From Faecalibacterium langellae (GTDB lineage Bacteria > Bacillota > Clostridia > Oscillospirales > Ruminococcaceae), in the NCBI RefSeq assembly GCF_002549775.1, contig NZ_NMTR01000021.1:744001-808000 (forward strand): DNA of 64,000 nt, in the 5' to 3' direction. Every line of letters starts with the position of its first letter. Position 1 is the stretch's first letter. Below are positions 1 through 64,000 of the stretch, in pieces. The notes beneath the pieces were generated by a model. The model saw only the letters and a list, made by a program, of their open reading frames with translations. It made no database searches and had not been told where the DNA came from. The position numbers and the translations under genes are program-made.

Positions 1-1
1 G

Positions 2-1144
2 CAGGCCGCCCCGCAGACGGGCAAACGCCCGGTCCTGCTGGCGGCCCGCAACGCCCACAAGGCGCTGCTGTATGCGGCGGCACTGCTGGATTTTGATGTA
101 GAGTGGCTCTGGCCTGCGCCGGAAGATTCTGGTGCGCTGTGCAGCTGCCCGGTGCCTGCCGCCAAGCTGGCGGACGCCCTGCACGCACTGGCACAGCAGG
201 ATCGAAAGCCCTTTGGCGTTTATGTCACCAGCCCGGATTATCTGGGCGGTGTGCAGGATATTGCCGCGCTGGCAGCGGTATGCCGGGCGCAGGACGTGCC
301 GCTGCTGGTGGATAACGCTCACGGTGCCTACCTGCGCTTTCTGCCTGAGAACCGGCACCCCATCGCACTGGGCGCAGCCATGTGCTGCGATTCCGGCCAC
401 AAGACCCTGCCGGTGGTCACAGGCGGTGCGTACCTGCATCTGGGCAAAAACGCCCCCATTCAGGACGAAGCGGCCGTGCGCAATGCGCTGGCACTGTTTG
501 GCTCCACCAGCCCGTCTTACCTCATTTTGCAGTCGCTGGATAAGTGCAATCAGGTGCTATCCGAGGGTTATCCGCTGCGTCTTTTGCAGTGCTGCGGTTA
601 CCTGACCCGCCTGCGCCGGGAGCTGAACGAAGCCGCTGAGGCCAGGCACTGCCCGGGCCCGCTGGCGCTGGACGGCGAACCGCTCAAGGTCACGCTGGAC
701 GCCGCCGTGCTAGGCATGACCGGCACCGAGCTGGCCGATGCACTGCGCCGTGCCGCCATCGAGTGCGAGTATGCCGACCCGCGCTATCTGGTGCTGATGT
801 TCACGCCGGAGAACCCACCCCGCGACGGCAAGCGGCTGCTCTCAGCCATGCGGGAGATCATTGCGGCCCTGCCGGACGAACTCCCGCAGCCGGAAGCGCT
901 GCAGGGCGAGTTTGCCGCGCTGGAACAGCAGCTGCACACCCGCTGCAGCATCCGACAGGCCGTTTTTGCGCCGCAGGAACGATTGCCCGTGGCACAGGCC
1001 GAGGGCCGCGTCTGCGCCATGCCGACGGTGTCCTGCCCGCCGGCCATTCCCATCGCGGTGAGCGGCGAGGTCATCACGCCCGCCGCCGTCCGGCTGATGC
1101 AGCGTTACCATGTGACGGAAGTCTCAGTCCTCCGGGAAAACTGA
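2..1144 (+). CDS. Orn/Lys/Arg decarboxylase family protein (5' partial)
   Basis: PLP-dependent, fold-type I basic amino acid decarboxylase; the frame is open from the window edge, so the N-terminus is missing. About 380 residues remain, against roughly 480 for Gram-positive YaaO/SpeA-like members. The cofactor lysine lies in the SGHKTLPVVTGG motif about 140 residues in, preceded by a VDNAHGAY motif that carries the cofactor-binding Asp. The C-terminal part matches the small decarboxylase C-domain seen in this family. Substrate (arginine, lysine or ornithine) cannot be read from the sequence. A rho-independent terminator follows directly. Family is clear; specificity is unknown. Confidence 0.85.
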   Translation, partial: QAAPQTGKRPVLLAARNAHKALLYAAALLDFDVEWLWPAPEDSGALCSCPVPAAKLADALHALAQQDRKPFGVYVTSPDYLGGVQDIAALAAVCRAQDVPLLVDNAHGAYLRFLPENRHPIALGAAMCCDSGHKTLPVVTGGAYLHLGKNAPIQDEAAVRNALALFGSTSPSYLILQSLDKCNQVLSEGYPLRLLQCCGYLTRLRRELNEAAEARHCPGPLALDGEPLKVTLDAAVLGMTGTELADALRRAAIECEYADPRYLVLMFTPENPPRDGKRLLSAMREIIAALPDELPQPEALQGEFAALEQQLHTRCSIRQAVFAPQERLPVAQAEGRVCAMPTVSCPPAIPIAVSGEVITPAAVRLMQRYHVTEVSVLREN

Positions 1145-1154
1145 TTTTTTGCAA

Positions 1155-1188
1155 GGGAGCACAGTGTTTTGCCTGTGCTCTCTTTTTT
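1155..1188 (+). terminator. Rho-independent terminator after the decarboxylase gene
   Basis: A ten-base stem (GGGAGCACAG against CTGTGCTCTC) with an eight-base loop is followed by a run of six T, 10 bases after the decarboxylase stop codon. Confidence 0.85.
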
Positions 1189-1191
1189 GTG

Positions 1192-1220
1192 GCATACGGC
1201 ACCCGGCAGGTGCATACCTT
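1192..1220 (+). promoter_or_regulatory. Possible sigma-E-type promoter of the SPOCS/LysM gene
   Basis: GCATACG, a 14-base spacer, then CATACCTT, resembling the sporulation sigma-E pattern (KMATATT-N14-CATACANT). It sits between the upstream terminator and the SPOCS/LysM gene, and no good sigma-A promoter is visible there. The match is imperfect and rests on manual comparison. Confidence 0.45.
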
Positions 1221-1255
1221 TCCAGTAGAGACGGACAGGGAAAGGAGCACACTGC

Positions 1256-2776
1256 ATGGAACTGAAGATTTTTCGGGATACCCTGCCGCAGGCGGGCGCA
1301 GACTGCACCGTCAAGGCAGAGCTCCCGCTGGAAACGGAGATTTTGATTTCCGACTATCTGCCGCCGGTGTTCAAGCTGGTCAAGTGCTTTGCAAAGCCGG
1401 TGGTGCTGCAAAAGCAGCTGCAGCCCGGGCGGCTGACGCTGGAAGGCTATCTGCGCTGCACCGTGTTTTATCAGGGCGAGGACGGGGCCGGTCTGTGCCA
1501 GACCGAGCAGAAACTGCCCTTCACAAAACAGCTGGAAGTGCCGGAGCTGCCTGCCGCCAGCTGGACAGCGCTGGTGGAGGGCCAGACCGAATACCTCAAC
1601 TGCCGGGCAGTGAACCCACACCGCATCGAAGTGCGCGGGGCCTTTGGGCTCATCGTCACCCTGCGCACCCAAAGCCCGGCCGAAGTCATCACAGCGCTGG
1701 CCGATGGTGGCATCGAGCAGCGCCTGCAGACGCTCACCGGTGTGCGCAGTGCCGCCGTGCTGGAAAAGCTGGTCACTGTCGAAGGAGAGCTGGTGTTTGC
1801 AAAGCGCCCCGCCGCCATTCTGGATATCACCGGTACAGCGTCTGTGCGGGAGATAAAGCTGCTGTCCGGCAAGGCAGTGGTCAAGGGCGAGATCCGTGCC
1901 CTGTGCGCCTGGCGTGCTGAGGGCGAGACGGCGCTGCAAAGTCAGGCGGCAGCTCTGCCATTCAATCAGGTCGTGGACCTGGACGGCGTCACGGAGGACT
2001 GCAGATGCCTGTGCGTGCTGGAACCGGTGGGCTTCACCCTTGCCGAAGGCGAGCAGGACGCTGCAAGCCAGCTGACCGTCAACGTGATGATGCATCTGCA
2101 CGCCTGGCGGCCCTTCCAGCTGCAGACAGTGGCGGATGCATTTTCGACCCAGTTCGAGACCGCCATCACGCCGCAGGAGCTTGCGGTGGAGCAGCTGGCC
2201 TGTACCCTGAACGAGACGGCTGCAGCCACTGCTTCCGGCCCGCTGCCGGACGCCGGGGCACAGCTGCGGGCCTGTTTTGTATCCTACGGCCCGGCGCAGG
2301 CATCCATGACGGCAGAAGGGGCTGTGCTCACTGCCCGGGCCGTTGCCACTGCCTTTGCCGAGAACAGCCTGGGTGAGCTGGAAAGCTATGAAAAAACGAT
2401 GGAGCTGCGTTTTCCGCTGGCGGCAGAGTGCCCGCCGGGGGCCCAGCTCAGTGCCGAGTGCTGGCTGAGCACCGAGAACGTCCAGTGCAGCTGCGCGGGC
2501 GGCACGCTGGAAGTCACGGTCACAGCCCGGGCGGAGGGCGCCATTCTCTGCCGCACGGTGCAGCAGGGCATTGGCAGCATCGAGCTGGGCGATGAACTGA
2601 CCCCGCCGGACCCGGAGATCGCCCTGCGCATCTACTACGCGCAGGCAGGCGAGGAGCTGTTCGCCATTGCGCGCCGCTTCCATGTTTCACCGGCGCAGAT
2701 GCGGGCGGCCAACGGTCTGGATGCAGACATGCAGACCCTGCCGCAGGCGCAGCATTTTCTGGTGCCGGGTGTATAA
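1256..2776 (+). CDS. SPOCS (DUF3794) and LysM domain protein, SipL-like
   Basis: 506 residues. The N-terminal and middle parts show repeated SPOCS/DUF3794 signatures (ISDYLPPVFKLVKC near residue 32 and similar blocks later). The last ~50 residues form a LysM domain (YYAQAGEELFAIARRFHVSP). This architecture matches SipL of Clostridioides difficile, which binds the coat ATPase SpoIVA through its LysM domain. The start is an ATG behind GGAAAGGAG. A terminator precedes and follows it, so it is a single-gene unit, with a sigma-E-like sequence upstream. SpoIVA itself is encoded at 59.0-60.5 kb. The role in spore coat anchoring is inferred from architecture. Confidence 0.75.
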   Translation: MELKIFRDTLPQAGADCTVKAELPLETEILISDYLPPVFKLVKCFAKPVVLQKQLQPGRLTLEGYLRCTVFYQGEDGAGLCQTEQKLPFTKQLEVPELPAASWTALVEGQTEYLNCRAVNPHRIEVRGAFGLIVTLRTQSPAEVITALADGGIEQRLQTLTGVRSAAVLEKLVTVEGELVFAKRPAAILDITGTASVREIKLLSGKAVVKGEIRALCAWRAEGETALQSQAAALPFNQVVDLDGVTEDCRCLCVLEPVGFTLAEGEQDAASQLTVNVMMHLHAWRPFQLQTVADAFSTQFETAITPQELAVEQLACTLNETAAATASGPLPDAGAQLRACFVSYGPAQASMTAEGAVLTARAVATAFAENSLGELESYEKTMELRFPLAAECPPGAQLSAECWLSTENVQCSCAGGTLEVTVTARAEGAILCRTVQQGIGSIELGDELTPPDPEIALRIYYAQAGEELFAIARRFHVSPAQMRAANGLDADMQTLPQAQHFLVPGV

Positions 2777-2785
2777 ATTGACGAA

Positions 2786-2820
2786 GAACGCTGCCGTTTC
2801 CCGGCGGCGTTCTCTTTTTT
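2786..2820 (+). terminator. Rho-independent terminator
   Basis: GAACGCTGCCG pairs with CGGCGGCGTTC around a short loop and is followed by a T-rich run, nine bases after the SPOCS/LysM stop codon. Confidence 0.85.
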
Positions 2821-2912
2821 GCGTGCCAAATAAAGCAAAAACCTCTTTCTTCTCCGAAAGCAGGGGAGTATAATAGGCTTTGGTGTTTTGAAATAGGAAA
2901 GGAGAAGTGTAA

Positions 2913-3698
2913 ATGGATTCTGAAGCAAAGATCCTTACCCCGGAGCTTGTCAATGTCAAAAAGCCTGTCTGGGCGTTCAGCAAAAAGACCTTCTGCGAAG
3001 GCATGCGCGACGGTGTACCGATTGCGCTGGGCTATTTTGCGGTGTCCTTCTCGCTGGGCATTGCGGCCCGCCGGGCAGGTTTTACCCCATTTCAGGGTTT
3101 TCTGGTCAGCCTGCTGAACAATGCTTCGGCGGGTGAGTACGCCGCGTTTGCCATCATCATGGCGAATGCGACCTATCTGGAGGTGGCGGTCATCACCCTG
3201 ATCGCCAATGCACGCTATCTGCTTATGAGCTGTGCTCTGGCACAGCGCTTTGCGCCGGGTACGCCGTTCTGGCACCGGCTCGTCATCGGTTACGATGTCA
3301 CGGATGAGCTGTTCGGCATCACCATTGCGCGTCCGGGCAGTCTGAACCCGTATTATACTTATGGTGCCATTGTGCTGGCGGCACCGGCATGGGCTACCGG
3401 CACGGCGCTGGGCATCATTGCAGGCAACCTGCTGCCCCTGCGGGCAGTCAGTGCGCTGAGCGTGGCGTTGTACGGCATGTTCCTGGCCATCATCATCCCG
3501 CCGGCCCGCAAGAGCAAGGTGGTGGCGGCACTGGTCGCCATCAGCTTTGCACTGAGCTTTGTGTGCAACTACCTGCCGGGCATCTCGGCCCTGTCGGAGG
3601 GCACCCGCACCATCGTGCTCACCGTGGCGATCTCCAGCGCGGCGGCGGTCCTTTTCCCTGTAAATCAAGACGAGCAGGAGGCAGAGCATGACGCATAA
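2913..3698 (+). CDS. azlC: AzlC family branched-chain amino acid exporter, large subunit
   Basis: 261 residues with multiple hydrophobic helices and the AzlC-type N-terminal block (EGMRDGVPIALGYFAVSFSLG near residue 29). With the small partner AzlD it forms a two-component exporter for branched-chain amino acids or their analogues in the cytoplasmic membrane. The start follows GGAAAGGAGAAG. Its last 11 bases overlap the start of azlD, indicating translational coupling. Substrate is inferred from the family only. Confidence 0.88.
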   Translation: MDSEAKILTPELVNVKKPVWAFSKKTFCEGMRDGVPIALGYFAVSFSLGIAARRAGFTPFQGFLVSLLNNASAGEYAAFAIIMANATYLEVAVITLIANARYLLMSCALAQRFAPGTPFWHRLVIGYDVTDELFGITIARPGSLNPYYTYGAIVLAAPAWATGTALGIIAGNLLPLRAVSALSVALYGMFLAIIIPPARKSKVVAALVAISFALSFVCNYLPGISALSEGTRTIVLTVAISSAAAVLFPVNQDEQEAEHDA

Positions 3699-3993
3699 CA
3701 ATTATATCTACATCGCGGTCATGGCGCTGGTGTCCTATGCCATCCGCATCCTGCCGCTGACGCTGATCCGCAAGCCCATCAAGAACCGCTTCATCCAGTC
3801 GTTTCTGTACTATGTGCCCTATGTGACGCTGGCAGTGATGACCTTCCCGGCCATCGTCAATGCCACCCAGAGCCCGGTGGCAGGTGCCATGGCACTGGTG
3901 GTGGGCATTGCGGCGGCATGGTTCGGCGCAAGCCTGTTCCAGGTATCCGTTGCCTGCTGCGCCGTGGTTTTTGTGCTGGAATTTTTCCTTTGA
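3688..3993 (+). CDS. azlD: AzlD family transporter small subunit
   Basis: 101-residue hydrophobic protein with three to four predicted membrane segments and the AzlD-type AIRILPLTLIRKPIKNRF block near residue 13. It overlaps the end of azlC by 11 bases and is preceded by GAGCAGGAGGCAGAGC. A terminator follows 12 bases after the stop, so azlCD is a two-gene operon. Confidence 0.87.
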   Translation: MTHNNYIYIAVMALVSYAIRILPLTLIRKPIKNRFIQSFLYYVPYVTLAVMTFPAIVNATQSPVAGAMALVVGIAAAWFGASLFQVSVACCAVVFVLEFFL

Positions 3994-4005
3994 TCGTTCC
4001 ATGAG

Positions 4006-4040
4006 ACTGCCCGGGAGCTGCGGCGTTCCCGGGCAGTTTT
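4006..4040 (+). terminator. Rho-independent terminator of azlCD
   Basis: A perfect 11-base stem, ACTGCCCGGGA against TCCCGGGCAGT, with a ten-base loop and a short T run. Confidence 0.85.
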
Positions 4041-4090
4041 GCGTTTTGCGCGCCGATATGCTATACTTTTTCCAGAAAGGAGCAGGTTCC

Positions 4091-4933
4091 ATGAAAAAGA
4101 TTTTGCTTACCGGTGCGGGCGGCTTCGTCGGTTCCCGCATTTGTCAACAGTGGCAGGGAAAATATGAGCTCTGCACCTTGCCAAGGGGCTTTCTGCGCAC
4201 AGCGGACGAAGCTTCCGTCCGGCAGGTGATCCAATTTGAACACCCGGACATCATCCTTCACATGGCAGCTATCTCCGATACCGGGTACTGCACTCAGCAC
4301 CCGGCCGAAGCCTACCGTGCCAATGTAGAGCTGCCGGTCTGGCTGGCAAAGGCTGCCCGGCAGGTCGGCGCAAAGCTGGTGGCGTTCAGCTCCGATCAGA
4401 TCTATGCCGGTGTGAAGCAGACCGGTCCGCTGCCGGAAACGCTGGATGTGCACCCCGCGAATGTTTACGGCCAATACAAGCTGGAAGCAGAGCAGCAGGT
4501 ACTAGCTCTTTGCCCGGATTCTGTGCACCTGCGTGCGGCATGGATGTACGACCTGCCTGGCTACGGCCTGCCGATCCGGGGCAATCTACCGCTGAATCTT
4601 CTGCGCGCGGCACTCAAAGGGGAGAGCGTGCGTTTTTCCCGCAACGACCACCGCGGCGTGACCTATGTGCGGCAGGTGATCGAAAACCTGGAACCCGCCA
4701 TGGAACTGCCCGGCGGTGTGTACAACTTTGGCAGCGGCAATGCCGGGGATATGGTGTGCACGGCCCGGCAGTTTGCGGAAGCACTGGGCGTCACGGTGCA
4801 GATCGAAGAAGATACCTGGCATCGCAATCTTGTCATGGATACCGCCAAACTGGAACGCTTCGGCATCCGGTTCGACACCACACAGCAGGGCATCCGGCGT
4901 TGTCTGCGGGATTATGGCCTTGCGAAAGAGTAA
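4091..4933 (+). CDS. SDR-family sugar nucleotide reductase/epimerase, RmlD-like
   Basis: 280 residues. The N-terminal Rossmann motif TGAGGFVGS (residues 7-15) binds NAD(P). A YGQYKLE motif provides the YxxxK catalytic pair around residue 125, and SSDQIYAG precedes it. The pattern fits dTDP-4-dehydrorhamnose reductase-like enzymes that finish activated deoxysugars, but no other rhamnose pathway gene is nearby, so the substrate is open. The ATG at 4091 was chosen because AGAAAGGAGCAG lies just upstream and the Rossmann strand begins at residue 2; a longer open frame upstream overlaps azlD and its terminator. Confidence 0.75.
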   Translation: MKKILLTGAGGFVGSRICQQWQGKYELCTLPRGFLRTADEASVRQVIQFEHPDIILHMAAISDTGYCTQHPAEAYRANVELPVWLAKAARQVGAKLVAFSSDQIYAGVKQTGPLPETLDVHPANVYGQYKLEAEQQVLALCPDSVHLRAAWMYDLPGYGLPIRGNLPLNLLRAALKGESVRFSRNDHRGVTYVRQVIENLEPAMELPGGVYNFGSGNAGDMVCTARQFAEALGVTVQIEEDTWHRNLVMDTAKLERFGIRFDTTQQGIRRCLRDYGLAKE

Positions 4934-4970
4934 AATTTCCATATCGCACAAAAATCAAAAGAATTGAAGC

Positions 4971-5042
4971 AAAAAGCAGGAAGAACTGCGCGAAAGCCCC
5001 CTCTCTGAAAACGGGGCAGATGCGCATTCTTCCTGCTTTTTT
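4971..5042 (+). terminator. Long hairpin terminator
   Basis: AAAAAGCAGGAAGAACTGCGC pairs almost fully with the complementary segment ending at 5042. An inner GCCCC/GGGGC stem lies inside, and T-rich sequence follows. It separates the reductase from the permease promoter. Confidence 0.75.
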
Positions 5043-5108
5043 GTGTTTTTGATCAAAAAACAGATGCCTGTGCCGCAAATTGGGTGTTCACAGAAAAGTC
5101 ATACTTAA

Positions 5109-5137
5109 TTTACAAGAATCTGCCATTTTGTTATAAT
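5109..5137 (+). promoter_or_regulatory. Sigma-A promoter of the purine permease gene
   Basis: TTTACA, 17-base spacer, TATAAT. An ATG at 5136 lies inside the -10 box, so it cannot be the translation start of the downstream gene. This decides in favour of the TTG at 5205. Confidence 0.85.
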
Positions 5138-5204
5138 GAATCCGCTTTTTGTAAAGCTTCCGAAAATCATCATATTTTGTCAAAGTCTGAGGAGAGTGGA
5201 ACAT

Positions 5205-6602
5205 TTGAAGGAAGTCAAGCTCGAGGAGTCGGCATATCAGTTCGACGCCAAGATGTCCCTGAAACAGGCCATCCCGCTGGGTCTGCAGCATGTCTGCGCC
5301 ATGTTCGTGGGCAACCTGACCCCGCTGCTGATCATCACCAGCGCCTGCGGCATCGCGGGCGGTGAGTTTGCAGACCTGCAGGTCACCCTGCTGCAGAGCG
5401 CCATGTTCGTGGCCGGTGTGGTCACGCTGGTGCAGCTGTTCACCATCGGCCCCGTGGGCGGCGGCGTGCCCATCATCATGGGCACCAGTTCCGGCTTTAT
5501 CGGCGTGTTCAACAGCGTTGTCGGCAGCATGGGCGGCGGTGTGCTGGCCTATGGTGCCATCATGGGCGCATCCATCATCGGCGGCATCTTTGAAAGTGTG
5601 CTGGGTTTCTTCCTGAAGCCTCTGCGCAAGTTCTTCCCGCCGGTGGTCACTGGCACGGTGGTGCTTTCCATCGGCCTTTCGCTGATCTCTGTCGGCATCA
5701 ATTCCTTCGGCGGCGGCAACAGCGCCAAGGACTTCGGCTCCATGGAGAACCTGCTGCTGGCGCTGTTTGTGCTGGTGGTCATCCTGATCTTCAAACACTG
5801 GACCACGGGCTTCCTCAGCTCTTCCGCGATCCTGATCGGCATTCTGGCCGGTTATGTGGCAGCCTTTGTCATGGGCCTTGTTCTGCCCACCACCGGCGTC
5901 ACCGCCGACGGCGTGGAGTTCACCAAGGCATGGGTGCTCAACTGGGACAAGGTGGCGCAGGCTTCCTGGTTTGCCATTCCCAAGCTGATCCCGGTCAAGA
6001 TCGTATTTGATATGCGCGCCATTCTGCCGGTGCTCATCATGTTCATCGTCACCGCTGTGGAGACGGTGGGCGACATCTCCGGTGTCATGGAGGGCGGCAT
6101 GGACCGTGAGCCTACCGATAAGGAGCTTTCCGGCGGCGTCATCTGCGACGGCCTGGGTTCCACCTTTGCTGCTCTGTTCGGCGTGCTGCCCAACACTTCC
6201 TTCAGCCAGAACGTGGGTCTGGTGGCCATGACCAAGGTGGTCAACCGCATGGCACTGGCTTCCGGTGCCATCTTCCTGATCCTGTGCGGCCTGATCCCGA
6301 AGCTGGGCGCACTGATCTCCATCATGCCGCAGGCCGTTCTGGGCGGTGCTGCCGTCATGATGTTCTCCTCCATCGTGGTCAGCGGCATCCAGCTCATCAC
6401 CAAGGAAAAGATGACCCCGCGTCAGCTCACCATCGTTTCGGTGGCTCTGGGTGTGGGCTACGGCATGGGTGCCAACAGCGGCATTCTGGCACAGGCCCCG
6501 CACGCTTTCCAGCTGATCTGCGGCGAGTCCGGCATCGTCCCGGCTGCGTTCGTGGCCATCCTGCTGAACGTGCTGCTGCCGAAGGATGACAAGGCTGCGT
6601 AA
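5205..6602 (+). CDS. NCS2 family xanthine/uracil (purine) permease
   Basis: 465-residue nucleobase:cation symporter-2 protein with about 12-14 membrane segments. The family signature QNVGLVAMTK (Q-N-x-G-x4-T-K) is present around residue 335, with GGVPIIMGTSSGFIG earlier. The start is TTG at 5205 behind GAGGAGAG; the next upstream ATG overlaps the promoter. The adjacent molybdenum hydroxylase operon suggests it imports xanthine, urate or a related purine for that enzyme. It converges on the MocA-like gene with only three bases between the two stop codons. Family is certain; purine specificity is inferred from context. Confidence 0.88.
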   Translation: MKEVKLEESAYQFDAKMSLKQAIPLGLQHVCAMFVGNLTPLLIITSACGIAGGEFADLQVTLLQSAMFVAGVVTLVQLFTIGPVGGGVPIIMGTSSGFIGVFNSVVGSMGGGVLAYGAIMGASIIGGIFESVLGFFLKPLRKFFPPVVTGTVVLSIGLSLISVGINSFGGGNSAKDFGSMENLLLALFVLVVILIFKHWTTGFLSSSAILIGILAGYVAAFVMGLVLPTTGVTADGVEFTKAWVLNWDKVAQASWFAIPKLIPVKIVFDMRAILPVLIMFIVTAVETVGDISGVMEGGMDREPTDKELSGGVICDGLGSTFAALFGVLPNTSFSQNVGLVAMTKVVNRMALASGAIFLILCGLIPKLGALISIMPQAVLGGAAVMMFSSIVVSGIQLITKEKMTPRQLTIVSVALGVGYGMGANSGILAQAPHAFQLICGESGIVPAAFVAILLNVLLPKDDKAA

Positions 6603-6605
6603 CGC

Positions 6606-7265
6606 TCAGCCGTTCCGCCGGGCAAGTGCTTCCAGCTTTGCCAGCGCTTCGGGCGTGTCGGCATCTGCCAGCTCATTCCGGTCCGCAATGTAGACCGTAT
6701 GAACATGTTCCGGGTATTTCTTGAGCAGAACATTGCCGCCCTTGCCCTCCGGCAGGGCGCACAGCTCGGAAAAATATCCGCGCTCAAACAGAACGGGGCT
6801 TCCGACAAGGGGATCTGGGTCATTTTTGAACCGATGCCCGAGACGGAAGATCTCCCGTTCTGTTTCTTTTTGCCGTTCCAGCCGGGTCTCATGATCCCAG
6901 CCGGAGATGCCGATCATAGCCTCCACCGTCTCCCGACACAGCAGGGGCTGATCCCCGGGCAGGAACATGCAGCCGAACAGCCCCGGCATTTGCTCAAGGA
7001 GCGCTGTCAGCCCCAGCCGCACGGTATCGTTGCGCCCGGGCAGGCTGTGCAGCAGCACCGGAACGCCGTGTTCTTCGCACAGGGCTTTCACTTCGGCAGA
7101 GCGGGTCACCACGATGCGGGCGGCAAGCACCTGTGTATCCGTTGCGGCAAAAGCACGGCAGAGCATGGGCTGACCGCAAAATTCCGTCAGAAGCTTGTTG
7201 GAGCCAAAGCGGCGGCTCAGGCCGGATGCCATGATCACACACCCTGCAGCAAGCTGGTTTTCCAT
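6606..7265 (-). CDS. MocA/MobA-like NTP transferase (molybdenum cofactor cytidylyltransferase type)
   Basis: 219 residues. The N-terminal nucleotide-binding loop ASGLSRRFGSNKLL and the LPGDQPLL metal/nucleotide motif mark the MobA-like NTP transferase fold. MocA enzymes attach CMP to molybdopterin to make the cytosine dinucleotide cofactor used by xanthine-dehydrogenase-type hydroxylases. It is divergent from the hydroxylase operon, which supports the role. The start ATG at 7265 follows GGAGGATACAGGA; a longer frame upstream runs into the promoter. It could instead be a NicB/YgfJ-type relative. Confidence 0.8.
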   Translation of the reverse strand: MENQLAAGCVIMASGLSRRFGSNKLLTEFCGQPMLCRAFAATDTQVLAARIVVTRSAEVKALCEEHGVPVLLHSLPGRNDTVRLGLTALLEQMPGLFGCMFLPGDQPLLCRETVEAMIGISGWDHETRLERQKETEREIFRLGHRFKNDPDPLVGSPVLFERGYFSELCALPEGKGGNVLLKKYPEHVHTVYIADRNELADADTPEALAKLEALARRNG

Positions 7266-7283
7266 TCCTGTATCCTCCGTCCA

Positions 7284-7313
7284 TTGACAAAATCTTTCCG
7301 AGAACATTATAAC
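7284..7313 (+). promoter_or_regulatory. Promoter of the hydroxylase/selenium operon
   Basis: TTGACA, 18-base spacer, TATAAC (or 17 to TTATAA). Its -10 region overlaps the -10 of the opposing mocA promoter. AACGCAA occurs twice just downstream (7311-7317 and 7329-7335) and could be an operator. Confidence 0.75.
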
Positions 7314-7335
7314 GCAAGTTGTAATTCAAACGCAA
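7306..7335 (-). promoter_or_regulatory. Promoter of the MocA-like gene
   Basis: On the minus strand TTGCGT, 18-base spacer, TATAAT, giving a start near 7299 and a leader of about 34 bases. It shares its -10 bases with the opposing operon promoter, so the two probably exclude each other. Confidence 0.65.
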
Positions 7336-7384
7336 TCTGTGCTAAAATAAAAGAAGCAATAAAAAAAGAGAGGAACCTGCATCT

Positions 7385-8188
7385 ATGATGACGATCCGCG
7401 AATATAAACGGGCCGAAAGTCTGGAAGAAGCCTGGCAGCTGAACCAGAAAAAGCCCAACCGCGTGCTGGGCGGCATGATCTGGCTCAAGATGGAGACCAT
7501 CAATGTCGGCACAGCCATCGACCTGTCCGGCCTGGGGCTGGACACCATTGAAGAAACGGAAGACGGCTTTTCCATCGGGGCCATGGTCACACTGCGCCAG
7601 CTGGAGGAGCACCCCGGCCTTGCCGCTTATACCCACGGTGCCGTAAAGGAAGCCCTGCGCCACATCGTGGGCGTGCAGCTGCGCAACCTTGCCACCGTGG
7701 GCGGCAGCATCTACAGCCGTTTCGGTTTTTCGGACGTGCTCACCCTGTTCATGGCCATGGACTGCTCCGTGGAGCTGTACAAGGGCGGCATCGTACCGCT
7801 GCGCGACTATGCCGAGCGTCCTTACGACCGTGACATTCTCGTGCGCCTGATCGTGAAAAAAGAAAAAGCCGAATTTTTCTATCAGTCCGTGCGCAACAGT
7901 CAGACCGATATCCCGGTGCTGACCTGCGCTGCGGCCCGGCTGGCAGACGGCAGCTATCGCATCGCCATCGGTGCCCGCCCGCTGAAGGCCTTGCTCTATG
8001 CGTTCCCGGCACAGGCAGGCGTGCCCGCACAGGAGCTTGCCCGAAAACTGGCTGACGAAGTGACACGGCAGGTCGTCACCGGCTCCAACATGCGCGGCAG
8101 CGCCGAGTACCGCCGCCATCTGGCAGGTGTGCTGACAAAGCGTGCCGTTGTGGAACTGGAAGCACGCGCGGTACAGGAGGAAAACTAA
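7385..8188 (+). CDS. xdhB: Molybdenum hydroxylase FAD-binding subunit (xanthine dehydrogenase type)
   Basis: 267 residues matching the FAD-binding domain 5 family (CoxM/XdhB). The AEE-type start region, VLGGMIWLKM near residue 27 and the ATVGGSIYS motif near residue 104 fit the flavin-binding segments. It passes electrons from the iron-sulfur subunit to an acceptor. First gene of a ten-gene operon behind GAGAGGAACC; the next gene starts immediately after its stop codon. Naming follows E. coli; the substrate could be a purine other than xanthine or another heterocycle. Confidence 0.85.
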   Translation: MMTIREYKRAESLEEAWQLNQKKPNRVLGGMIWLKMETINVGTAIDLSGLGLDTIEETEDGFSIGAMVTLRQLEEHPGLAAYTHGAVKEALRHIVGVQLRNLATVGGSIYSRFGFSDVLTLFMAMDCSVELYKGGIVPLRDYAERPYDRDILVRLIVKKEKAEFFYQSVRNSQTDIPVLTCAAARLADGSYRIAIGARPLKALLYAFPAQAGVPAQELARKLADEVTRQVVTGSNMRGSAEYRRHLAGVLTKRAVVELEARAVQEEN

Positions 8189-8659
8189 ATGCAGATCACC
8201 CTTACATTGAACGGCATCAAGGTCACAGAAGATGTGGCGGCCGATATGCTTCTGATCGATTTTGTGCGCGCCCATGGCTGCAAGAGCGTCAAGCGCGGCT
8301 GCGAGACTTCCAACTGCGGCCTGTGCACGGTATTTCTGGACGACAAGCCGGTGCTTTCCTGCTCAGTGCTGGCGGCCCGGGCCAGCGGTCATCAGGTCAC
8401 CACGCTGGAAGGCCTGCAGGCAGAAGCCGCCGAATTCGGTGCCTTCATCGCTGACCAGGGCGCGGAGCAGTGCGGCTTCTGCAACCCGGGCTTCATCATG
8501 AATGCACTGGCGCTTTTCCGCGAGAACCCGTACCCCAGTGAGGAAGAAGTCAAGGAATATCTTTCCGGCAACCTCTGCCGCTGCTCCGGCTACGAAGGCC
8601 AGCTGCGCGGCATTATGAACTTTCTGGCCTGGAAAAAACAGAAGGAGGCCGCGGAATGA
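8189..8659 (+). CDS. xdhC: Molybdenum hydroxylase 2Fe-2S subunit
   Basis: 156 residues with both expected clusters. The plant-ferredoxin type cysteines are in RGCETSNCGLC plus a later Cys near residue 57. The C-terminal cluster cysteines are in QCGFCNPG and GNLCRCSGY. Length is typical for CoxS/XdhC(Fe-S) subunits. It starts directly at the end of the FAD subunit gene and overlaps the next gene by four bases (ATGA). It carries electrons between the Mo site and FAD. Confidence 0.92.
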   Translation: MQITLTLNGIKVTEDVAADMLLIDFVRAHGCKSVKRGCETSNCGLCTVFLDDKPVLSCSVLAARASGHQVTTLEGLQAEAAEFGAFIADQGAEQCGFCNPGFIMNALALFRENPYPSEEEVKEYLSGNLCRCSGYEGQLRGIMNFLAWKKQKEAAE

Positions 8660-10947
8660 ACACTGTCAATAAGCCCTTCCGCAAAAAGGACGCTATGCAG
8701 CTGGTCACCGGCCAGCCCGTCTATATGGATGATGTGATCCCGCAGGATTGTCTCATCGTCAAGCTCCTGCGCTCACCCCACGCGAACGCCATTGTTAAGA
8801 CCATCAACACCACTGTGGCAAAAAAGGTGCCCGGCATTGAAGCTATCTTCACCTGGGAGGATGTGCCGCAGGATGCGCCCCGCTACACCCAGGCGGGCCA
8901 GACCTACCCGGAAGCCAGCCCGCGCGACCGTCTGCTCATCGACCGCCATGTCCGCTTTGTGGGCGATGTGGTGGCCATCGTGGCCGGTAAGGACGAGAAA
9001 TGCGTGGACAAGGCCCTCAAGCTCATCAAGGTGGAGTACGAGGTTCTGGAGGCCGTGCTGGACTACCACACCGCCAAGGATAACCCGGTTCTTGTCCACC
9101 CGGAGGACAATTGGGTCAGTCTGTGTCCGGTGGGGGCCGACAACAAGCGCAACCTCTGCGCCCATGACGAGAGCAGCTCCGGCGACATTGATGCCGTGCT
9201 GGCTGCCAGCGATATCATCATCGACCATGTGTACCACACCAAAGCCTGCCAGCAGGCCATGATGGAGACCTTCCGCACCTACTGCTCCATTGACACCTAC
9301 GGCCGCCTGAACGTGCTCAGCTCGACACAGATCGTGTTCCATGCGCGGCGCAACATCGCAAACGCCCTGCATATTCCCAAGAGCATGGTACGCGTGGCAA
9401 AGCCCCGCATCGGCGGCGGCTTTGGTGCCAAGCAGACGGCGGTCAGTGAGGTGTATCCGGCCTTTGTGACCTGGAAGACCAAGAAGCCCTCCAAGATCAT
9501 CTTCAGCCGCGTGGAAAGCCAGATCGCATCTTCACCGCGCCATGAGATGGAGATGCACGTCCGCTTGGGTGCCACCAAAGACGGCATCGTGAAAGGTATC
9601 GACCTGTACACCCTGTCCAACACCGGCGCTTACGGTGAGCATGGCCCCACGACGGTGGGCCTTTCCGGCCACAAGTCCATCCCGCTGTACGGCAAGGCCG
9701 AGGCCTTCCGCTTTGTCAGTGATGTCGTCTACACCAACCATATGTCTGCCGGTGCCTACCGCGGCTACGGCGCGACCCAGGGCCTGTTTGCGGTGGAATC
9801 TGCCGTGAACGAGCTGGCCCACAAACTGAACATGGACCCCTTCGAACTGCGGCTGAAAAACACCGTGCAGGAGGGTGACGTGATGCCGGCCTACTATGGC
9901 GCGGTGAACACCAGCTGTGCGCTGGACCGCTGCCTTGTCAAGGTGCGGGAGATGATCGACTGGGAGCACAAGTATCCCATGCGCGATATGGGCAACGGCA
10001 AAGTACGCGCCGTCGGCATGGGCATGGCGATGCAGGGCTCCGGCATTTCTGGCATGGACGTGGGCAGCGCCACCCTGAAACTGAACGATGACGGGTTCTA
10101 TACCCTGATGATCGGTGCCGCCGATATGGGCACCGGCTGTGACACCACGCTTGCGCAGATCGCCGCCGAAGTGCTGGACTGCCCGTTGGATAATATCACG
10201 GTGTTTGGTGCGGATACGGATACGTCCCCCTATGACTCCGGTTCCTATGCATCCAGCACCATTTATGTCACCGGCAAAGCCACCGAAAAATGCGCCATGA
10301 AGCTGCGCGCTCAAATTTGTAAGCTGGGTGCCGAGCTGCTGGAATGCGCCGAGGACGAAGTGGAGTTTGACGGAAAAGACGTGTTCAAGAGCGAAGATCC
10401 GGCACAGAAAAAGTCTCTGTCGGAAATTGCCTATGCTTCTCAGTTCGGCCACATGGTGCCGCTGGAAGCCACCGAGACCCACACTTCGCCCCTGTCGCCG
10501 CCGCCGTTCATGGCCGGTGCCGCCGAGGTGGAAGTGGACACCGAGACCGGCGAAGTGAAGCTGCTGGAATTTGACGCCTGTGTGGACTGCGGTACGCCGA
10601 TCAACCCCAACCTGACCCGTGTGCAGGCGGAAGGCGGCCTGCTGCAGGGCATCGGCATGACCCTGACCGAGAACATCACCTACGATAAAAACGGTTACCC
10701 GGAAGAAAACTCGCTGTTCCAGTACAAAATCCCTGCCCGCACCGATGTGGGCAGGATCAATGTCGAATTCGAGAGCAGCTACGAGCCCAACGGTCCCTTT
10801 GGTGCAAAGTCCATCGGCGAGATCGTCATCAACACGCCGCTGCCCGCCATTTCGGACGCCATTTATAATGCCATCGGCACCCGGTTCTACGAGCTGCCCA
10901 TCACGCCGGAACAGATCGCCATGGCGGTGGCAGAAAAGCAGAAATGA
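8656..10947 (+). CDS. xdhA: Molybdenum hydroxylase large (Mo-cofactor) subunit
   Basis: 763 residues of the aldehyde oxidase/xanthine dehydrogenase molybdopterin-binding family. The GGGFGAKQ motif (about residue 254), GAYRGYGATQG (about 368) and the C-terminal GPFGAKSIGEI with the probable catalytic Glu are all present. The enzyme hydroxylates a heterocycle such as xanthine in the cytoplasm. Downstream yqeC, selD, yedF and yqeB genes indicate a selenium-dependent form carrying a labile selenium ligand, not selenocysteine; no in-frame TGA is seen. Overlaps the next gene by four bases. Substrate identity is inferred from the nearby permease. Confidence 0.88.
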   Translation: MNTVNKPFRKKDAMQLVTGQPVYMDDVIPQDCLIVKLLRSPHANAIVKTINTTVAKKVPGIEAIFTWEDVPQDAPRYTQAGQTYPEASPRDRLLIDRHVRFVGDVVAIVAGKDEKCVDKALKLIKVEYEVLEAVLDYHTAKDNPVLVHPEDNWVSLCPVGADNKRNLCAHDESSSGDIDAVLAASDIIIDHVYHTKACQQAMMETFRTYCSIDTYGRLNVLSSTQIVFHARRNIANALHIPKSMVRVAKPRIGGGFGAKQTAVSEVYPAFVTWKTKKPSKIIFSRVESQIASSPRHEMEMHVRLGATKDGIVKGIDLYTLSNTGAYGEHGPTTVGLSGHKSIPLYGKAEAFRFVSDVVYTNHMSAGAYRGYGATQGLFAVESAVNELAHKLNMDPFELRLKNTVQEGDVMPAYYGAVNTSCALDRCLVKVREMIDWEHKYPMRDMGNGKVRAVGMGMAMQGSGISGMDVGSATLKLNDDGFYTLMIGAADMGTGCDTTLAQIAAEVLDCPLDNITVFGADTDTSPYDSGSYASSTIYVTGKATEKCAMKLRAQICKLGAELLECAEDEVEFDGKDVFKSEDPAQKKSLSEIAYASQFGHMVPLEATETHTSPLSPPPFMAGAAEVEVDTETGEVKLLEFDACVDCGTPINPNLTRVQAEGGLLQGIGMTLTENITYDKNGYPEENSLFQYKIPARTDVGRINVEFESSYEPNGPFGAKSIGEIVINTPLPAISDAIYNAIGTRFYELPITPEQIAMAVAEKQK

Positions 10948-11651
10948 TCGACGAACTGCAGTTCCCGTTTCTGGCCGAAAAAGGTCATGTGATCTCGCTG
11001 GTGGGCGGCGGCGGAAAGACGACCCTCATGTATAACATGGCTGCGCACGGCGCCCGCAAGGGCTGGCGTGTACTGACAGCGACCACCACCCACATCCAGC
11101 AGCCGCCGGGCGAAGTCTTTGCGCAGACAGACGCAGACCTTTTCCGCTTGTGGGAGCGCGGCAGCTATGCCGTGGCCGGAACGCCCGCGCCCGGTGGCAA
11201 ACTGACCGCCCCGCCGCAGGAGCAGCTGGAACGCTGGATGGCAATTGCCGACCTCGTTCTGATCGAAGCGGACGGTGCCAAGCGGATGCCCTGCAAGGCC
11301 CCGGCGGCGCATGAGCCGGTGCTTTTGCCGCAGTGCGATATCGTGCTGGCGGTGGCAGGCACTTCGGCACTGGAAAAGCCGCTGGAAGAAGTTTGTTTTC
11401 GAGCAGAGCTTGCCGGGCCGCTTTTGCATGTCCCGGGCAATACGCTGCTGACGCCCGCATTGCTGGCAAAGCTGCTGGCAAGCGAAGCGGGCGGCCGAAA
11501 GGCTGTGGGCAGCCGCCGCTTTTATGCGGTGATCAATCAGGTGGACACAGATGAACGCACTGCTTTGGCCCGGCAGACCGCCGAGCTTCTAAAAAAGCAA
11601 TACGGTGTGCCTTGCGTCCTGACGCATTTTGAAGAAGGAGAGCGTGCATGA
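10944..11651 (+). CDS. yqeC: Selenium-dependent hydroxylase accessory protein YqeC
   Basis: 235 residues. The N-terminal P-loop [11 protein letters not shown] (about residue 20) and TATTTHI strand match the YqeC family, found with selenium-dependent molybdenum hydroxylases. Its exact reaction is not established; a role in making or inserting the selenium-modified Mo cofactor is inferred from co-occurrence. It overlaps the hydroxylase large subunit and selD by four bases each. Confidence 0.85.
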
Positions 11652-12682
11652 GCAAGGAAGAAAAAATTGTATTCTGCACCGGCGGCGGATGTACGGCCAA
11701 GCTGGGCGCGGGCGTACTGAGCCGCATTCTGGAAAAGCTGCCGCGCGGCGAAAAAGACCTGGACCTGCTGGTAGGCTACGACAGCCGGGATGACGCGGCG
11801 GTGTACCGCATCACAGACGATATTGCATTTGTTCAGACGGTGGACTTTTTCCCGCCAATGGTGGATGACCCGTATACCTTCGGGCAGATCGCCGCAGCCA
11901 ACGCCCTGAGTGATATCTACGCCATGGGCGGCGAAGTGAAGACGGCACTGAACCTTGTCTGCTTCCCCGAGAGTATGGATCTGAACATTCTGGGCGAGAT
12001 CCTGCGCGGCGGGGCCGAGAAGGTGGCTGAAGCGGGCGGAAGCCTTGCAGGAGGCCATTCCATCGCGGATACCGGCGTGAAATACGGCCTGTCCGTCACC
12101 GGCCTTGTGGACCCGAAAAAAATGTATACGAACGACTCCGGCCAGCCCGGCGATAAGCTGATTTTGACAAAGGCGCTGGGCGTTGGCCTGATCTGCACGG
12201 CAAACCGTGTGGGCGAAGCTGCCCCGGAACACATGGCCGGTGCCATCGCGTCCATGACGATGCTGAACAAGACCGCTGCCGCGATCAGCCGACGCTATAC
12301 CGTCCATGCTGCCACGGATGTGACCGGGTTCAGCTTTCTGGGCCATCTGCACGAGATGATGGGCGGAAAACTTTCCTGCATCATCGACGCACATGCAGTG
12401 CCGGTGCTGCCGGGTGCCGAAAAAGCAGCCGACGATTTTCTCTATACCGCTGCCGGGCAGCGCAACCGCAACCATACCGGGCCTTACGTCACCTTTGAAC
12501 AGGTGCCTTTTGCCATGGAAGAAGTGCTGTTTGATCCGCAGACTTCCGGCGGCCTGCTGCTGGCCGCTGCGCCGGAAGATGCCGTCGCACTGGAAGCAGA
12601 GCTGCAGGCGGCCGGTCTGCCCGCAAAAATCGTGGGCGAGATCATTCCCAAGACCGAACAGGAAATTACCGTAAAATATTAA
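11648..12682 (+). CDS. selD: Selenide, water dikinase (selenophosphate synthase)
   Basis: 344 residues. SelD makes selenophosphate from selenide and ATP. Segments [31 protein letters not shown] and GGHSI match conserved nucleotide and metal sites. The N-terminal catalytic loop reads GGCTAKLG: the essential Cys and the following Lys are kept, while the second Cys of the E. coli GCGCK motif is Ala. No selenocysteine codon is present. No selA, selB or Sec tRNA is seen here, so this looks like an orphan selD serving the Mo hydroxylase; a genome-wide check is needed for that. Overlaps yqeC by four bases. Confidence 0.93.
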
Positions 12683-12697
12683 CTGGAGGACAAAATA

Positions 12698-13306
12698 ATG
12701 ATGCTGAACGTCGATGCCCGTGGTGATGCCTGCCCGCTGCCCGTTGTGAAGGCAAAAAAGGCGATTTCCGAATTGAAGGGTGCCGGTGAGGTGGAAGTGC
12801 TGGTGGATAACGAGATCGCCGTGCAGAATCTGACCAAAATGGCCCAGCAGAAGGGCTACCAGTACAGTGCCGAAAAGCTGGCAGAGCGGGAATACCGCGT
12901 GCTGTTTACCGTAGGTGAAGCGGCAGACGCACCTGCCGAAGAAGCACCGGTTTGCGCACCGGATACCCGCACCGATACTGTGGTGGCCATCGGATCGGAC
13001 AAAATGGGCATTGGTGCCGAGGAACTGGGCAAGACTTTGCTCAAGGCGTTCGTCTTTGCACTCACCCAGCAGGATCAGCTGCCCAAAACGATTCTGTTCT
13101 ACAACGGCGGCGCATCCCTGACCTGTGAGGGCTCCCCCATGCTGGAAGACCTGAAGGCACTGGAAGCGCAGGGCGTGGAGATCATGACCTGCGGCACCTG
13201 CCTGAACTTCTATGGCCTGACCGAAAAGCTGGCCGTCGGCAGTGTGACCAATATGTACACCATCGTGGAAAAGCTGACCCAGGCCGGTAATGTGGTGAAG
13301 CCGTGA
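12698..13306 (+). CDS. yedF: Sulfurtransferase-like selenium metabolism protein YedF
   Basis: 202 residues in two parts. The N-terminal ~70 residues are TusA-like with the CPLP motif (RGDACPLPVVKAK) whose Cys can carry sulfur or selenium. The C-terminal part is DsrE-like and contains ILFYNGGASL and a MTCGTCLNFYG motif. The YedF family occurs with selenium-dependent Mo hydroxylases and probably delivers selenium between SelD-linked enzymes. GGAGG precedes the start; the end overlaps the GTG start of the desulfurase gene. Confidence 0.88.
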   Translation: MMLNVDARGDACPLPVVKAKKAISELKGAGEVEVLVDNEIAVQNLTKMAQQKGYQYSAEKLAEREYRVLFTVGEAADAPAEEAPVCAPDTRTDTVVAIGSDKMGIGAEELGKTLLKAFVFALTQQDQLPKTILFYNGGASLTCEGSPMLEDLKALEAQGVEIMTCGTCLNFYGLTEKLAVGSVTNMYTIVEKLTQAGNVVKP

Positions 13307-14442
13307 TCTATCTGGACAATGCCGCCACCACTCTGCACAAACCGCTGCAGGTGGAACAGGCCATGCTGGACGCTCTGCGCACGGCGGGCAACCCGGGACG
13401 CGGTGCCCACGAGCCGACCTTGCACGCCAGCCGTCTGGTGTATGCGGCGCGGTGCGCAGTGGCAAAGCTGCTGAATGCACCGGACCCTTCCTGCATTGCA
13501 TTCACATCCAATGCTACCCAGGCATTGAACACGGCGCTGGGCGGACTGTTCCGCCAGGGCGACCATATTATCACGACCATTTGTGAGCACAACTCGGTCC
13601 TGCGGCCGCTGTACCATCTGCGGGAAATCGGCGTAAACCTCAGCTTCACCGGTGTGGACGAAAAAGGCCGCCTGCGGTATGACCAGTGGGAAGGCTTCCT
13701 GCGCCCGGAGACCCGTGCGCTGGTGGTGACCGGCGCTTCCAACGTGACCGGCAACGGAACCGACCTTGCTCGCGCGGCGGAGTTTGCACACCGGCACGGC
13801 CTGCTGCTGATCGTAGATGCGGCGCAGACGGCCGGAGAACTGCCTCTGAACGTGCAGGTTCTCGGCATCGACGTGCTGTGTTTCACCGGCCACAAAGCCC
13901 TGCTGGGCCCGCAGGGGACCGGTGGGCTGTATGTACGCCCGGGGCTTTCCGTTCGGCCGCTGGTGGTTGGCGGCAGCGGTGTGCACAGCTTTGACGAGCA
14001 GCACCCGGCACAGATGCCCACCGCACTGGAAGCGGGCACCCTGAATGTGCCGGGCCTTGCGGGCCTGTGTGCCGGGGTGGAGTGGATTCTGGCGCAGGGT
14101 GTGGAAACACTTGCCCGGAGAGAGCAGGCATTGACTGTGCTATTTTATGAGCGTATCCGGGACCTGCCGAACGTGAAAATTTACGGTGACCCGGAGATGA
14201 CGCCGCGTGCACCCATCGTCTCGCTGAACATCGGGGATGAGGATTCCGCCCGCATCGCGGATATTCTGTGGGAAGAATACGGCATCTGCGTGCGGGCCGG
14301 TGCCCACTGCGCCCCGCTGATGCACAAGGCACTTGGCACAGCGGAGCAGGGCACGGTTCGGTTCAGTTTTTCGCACTTCAACACGGAAGCCGAAGTTCTG
14401 CAGGCTGCCGCTGCCGTGCGGGAGCTTGCACAGGAGGCATAA
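13303..14442 (+). CDS. SufS/CsdB-like cysteine desulfurase or selenocysteine lyase
   Basis: 379-residue class V aminotransferase-fold PLP enzyme. DNAATT at the N-terminus, the PLP lysine in FTGHKALLGPQGTGG (about residue 195) and the active-site Cys in RAGAHCAP (about residue 330) are all present. Members of this subfamily in selenium operons are thought to release selenium or sulfur from cysteine analogues. Start is GTG, overlapping the yedF stop codon by four bases. Position between yedF and a DUF3343 gene supports a chalcogen-supply role in this operon. Confidence 0.85.
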   Translation: MIYLDNAATTLHKPLQVEQAMLDALRTAGNPGRGAHEPTLHASRLVYAARCAVAKLLNAPDPSCIAFTSNATQALNTALGGLFRQGDHIITTICEHNSVLRPLYHLREIGVNLSFTGVDEKGRLRYDQWEGFLRPETRALVVTGASNVTGNGTDLARAAEFAHRHGLLLIVDAAQTAGELPLNVQVLGIDVLCFTGHKALLGPQGTGGLYVRPGLSVRPLVVGGSGVHSFDEQHPAQMPTALEAGTLNVPGLAGLCAGVEWILAQGVETLARREQALTVLFYERIRDLPNVKIYGDPEMTPRAPIVSLNIGDEDSARIADILWEEYGICVRAGAHCAPLMHKALGTAEQGTVRFSFSHFNTEAEVLQAAAAVRELAQEA

Positions 14443-14443
14443 G

Positions 14444-14674
14444 ATGCGGATAAAAAAGACCTATGTCGTGCTTTCCTTTCATACAACGCTGGAAGCGATG
14501 GAGTGGGAAAAGCAGTGCGCAGAATGCGGTGTCCCGGGGCGGATCATCCCGCTCCCGCGCGAGATCTCGGCGGGCTGCGGTCTTGCGTGGCGGATGCTGC
14601 CGGAGGAGTTTGAGCAGTGGCAGCACAAGCTGGACCCGGCCCGTTATGATGCAGTAGCTGCAGTAGAACAGTGA
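14444..14674 (+). CDS. DUF3343 small protein, putative Se/S carrier
   Basis: 76 residues matching DUF3343 (putative Se/S carrier-like): YVVLSFHTTLEAMEWEK near the N-terminus, then GVPGRIIPLPREISAGCG with a conserved Cys-containing turn. ATG at 14444 begins one base after the desulfurase stop; a longer open frame upstream lies inside the desulfurase. Probable acceptor of sulfur or selenium from the preceding enzyme, inferred from family and order. Confidence 0.8.
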   Translation: MRIKKTYVVLSFHTTLEAMEWEKQCAECGVPGRIIPLPREISAGCGLAWRMLPEEFEQWQHKLDPARYDAVAAVEQ

Positions 14675-14693
14675 GACCAGGAGGGACGAAACG

Positions 14694-15749
14694 ATGAACG
14701 AAACGCCGCTTTATCAGGCGGTCCAAAGCAGGCGGGCTGAGGGCGGCCGTACGCTGGCCTGTGTGCTGAATGGGGAATGCGCTGGGGAACAGCTATTATT
14801 ATGTGAGGGTGTGCCGGTGTGGCAGTGCGGCGAGACGGAACTCCTTCGCCGAAATCTGCCTGCGCTGCAAAGCTGCACGGCGACCGGTGTGCAGGAGATC
14901 AGCGGGCAGCGGGTCTTTGTGGAGCGCTTTGGTGCCGTGCCGCAGCTTGTCGTCTGCGGCGGCGGTCATGTGGCCACGGCTGTAGTCCGTCTGGCAAAGC
15001 TGCTGGGCCTGCCGATGCTGGCAATGGATGACCGCGAAGAATATGCCGGTCAGCTGCGGGCAGCTGGCGCAGACACCGTGCTCTGCCAACCCTTCGAAGC
15101 GGCGCTGGAGCAGGTGCCCGGCGGATCTGAGACCTATTTTGTGGTGGTGACCCGTGCTCACGCCTTTGATGTGGTGTGCCTGGAAAAGATCCTGCGCAAA
15201 CCTGCCGCCTATGTGGGCATGATGGGCAGCAAAGGCCGTGCCGCACTGGTGCGCCGTCAACTGCTGGAGCAGGGCATGGATGCGCCGCGTGTGGAAGCAC
15301 TCTGTGCCCCCATCGGTCTGCCCATTGGCTCCCAGACGGCAGAGGAAATTGCACTTTCCATTCTGGCACAGGTGGTCTCGGTCAAGAACGCCCGCCCGCA
15401 GACCGAGGGCTTTTCGTCCGCACTGCTGGATGCGATGCAGCACGCAGACCAGAGCGGACAGAAAGCGGTGCTTGCCGTTATCATTGCCCGGCACGGCTCC
15501 ACCCCGCGGGAGGTGGGTGCAAAAATGCTGATCTCACAGGATGGCACGCTGACCGGCAGCGTGGGCGGCGGCATCATGGAGCACCGCACCATCCTTGCCG
15601 CGCAGGAGATGTTGGCGGGCAAGGCACCGGCGCACCAGACCGTTCATTTTTCTGCGGACGGCAAAAACGAAGATGCAGCGGTGGCGGCCTGCGGCGGCTC
15701 CATGGAGCTTTTGCTCACGCTGTTGGAAACAGGAGAGGCACTTTCATGA
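14694..15749 (+). CDS. XdhC/CoxI family hydroxylase maturation protein
   Basis: 351 residues. The Rossmann part (VVCGGGHVATAVVRLAKLLG near residue 85, and VGMMGSKGR near 180) comes first. The CoxI-type segment (HGSTPREVGAKML, then GSVGGGIMEH) lies near residues 265-295 and a CGGSMELLL motif ends the protein. In typical XdhC/CoxI proteins the CoxI segment is N-terminal, so the order here is reversed. XdhC-type proteins bind and hand over the sulfurated Mo cofactor; in this operon a selenated form is likely. AGGAGG precedes the start; ATGA overlap with yqeB. Confidence 0.82.
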   Translation: MNETPLYQAVQSRRAEGGRTLACVLNGECAGEQLLLCEGVPVWQCGETELLRRNLPALQSCTATGVQEISGQRVFVERFGAVPQLVVCGGGHVATAVVRLAKLLGLPMLAMDDREEYAGQLRAAGADTVLCQPFEAALEQVPGGSETYFVVVTRAHAFDVVCLEKILRKPAAYVGMMGSKGRAALVRRQLLEQGMDAPRVEALCAPIGLPIGSQTAEEIALSILAQVVSVKNARPQTEGFSSALLDAMQHADQSGQKAVLAVIIARHGSTPREVGAKMLISQDGTLTGSVGGGIMEHRTILAAQEMLAGKAPAHQTVHFSADGKNEDAAVAACGGSMELLLTLLETGEALS

Positions 15750-16561
15750 AAAAAGATTCTCTGATCCTTGTGCGCGGCGGCGGCGACCTTGCCACCGGCA
15801 CCATCCACCGGCTGTGGAGCGCAGGCCTGCGAATCCTTGTGCTGGAAGCAGAGCACCCGGCAGCCATCCGGCGGCAGGTGTCGCTGTGCGAAGCGGTCTA
15901 TGAGGGCGAGACGACGGTCGAAGGGCTTCGTGCTGTCCGCATTGACACGTTGGAACAGGCGCAGGCCGTTTGGGCTGCGAATGCGGTGCCCGTTCTGGTG
16001 GACCCGGCGGGCGAGAGCATCCGGCAGGCAAAGCCGGAGATTGTGATCGACGCTATCCTTGCCAAGAAGAACCTCGGCACGACCCGCGATATGGCCCCGC
16101 TGACCATCGCCCTTGGCCCGGGCTTTACCGCCGGGCAGGATGTGGACGTGGTGGTGGAAACAAAGCGCGGGCATCGTCTGGGCCGCATCATCCGGGAGGG
16201 CACTGCCATCCCGAATACTGGCATCCCCGGCGTGATCGGCGGCTACGGCAAAGAGCGGGTCATCCATGCGCAGACAGCAGGCAACTTTGTGGATGTGCGG
16301 AAGATCGGCGACATCGTGGAAGCGGGTGAGACCATTGCCCACATCGAATCAGAAGACGGAACGGTAACGCCTGTGACCACCCAGATCACCGGCATCCTGC
16401 GCGGTCTGCTGCGCAGCGGGTACCCGGTCGTGCCCGGTTTCAAGGTGGCCGATGTGGACCCGCGCAAAGAAGAACTCTCCAACTGCTTCTTGATCTCCGA
16501 TAAGGCCCGCTGCATCGCGGGCAGTGTGCTGGAGCTTGTCTGCGCGCAGCTTTGGACCTGA
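15746..16561 (+). CDS. yqeB: Selenium-dependent molybdenum hydroxylase system protein YqeB
   Basis: 271 residues of the YqeB/EF2563 family. An N-terminal Rossmann-like RGGGDLATGTIHRL motif (residues 9-22) is followed by ALGPGFTAGQDVDVVVETKRGH (split motif around residues 120-140) and a C-terminal half with biotinyl-like VEAGETIAHIES. The family is a marker for selenium-dependent Mo hydroxylase operons; its biochemical activity is not known. It starts at the ATGA overlap with the preceding gene and closes the operon. Confidence 0.87.
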   Translation: MKKDSLILVRGGGDLATGTIHRLWSAGLRILVLEAEHPAAIRRQVSLCEAVYEGETTVEGLRAVRIDTLEQAQAVWAANAVPVLVDPAGESIRQAKPEIVIDAILAKKNLGTTRDMAPLTIALGPGFTAGQDVDVVVETKRGHRLGRIIREGTAIPNTGIPGVIGGYGKERVIHAQTAGNFVDVRKIGDIVEAGETIAHIESEDGTVTPVTTQITGILRGLLRSGYPVVPGFKVADVDPRKEELSNCFLISDKARCIAGSVLELVCAQLWT

Positions 16562-16574
16562 TACAAACGAAAAA

Positions 16575-16626
16575 AGAGCCTTCGCCCCTGTTTCCGGCGT
16601 TCTGCCGAAAGGGGAGCGAAGGCTCT
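16575..16626 (-). terminator. Terminator hairpin of the small minus-strand gene (possibly bidirectional)
   Basis: AGAGCCTTCGC pairs with GCGAAGGCTCT, with further pairing inside. On the minus strand it is followed by TTTTTT, so it mainly ends the 64-residue gene. On the plus strand it has a weak T tract and may also end the hydroxylase operon. Confidence 0.8.
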
Positions 16627-16641
16627 GGTTTGTTATATGGT

Positions 16642-16836
16642 TCAGTTGCGATAGCACCGGTCCTGGCCGACAAGCCAGTCCTCACACAGACGCTGTGCTT
16701 CTTCCAGGCTGCGGCTTTCACAGTCGAAGTATGCACCGCGCATGGAGCAGTAGGAGTAATGGACCTTTGGAACACCGTTGCCATCCTTGAAGCGTTCGCA
16801 GCGTTCTTCGCCGGGCATCAGAAAAAGTTGTTCCAT
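16642..16836 (-). CDS. Hypothetical 64-residue Cys-containing protein
   Basis: No family recognised. The protein has five Cys (ERC, SYC, FDC, RLC, DRC) over 64 residues, is mixed-charge, and has no signal peptide or membrane segment. A good AAAGGAG site lies nine bases before the ATG and a strong terminator follows the stop, so it looks like a real single-gene unit. It converges on the selenium/Mo operon, but a functional link is not shown by the sequence. Confidence 0.65.
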   Translation of the reverse strand: MEQLFLMPGEERCERFKDGNGVPKVHYSYCSMRGAYFDCESRSLEEAQRLCEDWLVGQDRCYRN

Positions 16837-17007
16837 CGTTCCTTCTCCTTTGTGCTTTCTTCTCTATAACGCGAATGCGGCTGCCGGAACGCAGGCCGCA
16901 CAACGCTTGCTATTGTAGCACATGGGAGGAAAAGTTGCCATTGCCGTTTTGCCCAAAGATACGTTTTGTTTTTCTATGCGGTTGTGGCGCAAAAAGGCTT
17001 GACAAAG

Positions 17008-17512
17008 TCATTCGTGCAGAAGGCGCTCACTTTCCAGGCTTTCTTTCTTGCCGTGGATGCGTCCAAGGCCATAGGACAGCAGTGCGGCACACAGCAGATT
17101 GATGATGGAAATCGTCCGCCCGCCGAGCAGGTTGGCAACGCCGATGAGCAGGTTCGCAAGGCAGAGCAGCCAGGTGGTCTTGCCGATACGGTCCAGATGT
17201 GCAATGCGGGAGTCGATGTCTGAGAATAGATCGAATGCACCCAGCTCCGCTTTGCGGCGGAAATACATCCAGATCACAGCTGCCAACGTATTCGGCACCC
17301 AGTCCCTCGACAAAGCTGCGGTAGTCTTTATTGGAGTTCATCTCCATGCGGAAAATATACTCGCCCGGCTCGCAAGGCGCAAAGATATAGGTGGCGAAAT
17401 ACGCCTTTTCCAGCGCCCAGCCGTTCATTGCCATTTCGTTCAGCCAGCGCTCCTCTTTTTCAAAGTCCCATTCCCAAAAGACCCGGTGGATGGTTTTTCG
17501 TTCGCTCATCAC
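17008..17512 (-). pseudogene. DUF2812 membrane protein, frameshifted
   Basis: Two overlapping frames together spell a DUF2812-type protein. The first gives FWEWDFEKEERWLNEMAMNGW through GAEYVGS. The second continues WMYFRRKAELGAFDLFSDIDSR and two C-terminal membrane helices (TWLLCLANLLIGVANLLGG, then INLLCAALLSYG). The switch occurs near 17277-17281 and fits a two-base loss or one-base gain. ATG at 17509 overlaps the PadR stop. DUF2812 proteins are typical partners of PadR regulators. Either a recent pseudogene, a programmed frameshift, or a sequencing error. Confidence 0.75.
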
Positions 17513-17823
17513 AATTTCTCCTGTAAGATGCTCTCGCCGTTTGCAACCAGCTGCTGCAAACGAGCCAGTTCGTGCTTCAAAATCAGCAGACCCTCGTCGG
17601 TCAGTTGATACTCTTTTTTGCGGCTGCCATGCTCAATTGGCAGCTGGCGGATCCAGCCCTTTTCACAAAGGGAGTTCAGCGCGCCATACAGTGTCCCGGC
17701 GGCAAGGCGGACCCGCCCGCCGGAAAGCTGCTCGGTCTGCTGCATGATGCCGTAACCATGCTGTGGGCGGTAGAGAGAAAGCAGAATGTAATAGGTGGAT
17801 TCGGTCAATGCAAGGTTCTCCAT
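17509..17823 (-). CDS. PadR family transcriptional regulator
   Basis: 104 residues with the PadR winged helix: ALTESTYYILLSLYRPQHGYGI, then RVRLAAGTLYGALNSLCEKGWI and KKEYQLTDEGL. Small one-domain type. ATG at 17823 was chosen because GGAGG overlaps a possible upstream GTG start. It overlaps the DUF2812 start by one base. Its promoter is covered by a TATCG-N5-CGATA dyad array, so autoregulation is likely. Confidence 0.88.
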   Translation of the reverse strand: MENLALTESTYYILLSLYRPQHGYGIMQQTEQLSGGRVRLAAGTLYGALNSLCEKGWIRQLPIEHGSRKKEYQLTDEGLLILKHELARLQQLVANGESILQEKL

Positions 17824-17843
17824 TGCAGGGTTCACCTCCGTTC

Positions 17844-17906
17844 TATCGAAGCTCGATGTATCGTCAAGCGATATATCGCAAATTCAGTATATCGCTTGAC
17901 GATATA
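17844..17906. promoter_or_regulatory. PadR operator array
   Basis: Three dyads of the form TATCG-N5-CGATA: TATCG-aagct-CGATG at 17844-17858, TATCG-tcaag-CGATA at 17859-17873, and TATATCG-cttga-CGATATA at 17888-17906. The second and third share the same core in opposite orientation. They cover the -10 box and the leader of padR, and the third also fills part of the spacer. Confidence 0.75.
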
Positions 17907-17915
17907 ATTTGTCAA
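17886..17915 (-). promoter_or_regulatory. Promoter of padR-DUF2812
   Basis: Minus strand TTGACA, 18-base spacer, TATACT. The spacer contains one full operator dyad. Confidence 0.8.
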
Positions 17916-18136
17916 CCCCTTTTTTGAAAATTTTGCTGCAGTAAACGCAGCACTCTGTCCAAAACAGCATTTTTGCCCCTGCACGAAAGAAATACTTCCG
18001 CAGCAGAAGTCCTGATCGTGTGTATGGAAAAAGCGATGGAGGAGAGAAAAATATTTTGTGCAATTTTCACAGTTTTCTAATTGATGTTTTGGTGGTACAA
18101 TAGGAGCATCAAACTAGGTCTTTTCGGGAGGAGCAC

Positions 18137-19096
<960 letters not shown>

Positions 19097-19151
19097 AAAA
19101 AAAAAACAGACAGAACTCTGATCGAAAAAATGGAAAGGAGTGGACTGATTT

Positions 19152-19643
19152 ATGTCCAATAAAGTTTTGATCACCAACTCCCAGAAGGCCGTGAAGGTCC
19201 CTTCGGGCCTGCGCATCCTGATCCGCCGCGCCTGCAACGCAGTGCTGGAATACGAGCATTTTGATGCACCCGCCGAGATCAGCGTCACCTTCGTGGACAA
19301 TGCGGCCATCGCCGAGTTGAACAACCAGTATCGCAACAAGCCGATGCCCACCGACGTGCTCAGCTTTCCTCTGGGCGAGAACGGCAAATACGACGTGGAC
19401 GAGAACAACGGCTGCATGATGCTGGGCGATATCGTCATCAGCATGGAGCGTGCCCTGGAGCAGGCAAATCTCTACGGCCATCCGCTGCAGCGCGAAGTAG
19501 CCTTTCTGACCGTGCACTCCATGCTGCACCTGCTGGGCTACGACCACGAGAACGGCGGCCTGGAGGCCATGCGGATGCGCGAAAAAGAGGAAGCCGTTCT
19601 GCTGCAGCTGGGTCTGCCCCGCACCGTCAGCTACACGGAGTAA
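19152..19643 (+). CDS. ybeY: Endoribonuclease YbeY
   Basis: 163 residues. The zinc site HSMLHLLGYDHE (H-x3-H-x5-H) lies at about residues 122-133, with FVDNAAIAELNNQYR and TDVLSFPL upstream as in the family. It takes part in 16S rRNA 3' end maturation and ribosome quality control. GGAAAGGAG lies upstream with a spacing of about 12 bases. Confidence 0.94.
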   Translation: MSNKVLITNSQKAVKVPSGLRILIRRACNAVLEYEHFDAPAEISVTFVDNAAIAELNNQYRNKPMPTDVLSFPLGENGKYDVDENNGCMMLGDIVISMERALEQANLYGHPLQREVAFLTVHSMLHLLGYDHENGGLEAMRMREKEEAVLLQLGLPRTVSYTE

Positions 19644-19702
19644 GCCAAACGATCGGAAATCACTGTGCGGATGCCGCACGAACAACAGACAGGAGCTTGA
19701 TT

Positions 19703-20641
19703 TTGAGTAACGCTACACCCATTCAGGGCCATTATGATACATCTTCCGTTTTCGTCGCCGTGATCGGCCGCCCCAATGTGGGCAAATCCAGCCTGACCAA
19801 CCTGCTTGTGGGCGAAAAGGTGGCCATCGTCACCTCCAAGCCGCAGACCACCCGTACCCGTATCACCGGCGTCATCACCCGCGGCCCGCTGCAGTATGTG
19901 CTGCTGGACACCCCGGGCGTGCACAAGGCCCGCAACAAGCTGGGCAAGCGAATGGACAAGACTGCAAGCGATTCCATCGCGGATGTGGATGTTTCCATGA
20001 TGCTGTTCGAGCCCTACGGTGCGCTGAATGAATCGGAAATGACTCTTGTGGAGATGCTGCGCAGCAGCGGCGGCCCGGCCATTGCGGTCATCAACAAGAC
20101 CGACCTCGTCAAAGAGCCTGCCGATCTGGAAGCGCGCAAAGAAGAATTGAAGGCGCTGGGCGTATTCGATGACATTTACACCGTCAGCGTCCGCGATAAC
20201 GACGGCTGCGAAGCATTGTTCGATGCGTTGAGCCGCTACGCTGTGGAGGGCCCGCATTACTTCGACGATGACGCTTACACCGATATGCCGGAAAAAGAGC
20301 TGGTGGCAGAGGTCATCCGTGAAAAAGCCCTGCTCTACATGCGGGACGAGATCCCGCACGGCATCGCCGTGGTGGTGGAGCGCTTCAAAGAGCGCCCGGG
20401 CACGGACCTGATCGACATCGACGTGAACATCTACTGTGAGCGCGAGAGCCACAAGGGGATGGTCATCGGCAAAGGCGGTGCCATGCTGAAAAAGATCGCC
20501 AGCGCCGCCCGTGCCGACTGCGAGGAGTTCCTCGGCTGCCGCGTCAACCTGCAGTGCTGGGTGAAGGTAAAGTCGGATTGGCGGGACAACGAGTTTTTGC
20601 TGAACAACTTCGGCTTCAAGCAGAACAGCAACAACCGTTGA
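19703..20641 (+). CDS. era: GTPase Era
   Basis: 312 residues. G1 GRPNVGKSS, G3 DTPG and G4 NKTD motifs are present, and the C-terminal KH domain carries MVIGKGGAMLKKI. Era binds the 3' end of 16S rRNA during 30S assembly. TTG at 19703 is preferred: AGGAG at 19691-19695 is seven bases upstream, while the earlier TTG at 19697 is only one base away. Confidence 0.95.
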   Translation: MSNATPIQGHYDTSSVFVAVIGRPNVGKSSLTNLLVGEKVAIVTSKPQTTRTRITGVITRGPLQYVLLDTPGVHKARNKLGKRMDKTASDSIADVDVSMMLFEPYGALNESEMTLVEMLRSSGGPAIAVINKTDLVKEPADLEARKEELKALGVFDDIYTVSVRDNDGCEALFDALSRYAVEGPHYFDDDAYTDMPEKELVAEVIREKALLYMRDEIPHGIAVVVERFKERPGTDLIDIDVNIYCERESHKGMVIGKGGAMLKKIASAARADCEEFLGCRVNLQCWVKVKSDWRDNEFLLNNFGFKQNSNNR

Positions 20642-20722
20642 CAGGGCAGATTTTCCTTGCATGAATACCCGGGGAATACCGGACACTATCCAAAAGCACA
20701 TGCAGGGAAGGCGGGGTGCCCC

Positions 20723-20959
20723 ATGAACGTTCAGGCCAGCTGGCAGGCGTTTGCCTGCACGGGGAACATTCTCCGGTATCTCGACTATAAACATCAGGAA
20801 CAGCCGACAGGAGGCACAGACGATGGAACCCTTTGTGACGATGGGCCTGGTGCTGAAAGAAACACAATACCGGGAAGCAGACCGGATCCTTACGATCCTG
20901 ACCCCGAAGCTGGGGGTGATCTCGGCACTGGCCAAAAACAGCATGCGGGTCACCAATAA
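20723..20959 (+). CDS. yqzL: YqzL-like small protein, overlapping recO
   Basis: The first 27 residues contain WQAFACTGNILRYLDYKHQ, closely matching the short YqzL family that sits between era and recO in Firmicutes. A GGAAGGCGGGG site precedes the ATG. YqzL is usually under 50 residues; this frame stays open for 78, so its C-terminal ~45 residues overlap the recO coding start in another frame. The N-terminal match and location are good evidence; the extended tail may be unselected. Confidence 0.6.
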   Translation: MNVQASWQAFACTGNILRYLDYKHQEQPTGGTDDGTLCDDGPGAERNTIPGSRPDPYDPDPEAGGDLGTGQKQHAGHQ

Positions 20960-21569
20960 GCTGTTCAGTGGCTGCGGTTTGTTCTGTTATTCCGAGTTCA
21001 CACTGGTAAAGGGCCGCAGCATGTATGTGGTGCAGGAGGCAGACGTTGAGAACGTCTTTTATGATGTCTCCAAAAGTCTGGAGGGCGTAGGCGTAGCCAT
21101 GTATCTGGCCGAAATGACCTACACCCTTTCGCCCACCGGGCAGGAGGCGGAAAAGGAACTCCGGCTTTTGCTCAACTGCCTGTACATGATCAGCAAAGGC
21201 AAAGTAGACCCACGCGTGGTCAAGGCTGTTTTTGAGCTGCGCACCATGAGTGAATGCGGCTTTATGCCGCAGCTTGCGTGCTGCCGGGACTGCGGTGCCT
21301 ACGAGGGCGACATGTTCTATCTGGACGTGCAGGAAGGGCATCTGCTGTGTGCAGACTGCGCTGCCAAAGCAGGCAAGAGCTGCAACCTGGACCTCGGTGC
21401 GCTGTATGCGCTGCGGCACATCTGCCTTGTGGACGACAAAAAAATATTTGCATTCAAAATCTCTCTGGGCAGCCTGGCAAAGCTTTCCGCAGTGGCAGAG
21501 CACTATGCGCTGGTCCATCTGGACAAGCCGCTGAAAAGCTACAGCTTTCTGAAATCGGTCCTGCCCTGA
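20823..21569 (+). CDS. recO: DNA repair protein RecO
   Basis: 248 residues. The N-terminal OB-fold (GLVLKETQYREADRIL) is followed by a helical domain and a zinc finger with CCRDCG and CADC pairs. RecO works with RecF/RecR to load RecA on gapped DNA. ATG at 20823 was chosen because AGGAGG lies just before it and family similarity begins there. Confidence 0.92.
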   Translation: MEPFVTMGLVLKETQYREADRILTILTPKLGVISALAKNSMRVTNKLFSGCGLFCYSEFTLVKGRSMYVVQEADVENVFYDVSKSLEGVGVAMYLAEMTYTLSPTGQEAEKELRLLLNCLYMISKGKVDPRVVKAVFELRTMSECGFMPQLACCRDCGAYEGDMFYLDVQEGHLLCADCAAKAGKSCNLDLGALYALRHICLVDDKKIFAFKISLGSLAKLSAVAEHYALVHLDKPLKSYSFLKSVLP

Positions 21570-21585
21570 CCCAAAAGGAATATCT

Positions 21586-23997
21586 ATGGAAACAAGTTAC
21601 TTAAAGACACTGGAACTGGATAAGATCATTGCCCGCGCTGCCGAAGGCTGTGTGTGCAAAGAGGCCCGGGAAAAGCTGCTGGCGCTGGAGCCGCAGTGCG
21701 ACCCGGACGAAGTGCGCTATGCATTGGAGCAGACCGATGCCATCAACACGCTGCTGATCAAAAACGGCTCCCCGCGCTTTGGCGGGGTCGAGGGCGTCAG
21801 CCAGCTGGCAGCCCGCGCCGTCAAGGGTGGTGTGCTGTCCATGGGCGAACTGCTGATGGTGGCAGGTGCCCTGCGCAATTTCCAGAACTTGACCAGCTGG
21901 TACGGCGCTTCGGAACACGACGCCCTGCCGACGGACGATTTGTTCTATGCTCTGGCACCGCAGCCGGGGCTGGAGCAGCAGATCTCCAGCGCCATTCTGG
22001 CACCGGACGCCATGGCAGACACCGCTTCTTACACCCTGAACGACCTGCGCAAGAAGATCCGCGCCACCGAGAACAGCATCCGTGACCGGCTGGAAAGCAT
22101 GGTGCGCAACATGGACACCTCCAAGTACCTGCAGGAGAGCGTGGTCTCCATGCGCAACGGCCGTTATGTTGTGCCGGTCAAGAGCGAGTACCGCGGCGAG
22201 GTGAGCGGCATCATCCACGATGTGTCGTCCACCGGTGCCACGGTCTTTGTGGAGCCCCAGGCCGTTGTGGAGGCCAACGCCCGCATTTTGCAGTACCGCG
22301 CCCAGGAAGCGCAGGAGATCGAGCGCATCCTGGTAGCTTTCACTGCACAGGTGGCAGCCATTGAACCGCAGTTCCAGTACAGCTACAAGGCCATGCTGGA
22401 CATCGACGTGCTGCTGGCAAAGGCGCGTCTGGCGCTGGACCTCAAAGCCTTCAAACCCGCCGTTCGCACCGACAATTCCTTCTCGCTCATCCGTGCACGC
22501 CACCCGCTGATCGACCCCAAAAAGTGTGTGCCGGTGGATATCGCACTGGGTAGGGAATATGATTCCCTCATCATCACCGGCCCGAACACCGGCGGTAAGA
22601 CCGTCACCCTGAAAACGGCCGGTCTGCTGTGCGCTATGGCACAGTGCGGCTTTCTTATCCCGGCCGACGAGCGCAGCGAGATCTGCGTGTTTGATGAATT
22701 CCTGGTGGATATCGGCGACGAACAGAGCATTGAACAGAGCCTTTCCACCTTCTCCGGCCACATGAAAAAGATCACCGGCATTCTGGAACTGGCCATGCCG
22801 CACACCCTTGTCCTGTTAGACGAGCTGGGTGCCGGTACGGACCCGGCCGAGGGTGCTGCGCTGGCCGTCGCCATCATTGAAGAACTGCGCCGCCGCGGCG
22901 TACTGCTGATGGCCACCACCCATTACGCAGAACTGAAGGTCTTCGCGTTGGAAACAAAGGGTGTCGTCAATGCCAGCTGTGAGTTTGATCTGGAAACCCT
23001 GCGCCCGACCTACAAACTGAGCGTCGGCGTGCCGGGCAAATCCAATGCATTTCTCATCAGCGAAAAGCTGGGTATTCCGGAGCGGGTCATCGAAGCGGCA
23101 CAGCAGCATCTTTCTGCCGAAGATAAGCGGCTGGATGCCGTTCTGGGCCAGCTGGATGATTTGAAACTGCAGCTAAAAGAGAGCCAGAACGAGGTCGAGG
23201 AGCTGAAAAACGAAGCTTCTCACCAGCTGGAAGCGGCCCAGAAGAAGCGCGATGAATTGATCCAGCAGGGCGAAAATGAGTTGGAAGCAGCCCGTGCCAA
23301 GGCCCGTGCACTGGCACAGCAGGTGGAGAGCCAGGCCTATGCTCTGACGGACGAGCTGCGTCAGCTGCAAAAGGATGAGCGCATGAGCACCCAGCAGAAG
23401 GCCCAGCGCGCCCGCGAGATCGCCAAGAAGGAGTCTGAAAAGCTCTTTATGGGCACCGAGGTAGTGCACAACCCCGTCAAGGAGTTCGTGCCGCTGAAAG
23501 AGGTCAAGGTGGGGCAGGAGGTCTGCATTGCCGAGCTGAACCAGCTGGCCACTGTGATGGCACTGCCGGATAAAAACGGCGACGTGCTGGTGCGTGCGGG
23601 CATCATCAAGACGAAGGTCCCGCTCAAGGGGTTGAAGCAGCCGGAAAAACTGGTGAAAGAGAAGAAGCCGCAGACCAAGGCACAGCAGCGCTACTCCCGC
23701 CTGACTGGCGACGCAAACCGGCCGAACGGCAGGGTAGAGCGGGTGCAGCGCACGGCCAAGATGGAGTGCAACCTGCTGGGTCTGACCGTGGATGAAGCTC
23801 TGCCAGAGGTGGATTCCTTCATCGACCGTGCCATCCTGAACGGGCAGACAGTGGTCTACCTGATCCACGGCAACGGCACCGGTGCCCTGCGCACGGCGAT
23901 CCACAAGCATCTGCGCGGCAACCGCATGGTCAAGAGCTTCCGTCTGGGCCGCTATGGCGAGGGCGAAAGCGGCGTGACCGTGGTCGAGCTGAAGTAA
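21586..23997 (+). CDS. mutS2: Endonuclease MutS2
   Basis: 803 residues. The MutS-type ATPase has Walker A GPNTGGKTVT (about residue 330) and LLDELGAGTDP. A coiled-coil rich in Glu/Lys/Gln follows (about residues 510-620) and the C-terminus has an Smr nuclease domain with LDLH-like and HGNGTGALR motifs. MutS2 acts in recombination control or ribosome-collision rescue, not classical mismatch repair. It starts 16 bases after recO and ends before a terminator. Confidence 0.94.
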   Translation: METSYLKTLELDKIIARAAEGCVCKEAREKLLALEPQCDPDEVRYALEQTDAINTLLIKNGSPRFGGVEGVSQLAARAVKGGVLSMGELLMVAGALRNFQNLTSWYGASEHDALPTDDLFYALAPQPGLEQQISSAILAPDAMADTASYTLNDLRKKIRATENSIRDRLESMVRNMDTSKYLQESVVSMRNGRYVVPVKSEYRGEVSGIIHDVSSTGATVFVEPQAVVEANARILQYRAQEAQEIERILVAFTAQVAAIEPQFQYSYKAMLDIDVLLAKARLALDLKAFKPAVRTDNSFSLIRARHPLIDPKKCVPVDIALGREYDSLIITGPNTGGKTVTLKTAGLLCAMAQCGFLIPADERSEICVFDEFLVDIGDEQSIEQSLSTFSGHMKKITGILELAMPHTLVLLDELGAGTDPAEGAALAVAIIEELRRRGVLLMATTHYAELKVFALETKGVVNASCEFDLETLRPTYKLSVGVPGKSNAFLISEKLGIPERVIEAAQQHLSAEDKRLDAVLGQLDDLKLQLKESQNEVEELKNEASHQLEAAQKKRDELIQQGENELEAARAKARALAQQVESQAYALTDELRQLQKDERMSTQQKAQRAREIAKKESEKLFMGTEVVHNPVKEFVPLKEVKVGQEVCIAELNQLATVMALPDKNGDVLVRAGIIKTKVPLKGLKQPEKLVKEKKPQTKAQQRYSRLTGDANRPNGRVERVQRTAKMECNLLGLTVDEALPEVDSFIDRAILNGQTVVYLIHGNGTGALRTAIHKHLRGNRMVKSFRLGRYGEGESGVTVVELK

Positions 23998-24010
23998 ATT
24001 TGAACTTTTC

Positions 24011-24045
24011 AAAAACTGCCTGAGCGTTCTGCCCGGGCAGTTTTT
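24011..24045 (+). terminator. Rho-independent terminator after mutS2
   Basis: AAAAACTGCC pairs with GGCAGTTTTT, with T residues at the 3' end. It closes the phoH-mutS2 gene run. Confidence 0.85.
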
Positions 24046-24047
24046 GC

Positions 24048-24076
24048 TTGCATGGCAAGAAAAAGCCGAGTATACT
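24048..24076 (+). promoter_or_regulatory. Promoter of the amidase gene
   Basis: TTGCAT, 17-base spacer, TATACT, directly after the mutS2 terminator. Confidence 0.7.
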
Positions 24077-24120
24077 CGTATTATAATAAAATCGAGTAAA
24101 ACAGACAGGAAGTACATCCC

Positions 24121-24969
24121 ATGGCCAATCGTCACGCAGCACCGCACCGAAAACGAAAAAGCAAGCGGAAGGAACGCCCGCTCCTCGGCACAGCGCTCGT
24201 GCTGTGCTTTTGCACGCTGGCCTTCGTGTTTGCCGGTTTTCTCTGGCAGGAAGCGCTCCGGACCTCCACGCAGGTGCCGGAACGTCAAACCGGCTCAGAC
24301 GACGACTTCCGCCCGCAGGTCGGTGACCCGCCATACCGCGTGGCGATCGACGCCGGGCACGGCGGCAGCGACCCGGGCGCAAGGGGAGTCGTGGAAGAAA
24401 AAGATGTTACCGCAGCGACGGCCTCTGCATTGCTCCAATGGCTGGAGCAGGACTCCAATTATATCCCGCTGCAGACGCGGGAAAGCTTTGATGTGACCGC
24501 AACACCCGCCGAGCGTGCAGCTGCGGCCAGGGCGCAGGCCCCGCAGCTGCTGCTTTCCGTCCATGCAAACTCCGCAGCCAATGGCTCCACCGCGGCAGGC
24601 TTTGAGTGCTATCCGTCGGTGCCGGGCCGCACATGGCACGCGGAAAGCTTTTACTTTGCGCGGCTGCTGGCCAGCGGAATGCAGGCTGCCGGGGCTTCGC
24701 TGCGCGGGCGCGGGGGAGTCCGATACATTTATTATCTGGAAAACGACCAGAAACAGCTTGTGGAAAGTACCCACACCGAAGTGCGGGCAGAGCGCAGCTT
24801 CACCTTGCTGGAAGATGTGGATTGCCCGGCCGTTCTGGCCGAACAGTGCTTTGTGACCAGTGCAGAGGATGTGGAACGCTTTGGCAGTGAGGAAGGCTGC
24901 CGGAAGGTGGCGCGAATCTATTATGAAGCGGTCTGTGCATACTTTGGCACACAGCCATTGCCGGAATAA
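24121..24969 (+). CDS. N-acetylmuramoyl-L-alanine amidase (Amidase_3), membrane-anchored
   Basis: 282 residues. A basic N-terminus and one membrane helix (about residues 22-43) precede the catalytic domain. Zinc ligand motifs AIDAGHGGSDPGA, a Glu near ARGVVEEKD, and SVHANS are visible, with the second catalytic Glu probably near VLAEQCF. It cleaves the lactyl-peptide bond of peptidoglycan outside the membrane. Size and single anchor resemble CwlD, the sporulation cortex amidase, but a vegetative role is equally possible. Confidence 0.85.
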   Translation: MANRHAAPHRKRKSKRKERPLLGTALVLCFCTLAFVFAGFLWQEALRTSTQVPERQTGSDDDFRPQVGDPPYRVAIDAGHGGSDPGARGVVEEKDVTAATASALLQWLEQDSNYIPLQTRESFDVTATPAERAAAARAQAPQLLLSVHANSAANGSTAAGFECYPSVPGRTWHAESFYFARLLASGMQAAGASLRGRGGVRYIYYLENDQKQLVESTHTEVRAERSFTLLEDVDCPAVLAEQCFVTSAEDVERFGSEEGCRKVARIYYEAVCAYFGTQPLPE

Positions 24970-25170
24970 AAAACATCGCATCCCCAAAGAAGAAAAAGTG
25001 CGCTTCGCTCCTTTGAAGCTCCTTTATAAAGAACACGGCATCCACCCGGGAATACAAGTATGAACGAACCGTTTTACAAAACGATGCCGGAATACGCCCG
25101 GAGCACCATGAACCGCCGCCGGAATCTCTGTAGAAAGAGAGAAGGGCGGCAGCTTTTTTTGATAATCATC

Positions 25171-25198
25171 ATTTCGTATAATGCACGTTATGCGAAAT
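25171..25198. other. dif: dif-like Xer recombination site
   Basis: ATTTCGTATAA, six-base centre TGCACG, TTATGCGAAAT: the exact 11-6-11 geometry of chromosomal dif. The right arm keeps the TTATG and AAAT ends of the E. coli XerD arm. By hand, 19 of 28 positions match E. coli dif and 18 match B. subtilis dif as I recall them. The two arms are inverted copies with a single mismatch. A tyrosine recombinase gene ends 366 bases away. Confidence 0.75.
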
Positions 25199-25464
25199 AT
25201 AGGGAAGTGAAAAAAGCCACTTTTCCGGTTTTTGAGCCTTTTTCGGCTGTCTGGCTCCATTTGGGCTCTGCGGACTCTTTGAGCCTAGTTTTGCTTTAGT
25301 TATCATTTTTGTTGTTACAAGTTCTGTTTTATTTGTTTTTCCATTTCCATTCAAACGCAATCTTTCTTTATCCGTTCGCCGTTTGTTTTCATTATTATGA
25401 TATTATGATATTCTCGCGGCGTGGTTTTCTTTTTACCGTTCACATTGGCTTTGCAAACACCATC

Positions 25465-25514
25465 AAAAAACTCCCGGCAAGCATCTGTCTGTCCGACAGT
25501 GTTTGTCAGGAGTT
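25465..25514 (-). terminator. Terminator of the recombinase gene
   Basis: On the minus strand, AACTCC pairs with GGAGTT with several further pairs inside, followed by TTTTTT. It lies about 50 bases after the recombinase stop codon. Confidence 0.75.
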
Positions 25515-25563
25515 CCAATCGTTCATCTGCGTTAAGTAAAAATCCGTACACATGACCCACGGT

Positions 25564-26808
25564 TCATCGGGCTCCCGATGTCGGATCCGATGGTTCCGAA
25601 AGCGCACCTTCAGGCAGATCCAGGCCAAAGCCTTCCTTGGCGGCACCTGTAAGCTCTGGTGCAGGGGCATTCTCATCCGATTCGTCTTGGAATTCCGGCG
25701 AAGATACGTTGCTTTCATTCAAAGACGCATTAGATTCCCCAAGGGCCTTCCCTGCCTCGGTTCCTGTTGTATCCAAGCTTGCACGAGAGGTCTTCTTACG
25801 CGAGACCTTGCCCAGCGGATTTTCCTCAATAGCCGTCCGCACCTGAAATTCCTGTAGGTGCGTGTAAATTTGGGTCGTGGAAACGCTGCTGTGGCCCAGC
25901 AGCTGCTTGAGGGTCAGGATATCCACATTGCCGGTCTGGTACATCAGCGTGGCAGCGGTGTGGCGCAGCTTATGGGTGGAAAAGCCCTTCAGCCCGGCTG
26001 CTTTCATGGCACCGGTCACCAGCTGTTCCACCCTTCGGTTGCCGATGCGCTCCTTGCGCCGCCGGGTGATGAACACCGCACGCTCCTTCGGCAAAAGCCC
26101 TTCCATCGTGTTGCGCTTGTTCAGGTACAGCTGCAGCGCCTCCATGCAGGCATCGTTCAGGTAGACCATGCGCTCTTTATGGCCCTTGCCAAACAGCCGA
26201 ATCTGACGGTTTTCCATATCGATGTCTTCCAGATCCATGCCCACCAGCTCTGCCAGACGCATCCCGCAGTTCAAAAACAGTACCACCATGCAGTAATCCC
26301 GCTCCGGGAAGTCGCTCTGGAACTGGGTGCTTTCCAGCAGATCCATGGACTGCTCTGCCGTCAGATATTTAGGCAGGACTTTATCCTGTTTAGGCGGATG
26401 GATGGCGGCTGTGGGGTCAGCTTCCAGCTTGTTGACCTGATTGACCAGATAATCATAGAAGCCGTGCAGGCTGGCGAGCCGCCGAGCGGTCGAGGACTTT
26501 TTGTTGCCGCATTCGCTGCCCAGAAAGTACAGATATTCGTAGATATCTTCCTTTGTCACGCTGGCCCAGAACGCGGCATCCAAGCCTTTCGGGTCGATAT
26601 CCTTCAATTCGCAGTCCGCCGGGACAAGCCCGCGCCGACGCTTCATAAAGCGGCTGAACCCGCGCAGGTCGCAGTAATAGCTGAAGGCGGTGTTTGCGCT
26701 CTTGCCCGCGATCACTTCCAGATAGCGCACATAGGCCACGACGTCCGGCGAGGCATCCTCAAAGGGCTTGTGCTTGCCCGGATTTTTTTCATCAAGGTAG
26801 ATCGACAT
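25564..26808 (-). CDS. Tyrosine recombinase, XerC/XerD-like
   Basis: 414 residues. An N-terminal SAM-like core-binding domain (about 20-130) is followed by the catalytic domain with Arg in CGMRLAEL, Lys in GKGHKER, HKLRH, LLGHSSV and the nucleophile Tyr in TQIYTHL (about residue 315). About 99 residues follow the Tyr, roughly 80 more than in usual XerC/D; this tail is rich in Ser, Glu, Asp and Pro and looks disordered. A dif-like site lies 366 bases beyond its stop codon. Chromosome dimer resolution is the likely role. It starts nine bases after radA, with a single operon likely. Confidence 0.88.
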   Translation of the reverse strand: MSIYLDEKNPGKHKPFEDASPDVVAYVRYLEVIAGKSANTAFSYYCDLRGFSRFMKRRRGLVPADCELKDIDPKGLDAAFWASVTKEDIYEYLYFLGSECGNKKSSTARRLASLHGFYDYLVNQVNKLEADPTAAIHPPKQDKVLPKYLTAEQSMDLLESTQFQSDFPERDYCMVVLFLNCGMRLAELVGMDLEDIDMENRQIRLFGKGHKERMVYLNDACMEALQLYLNKRNTMEGLLPKERAVFITRRRKERIGNRRVEQLVTGAMKAAGLKGFSTHKLRHTAATLMYQTGNVDILTLKQLLGHSSVSTTQIYTHLQEFQVRTAIEENPLGKVSRKKTSRASLDTTGTEAGKALGESNASLNESNVSSPEFQDESDENAPAPELTGAAKEGFGLDLPEGALSEPSDPTSGAR

Positions 26809-26817
26809 AGTTCCCTC

Positions 26818-28230
26818 TTACAAGCGGTCGGTTTTCAGTGCGTTGATGGCATCGCTGATATAAGCCGCACCGATCAGCTGCATTCCCGGATAATCCGCCG
26901 GGTTCAGGTGGTTCAGGCTGTGCTTCGGGATGACAGCCCGCTCAAAACCGATACGCTCTGCCTCATGCAGACGCTGCTCCAGATTCGGCACACTGCGCAC
27001 CTCACCGCCCAGGCCTACTTCGCCGATGGCGATCAGCTTATCGCTGACGGGGCGGTCCAGAAGCGACGAGACCATGCTCAGGCAGACGGAAAGGTCGCAG
27101 GCGGTATCCCGCAGAGCGATACCGCCGACAATGTTGACATAAACATCCAGATTGCCGAAGAAATAGCCTGCACGCTTTTCCAGCACGGCGATCAGAAGGT
27201 TCATGCGGTTGTAGTCGTAACCGCTGCAGGCACGGCGCGGGGCCGGAAAATTCGTTTTGGTGGCCAGTGCCTGGATCTCGCTCAGAATGGGCCGACTGCC
27301 CTCAATGGTGCAGGCCACACAGTTGCCGGAGACACCCAGCGGACGGCCTTCCAACAGCATCTGGGACGGGTTTTCGATCTCGGCAAGGCCCTGCCCGGTC
27401 ATGTCGAACATACCCAGCTCATTGGTGGAGCCATAGCGGTTTTTGGCCGCACGCAGAATGCGGTACGGCAGCATTTTGTCGCCCTCGAAGTACAGCACGG
27501 TATCCACGATGTGCTCCATGACCTTCGGGCCCGCAATGGCACCGTCCTTGTTCACATGGCCCACGATGAACATGGGGATCTCCTGCTTTTTGGCCACAGC
27601 CAGCAGCCGCGCGGCACTCTCCTTCACCTGGCTGACCGTACCGGACGAAGACGCAATGTCCATGCAACGCATGGTCTGGATGGAGTCGATGACTACAAGG
27701 TCCGGCTTTTCCTTTTCGATCAGGCCACAGATCTCGTCCACATCGTTCTCGGCGGCCAGAAAGATGTTCTCCTGCGGCACCTTCAGCCGGGCCGCCCGCA
27801 GCTTGACCTGCCGCACCGACTCCTCACCGGTGATATACAGTACCGTGTGCTGATTCGAGATTGCACCGCACAGCTGCAGCAGCATCGTGGATTTGCCCAC
27901 GCCCGGCTCACCGCTCAGCAGCACCACGCCACCCAGCACGATACCTCCACCCAGCACGCGGTCCAGCTCAGAGATGCCGGTCAAAATGCGGCTTTTTTCT
28001 TCCGTGGTGCTGATCTCCGAAAGGCGCTTTGCCGTCAGGGTCGTCACGCCTTCCTGTCTGGCAGCGGCCGCCTGCCGGGCGGCCGTGGTGCCCGCCTTCG
28101 GGGCTTCGGCCACAACATCCTCATTCATCGTGTTCCAACTGCCGCAGCTGGGGCAGCGGCCCATCCAGCGAGGGCTTGTCTCCCCGCAGTTGGAACAGAC
28201 GTATACAGTTTTCAGCTTCGGTTCTTTCAT
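26818..28230 (-). CDS. radA: DNA repair protein RadA (Sms)
   Basis: 470 residues. The N-terminal zinc finger has CSNCG and CPSCGSW. The RecA-like ATPase has Walker A SGEPGVGKST (about residue 105), and the RadA-specific KNRYG motif is present near residue 270. A Lon-like C-terminal domain follows. RadA is a branch-migration helicase in recombination. Own promoter at 28268-28296; it is transcribed into the recombinase gene. Confidence 0.95.
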   Translation of the reverse strand: MKEPKLKTVYVCSNCGETSPRWMGRCPSCGSWNTMNEDVVAEAPKAGTTAARQAAAARQEGVTTLTAKRLSEISTTEEKSRILTGISELDRVLGGGIVLGGVVLLSGEPGVGKSTMLLQLCGAISNQHTVLYITGEESVRQVKLRAARLKVPQENIFLAAENDVDEICGLIEKEKPDLVVIDSIQTMRCMDIASSSGTVSQVKESAARLLAVAKKQEIPMFIVGHVNKDGAIAGPKVMEHIVDTVLYFEGDKMLPYRILRAAKNRYGSTNELGMFDMTGQGLAEIENPSQMLLEGRPLGVSGNCVACTIEGSRPILSEIQALATKTNFPAPRRACSGYDYNRMNLLIAVLEKRAGYFFGNLDVYVNIVGGIALRDTACDLSVCLSMVSSLLDRPVSDKLIAIGEVGLGGEVRSVPNLEQRLHEAERIGFERAVIPKHSLNHLNPADYPGMQLIGAAYISDAINALKTDRL

Positions 28231-28267
28231 GGATATTCTCCTGCTGTTTCACATAATGTTTTTCATT

Positions 28268-28296
28268 ATTGTAGCACACTGCGGTTCTTCCTGCAA
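28268..28296 (-). promoter_or_regulatory. Promoter of radA-xer
   Basis: Minus strand TTGCAG, 17-base spacer, TACAAT, about 38 bases before the radA start codon. Confidence 0.7.
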
Positions 28297-28316
28297 GAAA
28301 AGCAGCTGCGTTTTGT

Positions 28317-29096
28317 TCAGAACAGCCTGCTTTCCAGGCAGGCCAGACCGGCTGCCGCCCCGCACAAGGGCAAAAAGAGAACGAGCGTCAGCAGGTACTG
28401 GCGGAATAACACTGCCGCGCCCGGGCGTTCCGCACCGGGATGCACCGTCCGGAAAGAGTATGCCCGGATGCGGCCGCTGACACGCAGAGCTGCCGCACCC
28501 AGAAGGCACAGGCAGGCCGCCGCCGCAGATGCCGGAACTGCGGTAAGCAAAAGGAGCAGAGCTTTTCCGCCAAGGCTTGTCCCGGAAAAAAGCTGGACCG
28601 TCAGGATGCCGTTCCCGGCCCCATAAAGCATCATGAACAGAACGATCAGCACCGGCCCAAAAGCGGAAAATCCCAGCAGGAACAGGCAGGTCGCCGCGGC
28701 CAACAGGGTGATGTATTCTGCCGTAAAGATCGCTGCCGCCGCATGGGTACCGGAAGCCGAAAAAAGCGCAAGCCAGCTCTGAAGATAAGCGCGCAGCCAT
28801 TCCAGCTGCGGCGCATTGCACAGCGCGTACAGGACACCGGCCGCAGCGCTCCCGGCCAGAAAAGCCGCCGCCAGCATTCCACTGCCCGGAAAGGCCTGCG
28901 CAGCACCCCGCCGGGCAGGGACGGGCGCTGCCGGGGCCGTTGCATGCACTTCCGGCTGCACTGTGCCGGGTGCTTCTTGTGGGGCCTCATTTTCGAATGT
29001 GTTCGCATCGCATGCCGGGACCGGCAGCAGCGATCGTTCTGCCGCATCCGGTGCAGTGTGATTTGCAAGGGGGGCATCCGGTTCATAGATCCACAT
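28317..29096 (-). CDS. Polytopic membrane protein, possibly SpoIIM-like
   Basis: 259 residues. The first ~75 are Ala/Pro/Glu-rich and cytoplasmic-looking; about five hydrophobic helices follow (from GMLAAAFLAGSAAAGVLYAL onward). The helix pattern and LLLLTAVPASAAAACLCLL resemble stage II sporulation protein M, and spoIIM is often near xerD in Firmicutes, which supports the idea. SpoIIM helps peptidoglycan degradation during engulfment. No decisive motif is visible, so this stays tentative. Start at 29096 follows GGAAGGGG; it lies 17 bases after the TIGR04086 gene. Confidence 0.5.
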   Translation of the reverse strand: MWIYEPDAPLANHTAPDAAERSLLPVPACDANTFENEAPQEAPGTVQPEVHATAPAAPVPARRGAAQAFPGSGMLAAAFLAGSAAAGVLYALCNAPQLEWLRAYLQSWLALFSASGTHAAAAIFTAEYITLLAAATCLFLLGFSAFGPVLIVLFMMLYGAGNGILTVQLFSGTSLGGKALLLLLTAVPASAAAACLCLLGAAALRVSGRIRAYSFRTVHPGAERPGAAVLFRQYLLTLVLFLPLCGAAAGLACLESRLF

Positions 29097-29113
29097 CGTT
29101 CGTTCCCCTTCCC

Positions 29114-29509
29114 TCAGCCGAGATGTTTTTTCGGGTGGCTGCGCACACCAAGGAAGCCGCCCAGACTGCCGCACAGAATGACCGCTGCAAAGCGCATCCA
29201 TGCCGCGCTTTCCATAAACACGCCGGACGGCAGCGCCAGCACGAACAGCAGCGCCGCAAACCAGAGCCCCTGTGCGATGCCGCAGAAAAGACCGCGCTCC
29301 CGTTTGCAGAACGCCGTCACCCATCCGCTGCAAAAGCTGCCAAACCCCACCGCAGCTGCGGCCAGCGGCACGGCCACAGAGCCGGAACAATGGTGTGACG
29401 CCATCCATGCAGCAAACCCCAGCAGGCTGCAGGCCGATGCCAGGACCCCAACAAGGCCTGCCAGAAGCCAGACCCGAAGCACCGATACAAAATTCTTCTT
29501 TTCAGACAT
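29114..29509 (-). CDS. TIGR04086 family membrane protein
   Basis: 131 residues with four hydrophobic helices (LRVWLLAGLVGVLASACSL, LAAAAVGFGSFCSGWV and two more) and a short charged loop FCKRERG. Proteins of the TIGR04086 family sit beside yajC in many clostridia; function is unknown. The ribosome binding site GGGAGG lies inside the 3' arm of the yajC terminator hairpin. Confidence 0.72.
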   Translation of the reverse strand: MSEKKNFVSVLRVWLLAGLVGVLASACSLLGFAAWMASHHCSGSVAVPLAAAAVGFGSFCSGWVTAFCKRERGLFCGIAQGLWFAALLFVLALPSGVFMESAAWMRFAAVILCGSLGGFLGVRSHPKKHLG

Positions 29510-29510
29510 A

Positions 29511-29553
29511 AAAACACGCCTCCCTGCCAGAACTCTATGCAGGGAGGCGTGTT
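29511..29553 (-). terminator. Terminator of yajC overlapping the next gene's ribosome binding site
   Basis: On the minus strand ACACGCCTCCCTGC pairs perfectly with GCAGGGAGGCGTGT, followed by TTTTT. The GGGAGG in the 3' arm is the only good ribosome binding site for the gene starting at 29509. Confidence 0.85.
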
Positions 29554-29576
29554 CATTATGCATTGGCGGGAAAGGC

Positions 29577-29894
29577 TTACTTCTTGTCGGAGCCAGCCTT
29601 GTCCATGTTCAGCTTCTCAACAGAAGCGATGGCAGTCTTGGTGAAGCGGATCTTCACGCGGTCTGCGCCGGTCTCCAGAACAAAGGTGTCGTCCTTGATG
29701 GCAACGACGCGGCCGATCACACCGCCGATGGTGGTGACCTGATCGCCGATCTCCAGGCTGCTGCGCATGGCGGCATCCTTCTTTTCCTGCTTCTTCTGGG
29801 GACGATAGATCATGAAGTACAGCAGAACCAGCATCAGTGCCAGCGTGAAGAACAGGCTGATGTAGCCCTCGGACGTGGTGGTCAGAAATTGCAT
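29577..29894 (-). CDS. yajC: Preprotein translocase subunit YajC
   Basis: 105 residues. One N-terminal membrane helix (ISLFFTLALMLVLLYFMIY) is followed by the YajC signature RPQKKQEKK and GDQVTTIGGVIGRVV. It associates with SecDF in the Sec export machinery. AGAGGAG precedes the ATG. It follows tgt as in many bacteria, but has its own promoter. Confidence 0.93.
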   Translation of the reverse strand: MQFLTTTSEGYISLFFTLALMLVLLYFMIYRPQKKQEKKDAAMRSSLEIGDQVTTIGGVIGRVVAIKDDTFVLETGADRVKIRFTKTAIASVEKLNMDKAGSDKK

Positions 29895-29929
29895 GGTGCA
29901 AAGTCTCCTCTCAAAATTCAGATAAAACT

Positions 29930-29958
29930 ATTATACCTTTTTAAACGACCCGTTTCAA
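29930..29958 (-). promoter_or_regulatory. Promoter of yajC
   Basis: Minus strand TTGAAA, 17-base spacer, TATAAT. Confidence 0.8.
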
Positions 29959-29967
29959 GGTTTATTC

Positions 29968-31155
<1,188 letters not shown>

Positions 31156-31161
31156 TCAACG

Positions 31162-31184
31162 AAAAAGCCCGGAGCGGACTTTTT
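31162..31184 (-). terminator. Terminator between queA and tgt
   Basis: Minus strand AAAAAGTCCG pairs with CGGGCTTTTT (one wobble pair) and continues in T-rich sequence. It may let only part of queA transcription reach tgt. Confidence 0.6.
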
Positions 31185-31241
31185 CAGCCACAGAAGATTT
31201 CGTCTCTTTTTGCAAAAATGCAACGCAGCACCGTCATAAAA

Positions 31242-32270
31242 TTACAAGATGACCATGGCGTCGCCAAAAGAGAAAAATCTGTAACGTTCCTGAACGGCAA
31301 CCTTATAAGCTGCCATGGTCTTTTCGTAGCCGTACAAGGCCGACACCAGCATGATGAGGGTGCTTTCGGGCAGATGGAAGTTTGTGATGAGGCCGTCGAT
31401 GCAGTTGAACTTGACGCCCGGATACAGGAAAATGGAGGTATTGCCACTGCAGGCACGGATCTCACCGTATTTTGCGGCAACAGCTTCCAGCGTGCGGCAG
31501 CTGGTGGTGCCCACGGCGATGACGCGGTGGCCCGCAGCTTTGGTGTCGCGGATCATCTGCGCAGTCTTTTCGTCGATGCAGTACCACTCGCTGTGCATCT
31601 TGTGGTCGGTGATCTCGTCCTCCTGCACGGGGCGAAAGGTACCCAGGCCCACATGCAGGGTCACCTCAGCAATATTCACACCCTTGGCGCGGATGGTATC
31701 CATCAGCTCCGGGGTGAAGTGCAGGCCGGCCGTGGGGGCTGCCGCGCTGCCCAGCTCCTTCGCGTAAACGGTCTGGTACTGGCTCTGGTCCTCCAGCTGC
31801 TTTGTGATGTAGGGCGGCAGCGGCATTTTGCCGAATTCGTCCAGCTTTTCATAAAGCGTCTCTGTATCGTAATAAAATGTAACGTACTTATTGCCGTCTT
31901 CCAGCGTTTCGTCCACCACGGCGGTCAGGGACCCGTCGCCGAAGCTCACCTTTGTACCGGGCTGCATCCGCTTGCCGGGCTTTGCCAGGCATTCCCACTG
32001 ATCACCCTTGACCTGACGCAGCAGCAGCAGCTCACACACGGCACCGGTGGGCTGCTTGATGCCCACGATGCGTGCCGGCAGCACCTTGGAATTGTTCACC
32101 ACCAGCAGGTCGCCCGGTTCCAGGTAATCCGGCAGGTCGTGGAAGATCTTGTGCTGGATGCTGTCGTCTTTCTGGCTCAAAACCATCAGCCGTGCAGAGT
32201 CGCGGGGGTCTGCCGGTTCCTGCGCAATAAGTTCTTTGGGTAAATCATACCAAAAATCTTTTTTCAACAT
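31242..32270 (-). CDS. queA: S-adenosylmethionine:tRNA ribosyltransferase-isomerase
   Basis: 342 residues. Family blocks FWYDLPKELIAQEPADPRD at the N-terminus, PLPPYI near residue 180, AAPTAGLHFTPEL and the C-terminal NFHLPESTLIMLVSAL are present. QueA converts preQ1 in tRNA to epoxyqueuosine. ATG at 32270 aligns best with family N-termini; a TTG at 32279 is nearer to the GGAAAGG site and cannot be excluded. Confidence 0.94.
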   Translation of the reverse strand: MLKKDFWYDLPKELIAQEPADPRDSARLMVLSQKDDSIQHKIFHDLPDYLEPGDLLVVNNSKVLPARIVGIKQPTGAVCELLLLRQVKGDQWECLAKPGKRMQPGTKVSFGDGSLTAVVDETLEDGNKYVTFYYDTETLYEKLDEFGKMPLPPYITKQLEDQSQYQTVYAKELGSAAAPTAGLHFTPELMDTIRAKGVNIAEVTLHVGLGTFRPVQEDEITDHKMHSEWYCIDEKTAQMIRDTKAAGHRVIAVGTTSCRTLEAVAAKYGEIRACSGNTSIFLYPGVKFNCIDGLITNFHLPESTLIMLVSALYGYEKTMAAYKVAVQERYRFFSFGDAMVIL

Positions 32271-32295
32271 AGGACTCAATTTGCCTTTCCGATGA

Positions 32296-32325
32296 TTGAC
32301 ACGGACACCGTATCAATGATATCAT
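32296..32325 (+). promoter_or_regulatory. Promoter of asd-dapA-dapB
   Basis: TTGACA, 18-base spacer, TATCAT, start near 32332. The spacer begins with CGGACACCG, a 9-mer also found in the opposing queA promoter. Confidence 0.7.
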
Positions 32326-32347
32326 AAAATCTGTATAAGCAGTATCT

Positions 32348-32376
32348 ATTATATTGCATCGGTGTCCGGTTTGCAA
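32348..32376 (-). promoter_or_regulatory. Promoter of queA
   Basis: Minus strand TTGCAA, 17-base spacer, TATAAT, start near 32341. The spacer contains CGGACACCG. Each promoter lies inside the region transcribed from the other. Confidence 0.8.
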
Positions 32377-32440
32377 GCCGTGAATCTGTGTAATAGAAAT
32401 ATTTATTGAGTTCTCTTTTTCGAAAGGAAGGGTACCGGAA

Positions 32441-33523
32441 ATGGAAAAACAGTATAAAGTGGGTATCGTAGGCGCAACCGGCATGGTGGGCCAGCGTTTT
32501 GTGACGCTGCTGGAGAACCACCCCTGGTTCAAGCTGACCGTCGTGGCCGCATCCGGCCGCAGCGCAGGCAAAACGTATGAGGAGGCTGTTGGCCCCCGCT
32601 GGGCCATGACCACCCCCATGCCGGAGAGCGTGAAGAAGATGATCGTGGCAGACGCTTCCAAGGTGGAAGAAGTTGCCTCTCAGGTGGATTTCATTTTCTG
32701 CGCCGTCAACATGCCGAAGGATGAGATCAAGGCATTGGAAGAAGCCTATGCAAAGGCCGAGTGCCCGGTGGTCTCCAACAACAGCGCAAACCGCTTTACC
32801 CCGGATGTGCCCATGGTGGTGCCCGAGATCAATGCCGATCACATCGAGATCATTGCCGCTCAGCGCAAGCGTCTGGGCACCAAGCGCGGCTTCATCGCTG
32901 TCAAGTCCAACTGCAGCCTGCAGAGCTATGTTCCCGCCCTGCACCCGCTGATGAAGGACTTCGGCGTCAGCAAGGCGCTGGTGTGCACCTATCAGGCCAT
33001 CTCCGGTGCCGGCAAGACCTTTGACCGCATGCCCGAGATCGTGGATAACGTCATCCCCTACATCGGCGGCGAGGAAGAAAAGAGCGAGCGCGAGCCGCTC
33101 AAGCTGTGGGGCCACATTGAGGGCGACCACATCGTCAATGCCGAGAAGCCGGTCATCACCGCACAGTGCTTCCGCGTACCGGTTTCCGACGGCCACACCG
33201 CTGCCGTGTTCGTGAGCTTTGACAAGAAGCCCACCAAAGAGCAGATGATCGAAGCCTGGGAGAAGTTCCGCGGCCCCGCTCAGGAGCTGAACCTGCCCAG
33301 CGCACCCAAGCAGTTCCTGCACTACTTCACCGAGCCGGATCGTCCGCAGCCCAAGCTGGACCGCAACACCGAGAACGGCATGGCTGTGTGCATCGGCCGC
33401 CTGCGCGAGGACACCCTGTTCGATTACAAGTTTGCCTGCATGAGCCACAACACCCTGCGCGGTGCTGCAGGCGGCGGCGTGCTGCTGGCCGAGCTGCTGG
33501 CCGCAAAGGGCTATTTTGACTGA
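32441..33523 (+). CDS. asd: Aspartate-semialdehyde dehydrogenase (archaeal/fungal-type)
   Basis: 360 residues. The NADP-binding GATGMVGQRF (residues 10-19), catalytic Cys in KSNCSLQ (about residue 157) and a later His in SDGHTAAV are visible. The N-terminal and VSNNSANR segments fit the archaeal/fungal-type branch. It makes aspartate semialdehyde for lysine, diaminopimelate and threonine. First gene of an asd-dapA-dapB run; AAAGGAAGGG precedes the ATG. Confidence 0.94.
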   Translation: MEKQYKVGIVGATGMVGQRFVTLLENHPWFKLTVVAASGRSAGKTYEEAVGPRWAMTTPMPESVKKMIVADASKVEEVASQVDFIFCAVNMPKDEIKALEEAYAKAECPVVSNNSANRFTPDVPMVVPEINADHIEIIAAQRKRLGTKRGFIAVKSNCSLQSYVPALHPLMKDFGVSKALVCTYQAISGAGKTFDRMPEIVDNVIPYIGGEEEKSEREPLKLWGHIEGDHIVNAEKPVITAQCFRVPVSDGHTAAVFVSFDKKPTKEQMIEAWEKFRGPAQELNLPSAPKQFLHYFTEPDRPQPKLDRNTENGMAVCIGRLREDTLFDYKFACMSHNTLRGAAGGGVLLAELLAAKGYFD

Positions 33524-33565
33524 GTATATTTTGCGTGAGAACGCATACAAAGGAGTTTTTAGGTT

Positions 33566-34459
33566 ATGAAGAATCCTGTCTTTACCGGCGCGGGTGTTGC
33601 CATCATCACCCCGATGTACGAGGACGGAAGCATCAATTTTGACGAGCTGGGCCGCATCATTGAGGATCAGATCGCACACCACACCGACGCGATCGTCATC
33701 TGCGGCACTACCGGCGAGTGCTCCACCATGACCGACGAGGAACAGCTGGCTGCCATCAAGTACACTGTGGATGTCGTCAACCACCGTGTGCCCGTCATTG
33801 CAGGTGCCGGCTCCAATGACACCGACCACGGCTGCGCCCTGGCTGCAAAGTCTGCCGAGTGCGGTGCCGACGCCCTGCTGATGGTCACCCCCTACTACAA
33901 CAAGACCACGCAGGCTGGTCTGGTGGCCCACTTTACCGCCATGGCAGAGGCCGGCGGCATTCCGGTGATCGTGTACAATGTGCCGTCCCGCACCGGCCTG
34001 AACATTGCGCCTGAGACCGCTCTGGAGCTGAGCAAGCACCCGCTGATCAACGGCATCAAGGAAGCTTCCGGCAACATCTCCCAGGTGGCCAAGATCGCAC
34101 AGCTGTGCGGTGACGAGCTGAACATCTACTCCGGCAACGACGATCAGGTGGTCCCCCTGCTGGCTCTGGGCGGCAAGGGCGTCATCAGCGTCGTCTCCAA
34201 CGTCAAGCCTCAGCTGGTGCACGACTGCTGCCAGGCCTTCTTTGACGGTGACACTGCCAAGGCACGCGACCTGCAGCTGGAAATGCTGCCGCTGGCCGAT
34301 GCACTGTTCTGCGAGGTGAACCCCATCCCGGTGAAGTACGCCATGAACGTGCTGGGCTGGGAGGCCGGCGAGTGCCGCCTGCCGCTGGTGGAGCCCAGCG
34401 ACGCCCACAAGGAGCAGATCGAAAAGACTCTGCAGGCAGCAGGCCTCATCCAGGAATAA
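33566..34459 (+). CDS. dapA: 4-hydroxy-tetrahydrodipicolinate synthase
   Basis: 297 residues. GTTGECSTM (about residues 48-56), the catalytic Tyr in VYNVPSRTG (about 137) and the Schiff-base Lys in GIKEASGN (about 165) are present. It condenses pyruvate with aspartate semialdehyde in the cytoplasm. AAAGGAG precedes the ATG and it lies 42 bases after asd. Confidence 0.96.
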   Translation: MKNPVFTGAGVAIITPMYEDGSINFDELGRIIEDQIAHHTDAIVICGTTGECSTMTDEEQLAAIKYTVDVVNHRVPVIAGAGSNDTDHGCALAAKSAECGADALLMVTPYYNKTTQAGLVAHFTAMAEAGGIPVIVYNVPSRTGLNIAPETALELSKHPLINGIKEASGNISQVAKIAQLCGDELNIYSGNDDQVVPLLALGGKGVISVVSNVKPQLVHDCCQAFFDGDTAKARDLQLEMLPLADALFCEVNPIPVKYAMNVLGWEAGECRLPLVEPSDAHKEQIEKTLQAAGLIQE

Positions 34460-34474
34460 ATTCATTTGCGCGCG

Positions 34475-34505
34475 AATGCCCGGCGGAAATTCCAGCCCGG
34501 GCATT
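34475..34505 (+). terminator. Hairpin between dapA and dapB
   Basis: AATGCCCGG pairs with CCGGGCATT followed by a short T run. It may reduce dapB expression relative to dapA or stabilise the upstream message. Confidence 0.5.
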
Positions 34506-34553
34506 TTGCCGTATTCGCCGCGGGGAAAACTGCGGTGGGAAAGGATAAAAACT

Positions 34554-35312
34554 ATGACGGAAATTGTGATTCAGGGCATCGGCGGCCGCATGGGCCATGT
34601 GCTGTGCGAGATGATCGCGCAGCGCGACGACTGCCGCGTGATCGCCGGTATCGACGTGAAGGACGGCGAGCAGAACGGTATCCCTGTATACGACAGTCTG
34701 GAAAAGCTGGACGGCAAGGGTGATGTCATCATCGACTTCAGCTCTCCGGCCGCTGTGGAAAAGGCTCTGCCCTACTGCGAAGCCCACAAGCTGCCCATCG
34801 TGGTGTGCACCACCGGCCTTTCGGAAGAACTGCAGCTCAAGGTCGTGCAGCTGTCCCGCACCGTTCCGGTGTTCAAGAGCGCCAACATGTCCATGGGCAT
34901 CAACGTGCTGTCCGAGCTGTGCAAGCGTGCATCGGCCATTCTGGGTGTGAACTACGACGTTGAGATCGTGGAGCAGCATCACCACAACAAGCTGGATGCT
35001 CCCAGCGGCACTGCCCTGATGCTGGCCGACGCGATCAACGAGCAGAACGACGGCGCTTACCACTATGTATACGACCGTTCTTCTGTCCGCCAGAAGCGTG
35101 ACCCGAAGGAGATCGGCATCAGCTCTGTGCGCGGCGGCAGCATCGTGGGCGACCACGAAGTACTGTTCTGCGGCCCGGACGAGGTCATCACCCTCAAGCA
35201 CACCGCTTACTCCCGCAATATCTTTGCCAACGGTGCCATCAACGCCGCCGTCTATCTGGCAAAGAAGGAGCCGGGCCTGTACAACATGGGTGACATGATC
35301 GCCGCCCTCTGA
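34554..35312 (+). CDS. dapB: 4-hydroxy-tetrahydrodipicolinate reductase
   Basis: 252 residues. NAD(P)-binding QGIGGRMGH (residues 6-14), the catalytic EQHHHNKLDAPSGTA segment (about residue 140) and a C-terminal tetramer region are present. Second step of diaminopimelate synthesis. ATG at 34554 follows AAAGGA; an in-frame start upstream falls inside the intergenic hairpin. Confidence 0.95.
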   Translation: MTEIVIQGIGGRMGHVLCEMIAQRDDCRVIAGIDVKDGEQNGIPVYDSLEKLDGKGDVIIDFSSPAAVEKALPYCEAHKLPIVVCTTGLSEELQLKVVQLSRTVPVFKSANMSMGINVLSELCKRASAILGVNYDVEIVEQHHHNKLDAPSGTALMLADAINEQNDGAYHYVYDRSSVRQKRDPKEIGISSVRGGSIVGDHEVLFCGPDEVITLKHTAYSRNIFANGAINAAVYLAKKEPGLYNMGDMIAAL

Positions 35313-35356
35313 TCTTTTCGAAAAGCCGGAATGCGCCGCAGAAAGATGTGAACGCC

Positions 35357-36664
35357 ATGAATCAACATGAAGCCTCGCCCCGCCGCCGCCCTTCCGCAAA
35401 GCGGCGGGCCAAAAAGCAGGCGCTCTGGACACTGGGGGCAGCCGCCGCGGTCATTCTGCTGTGCATCGCCTGCCTGCCGCGTCTTTTGTTCCAGGGGACG
35501 ATCCCTGTGGCAGACTCGGCAAGCGTCGCTGCACTTCCGGCCCGTGCTGAGGAAACCGCAGGCTCCGTCCCGGAGGAAACACCCGAACCCGAAAAGGAGC
35601 CGGAACCAGTGGTGGAGACGATCCGCTTTTCTGCAACGGGCGACGACCTGATCCATTCGCCGATCTACAAACAGGCGCAGCGCCGCGCCACCGGCACCGA
35701 AAAATACAGCTTTGACTACTGCTATGAGCACATCGCGCCTTTCTATGCACAGCAGGATGTCAACTGGATCAACCAGGAAACGCTCTGCAACGATGAGCTG
35801 GAGCCTTCCAGTTATCCCTGCTTCTCCACGCCGGGTGACTGCGCACGGGCACTTTACCGCGCCGGAGTCCGGGTGTTCAGCCTTTCCAACAACCACACCT
35901 ATGACAAGGGTGCAGCAGGCATTGCAGCGACCCTGCGTTTCTGGGAGAGTATGCCGGAAGACGTTGTGACCACAGGCCTCTGGCGCGGCACGGAGGATTA
36001 CGGCCGCATCCCGCTGCAGACCATCAACGGCGTGACCATCGCCTACCTTTCCTACACAGAGCACACAAACGGCATCCCGCAAAGCAGTGCCATGCCCGCC
36101 AATATCATCTACACCAGCCAGACCGATGTGATCGAGCAGCAGGTGCGTGCGGCACGGCAGCAGGCGGACTTTGTGGTGGTGGGCGTGCACTGGGGCGTGG
36201 AAAACAGCCACACCATCGTGGATTCGCAGCGAACTTTGGCACAAAACCTCGCCAACTGGGGCGCGGACCTGATCATTGGCACCCATCCGCATGTGCTGCA
36301 GGATGCCGAGTGGCTCACAGCGGAGGATGGCCGGAAGGTGTTCACTGCCTACTCGCTGGGGAATTTTCTCAGCACGCAGAACCAGCCGGATCAGCTGGTG
36401 GGTGCGATCCTGACGGTGCAGCTGCAGAAGGTGACGGACCCGGACGGCAGTGCGCAGTGCACCGTGCTGGAGCCGAAGCTCCACCCCACCGTCACGCATT
36501 ATGATGCAGGCAAATCCAACGTGCGGACCTATCTGCTGGCAGATTACACCGATGCATTGGCCAAGGCACACGGCGTGCGGGAAGCTTACCCGGCGTTCAG
36601 CCTGGAGGCGGTCCGCAGCATCGTGCAGCAGAACATTACCGGCGATTTTCTGGCATCCACGTAA
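35357..36664 (+). CDS. CapA family (poly-gamma-glutamate synthesis type) protein
   Basis: 435 residues. A basic N-terminus and one membrane helix (about residues 24-42) are followed by a Pro/Glu-rich linker and a calcineurin-like domain with SATGDDLIHSP, SLSNNHTYDKG, VVGVHWGVE and IIGTHPHVLQ. Domain faces outward. CapA/PgsA proteins are linked to capsule polyglutamate, but pgsB/C are not nearby, so the substrate is unknown. ATG at 35357 is preferred; a GTG nine bases earlier is too close to the GAAAG sequence. Confidence 0.82.
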   Translation: MNQHEASPRRRPSAKRRAKKQALWTLGAAAAVILLCIACLPRLLFQGTIPVADSASVAALPARAEETAGSVPEETPEPEKEPEPVVETIRFSATGDDLIHSPIYKQAQRRATGTEKYSFDYCYEHIAPFYAQQDVNWINQETLCNDELEPSSYPCFSTPGDCARALYRAGVRVFSLSNNHTYDKGAAGIAATLRFWESMPEDVVTTGLWRGTEDYGRIPLQTINGVTIAYLSYTEHTNGIPQSSAMPANIIYTSQTDVIEQQVRAARQQADFVVVGVHWGVENSHTIVDSQRTLAQNLANWGADLIIGTHPHVLQDAEWLTAEDGRKVFTAYSLGNFLSTQNQPDQLVGAILTVQLQKVTDPDGSAQCTVLEPKLHPTVTHYDAGKSNVRTYLLADYTDALAKAHGVREAYPAFSLEAVRSIVQQNITGDFLAST

Positions 36665-36792
36665 AACCCCATCCGAATTCAAGGACCCTTGCATTCCAAA
36701 ACGGCATATTTGCTATGCGGTCCAACGATGTTGCCGTCTCATCCAAAAAGGATCGCTCAAAGCGCCCGGTCCCGGGCAGAACGGAGGCTCTT

Positions 36793-37260
36793 ATGTACGG
36801 AGTATCGAAGATCAACATTGAACCCAGCCTGATGATGATTAGCGTGCAGGATGTTGAGTTCAAAGGCAATGGCCTGGCACGTTACCTGCAGATCTTTGCC
36901 GACAACGGCGTTGTCGTGGATATGATCAGCCAGAGTGCTCCCCACGGCACGACCATTGATTTCAGCTTTACGGCATCCAGCAGCGACCTGCCGCTGGTGA
37001 TGAAGGCGATCTCGGCCGCAAACCTGGATAAGGACGCAAAGGCTTCTCCCCTGATCAGTGTCGGCTACTCCAAGCTGAACCTGTTTGGCGAGGAGATGGT
37101 CACCAGCTGCGGCGTAGCTGCCCGCGCGCTGAATGCCCTTGCAATTGCTGGCATCGAGGTGCTTCTGGTCACGACCAGTGACCTGGATATTTCTCTGCTG
37201 GTCCATGCAGAAAATGAAGATGCCGCTTATGAAGCACTGAAAAAGGCATACGAGCTCTGA
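36793..37260 (+). CDS. Free-standing ACT-domain protein (aspartokinase regulatory-type)
   Basis: 155 residues with two ACT-like halves. VSKINIEPSLMMISVQDVEF and the second half ALNALAIAGIEVLLVTTSDLDISLLV resemble the C-terminal regulatory region of aspartokinase. No kinase domain is encoded in frame upstream. GGAGG lies five bases before the ATG. Position after asd-dapA-dapB suggests lysine or threonine sensing. It could pair with a separate catalytic aspartokinase, or serve as an independent amino acid sensor. Confidence 0.75.
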   Translation: MYGVSKINIEPSLMMISVQDVEFKGNGLARYLQIFADNGVVVDMISQSAPHGTTIDFSFTASSSDLPLVMKAISAANLDKDAKASPLISVGYSKLNLFGEEMVTSCGVAARALNALAIAGIEVLLVTTSDLDISLLVHAENEDAAYEALKKAYEL

Positions 37261-37276
37261 TTTTTTCATCCTGCGC

Positions 37277-37313
37277 GAGACCCGGACATGCAGTTTGCTG
37301 CGGTCCGGGTCTC
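37277..37313 (+). terminator. Hairpin after the ACT gene
   Basis: GAGACCCGGAC pairs perfectly with GTCCGGGTCTC and a second stem GCAG/CTGC lies inside. The T tract is weak, so it may be a partial terminator. Confidence 0.55.
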
Positions 37314-37376
37314 CTTCGCGTTCATTTGAAATGTGAAATGCTCGCTGCTGCGAGAAAACGATTGGGAGAAGTTTCT

Positions 37377-38174
37377 ATGAGCAAATATGATGATCTTGCC
37401 AGAATCATCATTCAAGATGTCGGCGGCCGCGCAAACATTGCATCGCTGACCCATTGTGCGACCCGGCTGCGGTTCCGGCTCCTGGATGAAAGCAAGGCAC
37501 AGACGAGTGCCCTGTCTGGCACTGCCGGTGTCGTGACTGTCATTCGCAGCGGCAGGCAGTATATGGTCGTGATCGGGCGTCATGTCACGGAAGTTTATGA
37601 TGCCGTCTGCCGCGCAGCGCATCTTGATGGCAAAGGAAGACCGGCAGGTGCCGCCCACCCGGCCGCTGCATTTCTGGCGCGGCTTTTTCATCGCGGCCGC
37701 AAAATGGAACCGACTGCCGCCGACGGTATCCTGATCTATGCACCTGTTTCCGGCAGAGTGCGCCCCCTGCCCCGGATCGAGGATCCGGTCTTTTCCAGCG
37801 AAGCACTGGGTAAAGGCTGCGCCATTGAGCCGTCCGGCGATGCCATCGTGGCACCGTTTGACGGCGTTGTGGAGCAGATCGCGCAGACGAAGCATGCCGT
37901 CGGCCTGCGCAGCGAAACCGGAGTTGAACTTCTGATCCATGTTGGCATGGATACCGTGGAACTGAAAGGCCTGGGCTTTGCCCCGCAGGTGCAAGTGGGC
38001 GACAGGGTAAAGCAGGGTCAGCTTCTTCTGAAGTTCAACCGCACCGCAATTGCAGCCGCCGGATACCGCGTGACCACGCCGGTCGTTGTGACCAATACCG
38101 CCGCATTTAAATCTGTGCAGGTCATTGCCAGCGGCACCGTGACCGAAGGACAAAAACTACTGCTGCTTTGCTGA
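37377..38174 (+). CDS. PTS EIIB-EIIA fusion protein lacking EIIC
   Basis: 265 residues. The N-terminal glucose/beta-glucoside-type EIIB has the phospho-Cys in LTHCATRLRF (about residue 27). A ~30-residue basic linker leads to a Crr-type EIIA with APFDGVV and the phospho-His in LLIHVGMDTVEL (about residue 190). No membrane EIIC is encoded here or adjacent. It could phosphorylate a sugar with an unlinked EIIC or act as a regulatory phosphorelay. GGGAGAA precedes the ATG. Confidence 0.85.
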   Translation: MSKYDDLARIIIQDVGGRANIASLTHCATRLRFRLLDESKAQTSALSGTAGVVTVIRSGRQYMVVIGRHVTEVYDAVCRAAHLDGKGRPAGAAHPAAAFLARLFHRGRKMEPTAADGILIYAPVSGRVRPLPRIEDPVFSSEALGKGCAIEPSGDAIVAPFDGVVEQIAQTKHAVGLRSETGVELLIHVGMDTVELKGLGFAPQVQVGDRVKQGQLLLKFNRTAIAAAGYRVTTPVVVTNTAAFKSVQVIASGTVTEGQKLLLLC

Positions 38175-38222
38175 CAGGCCCCTGCCGCATCTTCTGGCAA
38201 AAAACAAAATCACCGAAGACAC

Positions 38223-38259
38223 AAAGACCCCTGCTCGCTTGAAGTGAGCAGGGGTCTTT
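38223..38259 (+). terminator. Terminator after the PTS gene
   Basis: AAAGACCCCTGCTC pairs perfectly with GAGCAGGGGTCTTT; works in the plus direction and possibly both. Confidence 0.8.
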
Positions 38260-38263
38260 GCAT

Positions 38264-38305
38264 ATAAAAAATCCCACGCTGCGGCAAAGCAAAGCGCAGC
38301 GTGGG
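38264..38305 (-). terminator. Terminator of uxuA-uxuB
   Basis: Minus strand CCCACGCTGCG pairs perfectly with CGCAGCGTGGG and is followed by ATTTTTTAT, 31 bases after the uxuB stop codon. Confidence 0.85.
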
Positions 38306-38335
38306 AACGAAGATAGCTTAGTGCAACTCAGGCAA

Positions 38336-39922
38336 TCAGCGAGCCAGGGTGTACTTGTGCAGGGTCTTGCGCACAGCGCCGGGGCCTGCGAACAGCTCTT
38401 TGGCCATAGACTCGATCTTCTCGCCCAGACCAACGGCATACAGGTCAACGCCGAACACATCGGTGCGGCTGTACAGCTGCTTCAGGCAGCTGAAGTCCTG
38501 CTCGCCTTCCTTGACTTCCAGTGGAGCCACGATTGCCTGCAGCTCAGCCAGCAGCGGATCGGTGGAGGGCTCGAAAGCCTGACCGTTATCGTCGATGCCC
38601 TTCAGGTAGCGGGCATAACCTGCCAGTACCAGCGGGATCAGAATCAGATTGGACTTGTCCAGACCGCGTGCCTCGTATGCCTTGATGGTCTCGCCGAAGC
38701 GGATGGCCAGCTTCTGAGAGGTATCGGTTGCGATACGCTGGGGAGCATCGGGCATGAAGGGGTTAGGCAGACGACGGTTGATGACAGCGCCGATGAACTC
38801 GTAGGGGTTCAGCACACCGGGATCGACCACGACGGGCATAGCCTCAATGTAACCGATCTTCTGGATGAAGGCACGCAGGTCTTCATCAGCCATCTCGGCA
38901 GAAATCAGGGTGTAGCCCAGCATGCAGCCGTAGATGGACATTGCGGTGTGCAGCGGGTTCAGGCAGGTGCAGACCTTCATCTTCTCGATCTTATCGACGG
39001 TCTCACGGTCGCAGTACAGCACGCCGCCCAGTTCCAGCGGAGGACGACCATTGGTGTAGTGGTCCTCGATGCACAGGTACTGGGTCTCCTCGGCGTTGAC
39101 GAAGGGAGCGGTGAAGGTGTGCTTCTCGGTGACGATGGTGTAGTTATCCTCAAAGCCGTCGTCAGCCAGCATCTTCTGCACCTTTGCGTCCGGGCGCGGG
39201 GTGATCTTGTCGATCATGCTCCAGGGGAAGGTGACCTTGGTCTCGTCCTGCACGTATGCCAGGAACTCAGCGGGCACCAGACCCTGCTCCACCCACTTAG
39301 CGGCGTAGGTGTGGACAGCATTCTTGACCTTGTCGCCGTTGTGAGAGCAGTTATCCATGCTCTGGACGGTCAGCGGCAGCTTGCCGGCCTTGAAGCGCTC
39401 GTACAGCAGAGCGGTGACCTTGCCCATGGCCAACACGGGGGTCAGGCCGCGCTCCAGATCAGCAGGAGCAACGCCGTAGCCTTTCTCGGTGATGGTGAAG
39501 GAGATCATCTGCAGACTGGGGTTCTGGAAGATCTCGACCAGACGTGCCCAGTCCTCAGTGAAGGAAGGATCAGCCTTCAGGCTCTCAGTAACGGAAGCCA
39601 CGACCTTCTTCTCGATCTCGCCGGTGGACTTCAGGCAGACCAGCAGGCTCATGTTGTCGTAGGGACGATAAGCCTTGTCGATGATCTCGTAGTCGAAGCT
39701 CTCGGCCACGATGACACCGCGGTCATACTCGCCGCTGTTCAGTGCATCGTTCAGCACTGCTGCGGGGAAAGCGCGGAAAATGTTGCCTGCACCGAAGTGC
39801 ACCCAAGTGGGCTCGGCGTGGGTCTTGGCCTTGACGGCCTCGATGTCAAACTTGGGCAGCTCGTAGCCCTTTTCTGCCCACTCGGCGGACAGATTGCCGT
39901 TCTTAATATCAGTCAGCTTCAT
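38336..39922 (-). CDS. uxuB: Mannitol dehydrogenase family protein, probable fructuronate reductase
   Basis: 528 residues of the long-chain mannitol dehydrogenase family. The N-terminal nucleotide-binding part has WVHFGAGNIFRAF, and catalytic Lys/Asn segments ITPRPDAKVQ and a MDNCSHNGDKV motif lie in the middle. With the adjacent mannonate dehydratase it likely interconverts fructuronate and mannonate in hexuronate breakdown. It follows uxuA after five bases, so one operon. Codon use is very biased, suggesting high expression. Confidence 0.88.
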   Translation of the reverse strand: MKLTDIKNGNLSAEWAEKGYELPKFDIEAVKAKTHAEPTWVHFGAGNIFRAFPAAVLNDALNSGEYDRGVIVAESFDYEIIDKAYRPYDNMSLLVCLKSTGEIEKKVVASVTESLKADPSFTEDWARLVEIFQNPSLQMISFTITEKGYGVAPADLERGLTPVLAMGKVTALLYERFKAGKLPLTVQSMDNCSHNGDKVKNAVHTYAAKWVEQGLVPAEFLAYVQDETKVTFPWSMIDKITPRPDAKVQKMLADDGFEDNYTIVTEKHTFTAPFVNAEETQYLCIEDHYTNGRPPLELGGVLYCDRETVDKIEKMKVCTCLNPLHTAMSIYGCMLGYTLISAEMADEDLRAFIQKIGYIEAMPVVVDPGVLNPYEFIGAVINRRLPNPFMPDAPQRIATDTSQKLAIRFGETIKAYEARGLDKSNLILIPLVLAGYARYLKGIDDNGQAFEPSTDPLLAELQAIVAPLEVKEGEQDFSCLKQLYSRTDVFGVDLYAVGLGEKIESMAKELFAGPGAVRKTLHKYTLAR

Positions 39923-39927
39923 GATAA

Positions 39928-41025
39928 TCAGCCCTTCTTTTCCTCATCCAGACGATCCAGCAGATCCCATACACCCAGCATATACTGAATGCCCAGAGCA
40001 CGGTCATACTTGCCATAGCCGGGACGGCAGCTGCCGGGGCCTTCCTCCCACAGCTGACGGCCGTGGTCGGGACGGATGTAGCCCTCAAAGCCGCAGTCAT
40101 GGTAAGCGCGCAGGATCTCGATGATGCCGGTCTCGCCGCAGCAATCGCGGTGAGCAGCCTCGCAGAAATCGCCGTTCTCGAAGTGATGGATGTTGCGGAT
40201 GTGGGCAAATGCAATACGGTCGCAGTGCTTGCGGACGATGGCAGCAACATTGTTGTTGGGGTTTGCGTTCAGGCTGCCAGAGCACAGAGTCAGGCAGTTG
40301 TACGGATCGTCCACCATGCTCAGGAAGCGGTCGATGGCGTCAGAATCGGTCAGCAGACGAGGCAGGCCGAAGATATCCCAAGGAGGATCATCCTGATGGA
40401 TGGCCATCTTGATATCGCACTCGTGACAGGTGGGCATGATAGCTTCCAGGAAGTACTTCAGGTTCTCCCACAGCTTTTCTTTGGTGACAGGAGCGTAAGC
40501 CTTGAACAGCTCATCCAGCTTTGCCATACGCTCGGGTTCCCAGCCGGGGAAGGTCATGTTGTACTTCTCGGTGAAGGACATGATGTACTCAGCCATGGAC
40601 TTGTAGTCGTCCTTGATCTTTGCCTTCTCGTAGAACAGAGCGGTGGAACCGTCGCCCACGGGATGGAACAGATCGGTGCGGGTCCAGTCGAAGACCGGCA
40701 TGAAGTTGTAGCAGATGACCTTGACACCGAACTTGGACAGGTTGCGGATGCACTGCTTGTAGTTCTCGATGTACTTGTCGCGGGTGGGCAGACCGATCTT
40801 GATGTCATCGTGGACATTGACGGACTCGACCACATCCATATCGAAGCCGTAAGCGTGGATCTGATCGGCGACCTTCTGGATCTCGTCGATCTCCCAAATC
40901 TCGCCGGGCATCTTGTTGTGCAGTGCCCAGACGATGCTGGTCACACCAGGGATCTGCTTGATGTCGCTCAGGCTGACGGGGTCATTGCCCTCGCCATACC
41001 AGCGCCAACCCATTTTCATAGGCAT
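39928..41025 (-). CDS. uxuA: Mannonate dehydratase
   Basis: 365 residues. MGWRWYGEGNDPVSL at the N-terminus, MAIHQDDPPW (about residue 205) and the metal-site CSGSLNANP segment match UxuA. It dehydrates D-mannonate to 2-keto-3-deoxygluconate in the cytoplasm. GGAGG precedes the ATG. A promoter and a possible operator lie upstream; a small CGCGGC/GCCGCG hairpin is in the leader at 41071-41087. Confidence 0.93.
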   Translation of the reverse strand: MPMKMGWRWYGEGNDPVSLSDIKQIPGVTSIVWALHNKMPGEIWEIDEIQKVADQIHAYGFDMDVVESVNVHDDIKIGLPTRDKYIENYKQCIRNLSKFGVKVICYNFMPVFDWTRTDLFHPVGDGSTALFYEKAKIKDDYKSMAEYIMSFTEKYNMTFPGWEPERMAKLDELFKAYAPVTKEKLWENLKYFLEAIMPTCHECDIKMAIHQDDPPWDIFGLPRLLTDSDAIDRFLSMVDDPYNCLTLCSGSLNANPNNNVAAIVRKHCDRIAFAHIRNIHHFENGDFCEAAHRDCCGETGIIEILRAYHDCGFEGYIRPDHGRQLWEEGPGSCRPGYGKYDRALGIQYMLGVWDLLDRLDEEKKG

Positions 41026-41100
41026 AGTGGGTTCCTCCTGATTTTTATTTCTTTTTAGCCTTGCTTTTCACGCGGCCTTGTGCCGCGCTCTCTGACTTAT

Positions 41101-41129
41101 ATTCTAGTATATCAGTGTTCTTTTTTCAA
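41101..41129 (-). promoter_or_regulatory. Promoter of uxuA-uxuB
   Basis: Minus strand TTGAAA, 17-base spacer, TAGAAT. Confidence 0.75.
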
Positions 41130-41410
41130 TGGACGCAATGCCGAATTTCCGTGTTTATTCTTGTATACTTTAGACAAAAGGACGAAAAAGCCCCTTTTTC
41201 TCCGGCAAATTCGCTTATATCCGATTTTTTGCCAGGTCTTTCTTGTGCAGGATTGCCATATTTTTATCAAGCATTTTTGGGCTGCACTTCACACAACTGA
41301 AATGGCAGTTGTATCCTTCGCGCCGTACAAGTCTTCTCCCCTGCCGGGATTTTCGCGACGGCTGATATGTCTTTTTATAACCTTATATAATAGGAGCGGC
41401 AACGGATGCA
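41130..41410. other. Intergenic region between uxuA and the glycan cluster
   Basis: No gene supported in about 280 bases. It holds the dyad at 41161-41177 and some T-rich sequence; the short open frames have no ribosome binding site. Confidence 0.6.
41161..41177. promoter_or_regulatory. Candidate hexuronate-regulator operator
   Basis: TTGTATACTTTAGACAA is a dyad of the form TTGTnTA-N3-TAnACAA, 32 bases upstream of the uxuA -35 box. The half-site resembles TTGTATAC-type operators of GntR-family uronate regulators. The regulator gene is not in this window. Confidence 0.5.
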
Positions 41411-41455
41411 CAAAAGCCCTTTGCACCCACCGCAGCGCAGGTACAAAGGGCTTTG
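41411..41455 (-). terminator. Terminator of the glycan cluster
   Basis: Minus strand CAAAGCCCTTTG pairs with CAAAGGGCTTTTG across a 20-base loop, four bases after the aminotransferase stop codon. Confidence 0.75.
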
Positions 41456-41459
41456 CGTG

Positions 41460-42569
41460 TTACCGTCTCAGTTCCAGAACGATCTTGCAGATGCGATCCA
41501 CATCTTCCAGTGCGAGGTCAGAATACAGCGGCAGGGTCAGCACCCGCTTTGCCACATGCAGAGCCACCGGCGTCTCGTCCACGTCATACTTGTTGTGGAA
41601 GCATTCAAAGGTGTTCGTCAGCGGGTAGAAATACTTCCGTGCGCCGATGCCGTTTTTCGCCAGCGCGTCATCCACCTCGTTGCGGCTGGCACCAAACAGC
41701 TTTTCGTCAAACACCACCGGGAAGTACGCGTAATTGGAACGCACTTCCGGCTGCGGCCGACTCAGGTGCAGACCTTCGACTCCTTCCAGATGCTCGAGGT
41801 AGCGCTCCACCACAACTTTGCGTTTGGCGATTTCCTCGTCCACATGGCGCAGGTTACACAGGCCCATGGCCGCGCAGAACTCATTCATTTTGGCGTTTGC
41901 ACCCACAGCATCCACTTCTTCCGGGCCGTGGATGCCAAAATTTTTCAGCTCATACAGGCGGCGGCCCATCTCCGGGTCGCGGTAACAGACCGCACCACCC
42001 TCGATGGTATTGAACACCTTTGTGGCGTGGAAACTGAAACAGGATGCATCCCCAAAATTGCCGATGCCGCGGCCCTTGTAGGTCTCGCCGAAGGTATGGG
42101 CGGCATCGTACACAACCTTGAGCTCATACTTGTGGGCGATGCGCTCGATCTCCTCCATATTGCAGATGTTGCCATAGACATGCACCGGCAGGATGGCACA
42201 GGTGCGGTCGGTAATGAGCCGCTCGATCCGGGTCACGTCCATGGTGTAGGTCTCCGGGTCGATATCGCAGAACACCGGTTCCAGCCCGTTGCGTACGATG
42301 GCGTGGGTGGTGGACGCAAAGGTGAACGGCGTCGTGATGACCTCGCCCTGCAGGTTCATTGCCTGCAGCGAAAGCTCCAGCGCCATGTGGCCGTTGGTCA
42401 GCAGTTCCACATTGGGCACGCCCATGTACTTCTGCAGTTCGAGCTGAAATGCTTCGTGCTTCTCGCCCATGTTGGTCAGCCAGTGGCTCTCCCAGATGGG
42501 GCGGATTTCTTCGATGTATTCCTCCATGGTCGGCATGGAAGACCGCGTCACTAAAATCTGTTCAGACAT
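41460..42569 (-). CDS. DegT/DnrJ/EryC1/StrS family sugar aminotransferase
   Basis: 369 residues. PLP enzyme with NGHMALELSLQAM, DAAHTFGE and the PLP lysine in FSFHATKVFNTIEGG (about residue 185). These enzymes transfer an amino group to a nucleotide-linked keto sugar. The start ATG at 42569 overlaps the end of the GNAT gene by eight bases and follows AGAGGA. With the neighbouring acetyltransferase it could build an acetamido sugar for a surface glycan. Confidence 0.87.
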   Translation of the reverse strand: MSEQILVTRSSMPTMEEYIEEIRPIWESHWLTNMGEKHEAFQLELQKYMGVPNVELLTNGHMALELSLQAMNLQGEVITTPFTFASTTHAIVRNGLEPVFCDIDPETYTMDVTRIERLITDRTCAILPVHVYGNICNMEEIERIAHKYELKVVYDAAHTFGETYKGRGIGNFGDASCFSFHATKVFNTIEGGAVCYRDPEMGRRLYELKNFGIHGPEEVDAVGANAKMNEFCAAMGLCNLRHVDEEIAKRKVVVERYLEHLEGVEGLHLSRPQPEVRSNYAYFPVVFDEKLFGASRNEVDDALAKNGIGARKYFYPLTNTFECFHNKYDVDETPVALHVAKRVLTLPLYSDLALEDVDRICKIVLELRR

Positions 42570-43056
42570 CGTGCGTATCCTCTGTCCATTCATCCGATGC
42601 ATTTTCCAGCATTTTGGCGCAGATCATGCTTTCTGGCCGCATTTCCACCGGAACATACCCGTTTTTTCGATAAAAACTCCTGGCCGAACCGTTTGCCTTT
42701 GAAACTTCCAGCCATACGGTACGCATCCCGCAATCTTTTGCCGTGTGCTCAACATATGTCAGCAGCTCTTTCCCGCAGCCTTTTCCCTGCATGTCCGGGT
42801 ATACCGCGATCATGGACAAGTAGCCTTTCCGCTCCACATGGTCGTTGCAGTAAAACGCCGCAAAGCCCACTGCCCGGCCATCTTCCGGTATAAAAACGAC
42901 CTTTCCGTGCTGAAAGAACTTTTCTGCCATTGCTGCACGAAATGCTTTCCCTCGTTTTAGCGACGGCAGGACCATATGAAATCGTTCCAGAAGGGCCTGG
43001 ATCTCATCCGGCGTCCGGCACAGCACGATCCTTTCCTGCATTGCGCCCTCATTCAT
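42562..43056 (-). CDS. GNAT family N-acetyltransferase
   Basis: 164 residues with the GNAT acetyl-CoA motif MIAVYPDMQGKGCGKELL and a C-terminal FYRKNGYVPVEM motif. Overlaps both neighbours by eight bases, so it is translated as part of the cluster. The substrate could be the amino sugar made by the aminotransferase, or an amino acid attached by the ATP-grasp protein. An internal ATG at 43041 is an alternative start. Confidence 0.78.
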   Translation of the reverse strand: MNEGAMQERIVLCRTPDEIQALLERFHMVLPSLKRGKAFRAAMAEKFFQHGKVVFIPEDGRAVGFAAFYCNDHVERKGYLSMIAVYPDMQGKGCGKELLTYVEHTAKDCGMRTVWLEVSKANGSARSFYRKNGYVPVEMRPESMICAKMLENASDEWTEDTHDV

Positions 43057-44269
43057 GTTCGCTGCCTCGCACTTCGACCGTGATATAACGGGAAATATCG
43101 TCAAGATATCGCTGCATTTCCTCTGCCGACGGGAACTTCATAAAAACAATGCCAAGGCATTTTGAGGCGTTGTCAAAAAATTCAACTGCATCTCCCGGCT
43201 TTTTGTACAGACACTTGCGGTAAATATAGCGCTCAAGCTCCGGCGCGAAGCGGACACCTTGATAAACGCCGCTGCGGTCACTGTGCAGATTGTGCGTAGC
43301 ATAAAATCCGGTCGGCGCATGGAACCCGCCGTGGATGGACAGCCCCATGGCAGCTTCGATGGACATTTCTGCAGCGTTCACGCCAAACAGATCGCCCAAA
43401 AGCTCCGGTATCATATTGCCGCCGCTGCGCGGCCCCACATCAATGAGAAAGACCCGGTTTTCTTTGTCCACGATCAACTCCACATTCATCGGCCCATTGC
43501 GGATCCCGAGTTTTTCCACCATGGCAGACAAGGTATCTTTCACGCGCCGAATGTCGCCCGCTTCCAATCGCAGCGGATAGCTTTTGCCCACAGGGACCAG
43601 CGGGTTGACGCGCGGGTCTCTGTGGCAGTTCAGCAGCCCCCACAAAACGATTTTTCCGTCTTTTACAAAAACATCGCCGCCTATCAGGAAGGGATGTTTT
43701 TGTTCCACAAACTCCTCTATCACGATGCGGTGGCAGCGCGAGAAGGAAAAAGCAAATTCAGCCGCACGCTCCAGACCATCTGCCGAACGAAGCACGGTCG
43801 CACCCTTGCTGCCGGAAGAATCCACCGGCTTGACGATGACCGGGTAGTGAAACTGTTCCCGTTTCTTCAGGACCGTTTCCATGTCCGGGCATCCCCATGC
43901 ACTCGGTGCTGCGAAACCATTTTCCACAAGAAATTTGCGGAACTTGTCTTTGCTGCAGAGGGTCACCACCGATTTATACGGATTCCCCGGCAGGCCAAGT
44001 TTCTCGGCCACATATGCCGCTGTGGGAGCCGCCGGGTCAGAAGCATAGGCCAAAACGCCATCCACCTGTTCTCTGCGGGCCACCTTCAGCACAGCCTGCT
44101 CATCGGTCGTGCTGACGAGGTAAAACCGGTCTGCCTCGCATCGGCCCGGATTATCCGGCAGATAATCGCACAGGATCGTTTCGCACCCCAGCCGTTTTGC
44201 GGTTTTGATCGCAATGACCTGCTGTGCAGAGCCGCCCAGAAGAAGAAGCTTTTTCGGCACTCCTCTCAC
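43049..44269 (-). CDS. ATP-grasp ligase of the glycan cluster
   Basis: 406 residues. A preATP-grasp domain (KLLLLGGSAQQVIAIKTAKRLG) is followed by the ATP-grasp fold with VIVKPVDSSGSKGATVL (about residues 155-171) and the metal-binding end FLIDVGPRSGGNMIP (about residue 290). Such ligases join a carboxylate to an amine or similar group. In a glycan cluster this could decorate a sugar or make an amino acid derivative. GTG start at 44269 is tentative; GTG at 44260 is also possible. Confidence 0.78.
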   Translation of the reverse strand: MRGVPKKLLLLGGSAQQVIAIKTAKRLGCETILCDYLPDNPGRCEADRFYLVSTTDEQAVLKVARREQVDGVLAYASDPAAPTAAYVAEKLGLPGNPYKSVVTLCSKDKFRKFLVENGFAAPSAWGCPDMETVLKKREQFHYPVIVKPVDSSGSKGATVLRSADGLERAAEFAFSFSRCHRIVIEEFVEQKHPFLIGGDVFVKDGKIVLWGLLNCHRDPRVNPLVPVGKSYPLRLEAGDIRRVKDTLSAMVEKLGIRNGPMNVELIVDKENRVFLIDVGPRSGGNMIPELLGDLFGVNAAEMSIEAAMGLSIHGGFHAPTGFYATHNLHSDRSGVYQGVRFAPELERYIYRKCLYKKPGDAVEFFDNASKCLGIVFMKFPSAEEMQRYLDDISRYITVEVRGSEHE

Positions 44270-44285
44270 GTTCCTTTCCCGTCGC

Positions 44286-45743
44286 TCAGTCTTCGCTGTT
44301 TGCCCAGGGCTTTTTCAGCAGCCGAGGCTTTACCACATCCCACAGGAATGCAAAGGTATCCAGTTTCAAGGCTGCAGAACTTGCCACATAAAGCGCCAGG
44401 CCAAGCAAGATCTGAAGCACCAGCGTCACAAGGTCCGGCAGCGGGAGCAGACCGACCAGGCCAGCGCATCCGCCTGCCAAAACAGCCAGCAGAAGGCTGG
44501 GCAGGATGTCGCGGAGCTGCTCCAGGTAGCTGTAGTGCAGCAGCCTTTTGTTTGGCCAGGAGTTGATGAGCTGGCTCAGCGCGCTGGCCACCAGCAGACT
44601 GTAGCCCATCGCCATCACGCTGATGCGGTAAGTGATCAACAGCAGCACCAATCCGACGATCTTTTTGAGGATCTCCAGTTTCAGGAACAGATCGCTCCGT
44701 CCCATGGCCTTCAGGGCATTCAGGTTCGCCGTATGAATGGGGTAAAACATATAGGTGATGCAGCAGATACGCAGAAACGGCACGCAGGGCAGCCATTTTT
44801 CGGTCAGCACCAGCCGGACGAGAGGCTCTGCGCAGAAAGTCATCAGCATCATCAACGGCGCGATCAGATACACGCTCATCTTGATGGCGCGGCGGGTCAT
44901 ATTCTTCACCTGCGAAAGATCGTCCTGTGCGGCCGCCATGGCCGGGAGCAGAACACTGTCAATGGAACTGTCCACATTGACGGCAATGGCATCCGGCAGG
45001 ATCCGGCCCTGGTTGTAATAGGCAAGGTCTGCCGAGGTATAAACGCGGCCGATCAGCAGGCTGCGCAGATTGTTATACACGGTATCCAGCAGCGAGGACG
45101 CCAGCAGCTTCCAGCCGTAGGAAAGCAGTCCCTTCAACCGCTGCCACGAGAACAGCTTTCTCGGTCGCCAGCCGACGGTAAGCCACAAAACGAGCGTGTC
45201 AACCGCCGTATTGGCAAGCTGCTGCGCCACCAGTGCCCAGACGCCAAAGCCGGAATAAGCCATCCACAGGCCCACGACCGCCGAGAATACGGTGCCGCCC
45301 AGTGTCGAGAAAAAGAACAGCTTGAAGATCATGTTCCGGGAAACATACACCTGCTGTATTCCCTTCAGGCCGGCGAAAATCAGCATCAGACCAATGACGC
45401 GCACGACTGCCGTCAGCTCTGCATCCTTATAAAAAGCTGCAATGTACGGTGCCGCCAGAAATATGATCGCATACAGCACAATACATGTCGCAAGGTTAAA
45501 ATAAAATACAGATGAAAAATCCAGCTCATCCGTTTCTTTTTTCTGGATCAGCGCCGTGCACAAGCCACAGTCCACAAACACATACAGGATGTTCATGAAC
45601 ACTTCCACCAGTGCGATCCGTCCGTAGTCTGCCGGGGCCAGGATGCGCGCAAGCAGCAGCGACACGATACCCGTGACCAGCTGTGCACCGCAGCGCTCTG
45701 CAAAGCGCCAGATAAAATTACTGATGACGCCCGTTTTTTTCAT
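44286..45743 (-). CDS. Wzx-type lipid-linked oligosaccharide flippase
   Basis: 485 residues with about 12-14 membrane segments of the MOP/PST (WzxC-like) exporter family: FAERCGAQLVTGIVSLLLARIL at the start and TSADLAYYNQGRILPDAIA mid-protein. It flips undecaprenyl-linked glycan units across the membrane. Its start overlaps the glycosyltransferase end by 26 bases. Confidence 0.87.
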   Translation of the reverse strand: MKKTGVISNFIWRFAERCGAQLVTGIVSLLLARILAPADYGRIALVEVFMNILYVFVDCGLCTALIQKKETDELDFSSVFYFNLATCIVLYAIIFLAAPYIAAFYKDAELTAVVRVIGLMLIFAGLKGIQQVYVSRNMIFKLFFFSTLGGTVFSAVVGLWMAYSGFGVWALVAQQLANTAVDTLVLWLTVGWRPRKLFSWQRLKGLLSYGWKLLASSLLDTVYNNLRSLLIGRVYTSADLAYYNQGRILPDAIAVNVDSSIDSVLLPAMAAAQDDLSQVKNMTRRAIKMSVYLIAPLMMLMTFCAEPLVRLVLTEKWLPCVPFLRICCITYMFYPIHTANLNALKAMGRSDLFLKLEILKKIVGLVLLLITYRISVMAMGYSLLVASALSQLINSWPNKRLLHYSYLEQLRDILPSLLLAVLAGGCAGLVGLLPLPDLVTLVLQILLGLALYVASSAALKLDTFAFLWDVVKPRLLKKPWANSED

Positions 45744-46713
45744 TTTCTTCCCTTTGTTTTATCCGCTTTCTCTTTTTAAATTCTGTGTCAATGACCCAAT
45801 ACTTCTGCTCGGCATCCAGATGCCAGAACATTTTTCTGCGCTCTGCCGTCGAGAAAAGTCCCTTCAAGCCGTTTTCCAGCACATAAAGCTGCAGCAGATT
45901 CCGGTCATTCACCTTCTTGATCTCGTCCAGCTGCCAGGCTGCAATATTTTGTTCTCTGCCATACCGATACAGCTTCGTCGTAAATTCGGTCGTTTCCGCC
46001 TGCGTGCGGATGAAGCGCTCCTCCGAAACATTTCCCAGATTCCGGGATGTCCAGGAGCCTGCCGAGAACATACGGTACACCGACATGGTTTCTTTGAGGT
46101 ATCGAATCTTCCCCATAAACGCCAGATGGACCGCCAGCGTGTAATCGCCAAAGCTTCTTACTCGGATCTCTTTAGGGGCATTGAAAAACTCTCGCCTGAG
46201 CATCAATGAAGATGCCTGAAACTCTGAGCTTCCGTACTTTACAACTTGCCGGAACGTCAGGTCCCTATCCTTCCTGGAGCGATTTTTGAGGTATGTTTCG
46301 CCGTTTCTGCAATCCAGCACTTTTGTGTTGTGTACACAGGCCGAGTAGCCTTCTTGGTGTGTCTCCAGAAAATCCACCTGCCGCTGCAGCTTGTTCTCAT
46401 CGCACCAGTAGTCGTCGCCTTCACAAAATGCAATATATCTCCCGGAGGACTTCGGGTGAATGATCTCCGGTAAGATTTTCACACCCTTTGAATACTGGTT
46501 TTCCGTCTGAAAAATCGGTTTGATAATATCCGGATACTTCTGCGCATATTCCCGAATGATCGCAGGGGTATTGTCGGTCGACGCGTCATCGTGGACCAGA
46601 ACCTCATAGCGGAAGTTCGTTTTCTGGCGCACAAATCCTTCCAACGCGTCCCGGATATACTGCTCGTGATTGTATGCAAGGCAATACACCGAAACCACGA
46701 TCCCGTCTTCCAT
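45718..46713 (-). CDS. Family 2 glycosyltransferase
   Basis: 331 residues. GT-A fold with VSVYCLAYNHEQYIRDAL, VHDDASTDNTPAII and the metal-binding EGDDYW motif (about residue 90). It transfers a sugar from a nucleotide donor to a glycan acceptor. ATG at 46713 follows AAAGGAG at good spacing; earlier ATGs are too close to or before this site. First gene of the cluster. Confidence 0.87.
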   Translation of the reverse strand: MEDGIVVSVYCLAYNHEQYIRDALEGFVRQKTNFRYEVLVHDDASTDNTPAIIREYAQKYPDIIKPIFQTENQYSKGVKILPEIIHPKSSGRYIAFCEGDDYWCDENKLQRQVDFLETHQEGYSACVHNTKVLDCRNGETYLKNRSRKDRDLTFRQVVKYGSSEFQASSLMLRREFFNAPKEIRVRSFGDYTLAVHLAFMGKIRYLKETMSVYRMFSAGSWTSRNLGNVSEERFIRTQAETTEFTTKLYRYGREQNIAAWQLDEIKKVNDRNLLQLYVLENGLKGLFSTAERRKMFWHLDAEQKYWVIDTEFKKRKRIKQREENEKNGRHQ

Positions 46714-46782
46714 CCGCATTCTCCTTTGTCCGATCCTCATTCAGGTCCTTCCGCTCTTTGGCGTCCGGCCATAACTGTTTAT

Positions 46783-46811
46783 ATCATAGCACATAAGCTC
46801 TTTTCGTTCAA
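46783..46811 (-). promoter_or_regulatory. Promoter of the glycan cluster
   Basis: Minus strand TTGAAC, 17-base spacer, TATGAT. Confidence 0.7.
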
Positions 46812-46849
46812 CCGCTATCTTTCGGAATCGTCCCGATGGAAGCTCAACA

Positions 46850-46903
46850 AAAAAATCTCCTGCATTATCAGGCCGTATGCCAAATAAATACAGGAGATTT
46901 TTT
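46850..46903 (-). terminator. Terminator after spo0A
   Basis: AAAAAATCTCCTG pairs perfectly with CAGGAGATTTTTT around a 28-base loop; it could work in both directions. Confidence 0.8.
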
Positions 46904-47029
46904 GCCTTAGATTCAAGTTATTGATTGGTCTGGTTCCATATTTCCACAACGTTTTTCGCTTTATTTATTGGTACAGTTCCCACAGTTGGAATATTATGGA
47001 ATAATTTCAGACGTTTTACCGTTTCTCTG

Positions 47030-47788
47030 TCACACCGCCCTCTGCCGCTTATCCAGGCGCATCTTGTCAGCTATCATCGCGATGAACTCGCTGTTCGTGG
47101 GCTTTCCTCTCAGGTTATGGATGGTATACCCGAAATAGCTGTTCAGGGTATCCACATCACCCCGGTCCCACGCCACCTCGATGGCATGGCGGATAGCGCG
47201 CTCCACACGGCTGGCGGTGGTACCATTACGCTTGGCAATCTCTGGATACAGGCGTTTCGTCACCGCGTTGATGTAATCCGGCTCGTTCATGGTGAGCAGG
47301 ATGGCATCCCGCAGGAACTGGTAGCCCTTGATGTGGGCGGGAACACCGATCTGGTGCAAAATCTCGGTCACGGTCAGCTCATCACTGTCCACACTGGTGT
47401 GCAGGATGCGCTTTTCCTGCCCGAGAGCCACCTTCAGCACCCGTGCCGCCAGAACGTTTTCGTCGAAGGGCTTGACGAAGTAGTAGGCAAACCCTTCGTC
47501 CAGCAGCTCCTGCACCATTTCCTCGCTCTGGAATGCACCGGTGACGAAGAAGGACGTGTGCCGCTCACCTGCCGCATTGTAGCGCTGCTTTACCGCGAGC
47601 GCGTCCAGCCCGGGCATAAAGGCGTCCAGCAGAACAACGTGCGGATGAACCGCGAGCATTTTCTGCAGAACTTTGTTGCCGTCCTTTTCGACGACGGTCA
47701 CTTCTACGCCCTTTTGCTCCAGCGCCTCACGGCAGGCTTCGGTGATCTGAGTGCTGGTATCCGACATCAAAAATCTCACTTTGTCCAT
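47030..47788 (-). CDS. spo0A: Sporulation master regulator Spo0A
   Basis: 252 residues. The receiver domain keeps the phospho-acceptor Asp in VVLLDAFMP (about residue 55), Thr in FFVTGAF and Lys in FVKPF. One residue of the acidic pocket is changed: MSDTS replaces the usual ADDN, so the second Asp is Thr. The DNA-binding domain has IGVPAHIKGYQFLRDAI and TASRVERAIRHAIEVAWDRGD, typical of Spo0A. ATG at 47788 follows GGAGG; it lies downstream of spoIVB in the classical order. Confidence 0.93.
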   Translation of the reverse strand: MDKVRFLMSDTSTQITEACREALEQKGVEVTVVEKDGNKVLQKMLAVHPHVVLLDAFMPGLDALAVKQRYNAAGERHTSFFVTGAFQSEEMVQELLDEGFAYYFVKPFDENVLAARVLKVALGQEKRILHTSVDSDELTVTEILHQIGVPAHIKGYQFLRDAILLTMNEPDYINAVTKRLYPEIAKRNGTTASRVERAIRHAIEVAWDRGDVDTLNSYFGYTIHNLRGKPTNSEFIAMIADKMRLDKRQRAV

Positions 47789-47829
47789 GGTTGTTTCCTC
47801 CAATGTGTGCAGTTCCCTTAACACCATGG

Positions 47830-47858
47830 ATTTTACCATATTTTTCCAGATTGTTCAA
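47830..47858 (-). promoter_or_regulatory. Promoter of spo0A
   Basis: Minus strand TTGAAC, 17-base spacer, TAAAAT, in the 130-base gap after spoIVB. Confidence 0.7.
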
Positions 47859-47918
47859 CGGTTTTTATTGGCAAATTTTGGCAAAGAAAGTCAAATGTGT
47901 GATTTTTCCCGGCCAGGC

Positions 47919-49142
47919 TCACGCATCCGGGTCCATTTTTGCCACCGCCTGGGTCTGCCGCAGCATGGTTTCGGCAAAGATCCCGTAGCCCCGGGTCGGA
48001 TCGTTGACCAGAACATGGGTCACTGCCCCCACCAGCCGTCCGTTCTGCACGATGGGGCTCCCGCTCATCCCCTGCACGATGCCGCCGGTCCGGGCCAGCA
48101 GCCGCTTGTCTGTGACCCGCAGGACCATGTTGCGCCCCGGTGCAGCATCGCTGACCTTTTCGATGCGGATCGTGTAAGCCTGCGGCTGTTCGCCGGAGAC
48201 GGTCGTCCAAATCTCGGCCTCGCCGGGCACGACTTCCTGTGCAAAGGCCATCTCCATCTGCTGCCCGGAAAAATCTGCCCGGGTCCGGCCATAGACGCCG
48301 TTTTCTCCGTTGATGCAGATCGTGCCCAGCGCGTGTGTGCTCAAAAAGCGGCCTTTCAGCTCGCCCGGGCTGCCTACGGTGCCGCTGGTGCAGCCAACGA
48401 TCTGGCATGGCACGATCTCGCCGCTGCGCAGCGCAACGCTCTCGCCGGTGTCACTGTCACTGATGGGGTGTCCCAGCCCGGCAAAGACGCCGTTTTCTGC
48501 ATCCACAAAGGTCATGGTACCGACCCCCGCCGAAGAATCCCGCACCCACATCCCGGCACGCCACTGCCCGGCGGCTTCATCCCACACAGGGGTGAGAACG
48601 GTCTGCCGCTGTTCGTTGTCCCGGACATAGACCAGCTCCAGCGGCTGGCCTTCGGCCGCTTCCAGCGCTTCGTGGACGGCATCGTTCGTTTCGGTTGCCG
48701 CCGCCCCCAGCCGGATCACCCGGTCGCCCAGCCGCAGGCCAGCCTGCTTGGCCGGATTCACGGTGCCGTCTGCGGTTACAATGTCCGAAAAGCCCACCAC
48801 AAGCGCCCCTTCTGAGAACATTTTGACGCCAAAGGGTGTCCCGCAGACGGTCACAGTGGGCCGGTCGGTCACCAGTGCGCGGATCGTTTTGACCGGCAGC
48901 CACCCGCCCAGCGACAGTGTCGTCCGGTAGCTGCCCGCGGCCCGGGTGCTGGCAGCGTTGCGTGTCCCGCTGGGGTGGAGTGGCTCCACCCAGGCAAAGC
49001 GCGGCAGGGTCAGGGCCTGGCCCGGCTCCAGGCAGACCTCGGACGGCAGGCTGTGCCACAGCCATCCCAGCGCCGCTGCGGCCGCGACCAGCAGGTAAAC
49101 CACCGCCATGCCGCACCAGCGGCGAACCCTTGACCTGCGCAT
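47919..49142 (-). CDS. spoIVB: SpoIVB serine peptidase (S55)
   Basis: 407 residues. An N-terminal membrane anchor (about residues 12-32) is followed by a PDZ-like domain (about 110-190; GLRLGDRVIRLG) and the S55 peptidase domain with GHPISDSDTG and the catalytic Ser in GGIVQGMSGSPIVQNG. In spore formers it is made in the forespore and triggers SpoIVFB processing of pro-sigma-K. ATG at 49142 follows GGAAAGGAG. Followed by spo0A. Confidence 0.93.
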   Translation of the reverse strand: MRRSRVRRWCGMAVVYLLVAAAAALGWLWHSLPSEVCLEPGQALTLPRFAWVEPLHPSGTRNAASTRAAGSYRTTLSLGGWLPVKTIRALVTDRPTVTVCGTPFGVKMFSEGALVVGFSDIVTADGTVNPAKQAGLRLGDRVIRLGAAATETNDAVHEALEAAEGQPLELVYVRDNEQRQTVLTPVWDEAAGQWRAGMWVRDSSAGVGTMTFVDAENGVFAGLGHPISDSDTGESVALRSGEIVPCQIVGCTSGTVGSPGELKGRFLSTHALGTICINGENGVYGRTRADFSGQQMEMAFAQEVVPGEAEIWTTVSGEQPQAYTIRIEKVSDAAPGRNMVLRVTDKRLLARTGGIVQGMSGSPIVQNGRLVGAVTHVLVNDPTRGYGIFAETMLRQTQAVAKMDPDA

Positions 49143-49215
49143 AAAAAGCTCCTTTCCGATGTTGTTCAAGGGCAGTATGCGCAGAAAGCGGCCGGAATAT
49201 CATAGGCTGCAAAGA

Positions 49216-49244
49216 TTGACATTTTCCATCGGACCTGCTACTAT
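49216..49244 (+). promoter_or_regulatory. Promoter of tRNA-Leu(UAG)
   Basis: TTGACA, 17-base spacer, TACTAT, about 32 bases before the tRNA. Confidence 0.75.
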
Positions 49245-49275
49245 ATTAAAGATATCTCCCGGAGAGATTACAGAC

Positions 49276-49357
49276 GCGGGTATGGTGGAATTGGCAGACG
49301 CGCAGGATTTAGGTTCCTGTGCCGCAAGGCGTGTGGGTTCGACCCCCACTACCCGCA
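49276..49357 (+). tRNA. tRNA-Leu (anticodon UAG)
   Basis: Acceptor GCGGGTA pairs with TACCCGC. The Leu-type D arm GGTGGAATTGGCAGACGCG, anticodon stem CAGGA/TCCTG with loop TTTAGGT, a long variable arm and GGTTCGACCCC T arm are all present. CCA is not encoded. Confidence 0.93.
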
Positions 49358-49362
49358 TAAAC

Positions 49363-49398
49363 AAAAAGTGCGATGATATGTTTTTATCATCGCACTTT
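49363..49398 (+). terminator. Terminator after tRNA-Leu, probably bidirectional
   Basis: AAAAAGTGCGATGATA pairs with TATCATCGCACTTTT and T-rich sequence follows. It also sits just beyond the minus-strand small gene. Confidence 0.85.
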
Positions 49399-49400
49399 TC

Positions 49401-49649
49401 TTATTTTCCCCGTTTCCGGCGTTCCTCGGCCGCTTCCTGACGAGCCTTTTCTTCCTGCAGTTTTCGCAGGACATAGGCCATCTCTGCCAGTGTAGAGACG
49501 GTATAATAACCATCTTCATTCCGGTTCACGCCCTTCAGGCACTCCTTTAAGGCCGCTGTATCCGGGAATACGGTCTGATCCAGCGAGCCTCTCCGGTCTT
49601 CCTGTTCTTCCTTCAAGCAATTCACAGCCTTTCGTACACCATTGTGCAT
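49401..49649 (-). CDS. Hypothetical small charged protein
   Basis: 82 residues, no family recognised. The C-terminal half (YYTVSTLAEMAYVLRKLQEEK and onward) is helical and strongly charged, suggesting a short coiled coil. There is no strong ribosome binding site at the ATG, and a downstream start near GTGAATTGC is possible. The same open frame continues upstream through a tRNA gene, so the start is uncertain. It lies between two tRNA-Leu genes. Confidence 0.45.
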   Translation of the reverse strand: MHNGVRKAVNCLKEEQEDRRGSLDQTVFPDTAALKECLKGVNRNEDGYYTVSTLAEMAYVLRKLQEEKARQEAAEERRKRGK

Positions 49650-49791
49650 AGGCACAGTGTACCATGTTCTTGGTCTCTGTGCAAGCCGCGGCGGCTCTGC
49701 AGCAGCAAAAACTGAGGCCCTTCGGCCGCTGCCGGTCCAGCGTTCTCCCGCATTGCAAAAGAAAAACCAGCACACGATGTGTACTGGTCGA

Positions 49792-49875
49792 TGGTGCGAG
49801 GGAGGGGACTCGAACCCCCAAGGATAAACCACACGCACCTCAAACGTGCGCGTCTGCCAGTTCCGCCACCCTCGC
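49792..49875 (-). tRNA. tRNA-Leu (anticodon GAG)
   Basis: Acceptor GCGAGGG pairs with CCCTCGC. Leu-type D arm, anticodon stem CACGT/GCGTG with loop TTGAGGT, long variable arm and GGTTCGAGTCC T arm are present. CCA is encoded, unlike in the other tRNA-Leu nearby. Confidence 0.92.
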
Positions 49876-49940
49876 ATATCCTGTTTTCTGCCGTCCATCC
49901 GATCTCTGAGGCTTGAGGCCGTCTCGCGGACTGCTTGAAT

Positions 49941-49969
49941 ATATTACCACATTCCTCCCGGACAGTCAA
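49941..49969 (-). promoter_or_regulatory. Promoter of tRNA-Leu(GAG)
   Basis: Minus strand TTGACT, 17-base spacer, TAATAT. Confidence 0.7.
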
Positions 49970-50062
49970 GCTTTTTTCCGGTTTTTCATAGATTTTCCCG
50001 CCGGTCATATCTATATAAATAACGTTCTCTCCGCAAAACAACGTACAAGGGAGGTTTTCCGA

Positions 50063-50908
50063 ATGAAGCTCTCCGCACATCGTTTTCGGCGCAACAGGAC
50101 CTTGCTCCTGTCCGCCCTGCTGCTTGCTCTCATTGCAGGCTTCACCGCCGGGGCACAGCCAGAATTTGTCGGCTGCAGCACGCAGGACCTGACCCCCGTG
50201 CCGGACACGGCCGCCTTCTCCCCCGCTGCCACTGCCTTTGCCGAGGCAGGCTCCGGTTCTGCCACCGAAGAACCCCTGCCGGAAAAGTGGGTCTGCCTGA
50301 CCTTCGACGACGGTCCCAGCAAAACCACACCGGATGTCCTGGCCGCCCTGAACACTGCCGGGGTGCACGGCACCTTTTTTGTGGTGGCCACCGACTACAA
50401 CGAAAAGTATCTTCCCCTGCTCACCGAGGCGGCTGCCGCCGGGCACCAGATCGCGCTGCATTCTGCCTCCCACGAATACAGTGACATTTACCAGAGCTCT
50501 GATGCTTACTGGGAGGACATTGCCTTGCTGAAAGAGCGCATCGCGCCCTATGTGGACGTGGAAAGCATCCGGTATCTGCGCTTCCCCGGCGGCAGCACCA
50601 ACACCGTGAGCCGTCGCTACGGCGGCAAAGGGCTGATGAAACAGCTGAAAGCCGAGGTGGAACAGAAAGGTCTGCAGTGGGTAGACTGGAACGTCTGCGC
50701 CGAGGACGCTGTGGGCGGTCACCCCAGCGCAGACACCATCTACCGCAACGTGGTGCGGGAGACTGGGCAGCAGACGAACTGCATCGTTCTGATGCACGAT
50801 TCCGCCTCCACCCGCACCACCGCCGAAGCCCTGCCCGACATCATCCAGTGGTACACCGACAATGGCTATACCTTTTTAACTGTGGCCGAGGCTCTGCCGT
50901 TGAGCTGA
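50063..50908 (+). CDS. Polysaccharide deacetylase (NodB domain), membrane-anchored or secreted
   Basis: 281 residues. Signal or anchor helix (about residues 13-30) ends near a Cys in VGCSTQ (residue 38), too far from the helix for a typical lipobox. The NodB domain has TFDDGPS, the metal His pair in HSASHEYSD and RFPGGS. It removes acetyl groups from peptidoglycan or another glycan outside the cell. GGGAGG precedes the ATG. Confidence 0.88.
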   Translation: MKLSAHRFRRNRTLLLSALLLALIAGFTAGAQPEFVGCSTQDLTPVPDTAAFSPAATAFAEAGSGSATEEPLPEKWVCLTFDDGPSKTTPDVLAALNTAGVHGTFFVVATDYNEKYLPLLTEAAAAGHQIALHSASHEYSDIYQSSDAYWEDIALLKERIAPYVDVESIRYLRFPGGSTNTVSRRYGGKGLMKQLKAEVEQKGLQWVDWNVCAEDAVGGHPSADTIYRNVVRETGQQTNCIVLMHDSASTRTTAEALPDIIQWYTDNGYTFLTVAEALPLS

Positions 50909-50922
50909 GCAGGCTGGCCCAG

Positions 50923-51768
50923 TCACAGCCGGTTTTCAAAGCAGCGGCCCAGCAGGACACCCGCTGCTGCCAGTGCCGCCAGCCAGAGCCAGTCTGTCCC
51001 TCCGGTCGCCATCCAGCCTGCTGTCAGGATGGCGGCAAAGGTGCATGCCGCAGGCAGAAGGACCCGCAGGCCCCGCAGCTGCCGCTCCCGGCGGGACGGC
51101 AGCCCGGTGTTCAGCTGTTCCGGATGGACGGCGTCGCAGCAGATCTCATCACGGTACTTGCCCGGGTTGCGGTAGGCCTTGTACGGGATCCCGTCCAGCG
51201 AAAATTCCGGGTACATTCCCTCTTTGGTCAGGCCGAGCTGCATCCCGCGCTCCTCTGCATACGCCTGCAGGGCTGCCGTAAACTCCTGCGGCGTGTTGAT
51301 GCTGCCCTGCGGGATAAAGAAAAAGTGCTTCTGATGCTGCACCTGCGCCAGCGTGCGGTAATCCTGCACCCAGCCGGAGAAAAATGTCTGCGGCTGTGCG
51401 GGATTTTCCATCCGAGACAGGCAGGCGTCCACATCCAGCGACGCCGCAGACGGGTCCTGCCGGGCCAGTTCTGCGCAAAAACGCGCCGCCCCTTCCAGCT
51501 GCTTTGCGCGCTGCTCCAGTGCGGTCTGCTGCTCCCGCAAAACATTCCCCAGCGGTGCATCGCCCGCCAGCACGGACCGGATGACCGGAAGCGGCACATC
51601 CAGCATTCGCAGCATCCGGATGAACCGGAGGGTGCGGACATCCTGTTCTGTGTAGTCGCGGTAATCGTTGCCGGGCAGTCGGGCAGGGTTCAGAAGTCCC
51701 TCTTTTTCATAGAATCGGATATTGGGGGCGGCCACCCCGCTTTGTTTCGAAGCCTGTTTGATGTTCAT
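50923..51768 (-). CDS. MerR family regulator with C-terminal membrane helices
   Basis: 281 residues. The N-terminal MerR winged helix (IKQASKQSGVAAPNIRFYEKEGLL) and a coiled-coil dimer helix are followed by a ~110-residue sensor-like region. The C-terminus has two hydrophobic helices (VLLPAACTFAAILTAGWMA and LWLAALAAAGVLLG). A membrane-bound MerR regulator is unusual. ATG at 51768 follows GGAGG. A perfect dyad lies between its -35 and -10 boxes. Confidence 0.85.
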   Translation of the reverse strand: MNIKQASKQSGVAAPNIRFYEKEGLLNPARLPGNDYRDYTEQDVRTLRFIRMLRMLDVPLPVIRSVLAGDAPLGNVLREQQTALEQRAKQLEGAARFCAELARQDPSAASLDVDACLSRMENPAQPQTFFSGWVQDYRTLAQVQHQKHFFFIPQGSINTPQEFTAALQAYAEERGMQLGLTKEGMYPEFSLDGIPYKAYRNPGKYRDEICCDAVHPEQLNTGLPSRRERQLRGLRVLLPAACTFAAILTAGWMATGGTDWLWLAALAAAGVLLGRCFENRL

Positions 51769-51789
51769 TTGCTTCACCTCCGCACTCAC

Positions 51790-51818
51790 ATTACACCTTA
51801 AAGACGCTTGAAGGTCAA
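51790..51818 (-). promoter_or_regulatory. merR promoter with internal dyad operator
   Basis: Minus strand TTGACC, 17-base spacer, TGTAAT (or 19 bases to TAATGT). The dyad ACCTT-n-AAG-n3-CTT-n-AAGGT at 51795-51815 fills the spacer, the typical MerR-family layout. Confidence 0.75.
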
Positions 51819-51826
51819 GTTTTTTC

Positions 51827-51878
51827 AAAAAAAAAAAAAAAGTCCCGGAAAACCTGCTGCTGCGGGCGATCCGGGGCT
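51827..51878 (-). terminator. Terminator of the M18 peptidase operon
   Basis: Minus strand AGCCCCGG pairs imperfectly with CCGGGACT and is followed by 15 T, six bases after the stop codon. Confidence 0.75.
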
Positions 51879-51884
51879 AAATCT

Positions 51885-53288
51885 TTATTCAGCGTTCTGG
51901 CAGAACAGCGAGAAGGTGCGGTAGGCCATGTACAGGTCGGTCTTGTGGATGACCTCAAAGGGAGAGTGCATGGACAGCACCGGCACGCCGATGTCCAGCA
52001 CGGGGATGCCCCGGTTTGCCACATACTTGGCAATGGTGCCGCCGCCGCCAAGGTCCAGACGGCCCAGTTCACCGATCTGCCATGCCACATCGTGGGCGTC
52101 CAGCAGGCGGGTGATGTTCCCTACCAGCTCGGCGTTGGCATCGCTGGCTGAGCTCTTGCCGCGGCTTCCGGTATACTTAAAGAATGCCACGCCGCGGCCG
52201 GCATAGGTGCCGTTCTGGGGTTCAAAAGCGCCTGCCCAGGACGGGTCGTAGGCGGCGGTCACGTCGGCAGACAGACACACGCTGTTTTGGAAAGCAATAA
52301 TATCGTCCTGCCCGGCGGCACGGCACAGCAGCTGCAGGAAGTGGAACACATACATGCTCTGCATACCGGTGACACCGTCGGAGCCGATCTCCTCTTTATC
52401 GGTCAGCACGCAGACGGTGGTGTGCAGGGGGTCCTTCGTCTCGATCTCTGCCATCAGGGCCGGGTAGGCATCCACGCGGTCATCGTGGCCGTAGCCGCCC
52501 ACCATGGAGCGGTCAAAGCCGATATCCCGGGCCTTGTGGGCGGGCACCACTTCGATCTCGGCGCGGGTGAAGTCGCGCTCGGTGACGCCGTACTTCTCGT
52601 GCAGCAGCATCAGGGTGTTCAGCTTAACAGCTTCCTTGATGTCGGCATCCTCCACGGCGTCGGACCCAATGAGCACGTTCAGTTCTTCGGCCTTGATGCC
52701 CTCGCTGAGCTTGCGGTCGTTCTGCTCGGCCCCCAGATGCGGCAGCAGGTCGGTGATGCAGAACACCGGGTCGTTCTCGTCCTCGCCCACCGCAAAGGAC
52801 ACGCTGGAGCCGTCGGCACGGGTGAACACGCCGTGGATGGCCAGCGGAATGGTGCCCCACTGATACTTGCGGATACCGCCATAGTAGTGGGTCTTGAAGT
52901 AGCTGAAGTGGTTGGACTCGTACAGCGGGTTCGGGCGCAGGTCCAGACGCGGGCTGTCGATGTGGGCGATGACCAGACGGAAGCCTTCCTCAAAGGGCTT
53001 CTGGCCGATGGTGGCGGCCACGACGGCCTTGTGTTCCTGCACAAAATAGATCTTTTGGCCGGGGGCATAGGTCTTTTTCGGCTCGAATTTCTCGTAGCCT
53101 GCTTCCACCAGCAGTTTCTCGCTGGCTGCAGCGGCCTCGCGCTCGGTCTTGGCGGCGTTCAGGAAGGTCTTGTAGCCTTCGGCAAAGGCAGCGGCCTTTG
53201 CCTTGACATCCGCGTTCTTGTCGGCGGCATACTCCGGCTGATAAAGCAGCTGTTCGGCTGCCTGCTTTGCGGTAAGCATTTCGCTCAT
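51885..53288 (-). CDS. M18 family aspartyl aminopeptidase
   Basis: 467 residues. Metal-site motifs AHIDSPRLDLRPNPL (about residue 108), DKEEIGSDG (about 300) and the C-terminal MHSPFEV with a metal His are present, in a cocatalytic zinc peptidase fold. It removes N-terminal acidic residues in the cytoplasm. It lies 17 bases after the transglycosylase gene, likely one operon. Confidence 0.92.
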   Translation of the reverse strand: MSEMLTAKQAAEQLLYQPEYAADKNADVKAKAAAFAEGYKTFLNAAKTEREAAAASEKLLVEAGYEKFEPKKTYAPGQKIYFVQEHKAVVAATIGQKPFEEGFRLVIAHIDSPRLDLRPNPLYESNHFSYFKTHYYGGIRKYQWGTIPLAIHGVFTRADGSSVSFAVGEDENDPVFCITDLLPHLGAEQNDRKLSEGIKAEELNVLIGSDAVEDADIKEAVKLNTLMLLHEKYGVTERDFTRAEIEVVPAHKARDIGFDRSMVGGYGHDDRVDAYPALMAEIETKDPLHTTVCVLTDKEEIGSDGVTGMQSMYVFHFLQLLCRAAGQDDIIAFQNSVCLSADVTAAYDPSWAGAFEPQNGTYAGRGVAFFKYTGSRGKSSASDANAELVGNITRLLDAHDVAWQIGELGRLDLGGGGTIAKYVANRGIPVLDIGVPVLSMHSPFEVIHKTDLYMAYRTFSLFCQNAE

Positions 53289-53304
53289 GTTCGTTTATCT
53301 CCTC

Positions 53305-53976
53305 TCAGTTTCCCGCATAAATGCGCTGATACGCAGCATAGCAGGAAGTGATTTTTTTGACGTAATGGTTCATCTGATTATAGGGAAAACCCTGCAGGGT
53401 GACGCCGTCAGCGGAGTGTTCCTCCATCTGTAGCAGATTGTCCACCGTGCCCCAGCCGCTGTGGTAGGCCGCCGCAGCCGTGGCCACATCGCCGTTGTAG
53501 CGGGTCAGGCACAGGTGCAGGTAGTAGCACCCGAAACGGATGCTCACCTCCGGGTCATACAGATCGGCAAAGGTCAGCCCTTCGTCCGGGGCGATCTTGC
53601 TGCGCAGCCAGATGAAGGTCTCCTCGGTCATCTGCATCAGACCCCGGGCGTCCACGGTGGAAGTGGCCTGCGGATCAAAGCCGCTCTCGGTGCGGATGAA
53701 GGCATCCACCAGCAGCGGATCGAGGTCGTAGGTCTCGGCCCACTGGTCCACAAGGGCTTCGTATTTGCACGGGTAGAGCAGCCGTTCGGCGCCGTCCCAG
53801 GCACGGGGCAGCACCACCAGTGCAAGAAGCACCGCCAGAGCCAGCAGGATCAGACGACGGATGCGCTTTTTTCTGCGGCGGCGGGCCTTTTCGGCGCGGA
53901 CAGCACGGCGCAAATGAGCGGCTTCCGGGTCGTACTGCGGGGCAGTGTCCTCTCGTTTCTTGTATTGTTCGTTCAA
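53305..53976 (-). CDS. Membrane-anchored lytic transglycosylase
   Basis: 223 residues. A basic cytoplasmic N-terminus and one membrane helix (about residues 43-60) lead to an SLT domain with catalytic Glu in IRTESGFDPQA, GLMQMTEETF and AAAYHSGWG. It cleaves peptidoglycan glycan strands outside the membrane. Start is TTG at 53976, overlapping the coaE stop (TTGA) and preceded by GGGAGAG. Confidence 0.87.
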   Translation of the reverse strand: MNEQYKKREDTAPQYDPEAAHLRRAVRAEKARRRRKKRIRRLILLALAVLLALVVLPRAWDGAERLLYPCKYEALVDQWAETYDLDPLLVDAFIRTESGFDPQATSTVDARGLMQMTEETFIWLRSKIAPDEGLTFADLYDPEVSIRFGCYYLHLCLTRYNGDVATAAAAYHSGWGTVDNLLQMEEHSADGVTLQGFPYNQMNHYVKKITSCYAAYQRIYAGN

Positions 53977-54590
53977 AGCCGCTCTCCCGCACCTCCTTCC
54001 GTCAGGAGCTTCTCGCACAGCTTTTCTGCCTCGGCCTGCAGATGGGCAAGGTCGGCATCGTTGTGCAGGACATAATCCGCCTGCGCGGTCAGGGATTCTT
54101 CCGGCATCTGCGCATTCAGGCGGCGGGCAGCCATCTCGGCCGAGATGCCGTCCCGGGCAACGATGCGCGCCACGCTGGTTGCAAAAGGGGCCGTGACCAC
54201 GCACAGGCGGTCGCACTCGGGCTGTGCCGCCGTGCCCACGATGACCGCGCCATCCAGCACGAACAGTGCCGCACCGGCTTCCTGCGCAGACTGCTTTGCC
54301 GCACGGATGCGCCGCACGATTTCCGGATGGGTCAGGCTGTCCAGCGCCCGCTTGCCCTCAGACGTGGCAAAAGCGCGGTCTGCCAGCAGGCGGCGGTCCA
54401 GCGTGCCGTCCGGCAAAAGGATATCCGCCCCGAACCGCTGGGCCAGTGCGGGCAGCAGCGGCGAACCGGGCAGGAGAATCTCGCGGCTGATCTGGTCGGC
54501 GTCGGCCAGCGGCACACCGTGGGCCGAAAACACCGCCGTAACGGTGGATTTGCCGCAGCCGCTGCGGCCTGTGATACCCAGCGTGATCAT
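53973..54590 (-). CDS. coaE: Dephospho-CoA kinase
   Basis: 205 residues. P-loop GRSGCGKST (residues 8-16), the DAD motif and LTHPEI/RRI segment match CoaE. It completes CoA synthesis. ATGA overlap with sua5 and TTGA overlap with the transglycosylase gene show tight coupling. Confidence 0.93.
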   Translation of the reverse strand: MITLGITGRSGCGKSTVTAVFSAHGVPLADADQISREILLPGSPLLPALAQRFGADILLPDGTLDRRLLADRAFATSEGKRALDSLTHPEIVRRIRAAKQSAQEAGAALFVLDGAVIVGTAAQPECDRLCVVTAPFATSVARIVARDGISAEMAARRLNAQMPEESLTAQADYVLHNDADLAHLQAEAEKLCEKLLTEGGAGERL

Positions 54591-55624
54591 AAATCGATCA
54601 CCCGGAAAGCCGCCGCACGGATGAGGCGGTTGTACACCGCCATGGACAGACCATCCTTCTGCGGGCAGCGGGCATAGACCACGGCATCGCCCTGCTCATC
54701 CAGCGCGCGCAGGGAGCGGAAGATGTGTTTCGCCTGATCAGCACCGTCGCCCTCGCGGCCATATTCCACGCAGGGTACACCCAGCTTTTCGGCTTCGCCG
54801 GTGAAGCACAGGCAGCTGGGATTCTGGTCGGCGTGTGCATCCACATAGGCCTTGAACTGCTCAAAGGTGCCGTTCAGTAGGGTCACATCGGCCTTGGGAG
54901 CATAGTGCTTATACTTCATGCCGGGGCTGCGCACCACAGCACCCTCCGGCAGCTTTTCGAGGATAGCCTTGGAGACCTCCACTTCCTCACCGAGGGCGCG
55001 CTCGAGGTCTTCCAGCGTGATGTGGCCCGGGCGGAACAGCGTGGGCTTATCCCCCACCACCGACACCACGGTGCTCTCCACACCCACGTCACACTCGCCG
55101 CCATCCAGGATCAGCGGCAGGCGGCCGTCCATATCGGTGAACACATCCTGCGCATTGGTGGGGCTGGGCTTGCCGGAAAGGTTCGCGCTGGGGGCCGCAA
55201 AGGCGCAGCCGCTCTGCTGGATGACCGCGCGGGCCACCGGGTGGCTGGGCATGCGGATGCCCACGGTGTCCAGACCGGCGCAGCACTCCGCCGCCACCTC
55301 CGGGCCGCGGGGCATGATGATGGTGAGCGGGCCGGGGCAGAACGCCGCCATGAGCAGCTGGGCACGCTCGGGCACCTCGCTGACAAGACCCGGCAGCATC
55401 TCCGGCCCGGTCACATGGACGATCAGGGGATTGTCCTGCGGGCGGCCCTTCGCCACGAAAATTTTCTTGACCGCCTCGCCGTTGCGGGCGTCGGCGGCAA
55501 TGCCGTAGACCGTCTCGGTGGGCAGGGCTACCAGCTCACCGTTTTGCAGCAGCTGCGCGGCTTTGGCAATGCTTTCAGCCCGGTCGGCGGGCAGAATTTT
55601 AGTTTTCATTTTCATACGAATCAT
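54587..55624 (-). CDS. L-threonylcarbamoyladenylate synthase (Sua5 type)
   Basis: 345 residues with the YrdC domain (ALPTETVYGIAADA, KGRPQDNPLIVH, SANLSGKPSPT) and the C-terminal Sua5 domain (MKYKHYAPKA onward). It makes the activated threonylcarbamoyl group for the t6A37 tRNA modification. It lies downstream of prfA as in other Firmicutes. Starts at 55615 or 55609 are also possible. Confidence 0.93.
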   Translation of the reverse strand: MIRMKMKTKILPADRAESIAKAAQLLQNGELVALPTETVYGIAADARNGEAVKKIFVAKGRPQDNPLIVHVTGPEMLPGLVSEVPERAQLLMAAFCPGPLTIIMPRGPEVAAECCAGLDTVGIRMPSHPVARAVIQQSGCAFAAPSANLSGKPSPTNAQDVFTDMDGRLPLILDGGECDVGVESTVVSVVGDKPTLFRPGHITLEDLERALGEEVEVSKAILEKLPEGAVVRSPGMKYKHYAPKADVTLLNGTFEQFKAYVDAHADQNPSCLCFTGEAEKLGVPCVEYGREGDGADQAKHIFRSLRALDEQGDAVVYARCPQKDGLSMAVYNRLIRAAAFRVIDL

Positions 55625-55708
55625 CGTTCTTTCTATCTGTAAAGTATTTCTGCTTTGCGGCAGATATCGACAGGATAACGTATTATTTCAGAATCACTTT
55701 CAAAGCGC

Positions 55709-56791
<1,083 letters not shown>

Positions 56792-56841
56792 TGTTCCTGC
56801 AGTTCTCCTTACATTCTCAAATCATGCGTGCACCGGCAGGT

Positions 56842-57030
56842 CTAGCCCTGCCCGGGCTTTATCACCTTTTTGATGTTCTTTTCGATCTTGGCACGGGGCA
56901 GCATCACTTCGCGGCCGCAGCCGGTGCAGCGGATCTTGAAATCCATGCCGACGCGCAGCACTTCAAAGCTCTGCGCACCGCAGGGGTGCTTCTTGCGGGT
57001 GAGGATGGTATCTCCCACAGCGATATCCAT
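56842..57030 (-). CDS. DUF951 small protein
   Basis: 62 residues. DUF951 blocks GDTILTRKKHPCG and IRCTGCGREVMLPR, with three Cys that could bind metal. Probably RNA- or ribosome-linked in Firmicutes, but function is unknown. Starts the prfA-sua5-coaE operon; AGGGAGAACC precedes the ATG. Confidence 0.85.
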   Translation of the reverse strand: MDIAVGDTILTRKKHPCGAQSFEVLRVGMDFKIRCTGCGREVMLPRAKIEKNIKKVIKPGQG

Positions 57031-57128
57031 AGCTCTGGTTCTCCCTTCTGCCCACCTTTTTCAAAACACAGGCGGGCGCTGTGTGCCGCACGGCCGGAAC
57101 GTTCCGGCAGCGCCGCACATACAGATAT

Positions 57129-57157
57129 AGTATAATGCAAAGCCACACAAAATGCAA
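57129..57157 (-). promoter_or_regulatory. Promoter of the DUF951-prfA operon
   Basis: Minus strand TTGCAT, 17-base spacer, TATACT. Confidence 0.75.
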
Positions 57158-57224
57158 ATATCCGCCGGGGCGGATGCATAGGTTTTAATAGTAACCAAAA
57201 ACAACAGAGAAAGAGGAATGAAAG

Positions 57225-58160
57225 ATGATGCAAGCATATCGTACCGAAGGCAACTACCGCTGCGCTGCCCGCCTGACCGCCGCCGAGCTGCGCGCCGCCA
57301 TGGCGAACCGCGAAATTCTGCAGGCCACCGCCCTGGCCTTTGACACCCAGCGCCAGCTGCGTTTCGAGTTGGGCGGTGTGAAGGCCATGATGCCATTCGC
57401 ACAGTGTGCCGATGGGGCCGAAAGCGGCACCGTGCGGGATATCGCTGTACTGACCCGGGTGGGGCGGCCCACCTGCTTCGTCATTGATGCATTGGATACA
57501 GACGAGAACGGCCAGCCCGTGTATCGTCTCTCCCGCGCAGAGGCGCAGCGGATGTGCAAGGCCGACTATCTGGATACGCTGCAGCCCGGCGATATCCTGC
57601 CCTGCACTGTGACTCACATTGAACCCTTCGGTGCCTTCTGCGACGTGGGCTGCGGCATCAGTGCCCTGCTGCCCATCGACTGCATGTCGGTGAGCCGCAT
57701 CTCCTCCCCCGCCGACCGGGTCAGCGTGGGGCAGCAAATTTTGTGCGCCATCAAGAACCGGGACGTGCAGGGCCGTTTTGTGCTGACCATCCGGGAGCTG
57801 CTGGGCACCTGGGAGGAGAACGCGGCCGGGTTCACCGTGGGCGAAACCGTGGTGGGCATCGTGCGCAGCGTGGAGGATTACGGTACCTTCATTGAGATCG
57901 CGCCCAACCTGGCGGGCCTTGCCGAGAGCTGTACCGGTCTTACCCCGGGACAGGCCGTGAGCGTCTACATCAAAAACATCCTGCCGGAGAAAATGAAGAT
58001 CAAGCTGGTGATCGTGAACCACGCCCTGAGCCAGCGGCACCGGTTCGAGCTGAAATATTTCATCACCGAAGGGCATCTCGACCGCTGGGTGTATTCCACG
58101 CCGGAAAGCCCGAAACGGATCGAGACGGATTTTGCCGCTTCGGCTTGCAATCCGGTGTGA
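57225..58160 (+). CDS. S1 RNA-binding domain protein
   Basis: 311 residues. Two clear S1 domains: GDILPCTVTHIEPFGAFCDV (about residue 120) and GETVVGIVRSVEDYGTFIEI (about 205); the first ~90 residues resemble a degenerate third. Similar to the shorter S1-like proteins that replace full ribosomal S1 in clostridia. It binds RNA, probably on the ribosome. AAAGAGG precedes the ATG. Confidence 0.83.
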   Translation: MMQAYRTEGNYRCAARLTAAELRAAMANREILQATALAFDTQRQLRFELGGVKAMMPFAQCADGAESGTVRDIAVLTRVGRPTCFVIDALDTDENGQPVYRLSRAEAQRMCKADYLDTLQPGDILPCTVTHIEPFGAFCDVGCGISALLPIDCMSVSRISSPADRVSVGQQILCAIKNRDVQGRFVLTIRELLGTWEENAAGFTVGETVVGIVRSVEDYGTFIEIAPNLAGLAESCTGLTPGQAVSVYIKNILPEKMKIKLVIVNHALSQRHRFELKYFITEGHLDRWVYSTPESPKRIETDFAASACNPV

Positions 58161-58211
58161 AAGCCTTTATACTAAGAAGGAACAGAAAATGCAAAGGGGA
58201 TGTATGGAACG

Positions 58212-58763
58212 ATGACCGCCAATGATGCTTTTACTGCCGGTGTACGTCCCGGCGGGTTGACCAGCAGCACCGAGATCCGGCTGCTGCTGTGCTATCTGGT
58301 AAAGAATGCCGGCCCCATTACCCGGCAGGAGATCGAGAACGCCCTGATGGAGGAGGCACTGGTCAATTACTTTGAGATCGGCTCGTGCCTGGACGATATC
58401 ACAAAGCAGCAGCTCGTCACCCTGACGAACGGCAGCTATGCCATCACCGAAAAAGGCCGCAAGGTGGCGCAGGAGCTGGCCTATGACCTGCCCCGCAGTG
58501 TGCGGGAGCGGGCTGTGGCCGCCGTGCTGCGCTGCCAGACCTGGGCCCGGAAGGAAGCCAAGTACAGCGCCAGCATCACCGAAAAAGCGGATGGGCACTG
58601 TTCCATCCGCTGCACCGTCAAAGGGCTGGACGAAGACCTGTTCTGCCTGGACCTGGGCACGCCGGACCGGCTGACCGCCGAACTGGTGAAAAAGCAGTTC
58701 ATTCTCAAGGGTAACGAAATTTATCAGCTGCTCATCAATAAACTGACCGAAGAAGAAAAGTAA
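58212..58763 (+). CDS. DUF4364 family protein
   Basis: 183 residues. The winged-helix-like first half (TSSTEIRLLLCYLVKNAGPITRQEIENAL, split by turn; then ITEKGRKVAQEL) and a C-terminal beta-rich region fit DUF4364. A DNA-binding role is likely but not shown. ATG at 58212 was chosen because AAAGGGG abuts the earlier ATG at 58200. Confidence 0.78.
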   Translation: MTANDAFTAGVRPGGLTSSTEIRLLLCYLVKNAGPITRQEIENALMEEALVNYFEIGSCLDDITKQQLVTLTNGSYAITEKGRKVAQELAYDLPRSVRERAVAAVLRCQTWARKEAKYSASITEKADGHCSIRCTVKGLDEDLFCLDLGTPDRLTAELVKKQFILKGNEIYQLLINKLTEEEK

Positions 58764-58822
58764 CGATTTTGAATGGCCGCCGCTTCGCTCTGGCCATAAT
58801 TAGCGGAATTATTTTTATTTTT

Positions 58823-58858
58823 AAAAACAGGAAAAGCCTGCGGGCTTTTCCTGTTTTT
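58823..58858 (+). terminator. Terminator after the DUF4364 gene
   Basis: AAAAACAGGAAAAGCC pairs perfectly with GGCTTTTCCTGTTTTT around TGCG; likely active in both directions. Confidence 0.85.
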
Positions 58859-58935
58859 GCTTTCACCATCAAGAGGCCGCAGGGACAACAACATTTTTAA
58901 AGATGATAAACTTCGCAATTGGGGCTTTTTACGTG

Positions 58936-58977
58936 AAAAAAGCGGTTTGGAAGCGTCCGCAGACGCGCCCAAACCGC
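58936..58977 (-). terminator. Terminator of spoIVA
   Basis: Minus strand GCGGTTTGG pairs with CCAAACCGC, with an inner GCGTC/GACGC stem, followed by TTTTTT. Confidence 0.8.
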
Positions 58978-59033
58978 AAATATAATAAAATAGATTTCCG
59001 CTGAATATGGCCAAAGCGCACGCGGCGGCCATT

Positions 59034-60524
59034 TTAAATCAGAATGCAGATGAGCCCGGTGCAGCCCTCGTTGATGACCCGTTCCAGCGTTTCCTGCAGG
59101 CGGGTGCGGGCCTCCTGCGGCATGTGCAGCAGCTTGTTCTGCAATCCTTCGTTTACCAGCTCGTGCAGGCTTTTGCCGAAAATGTTCGATTCCCAGAGCT
59201 TTTCCGGGTCGTCCGCAAAGCCCTGCAGCAGGCTGTGTGCAAGATCCTCGCTCTGTTTCTCGGTGCCCACGATGGGGCTGAGCTCGGTGTGGATGGTGGC
59301 TTTCATCATCTGGATAGATGGTGCGCTGGCTTCCAGCCGGACGCCGTAGCTGGAGCCCTGCTTCACGATCTCGGGCTGCTCCAGCCGCAGCTCGCTCACC
59401 GAGGGCATCACGATGCCGTAGCCGGTGGCCTCTACCTGCTCAAGGGCGCTGCGCACCTTCTCATACTCGCGCTTGGCCTTTGCCAGCTCCATGATGCAGG
59501 GCATCAGGCCCGCTTCGTCGCCAATGGCAAGGCCGGTCTGTTCGCTGAGCACCTGATAGAAAATTTCCGGTTTCAGCTCCACCGTGATGCGCACGATGCC
59601 GTTTGCAAGATCGATGCCGCTGATGGCTGACCGCTGCACCGCGTCGCATTCCAGCGCAGGTGCGTCGTTTCCAGCAGGCACATCCTTCATGCGGGCGACC
59701 TTCCCGGCCAGCTGCATGGCCGCGTCATACACCTGCGTCTGCAGCCAGTGGCCGTTTTCCAGCATAGTCACCCAGCGCGGCAAGGCAAAATCCAGCTCCT
59801 GCACCGGGAACTCGTACAGCACCTGCCGCAGGATATTCCCCAGCGCCGCGGCATCCAAATCGACGCAGCTCACCGGCAGAACAGTGTGGTCATAATCCCG
59901 TGCCATGCCCTCGGCCAGCTGTCTGGTCTCCGGGGCATCCGGGTGGGTGCTGTTGAGCAGAATGATGTAGGGTTTGCCCAGCGCGTCCAATTCTTCGATG
60001 ATGCGTTTTTCTGTGGCTGCATAGCCTGCACGCGGAATGTCGCTGACTGTGCCGTCGGTGGTGACCACGATGCCGATGGTGGAGTGCTCGCAGATGACCT
60101 TGCGGGTGCCGGTCTCGGCGGCAAGGTCGAAGGGCACCTCGTGGTCGAACCACGGACTTTTTACCATGCGGGGCTTTGCGTCCTCCTCGTGGCCCATGGC
60201 CCCTTCCACCATGTAGCCCACGCAGTCGATGAGCCGCACCCGGCACTCGCCGCCGCCTTCCAGCTGCAGTGGCACGGCTGTTTCCGGGATGAACTTCGGC
60301 TCGGTGGTCATGATGGTGCGCCCCGCCGCCGACTGGGGCAGCTCGTCCCGGGCACGTTCCCGCGCAGCCGCCGGGCCGATGGCCGGCAGCACCAGCTGCT
60401 CCATAAACCGCTTGATAAAGGTGGATTTGCCGCTGCGCACCGGGCCCACCACACCGATGTAGATATCTCCGCCGGTGCGTGCGCCGATCTCGCGGCAGAT
60501 GCCATTCTGTTCCTGATTTGCCAA
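59034..60524 (-). CDS. spoIVA: Stage IV sporulation protein A (coat morphogenetic ATPase)
   Basis: 496 residues, close to the 492 of B. subtilis SpoIVA. ARTGGDIYIGVVGPVRSGKS gives the Walker A site (about residues 14-33), with LIDCVGYMVEGAMGHEE and LLNSTHP following. SpoIVA polymerises on the forespore surface and anchors the coat. TTG at 60524 follows GGGGAGA with seven bases between; a longer frame upstream crosses the promoter. A sigma-E-like promoter lies upstream and a SipL-like partner is encoded at 1.3-2.8 kb. Confidence 0.95.
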   Translation of the reverse strand: MANQEQNGICREIGARTGGDIYIGVVGPVRSGKSTFIKRFMEQLVLPAIGPAAARERARDELPQSAAGRTIMTTEPKFIPETAVPLQLEGGGECRVRLIDCVGYMVEGAMGHEEDAKPRMVKSPWFDHEVPFDLAAETGTRKVICEHSTIGIVVTTDGTVSDIPRAGYAATEKRIIEELDALGKPYIILLNSTHPDAPETRQLAEGMARDYDHTVLPVSCVDLDAAALGNILRQVLYEFPVQELDFALPRWVTMLENGHWLQTQVYDAAMQLAGKVARMKDVPAGNDAPALECDAVQRSAISGIDLANGIVRITVELKPEIFYQVLSEQTGLAIGDEAGLMPCIMELAKAKREYEKVRSALEQVEATGYGIVMPSVSELRLEQPEIVKQGSSYGVRLEASAPSIQMMKATIHTELSPIVGTEKQSEDLAHSLLQGFADDPEKLWESNIFGKSLHELVNEGLQNKLLHMPQEARTRLQETLERVINEGCTGLICILI

Positions 60525-60584
60525 AGCTGTGTCTCCCCTTCCCGTTTGCGCTGTGCACCGGACTTGTGCCGGTCCGCTCGTTGT

Positions 60585-60613
60585 ATCGTATGAGGAGAGC
60601 GCTTTTATTATGA
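60585..60613 (-). promoter_or_regulatory. Sigma-E-type promoter of spoIVA
   Basis: Minus strand TCATAAT, 14-base spacer, CATACGAT: six of seven and seven of eight matches to the sigma-E pattern KMATATT-N14-CATACANT by hand. spoIVA is a sigma-E gene in B. subtilis. Confidence 0.7.
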
Positions 60614-60621
60614 CGAAAACC

Positions 60622-60665
60622 ATTTGAAATGGCTCCGCATTCGCTCTGCCATTCTTAGCGGAAAT
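60622..60665. repeat. Related copy of the intergenic repeat
   Basis: TTTGAAATGGCTCCGC, then TTCGCTCTGCCAT and TTAGCGGAA align with the left end of the 58771 element with a few mismatches. It lies just upstream of the spoIVA promoter. A GCGGCC-tgcg-GGCCGC hairpin follows at about 60692-60707. Confidence 0.6.
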
Positions 60666-60767
60666 ACCTTTTATATTTTAGTATTTGTCGCGGCCTGCGG
60701 GCCGCTCCAAATGCGCTTTTCACCAGAAAGGCTGTAAACAGAAACGGCATCATCATTTTTATAAAAA

Positions 60768-60803
60768 GTAAAAGGGAAGCATCCGCAGATACTTCCCTTT
60801 TAC
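60768..60803 (-). terminator. Terminator of aspS
   Basis: GTAAAAGGGAAG pairs perfectly with CTTCCCTTTTAC; on the minus strand TTTTT follows, 18 bases after the aspS stop codon. Confidence 0.85.
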
Positions 60804-60820
60804 AAAATATAAGGATAAAA

Positions 60821-62155
60821 TTACGGAGTCAGACGGTTGGGGCCGCGGAACAGGAATTCTGCGTCCTTGATGGTCAGGCCGCACAGCAGCATGGTCAGGC
60901 GGTCGATGCCCAGACCGAAGCCGCCGTGGGGCGGGCAGCCGTACTGGAAGAACTCCAGATAGAACTTGACATCCTCGGCCAGACCCTTTTCCTCGGCCTG
61001 CTTCTTCAGCACGTCGTAGCGGTGCTCACGCTGGGCGCCGGTGGTGATCTCGACACCGCGCCAGATCAGGTCGTAGCCCTGGGGCACGCCGTTCTCGTCG
61101 CGCATGTGGTAGAAGGCACGCTTCTCGGCGGAGTAATCGGTAATGAACAGGAACTCGTGGCCGTAGTGCTTCTTCACCCACTCGTAGCTCAGGCGCTCGG
61201 CCTCGGTGGTCAGGTCGCCCTTCTCGCTCTCATCGACGGTATAGCCGAATTCTTCTTCCAGACCCTTGTACAGGTCGGCCAGCTTGACCACCGGGAACGG
61301 GGTGGTGGGGACGATGACTTCCTGGCCGAACAGCTCTTTGATCTGGTCGCCGTAGTTGTCCTTGACGGCCTGCAGACCGGCGGTGAGCAGTTCTTCCTCC
61401 ATCTTCATGACGTCCTTGAAGGAAGTGATGTAGCTGAACTCCAGGTCGAAACCGGAGAACTCGGTGGAGTGCTTGTTGGTGTAGCTCTTTTCCGCACGGA
61501 ACACAGGGCCGGTCTCGAAGATGCGCTCAAAACCGGCGGCCATGGCCATCTGCTTGTAGAACTGCGGGCTCTGCGCCAGATAAGCGTTACGGTCGAAGTA
61601 ATCCACCTTGAACACCTCAGAGCCGCTCTCGCTGGCCGCAGCGATCAGCTTGGGGGTGTGGATCTCGATGAAGTTGCGGTCCAGCAGGAACTTGCGCATG
61701 GCGTTGACAAAGCAGCTCTGTGCCTTGAACATCAGCTGGTTCTCGTCGGTACGCAGGTCGATCCAGCGGTAGTCGATGCGCTGATCAATGCTGGAGCGCT
61801 CGACAGCCTTCTTCTTCTTGGTGGCTGCGATCTCCTTGCGGACGATGGGCAGCGCATCGGCGATGCTCTCGATCTCGATGGTCTCGGGGATCATCTCGAC
61901 GCCGCCCATCTTGACGTAATCGTTTGCCACCACCTTGCCGGTGACGGTGATGACGGAATCCGGGGTGAGCTGGTCGATGGTGTCCACCAGCTCGGGGTGG
62001 TCGGCCTTCTCGACCGTGATCTGCAGTTTGCCGGTAATATCCTTCAGCACGATGAAGGCCATATACTTGCTGTTGCGCAGGTTCTCAATAAAGCCCTGCA
62101 CCTTGACCGTGCCGCCGATGGCCTTTTGAGCCTCGTTGATATAGGTGCGTTCCAT
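60821..62155 (-). CDS. aspS: Aspartyl-tRNA synthetase, archaeal-type (probably non-discriminating)
   Basis: 444 residues. An N-terminal OB anticodon-binding domain (VKVQGFIENLRNSKYMAFIVL) and class II catalytic core with LAQSPQFYKQM (about residue 205), FRAEKSYTNKHSTEF and GIDRLTMLL are present. The short length and QSPQ motif fit archaeal-type AspRS and not AsnRS or the long bacterial AspRS. Such enzymes often also charge tRNA-Asn, needing GatCAB. AAGGAGGA precedes the ATG. Confidence 0.85.
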   Translation of the reverse strand: MERTYINEAQKAIGGTVKVQGFIENLRNSKYMAFIVLKDITGKLQITVEKADHPELVDTIDQLTPDSVITVTGKVVANDYVKMGGVEMIPETIEIESIADALPIVRKEIAATKKKKAVERSSIDQRIDYRWIDLRTDENQLMFKAQSCFVNAMRKFLLDRNFIEIHTPKLIAAASESGSEVFKVDYFDRNAYLAQSPQFYKQMAMAAGFERIFETGPVFRAEKSYTNKHSTEFSGFDLEFSYITSFKDVMKMEEELLTAGLQAVKDNYGDQIKELFGQEVIVPTTPFPVVKLADLYKGLEEEFGYTVDESEKGDLTTEAERLSYEWVKKHYGHEFLFITDYSAEKRAFYHMRDENGVPQGYDLIWRGVEITTGAQREHRYDVLKKQAEEKGLAEDVKFYLEFFQYGCPPHGGFGLGIDRLTMLLCGLTIKDAEFLFRGPNRLTP

Positions 62156-62194
62156 AATACAGGAATCCTCCTTTAACGTCTTGTGTACTGTTTT

Positions 62195-62222
62195 ATTATA
62201 CGCTTTTCCGGGGATAAATCAA
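62195..62222 (-). promoter_or_regulatory. Promoter of aspS
   Basis: Minus strand TTGATT, 16-base spacer, TATAAT. The rest of the 258-base gap to the next gene shows no other feature. Confidence 0.7.
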
Positions 62223-62413
62223 GAGATATGGTGATTTCAGCCGCTCTGCGCTATGCTTTACACAAAAATGCGGCTGCAGGCAGACCGCAGTCCACCCGGA
62301 GCCGCCTGATTTTCAACACATTCCCGGTTATCGCCCGTCATGCGCCGCAGCGCACATCATTCCGGCACAGCCGGAGTATCCTTGCGCCAGCACATCATTT
62401 TGCGTAGCAAACC

Positions 62414-63022
62414 TCATTTTTCATCGTGCAGGGTGCCGGTGCCGCCCTCCACAACACCGTCGTGCCGCAGCACCGCTGCGATGGTGCCGAAGAAGCACTT
62501 CACATCCAGCCCAAAGCTCATGTGCTGGACATACCAGCCATCCAGCTTTGCCTTTTCGGCGATCTCCAGTTCGTCGCGGCCATGGATCTGCGCCCAGCCG
62601 GTCAGGCCCGGGCGCACATCGTTGGCACCGTACTTGTCCCGTTCAGCCAGCAGGTCGTACTGGTTCCAGAGCGCGGGCCGGGGCCCGATGACCGCCATAT
62701 CGCCCACAAAGATGTTCCACAGCTGAGGCAGTTCGTCCAGGCTGGTCTTGCGCAGGAAATGGCCCATGCGGGTGATATACTGGTCCGGGTCGTGGAGCAG
62801 ATGGGTGGGCATATCGTGGGGTGTGTCGATGCGCATGGTGCGGAACTTTAAAATCGAAAAGTGCTTTTTGCCGATGCCCACCCGCTTCTGTTTGAAGAAC
62901 ACCGGGCCGGGTGAGTCGATCTTGATGGCGATGGCAAGAATCAGAAAAAGCCAGAACAGGCAGACCATGCCGCACAGCGACAGCACGACAGCCAGCAGGC
63001 GCTTGATCCCATTGCGATACAT
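62414..63022 (-). CDS. Monotopic phosphoglycosyl transferase (bacterial sugar transferase)
   Basis: 202 residues. An N-terminal re-entrant hydrophobic helix (LLAVVLSLCGMVCLFWLFLILA) is followed by PGPVFFKQKRVGIGKKHF, KFRTM, the catalytic DELPQLWNIFVGDM and IGPRPAL motifs. It transfers sugar-1-phosphate to undecaprenyl phosphate, the first step of surface glycan assembly. It could initiate the glycan handled by the 41.5-46.7 kb cluster. GGAGGG precedes the ATG. Confidence 0.9.
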   Translation of the reverse strand: MYRNGIKRLLAVVLSLCGMVCLFWLFLILAIAIKIDSPGPVFFKQKRVGIGKKHFSILKFRTMRIDTPHDMPTHLLHDPDQYITRMGHFLRKTSLDELPQLWNIFVGDMAVIGPRPALWNQYDLLAERDKYGANDVRPGLTGWAQIHGRDELEIAEKAKLDGWYVQHMSFGLDVKCFFGTIAAVLRHDGVVEGGTGTLHDEK

Positions 63023-63057
63023 GGGGTTTTCCCTCCGTTTTTACAATTTACTGTTTC

Positions 63058-63086
63058 AGTATACCAGTATGGGCCGTTTTTTGCAA
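63058..63086 (-). promoter_or_regulatory. Promoter of the phosphoglycosyl transferase gene
   Basis: Minus strand TTGCAA, 17-base spacer, TATACT. Confidence 0.75.
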
Positions 63087-63158
63087 TCGCACGCCGGTAT
63101 TTTTATGCATCTGGCGCGTTTTGCCGGTTTTGTGGTAAAAAAGCGCCGGTTTTGTCTC

Positions 63159-63187
63159 TTGTTTTACCCGGAAAGAGGAAGTAAGAT
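63159..63187 (+). promoter_or_regulatory. Possible promoter of the GH31 gene
   Basis: TTGTTT, 17-base spacer, TAAGAT, about 95 bases before the start codon. Confidence 0.45.
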
Positions 63188-63282
63188 AATGACAACAAAT
63201 GTTGTCTGCGCCTTTGCCTGTGCGATCAGCCGGAAAAGCGTGGACGCCGATTCCGATCTATTTGTCGATGGAGGTTTCCTCT

Positions 63283-64000
63283 ATGATCCAGCATTTTCGT
63301 TTTGGTTCTCCCATCCGCACCGATAGCGTTGTGCAGGATATTCCTGTTTCGTCCGATGCCGTTCCGTTCCTCACGGCTGACGCAGACGGCTGGGTGTATA
63401 CAATGGTTCCGGATGCCATCGTGTACGGTCTGGGCGAGATGCCCCGCGGCATCAACAAGCGCGGCTGGCACTATGTCGCCAACAACACCGATGAATCCCA
63501 CCACGGTGAGAACAAGGTCTCTTACTATGGTGCCCACAATTTTCTGCTGATCGACGGCGGCCCCGGCGGCGATCTGTTTGGCGTCTTCGTGGATTTCCCG
63601 GGCAAAGTGCACTACGACATCGGTTACACGGTGCACGACACCCTGCGCTTTGCCACAGAGGAGCCGGACTATGAGCTTTACATCCTCACTGGCGCAGACC
63701 TGAACGACATTGCCCACCAGTTCCGCCAGCTGATCGGCCGCAGTTACATCCCGCCCAAATGGGCCTTCGGCCTGCAGCAGAGCCGCTGGGGCTACAAGAC
63801 CGCCGAGGATGTGCGGGAGGTGGCACGCCAATACAAAGAGAACGATCTGCCGCTGGATATGATCTGCATGGACATCGACTACATGCAGGATTATGCCGAC
63901 TTTACCATCAACAAAGAACGCTTCCCGGATCTGGCTGCGCTGGCTGCCGAGTTGAAAGCACAGGGCATCCGGCTGGTGCCCATCATTGACGCCGGTGTGC
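63283..64000 (+). CDS. Glycoside hydrolase family 31 protein (3' partial)
   Basis: The first 239 residues are seen; the frame is open at the window end. YGLGEMPRGINKRG, GVFVDFPG, and IPPKWAFGLQQSRWGYKT followed by PLDMICMDIDYMQDY match the N-terminal and early catalytic parts of GH31 alpha-glucosidases. The catalytic Asp motif lies beyond the edge. No signal peptide, so cytoplasmic. GGAGG lies before the ATG. Confidence 0.87.
   Translation, partial: MIQHFRFGSPIRTDSVVQDIPVSSDAVPFLTADADGWVYTMVPDAIVYGLGEMPRGINKRGWHYVANNTDESHHGENKVSYYGAHNFLLIDGGPGGDLFGVFVDFPGKVHYDIGYTVHDTLRFATEEPDYELYILTGADLNDIAHQFRQLIGRSYIPPKWAFGLQQSRWGYKTAEDVREVARQYKENDLPLDMICMDIDYMQDYADFTINKERFPDLAALAAELKAQGIRLVPIIDAGV

Follow-up and report, generated by a model that had tools for sequence, protein, structure and literature searches.

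A dif-like site and an adjoining Xer gene as a candidate dimer-resolution module

Faecalibacterium very probably resolves its chromosome dimers with a module made up of a dif site located at the terminus of replication and a single Xer recombinase that would bind both arms of that site. Both components lie in the window, by which we mean the whole 64,000-nucleotide stretch of F. langellae DNA analyzed here. Read from sequence, this proposal agrees with a preliminary description of the locus as a homomeric (one-recombinase) module with a site of classical geometry, and it draws support from (i) the linkage of site and gene, (ii) the terminus position, (iii) the single copy of the site, and (iv) the joint change of both arms across genera. 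The features concerned are listed below.

25171..25198, no strand: dif-like recombination site, 28 bp, 11-6-11; single copy in the source genome (G000), pattern found genus-wide
25171..25181, plus strand: left arm ATTTCGTATAA, putative recombinase-binding arm; agrees with the right-arm complement at 10/11 positions
25182..25187, plus strand: central region TGCACG, nonpalindromic
25188..25198, minus strand: right arm TTATGCGAAAT, putative recombinase-binding arm
25564..26808, minus strand: Xer-type tyrosine recombinase, 414 aa, with complete catalytic residues and a long, variable C-terminal tail
24937 (G000:C11:768937), no strand: maximum of the cumulative G-C skew, taken to mark the replication terminus; it and the site are 234 bp apart

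The 28-mer, ATTTCGTATAATGCACGTTATGCGAAAT, reads as ATTTCGTATAA-TGCACG-TTATGCGAAAT, so that the dif layout proposed for these bases is borne out, and its arms were rightly called nearly identical, since they differ at one position only (position 7 of 11, T versus C). The arms of E. coli dif, which had been described as clearly unlike, are symmetric at 6/11 positions in the MG1655 record, compared with 10/11 in the window site; the two sites are identical at 19/28 positions. The arms of the window site contain 20 palindromic nucleotides, and an excerpt of PMC2731167 gives an average of 16.3 of 28 nucleotides in the palindrome for Proteobacterial dif. The TGCACG center would set the direction of the site. 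A search of G000 (2.82 Mb in 78 contigs) that allowed up to three mismatches returned this one site, as the single-copy expectation of the preliminary description had it, and the same tolerance gave no match in 100 dinucleotide-shuffled versions of the window. A separate observation is that the 28-bp core of P1 loxP agrees with the Faecalibacterium site at 22/28 positions; for the F. gallinarum site (L056), the agreement is 24/28.

On its other side, the site is flanked by a convergent amidase gene (Amidase_3), and it therefore sits between the amidase and recombinase genes. Such a place between convergent genes would suit a transcription terminator or a chance hairpin, but we regard this explanation as scarcely credible, because the site is A+T rich with no T run after it, shuffled sequence yields no chance match, and the spacing of 6 and the arm length of 11 recur across genera.

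The stop codon of the recombinase gene faces the site across 365 bases, close to it as first described. The encoded protein contains the Pfam domains Phage_integrase and Phage_int_SAM_1 and retains the residues aligned to E. coli XerD R148, K172, H244, R247, H270, and Y279; all six are likewise kept in 14 aligned clade members. Following the tyrosine, the aligned clade members have NPL, SPL, or SPF, whereas XerD has HPRA. The tail after the catalytic tyrosine (window 25564-25810) is long and variable; by a simple pattern, its median length is 84 residues across 23 proteins of the genus, compared with 31 for the family and 19 for Clostridia XerD. Among its relatives, the 15 nearest named ones are from Faecalibacterium (71-81% identity in the best segment), and the remaining 32 loci are from Clostridia (38-45% identity). 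The protein scores below the profile cut-offs for XerC (208.5 versus 335.15), XerD (199.9 versus 329.6), NCBIfam XerA (185 versus 220), and NCBIfam XerS (137 versus 267 bits), and because these cut-offs are not reached we do not place the module in XerS, XerA, or XerCD. At the sequence level, it is closer to XerD (99.2 bits) and XerA (97.3 bits) than to the XerH structure (49.8 bits). The PADLOC defense-system library contains no match for the recombinase.

Conservation and linkage of site and gene in Faecalibacterium

The xer gene was found in 28/31 genomes of the genus (22/22 of the well-assembled ones), with one match each at E ≤1e-20, and the site pattern in 29/31 (again 22/22). The preliminary description had proposed looking in relatives for linkage to the same gene; indeed, gene and site share a contig and lie no more than 3.9 kb apart in 27 of the 28 xer-bearing genomes, the exception being G129, where they fall on separate contigs. 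Relative to the gene, the site is downstream in 23 of these 27 genomes and upstream in 4, and the latter are the most divergent members of the genus, three with 45-50% identity and one (G143) with 40% over a fragment. Scored over 10-bp arms, 13 of the 29 genus sites are perfectly symmetric, with a single mismatch in 9 and two mismatches in 7.

An additional, weaker dif-like match elsewhere occurs in 3/31 genomes (G120, G130, and G132). This second 28-mer has a common place in all three (L307:9857, L308:9868, and L309:9930), directly 3' of a gene read as nrdR and 49-137 kb from the main site, and is possibly a decayed or secondary site; no dif-like 28-mer is present at the nrdR-side place in G000. 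G123 has two identical copies of the site (G123:C56:3923 and G123:C121:4040), one of them close to a contig end, which represent either an assembly overlap or a site-flanked element.

Position of the site at the inferred replication terminus

The skew was computed over 400 kb centered on the site, whose start is G000:C11:769171, and the short distance from its maximum (see the list above) agrees with the expectation, also put forward in the preliminary description, that the site should be near the terminus. Further, in eight single-contig Faecalibacterium chromosomes, the site lies at 175.3, 182.8, 192.7, 191.5, 180.0, 177.5, 189.9, and 189.4 degrees from dnaA. In a single-contig relative (G145), for which twenty 20-kb samples gave a noisier picture, skew was positive in 7/9 samples between dnaA and the site and negative in 9/9 after the site. 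The site may thus serve as an exact terminus marker for such genomes.

Over the same 400 kb, GAGAAGGG (the SRS octamer of B. subtilis) has 16 copies oriented as expected and 4 the other way, and GGGCAGGG, the E. coli-type octamer, is divided 28 versus 19 by direction; we draw nothing further from these octamers. A 40-kb stretch of unusually strong positive GC skew (0.09-0.16; G000:C11 ~589185-629184) starts beside a phage-type integrase gene and is probably a mobile element.

Palindromic sites with lineage-specific arms across the family

We extended the comparison to a family set of 119 genomes from 118 genera, in which the xer gene is present in 98/119 genomes and in 82/90 of the good ones. 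The exact Faecalibacterium motif occurs in 8/119 of these genomes and its reversed pattern likewise in 8, so this search showed no excess and was uninformative, a difficulty resolved by starting from the gene and seeking any 11-6-11 palindrome nearby. Conservation in the family is visible only if lineage-specific arms are allowed.

In this way, 89 xer loci of other genera (out of 96 such genomes) were examined. Perfect 11-6-11 palindromes of any sequence are found at 62/89 loci versus 0.1 expected from two-base-block shuffles, and palindromes of at least 10/11 at 78/89 versus 4.6 expected; at 9/11, the excess is small (88/89 versus 44.5). Under a stricter criterion (AA..TT inner ends and at least 9/11 symmetric positions), a site is present at 72/89 loci and lacking at 17/89. 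Of these 72 sites, 56 are perfect, with 20 distinct arms among them; chance may account for some of the rest. None of the 72 has a palindromic 6-bp center.

The family consensus arm is ATTTCGCTAAA, and arms vary among genera (for example, ATTTCGCTAAA versus ACCGCACTAAA). The two arms depart from the consensus alike in 95 position-by-locus cases and differently in 22, a ratio inflated by the choice of sites by symmetry. Such joint change across genera argues more strongly for one protein on both arms than a single sequence can. At up to three mismatches, the consensus is matched in 62/119 genomes (53/90 good ones), compared with 1/119 for a reversed control, and is absent from the other 57/119. 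More than one copy occurs in 9 of the 62 matching genomes, xer and a consensus-like site are on different contigs in G002, G056, G060, G062, G092, and G100, and in G011 they are ~11 kb apart. We also read ~10 kb on each side, contig permitting, of 17 xer loci that lacked a site close by (11 from the family and 6 from other families), among which a perfect AA..TT site appeared only in G178 (1.2 kb downstream) and G071 (2.2 kb).

With regard to position, 71 of the 72 stricter sites precede the gene, among them every one of the 56 perfect sites; 70 lie no farther than 400 bp upstream, and the median distance is 76 bp. The upstream position is telling because position played no part in the choice of sites. 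This placement is what would be expected if the palindrome were an operator of the xer promoter, bound by Xer or by a repressor, and not a recombination site. We nevertheless consider an operator alone very unlikely, since (i) the site is downstream in 23/27 Faecalibacterium genomes, up to 3.9 kb off, and is still conserved, (ii) it sits at the skew switch point, (iii) its center is asymmetric, as at all 72 loci, which an operator does not need, and (iv) viral contigs bear the site without the gene (see below). The site could serve in both roles, as an operator and in recombination.

A further explanation, that the site is the attachment site of an integrated mobile element beside its own integrase, has in its favor that a tyrosine recombinase adjoins a short site and that similar sites occur on viral contigs. 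However, the gene is present in 22/22 good genomes of the genus and 82/90 of the family, and its neighbors look like housekeeping genes, namely the amidase and flanking genes for a MutS2-type protein and a RadA-like ATPase, which we take from their domains to be mutS2 and radA. The absence of a flanking duplicate follows from the single copy of the site in G000. An attachment site is, in our view, extremely improbable.

One recombinase or two, and relatives in the Clostridia

The preferred reading requires one recombinase for both arms. Among seven Phage_integrase matches in G000, one is clearly Xer-like; compared with it, three of the other six reach at most 28 bits and three have no match at E 0.001. 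A genome-wide search with the XerD profile at E ≤1e-40 gave the same single match, and the second xerC/xerD gene for which the preliminary description had proposed a search was thus not found in G000 by either route. That a second gene was missed is unlikely, yet possible, because G000 is a draft of 78 contigs. In the family, 3/119 genomes exceed the XerD cut-off (G000 is not among them), and 12/119 contain a XerD-like match scoring 221 bits or more, which makes the one-recombinase state the rule in the family but not universal. In G033, G084, G098, and G116, the XerD-like gene lies within 2 kb of the other xer.

In a class-wide set, 75/156 genomes contain a match that exceeds the general Xer cut-off, and, among the matches listed, many of these 75 encode a ~299-residue protein and a second, ~330-residue protein at ~200 bits. 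The thirty top-scoring ~299-residue proteins are nearer to E. coli XerD than to XerC; genomes with XerD and a ~330-residue Xer together include G165, G169, and G264. We read 20 loci of the ~330-residue proteins, of which nine (L224, L231, L233, L235, and L238-L242) have an AA..TT palindrome of at least 10/11 no more than 800 bp upstream and one (L234) has a perfect palindrome 1.2 kb downstream, and the remaining 10 have no such palindrome in the stretch read. At 30 canonical XerD loci of the class, two AA..TT palindromes of at least 10/11 were seen (L205 and L213), which we set aside as chance or terminators. Among 32 loci of distant relatives (L064-L095), an AA..TT palindrome of at least 10/11 is upstream in L075, L078, L083, L092, and L095, is placed elsewhere in L073 and L088, and is lacking in the remaining 25.

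A tree of 77 rows unites the family proteins with the ~330-residue proteins and their relatives in a single group of 60 rows (100/100), to which neither the 15 Clostridia XerD nor XerC and XerD of E. coli belong; the E. coli rows carry a long-branch warning, and the tree leaves out XerS, XerH, XerA, and XerL.

These data bear on whether the system could instead be heteromeric, of the XerC/XerD type, with an unrecognized second recombinase on the other arm. The imperfect symmetry of the window site (10/11), the XerD-like protein in 12/119 family genomes, and the many other Clostridia with an over-threshold XerD in addition to the ~330-residue Xer would fit such an arrangement. Against it, G000 holds no second strong Xer-like protein, perfect palindromes are found at 62/89 family loci, and perfect palindromes adjoin the ~330-residue Xer even in G165, G194, G265, and G161, which encode an over-threshold XerD. 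We therefore judge a heteromeric system to have very little probability and retain the reading of one Xer on both arms.

For such a one-protein module, we propose that four copies of the recombinase would bring two dif sites together and, on the model of Cre, XerH, and XerA, would exchange strands at the borders of the 6-bp center, whose asymmetry would fix the direction, so that the exchange would turn a dimer into two monomers. FtsK, whose gamma domain is present in 29/31 genus genomes (one apiece), would bring both sites into contact at the septum and may also activate recombination. A passage in PMC5357621 names the C-terminal XerD residues RQ-QQ for FtsK contact; the corresponding segment is unlike in our recombinase, and FtsK activation, if any, may accordingly use other contacts.

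Comparison with known Xer systems

XerC/XerD-dif employs two recombinases in E. coli and most bacteria. The Faecalibacterium module shares with it the 28-bp 11-6-11 site, the terminus position, the GC-skew switch, the FtsK gamma domain, and the catalytic residues, but E. coli has two recombinases and arms symmetric at 6/11 positions, whereas Faecalibacterium has one recombinase and arms at 10/11.

Single-recombinase modules are already known as XerS, XerH, XerA, and XerL. The XerL/dif system of Legionellales, as described in the accessible text of PMC9765430, has a single recombinase and perfectly symmetric 10-bp arms; like our module, it combines one recombinase with arm dyad symmetry, a terminus position, and a mimic of the site on a mobile element. 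By that description, it differs in its host group and has arms without homology to known Xer-binding motifs, whereas the 11-bp arms of Faecalibacterium resemble ordinary dif. Archaeal XerA/dif is a precedent for a classical 28-bp site with one recombinase, its 11-6-11 site having few or no arm mismatches according to excerpts of PMC2958812 and PMC5357621; in Thermococcales, the same excerpts place the site away from xerA and report recombination in vitro without an accessory protein. Unlike XerA/dif, the Faecalibacterium module is bacterial and gene-linked, with the FtsK gamma domain in the genus. XerS/difSL of streptococci and lactococci likewise pairs one recombinase with a genetically linked site, and in Firmicutes, but that site is an atypical one of 31 bp (from the part of PMC5357621 available to us), compared with the classical 28 bp here. 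In XerH/difH of Helicobacter and Campylobacter, one recombinase is linked to its site in most species, but the site is said to resemble difSL, not classical dif (PMC2731167, in excerpt).

Against this background, what appears to be new is an Xer clade of Clostridia that stands apart from both Clostridia XerD and E. coli XerC/XerD and is paired, as far as its loci suggest, with sites of classical length. A 2017 review, in a passage of PMC5357621, assigns XerCD and FtsK to almost every sequenced bacterium, Firmicutes included, and names streptococci and lactococci as the exception among the latter; another study predicted dif in 97% of its Firmicutes genomes, with failures in two Clostridium species (PMC3025954, in the portion consulted). 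Our literature search on single-recombinase dif/Xer and phage-plasmid dif, which also took in part of PMC8138268 and covered sources other than subscription journals and preprints, found no paper with both Faecalibacterium and "dif site" and, among the matches listed, no recognized single-recombinase system of Clostridia; within that scope, novelty is unproven.

More broadly, we would give an even chance to the following hypothesis: a Clostridia-wide clade of ~330-residue Xer proteins acts alone on palindromic dif sites with co-evolving arms and has replaced XerCD; XerD without XerC may keep another job, such as SMC unloading; and phages with copies of the host site borrow the host enzyme for resolution or integration. 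In B. subtilis, XerD is mentioned in the accessible part of PMC13342612 in connection with unloading of the SMC complex at the terminus, and the Clostridia genomes would offer a way to test the role of XerD once it is no longer a resolvase. A large family of gut Clostridia that includes Faecalibacterium appears to use one protein and a palindromic site, and its dozens of natural protein-site pairs with unlike arms form a set for decoding how Xer proteins read their arms, as well as a possible source of compact Cre-like recombinases.

Dif-like sites on viral contigs

Exact searches of IMG/VR matched the Faecalibacterium pattern in 8 stretches, the family consensus in 15, and a third arm type in 13, whereas the reversed controls, run for the first two patterns, gave 0 and 0. 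The stretches concerned (L310-L332 and L333-L345) bear symmetric dif-like sites, some of them in sets with a common site (L324, L329, L330, and L332; L311, L313, and L317). A Xer gene is encoded in 3/36 stretches (L320, L327, and L334), which are for that reason probably host DNA; the other 33/36 have none in the sequence examined, some of them being covered over just a few hundred bases. The site lies outside ORFs of at least 70 residues in 20 of the first 23 stretches. Selected proteins of four viral loci include a terminase in L324, L326, and L317 and an integrase in L319. It is likely, judging from these stretches, that the phages use the host recombinase.

L324 resembles C. difficile phage and plasmid records over 26-27% of its length at ~70% identity. 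A C. difficile plasmid with phage genes, partly related to L324, has no palindrome above 9/11 in the stretch read, and the same stretch encodes a tyrosine recombinase of its own.
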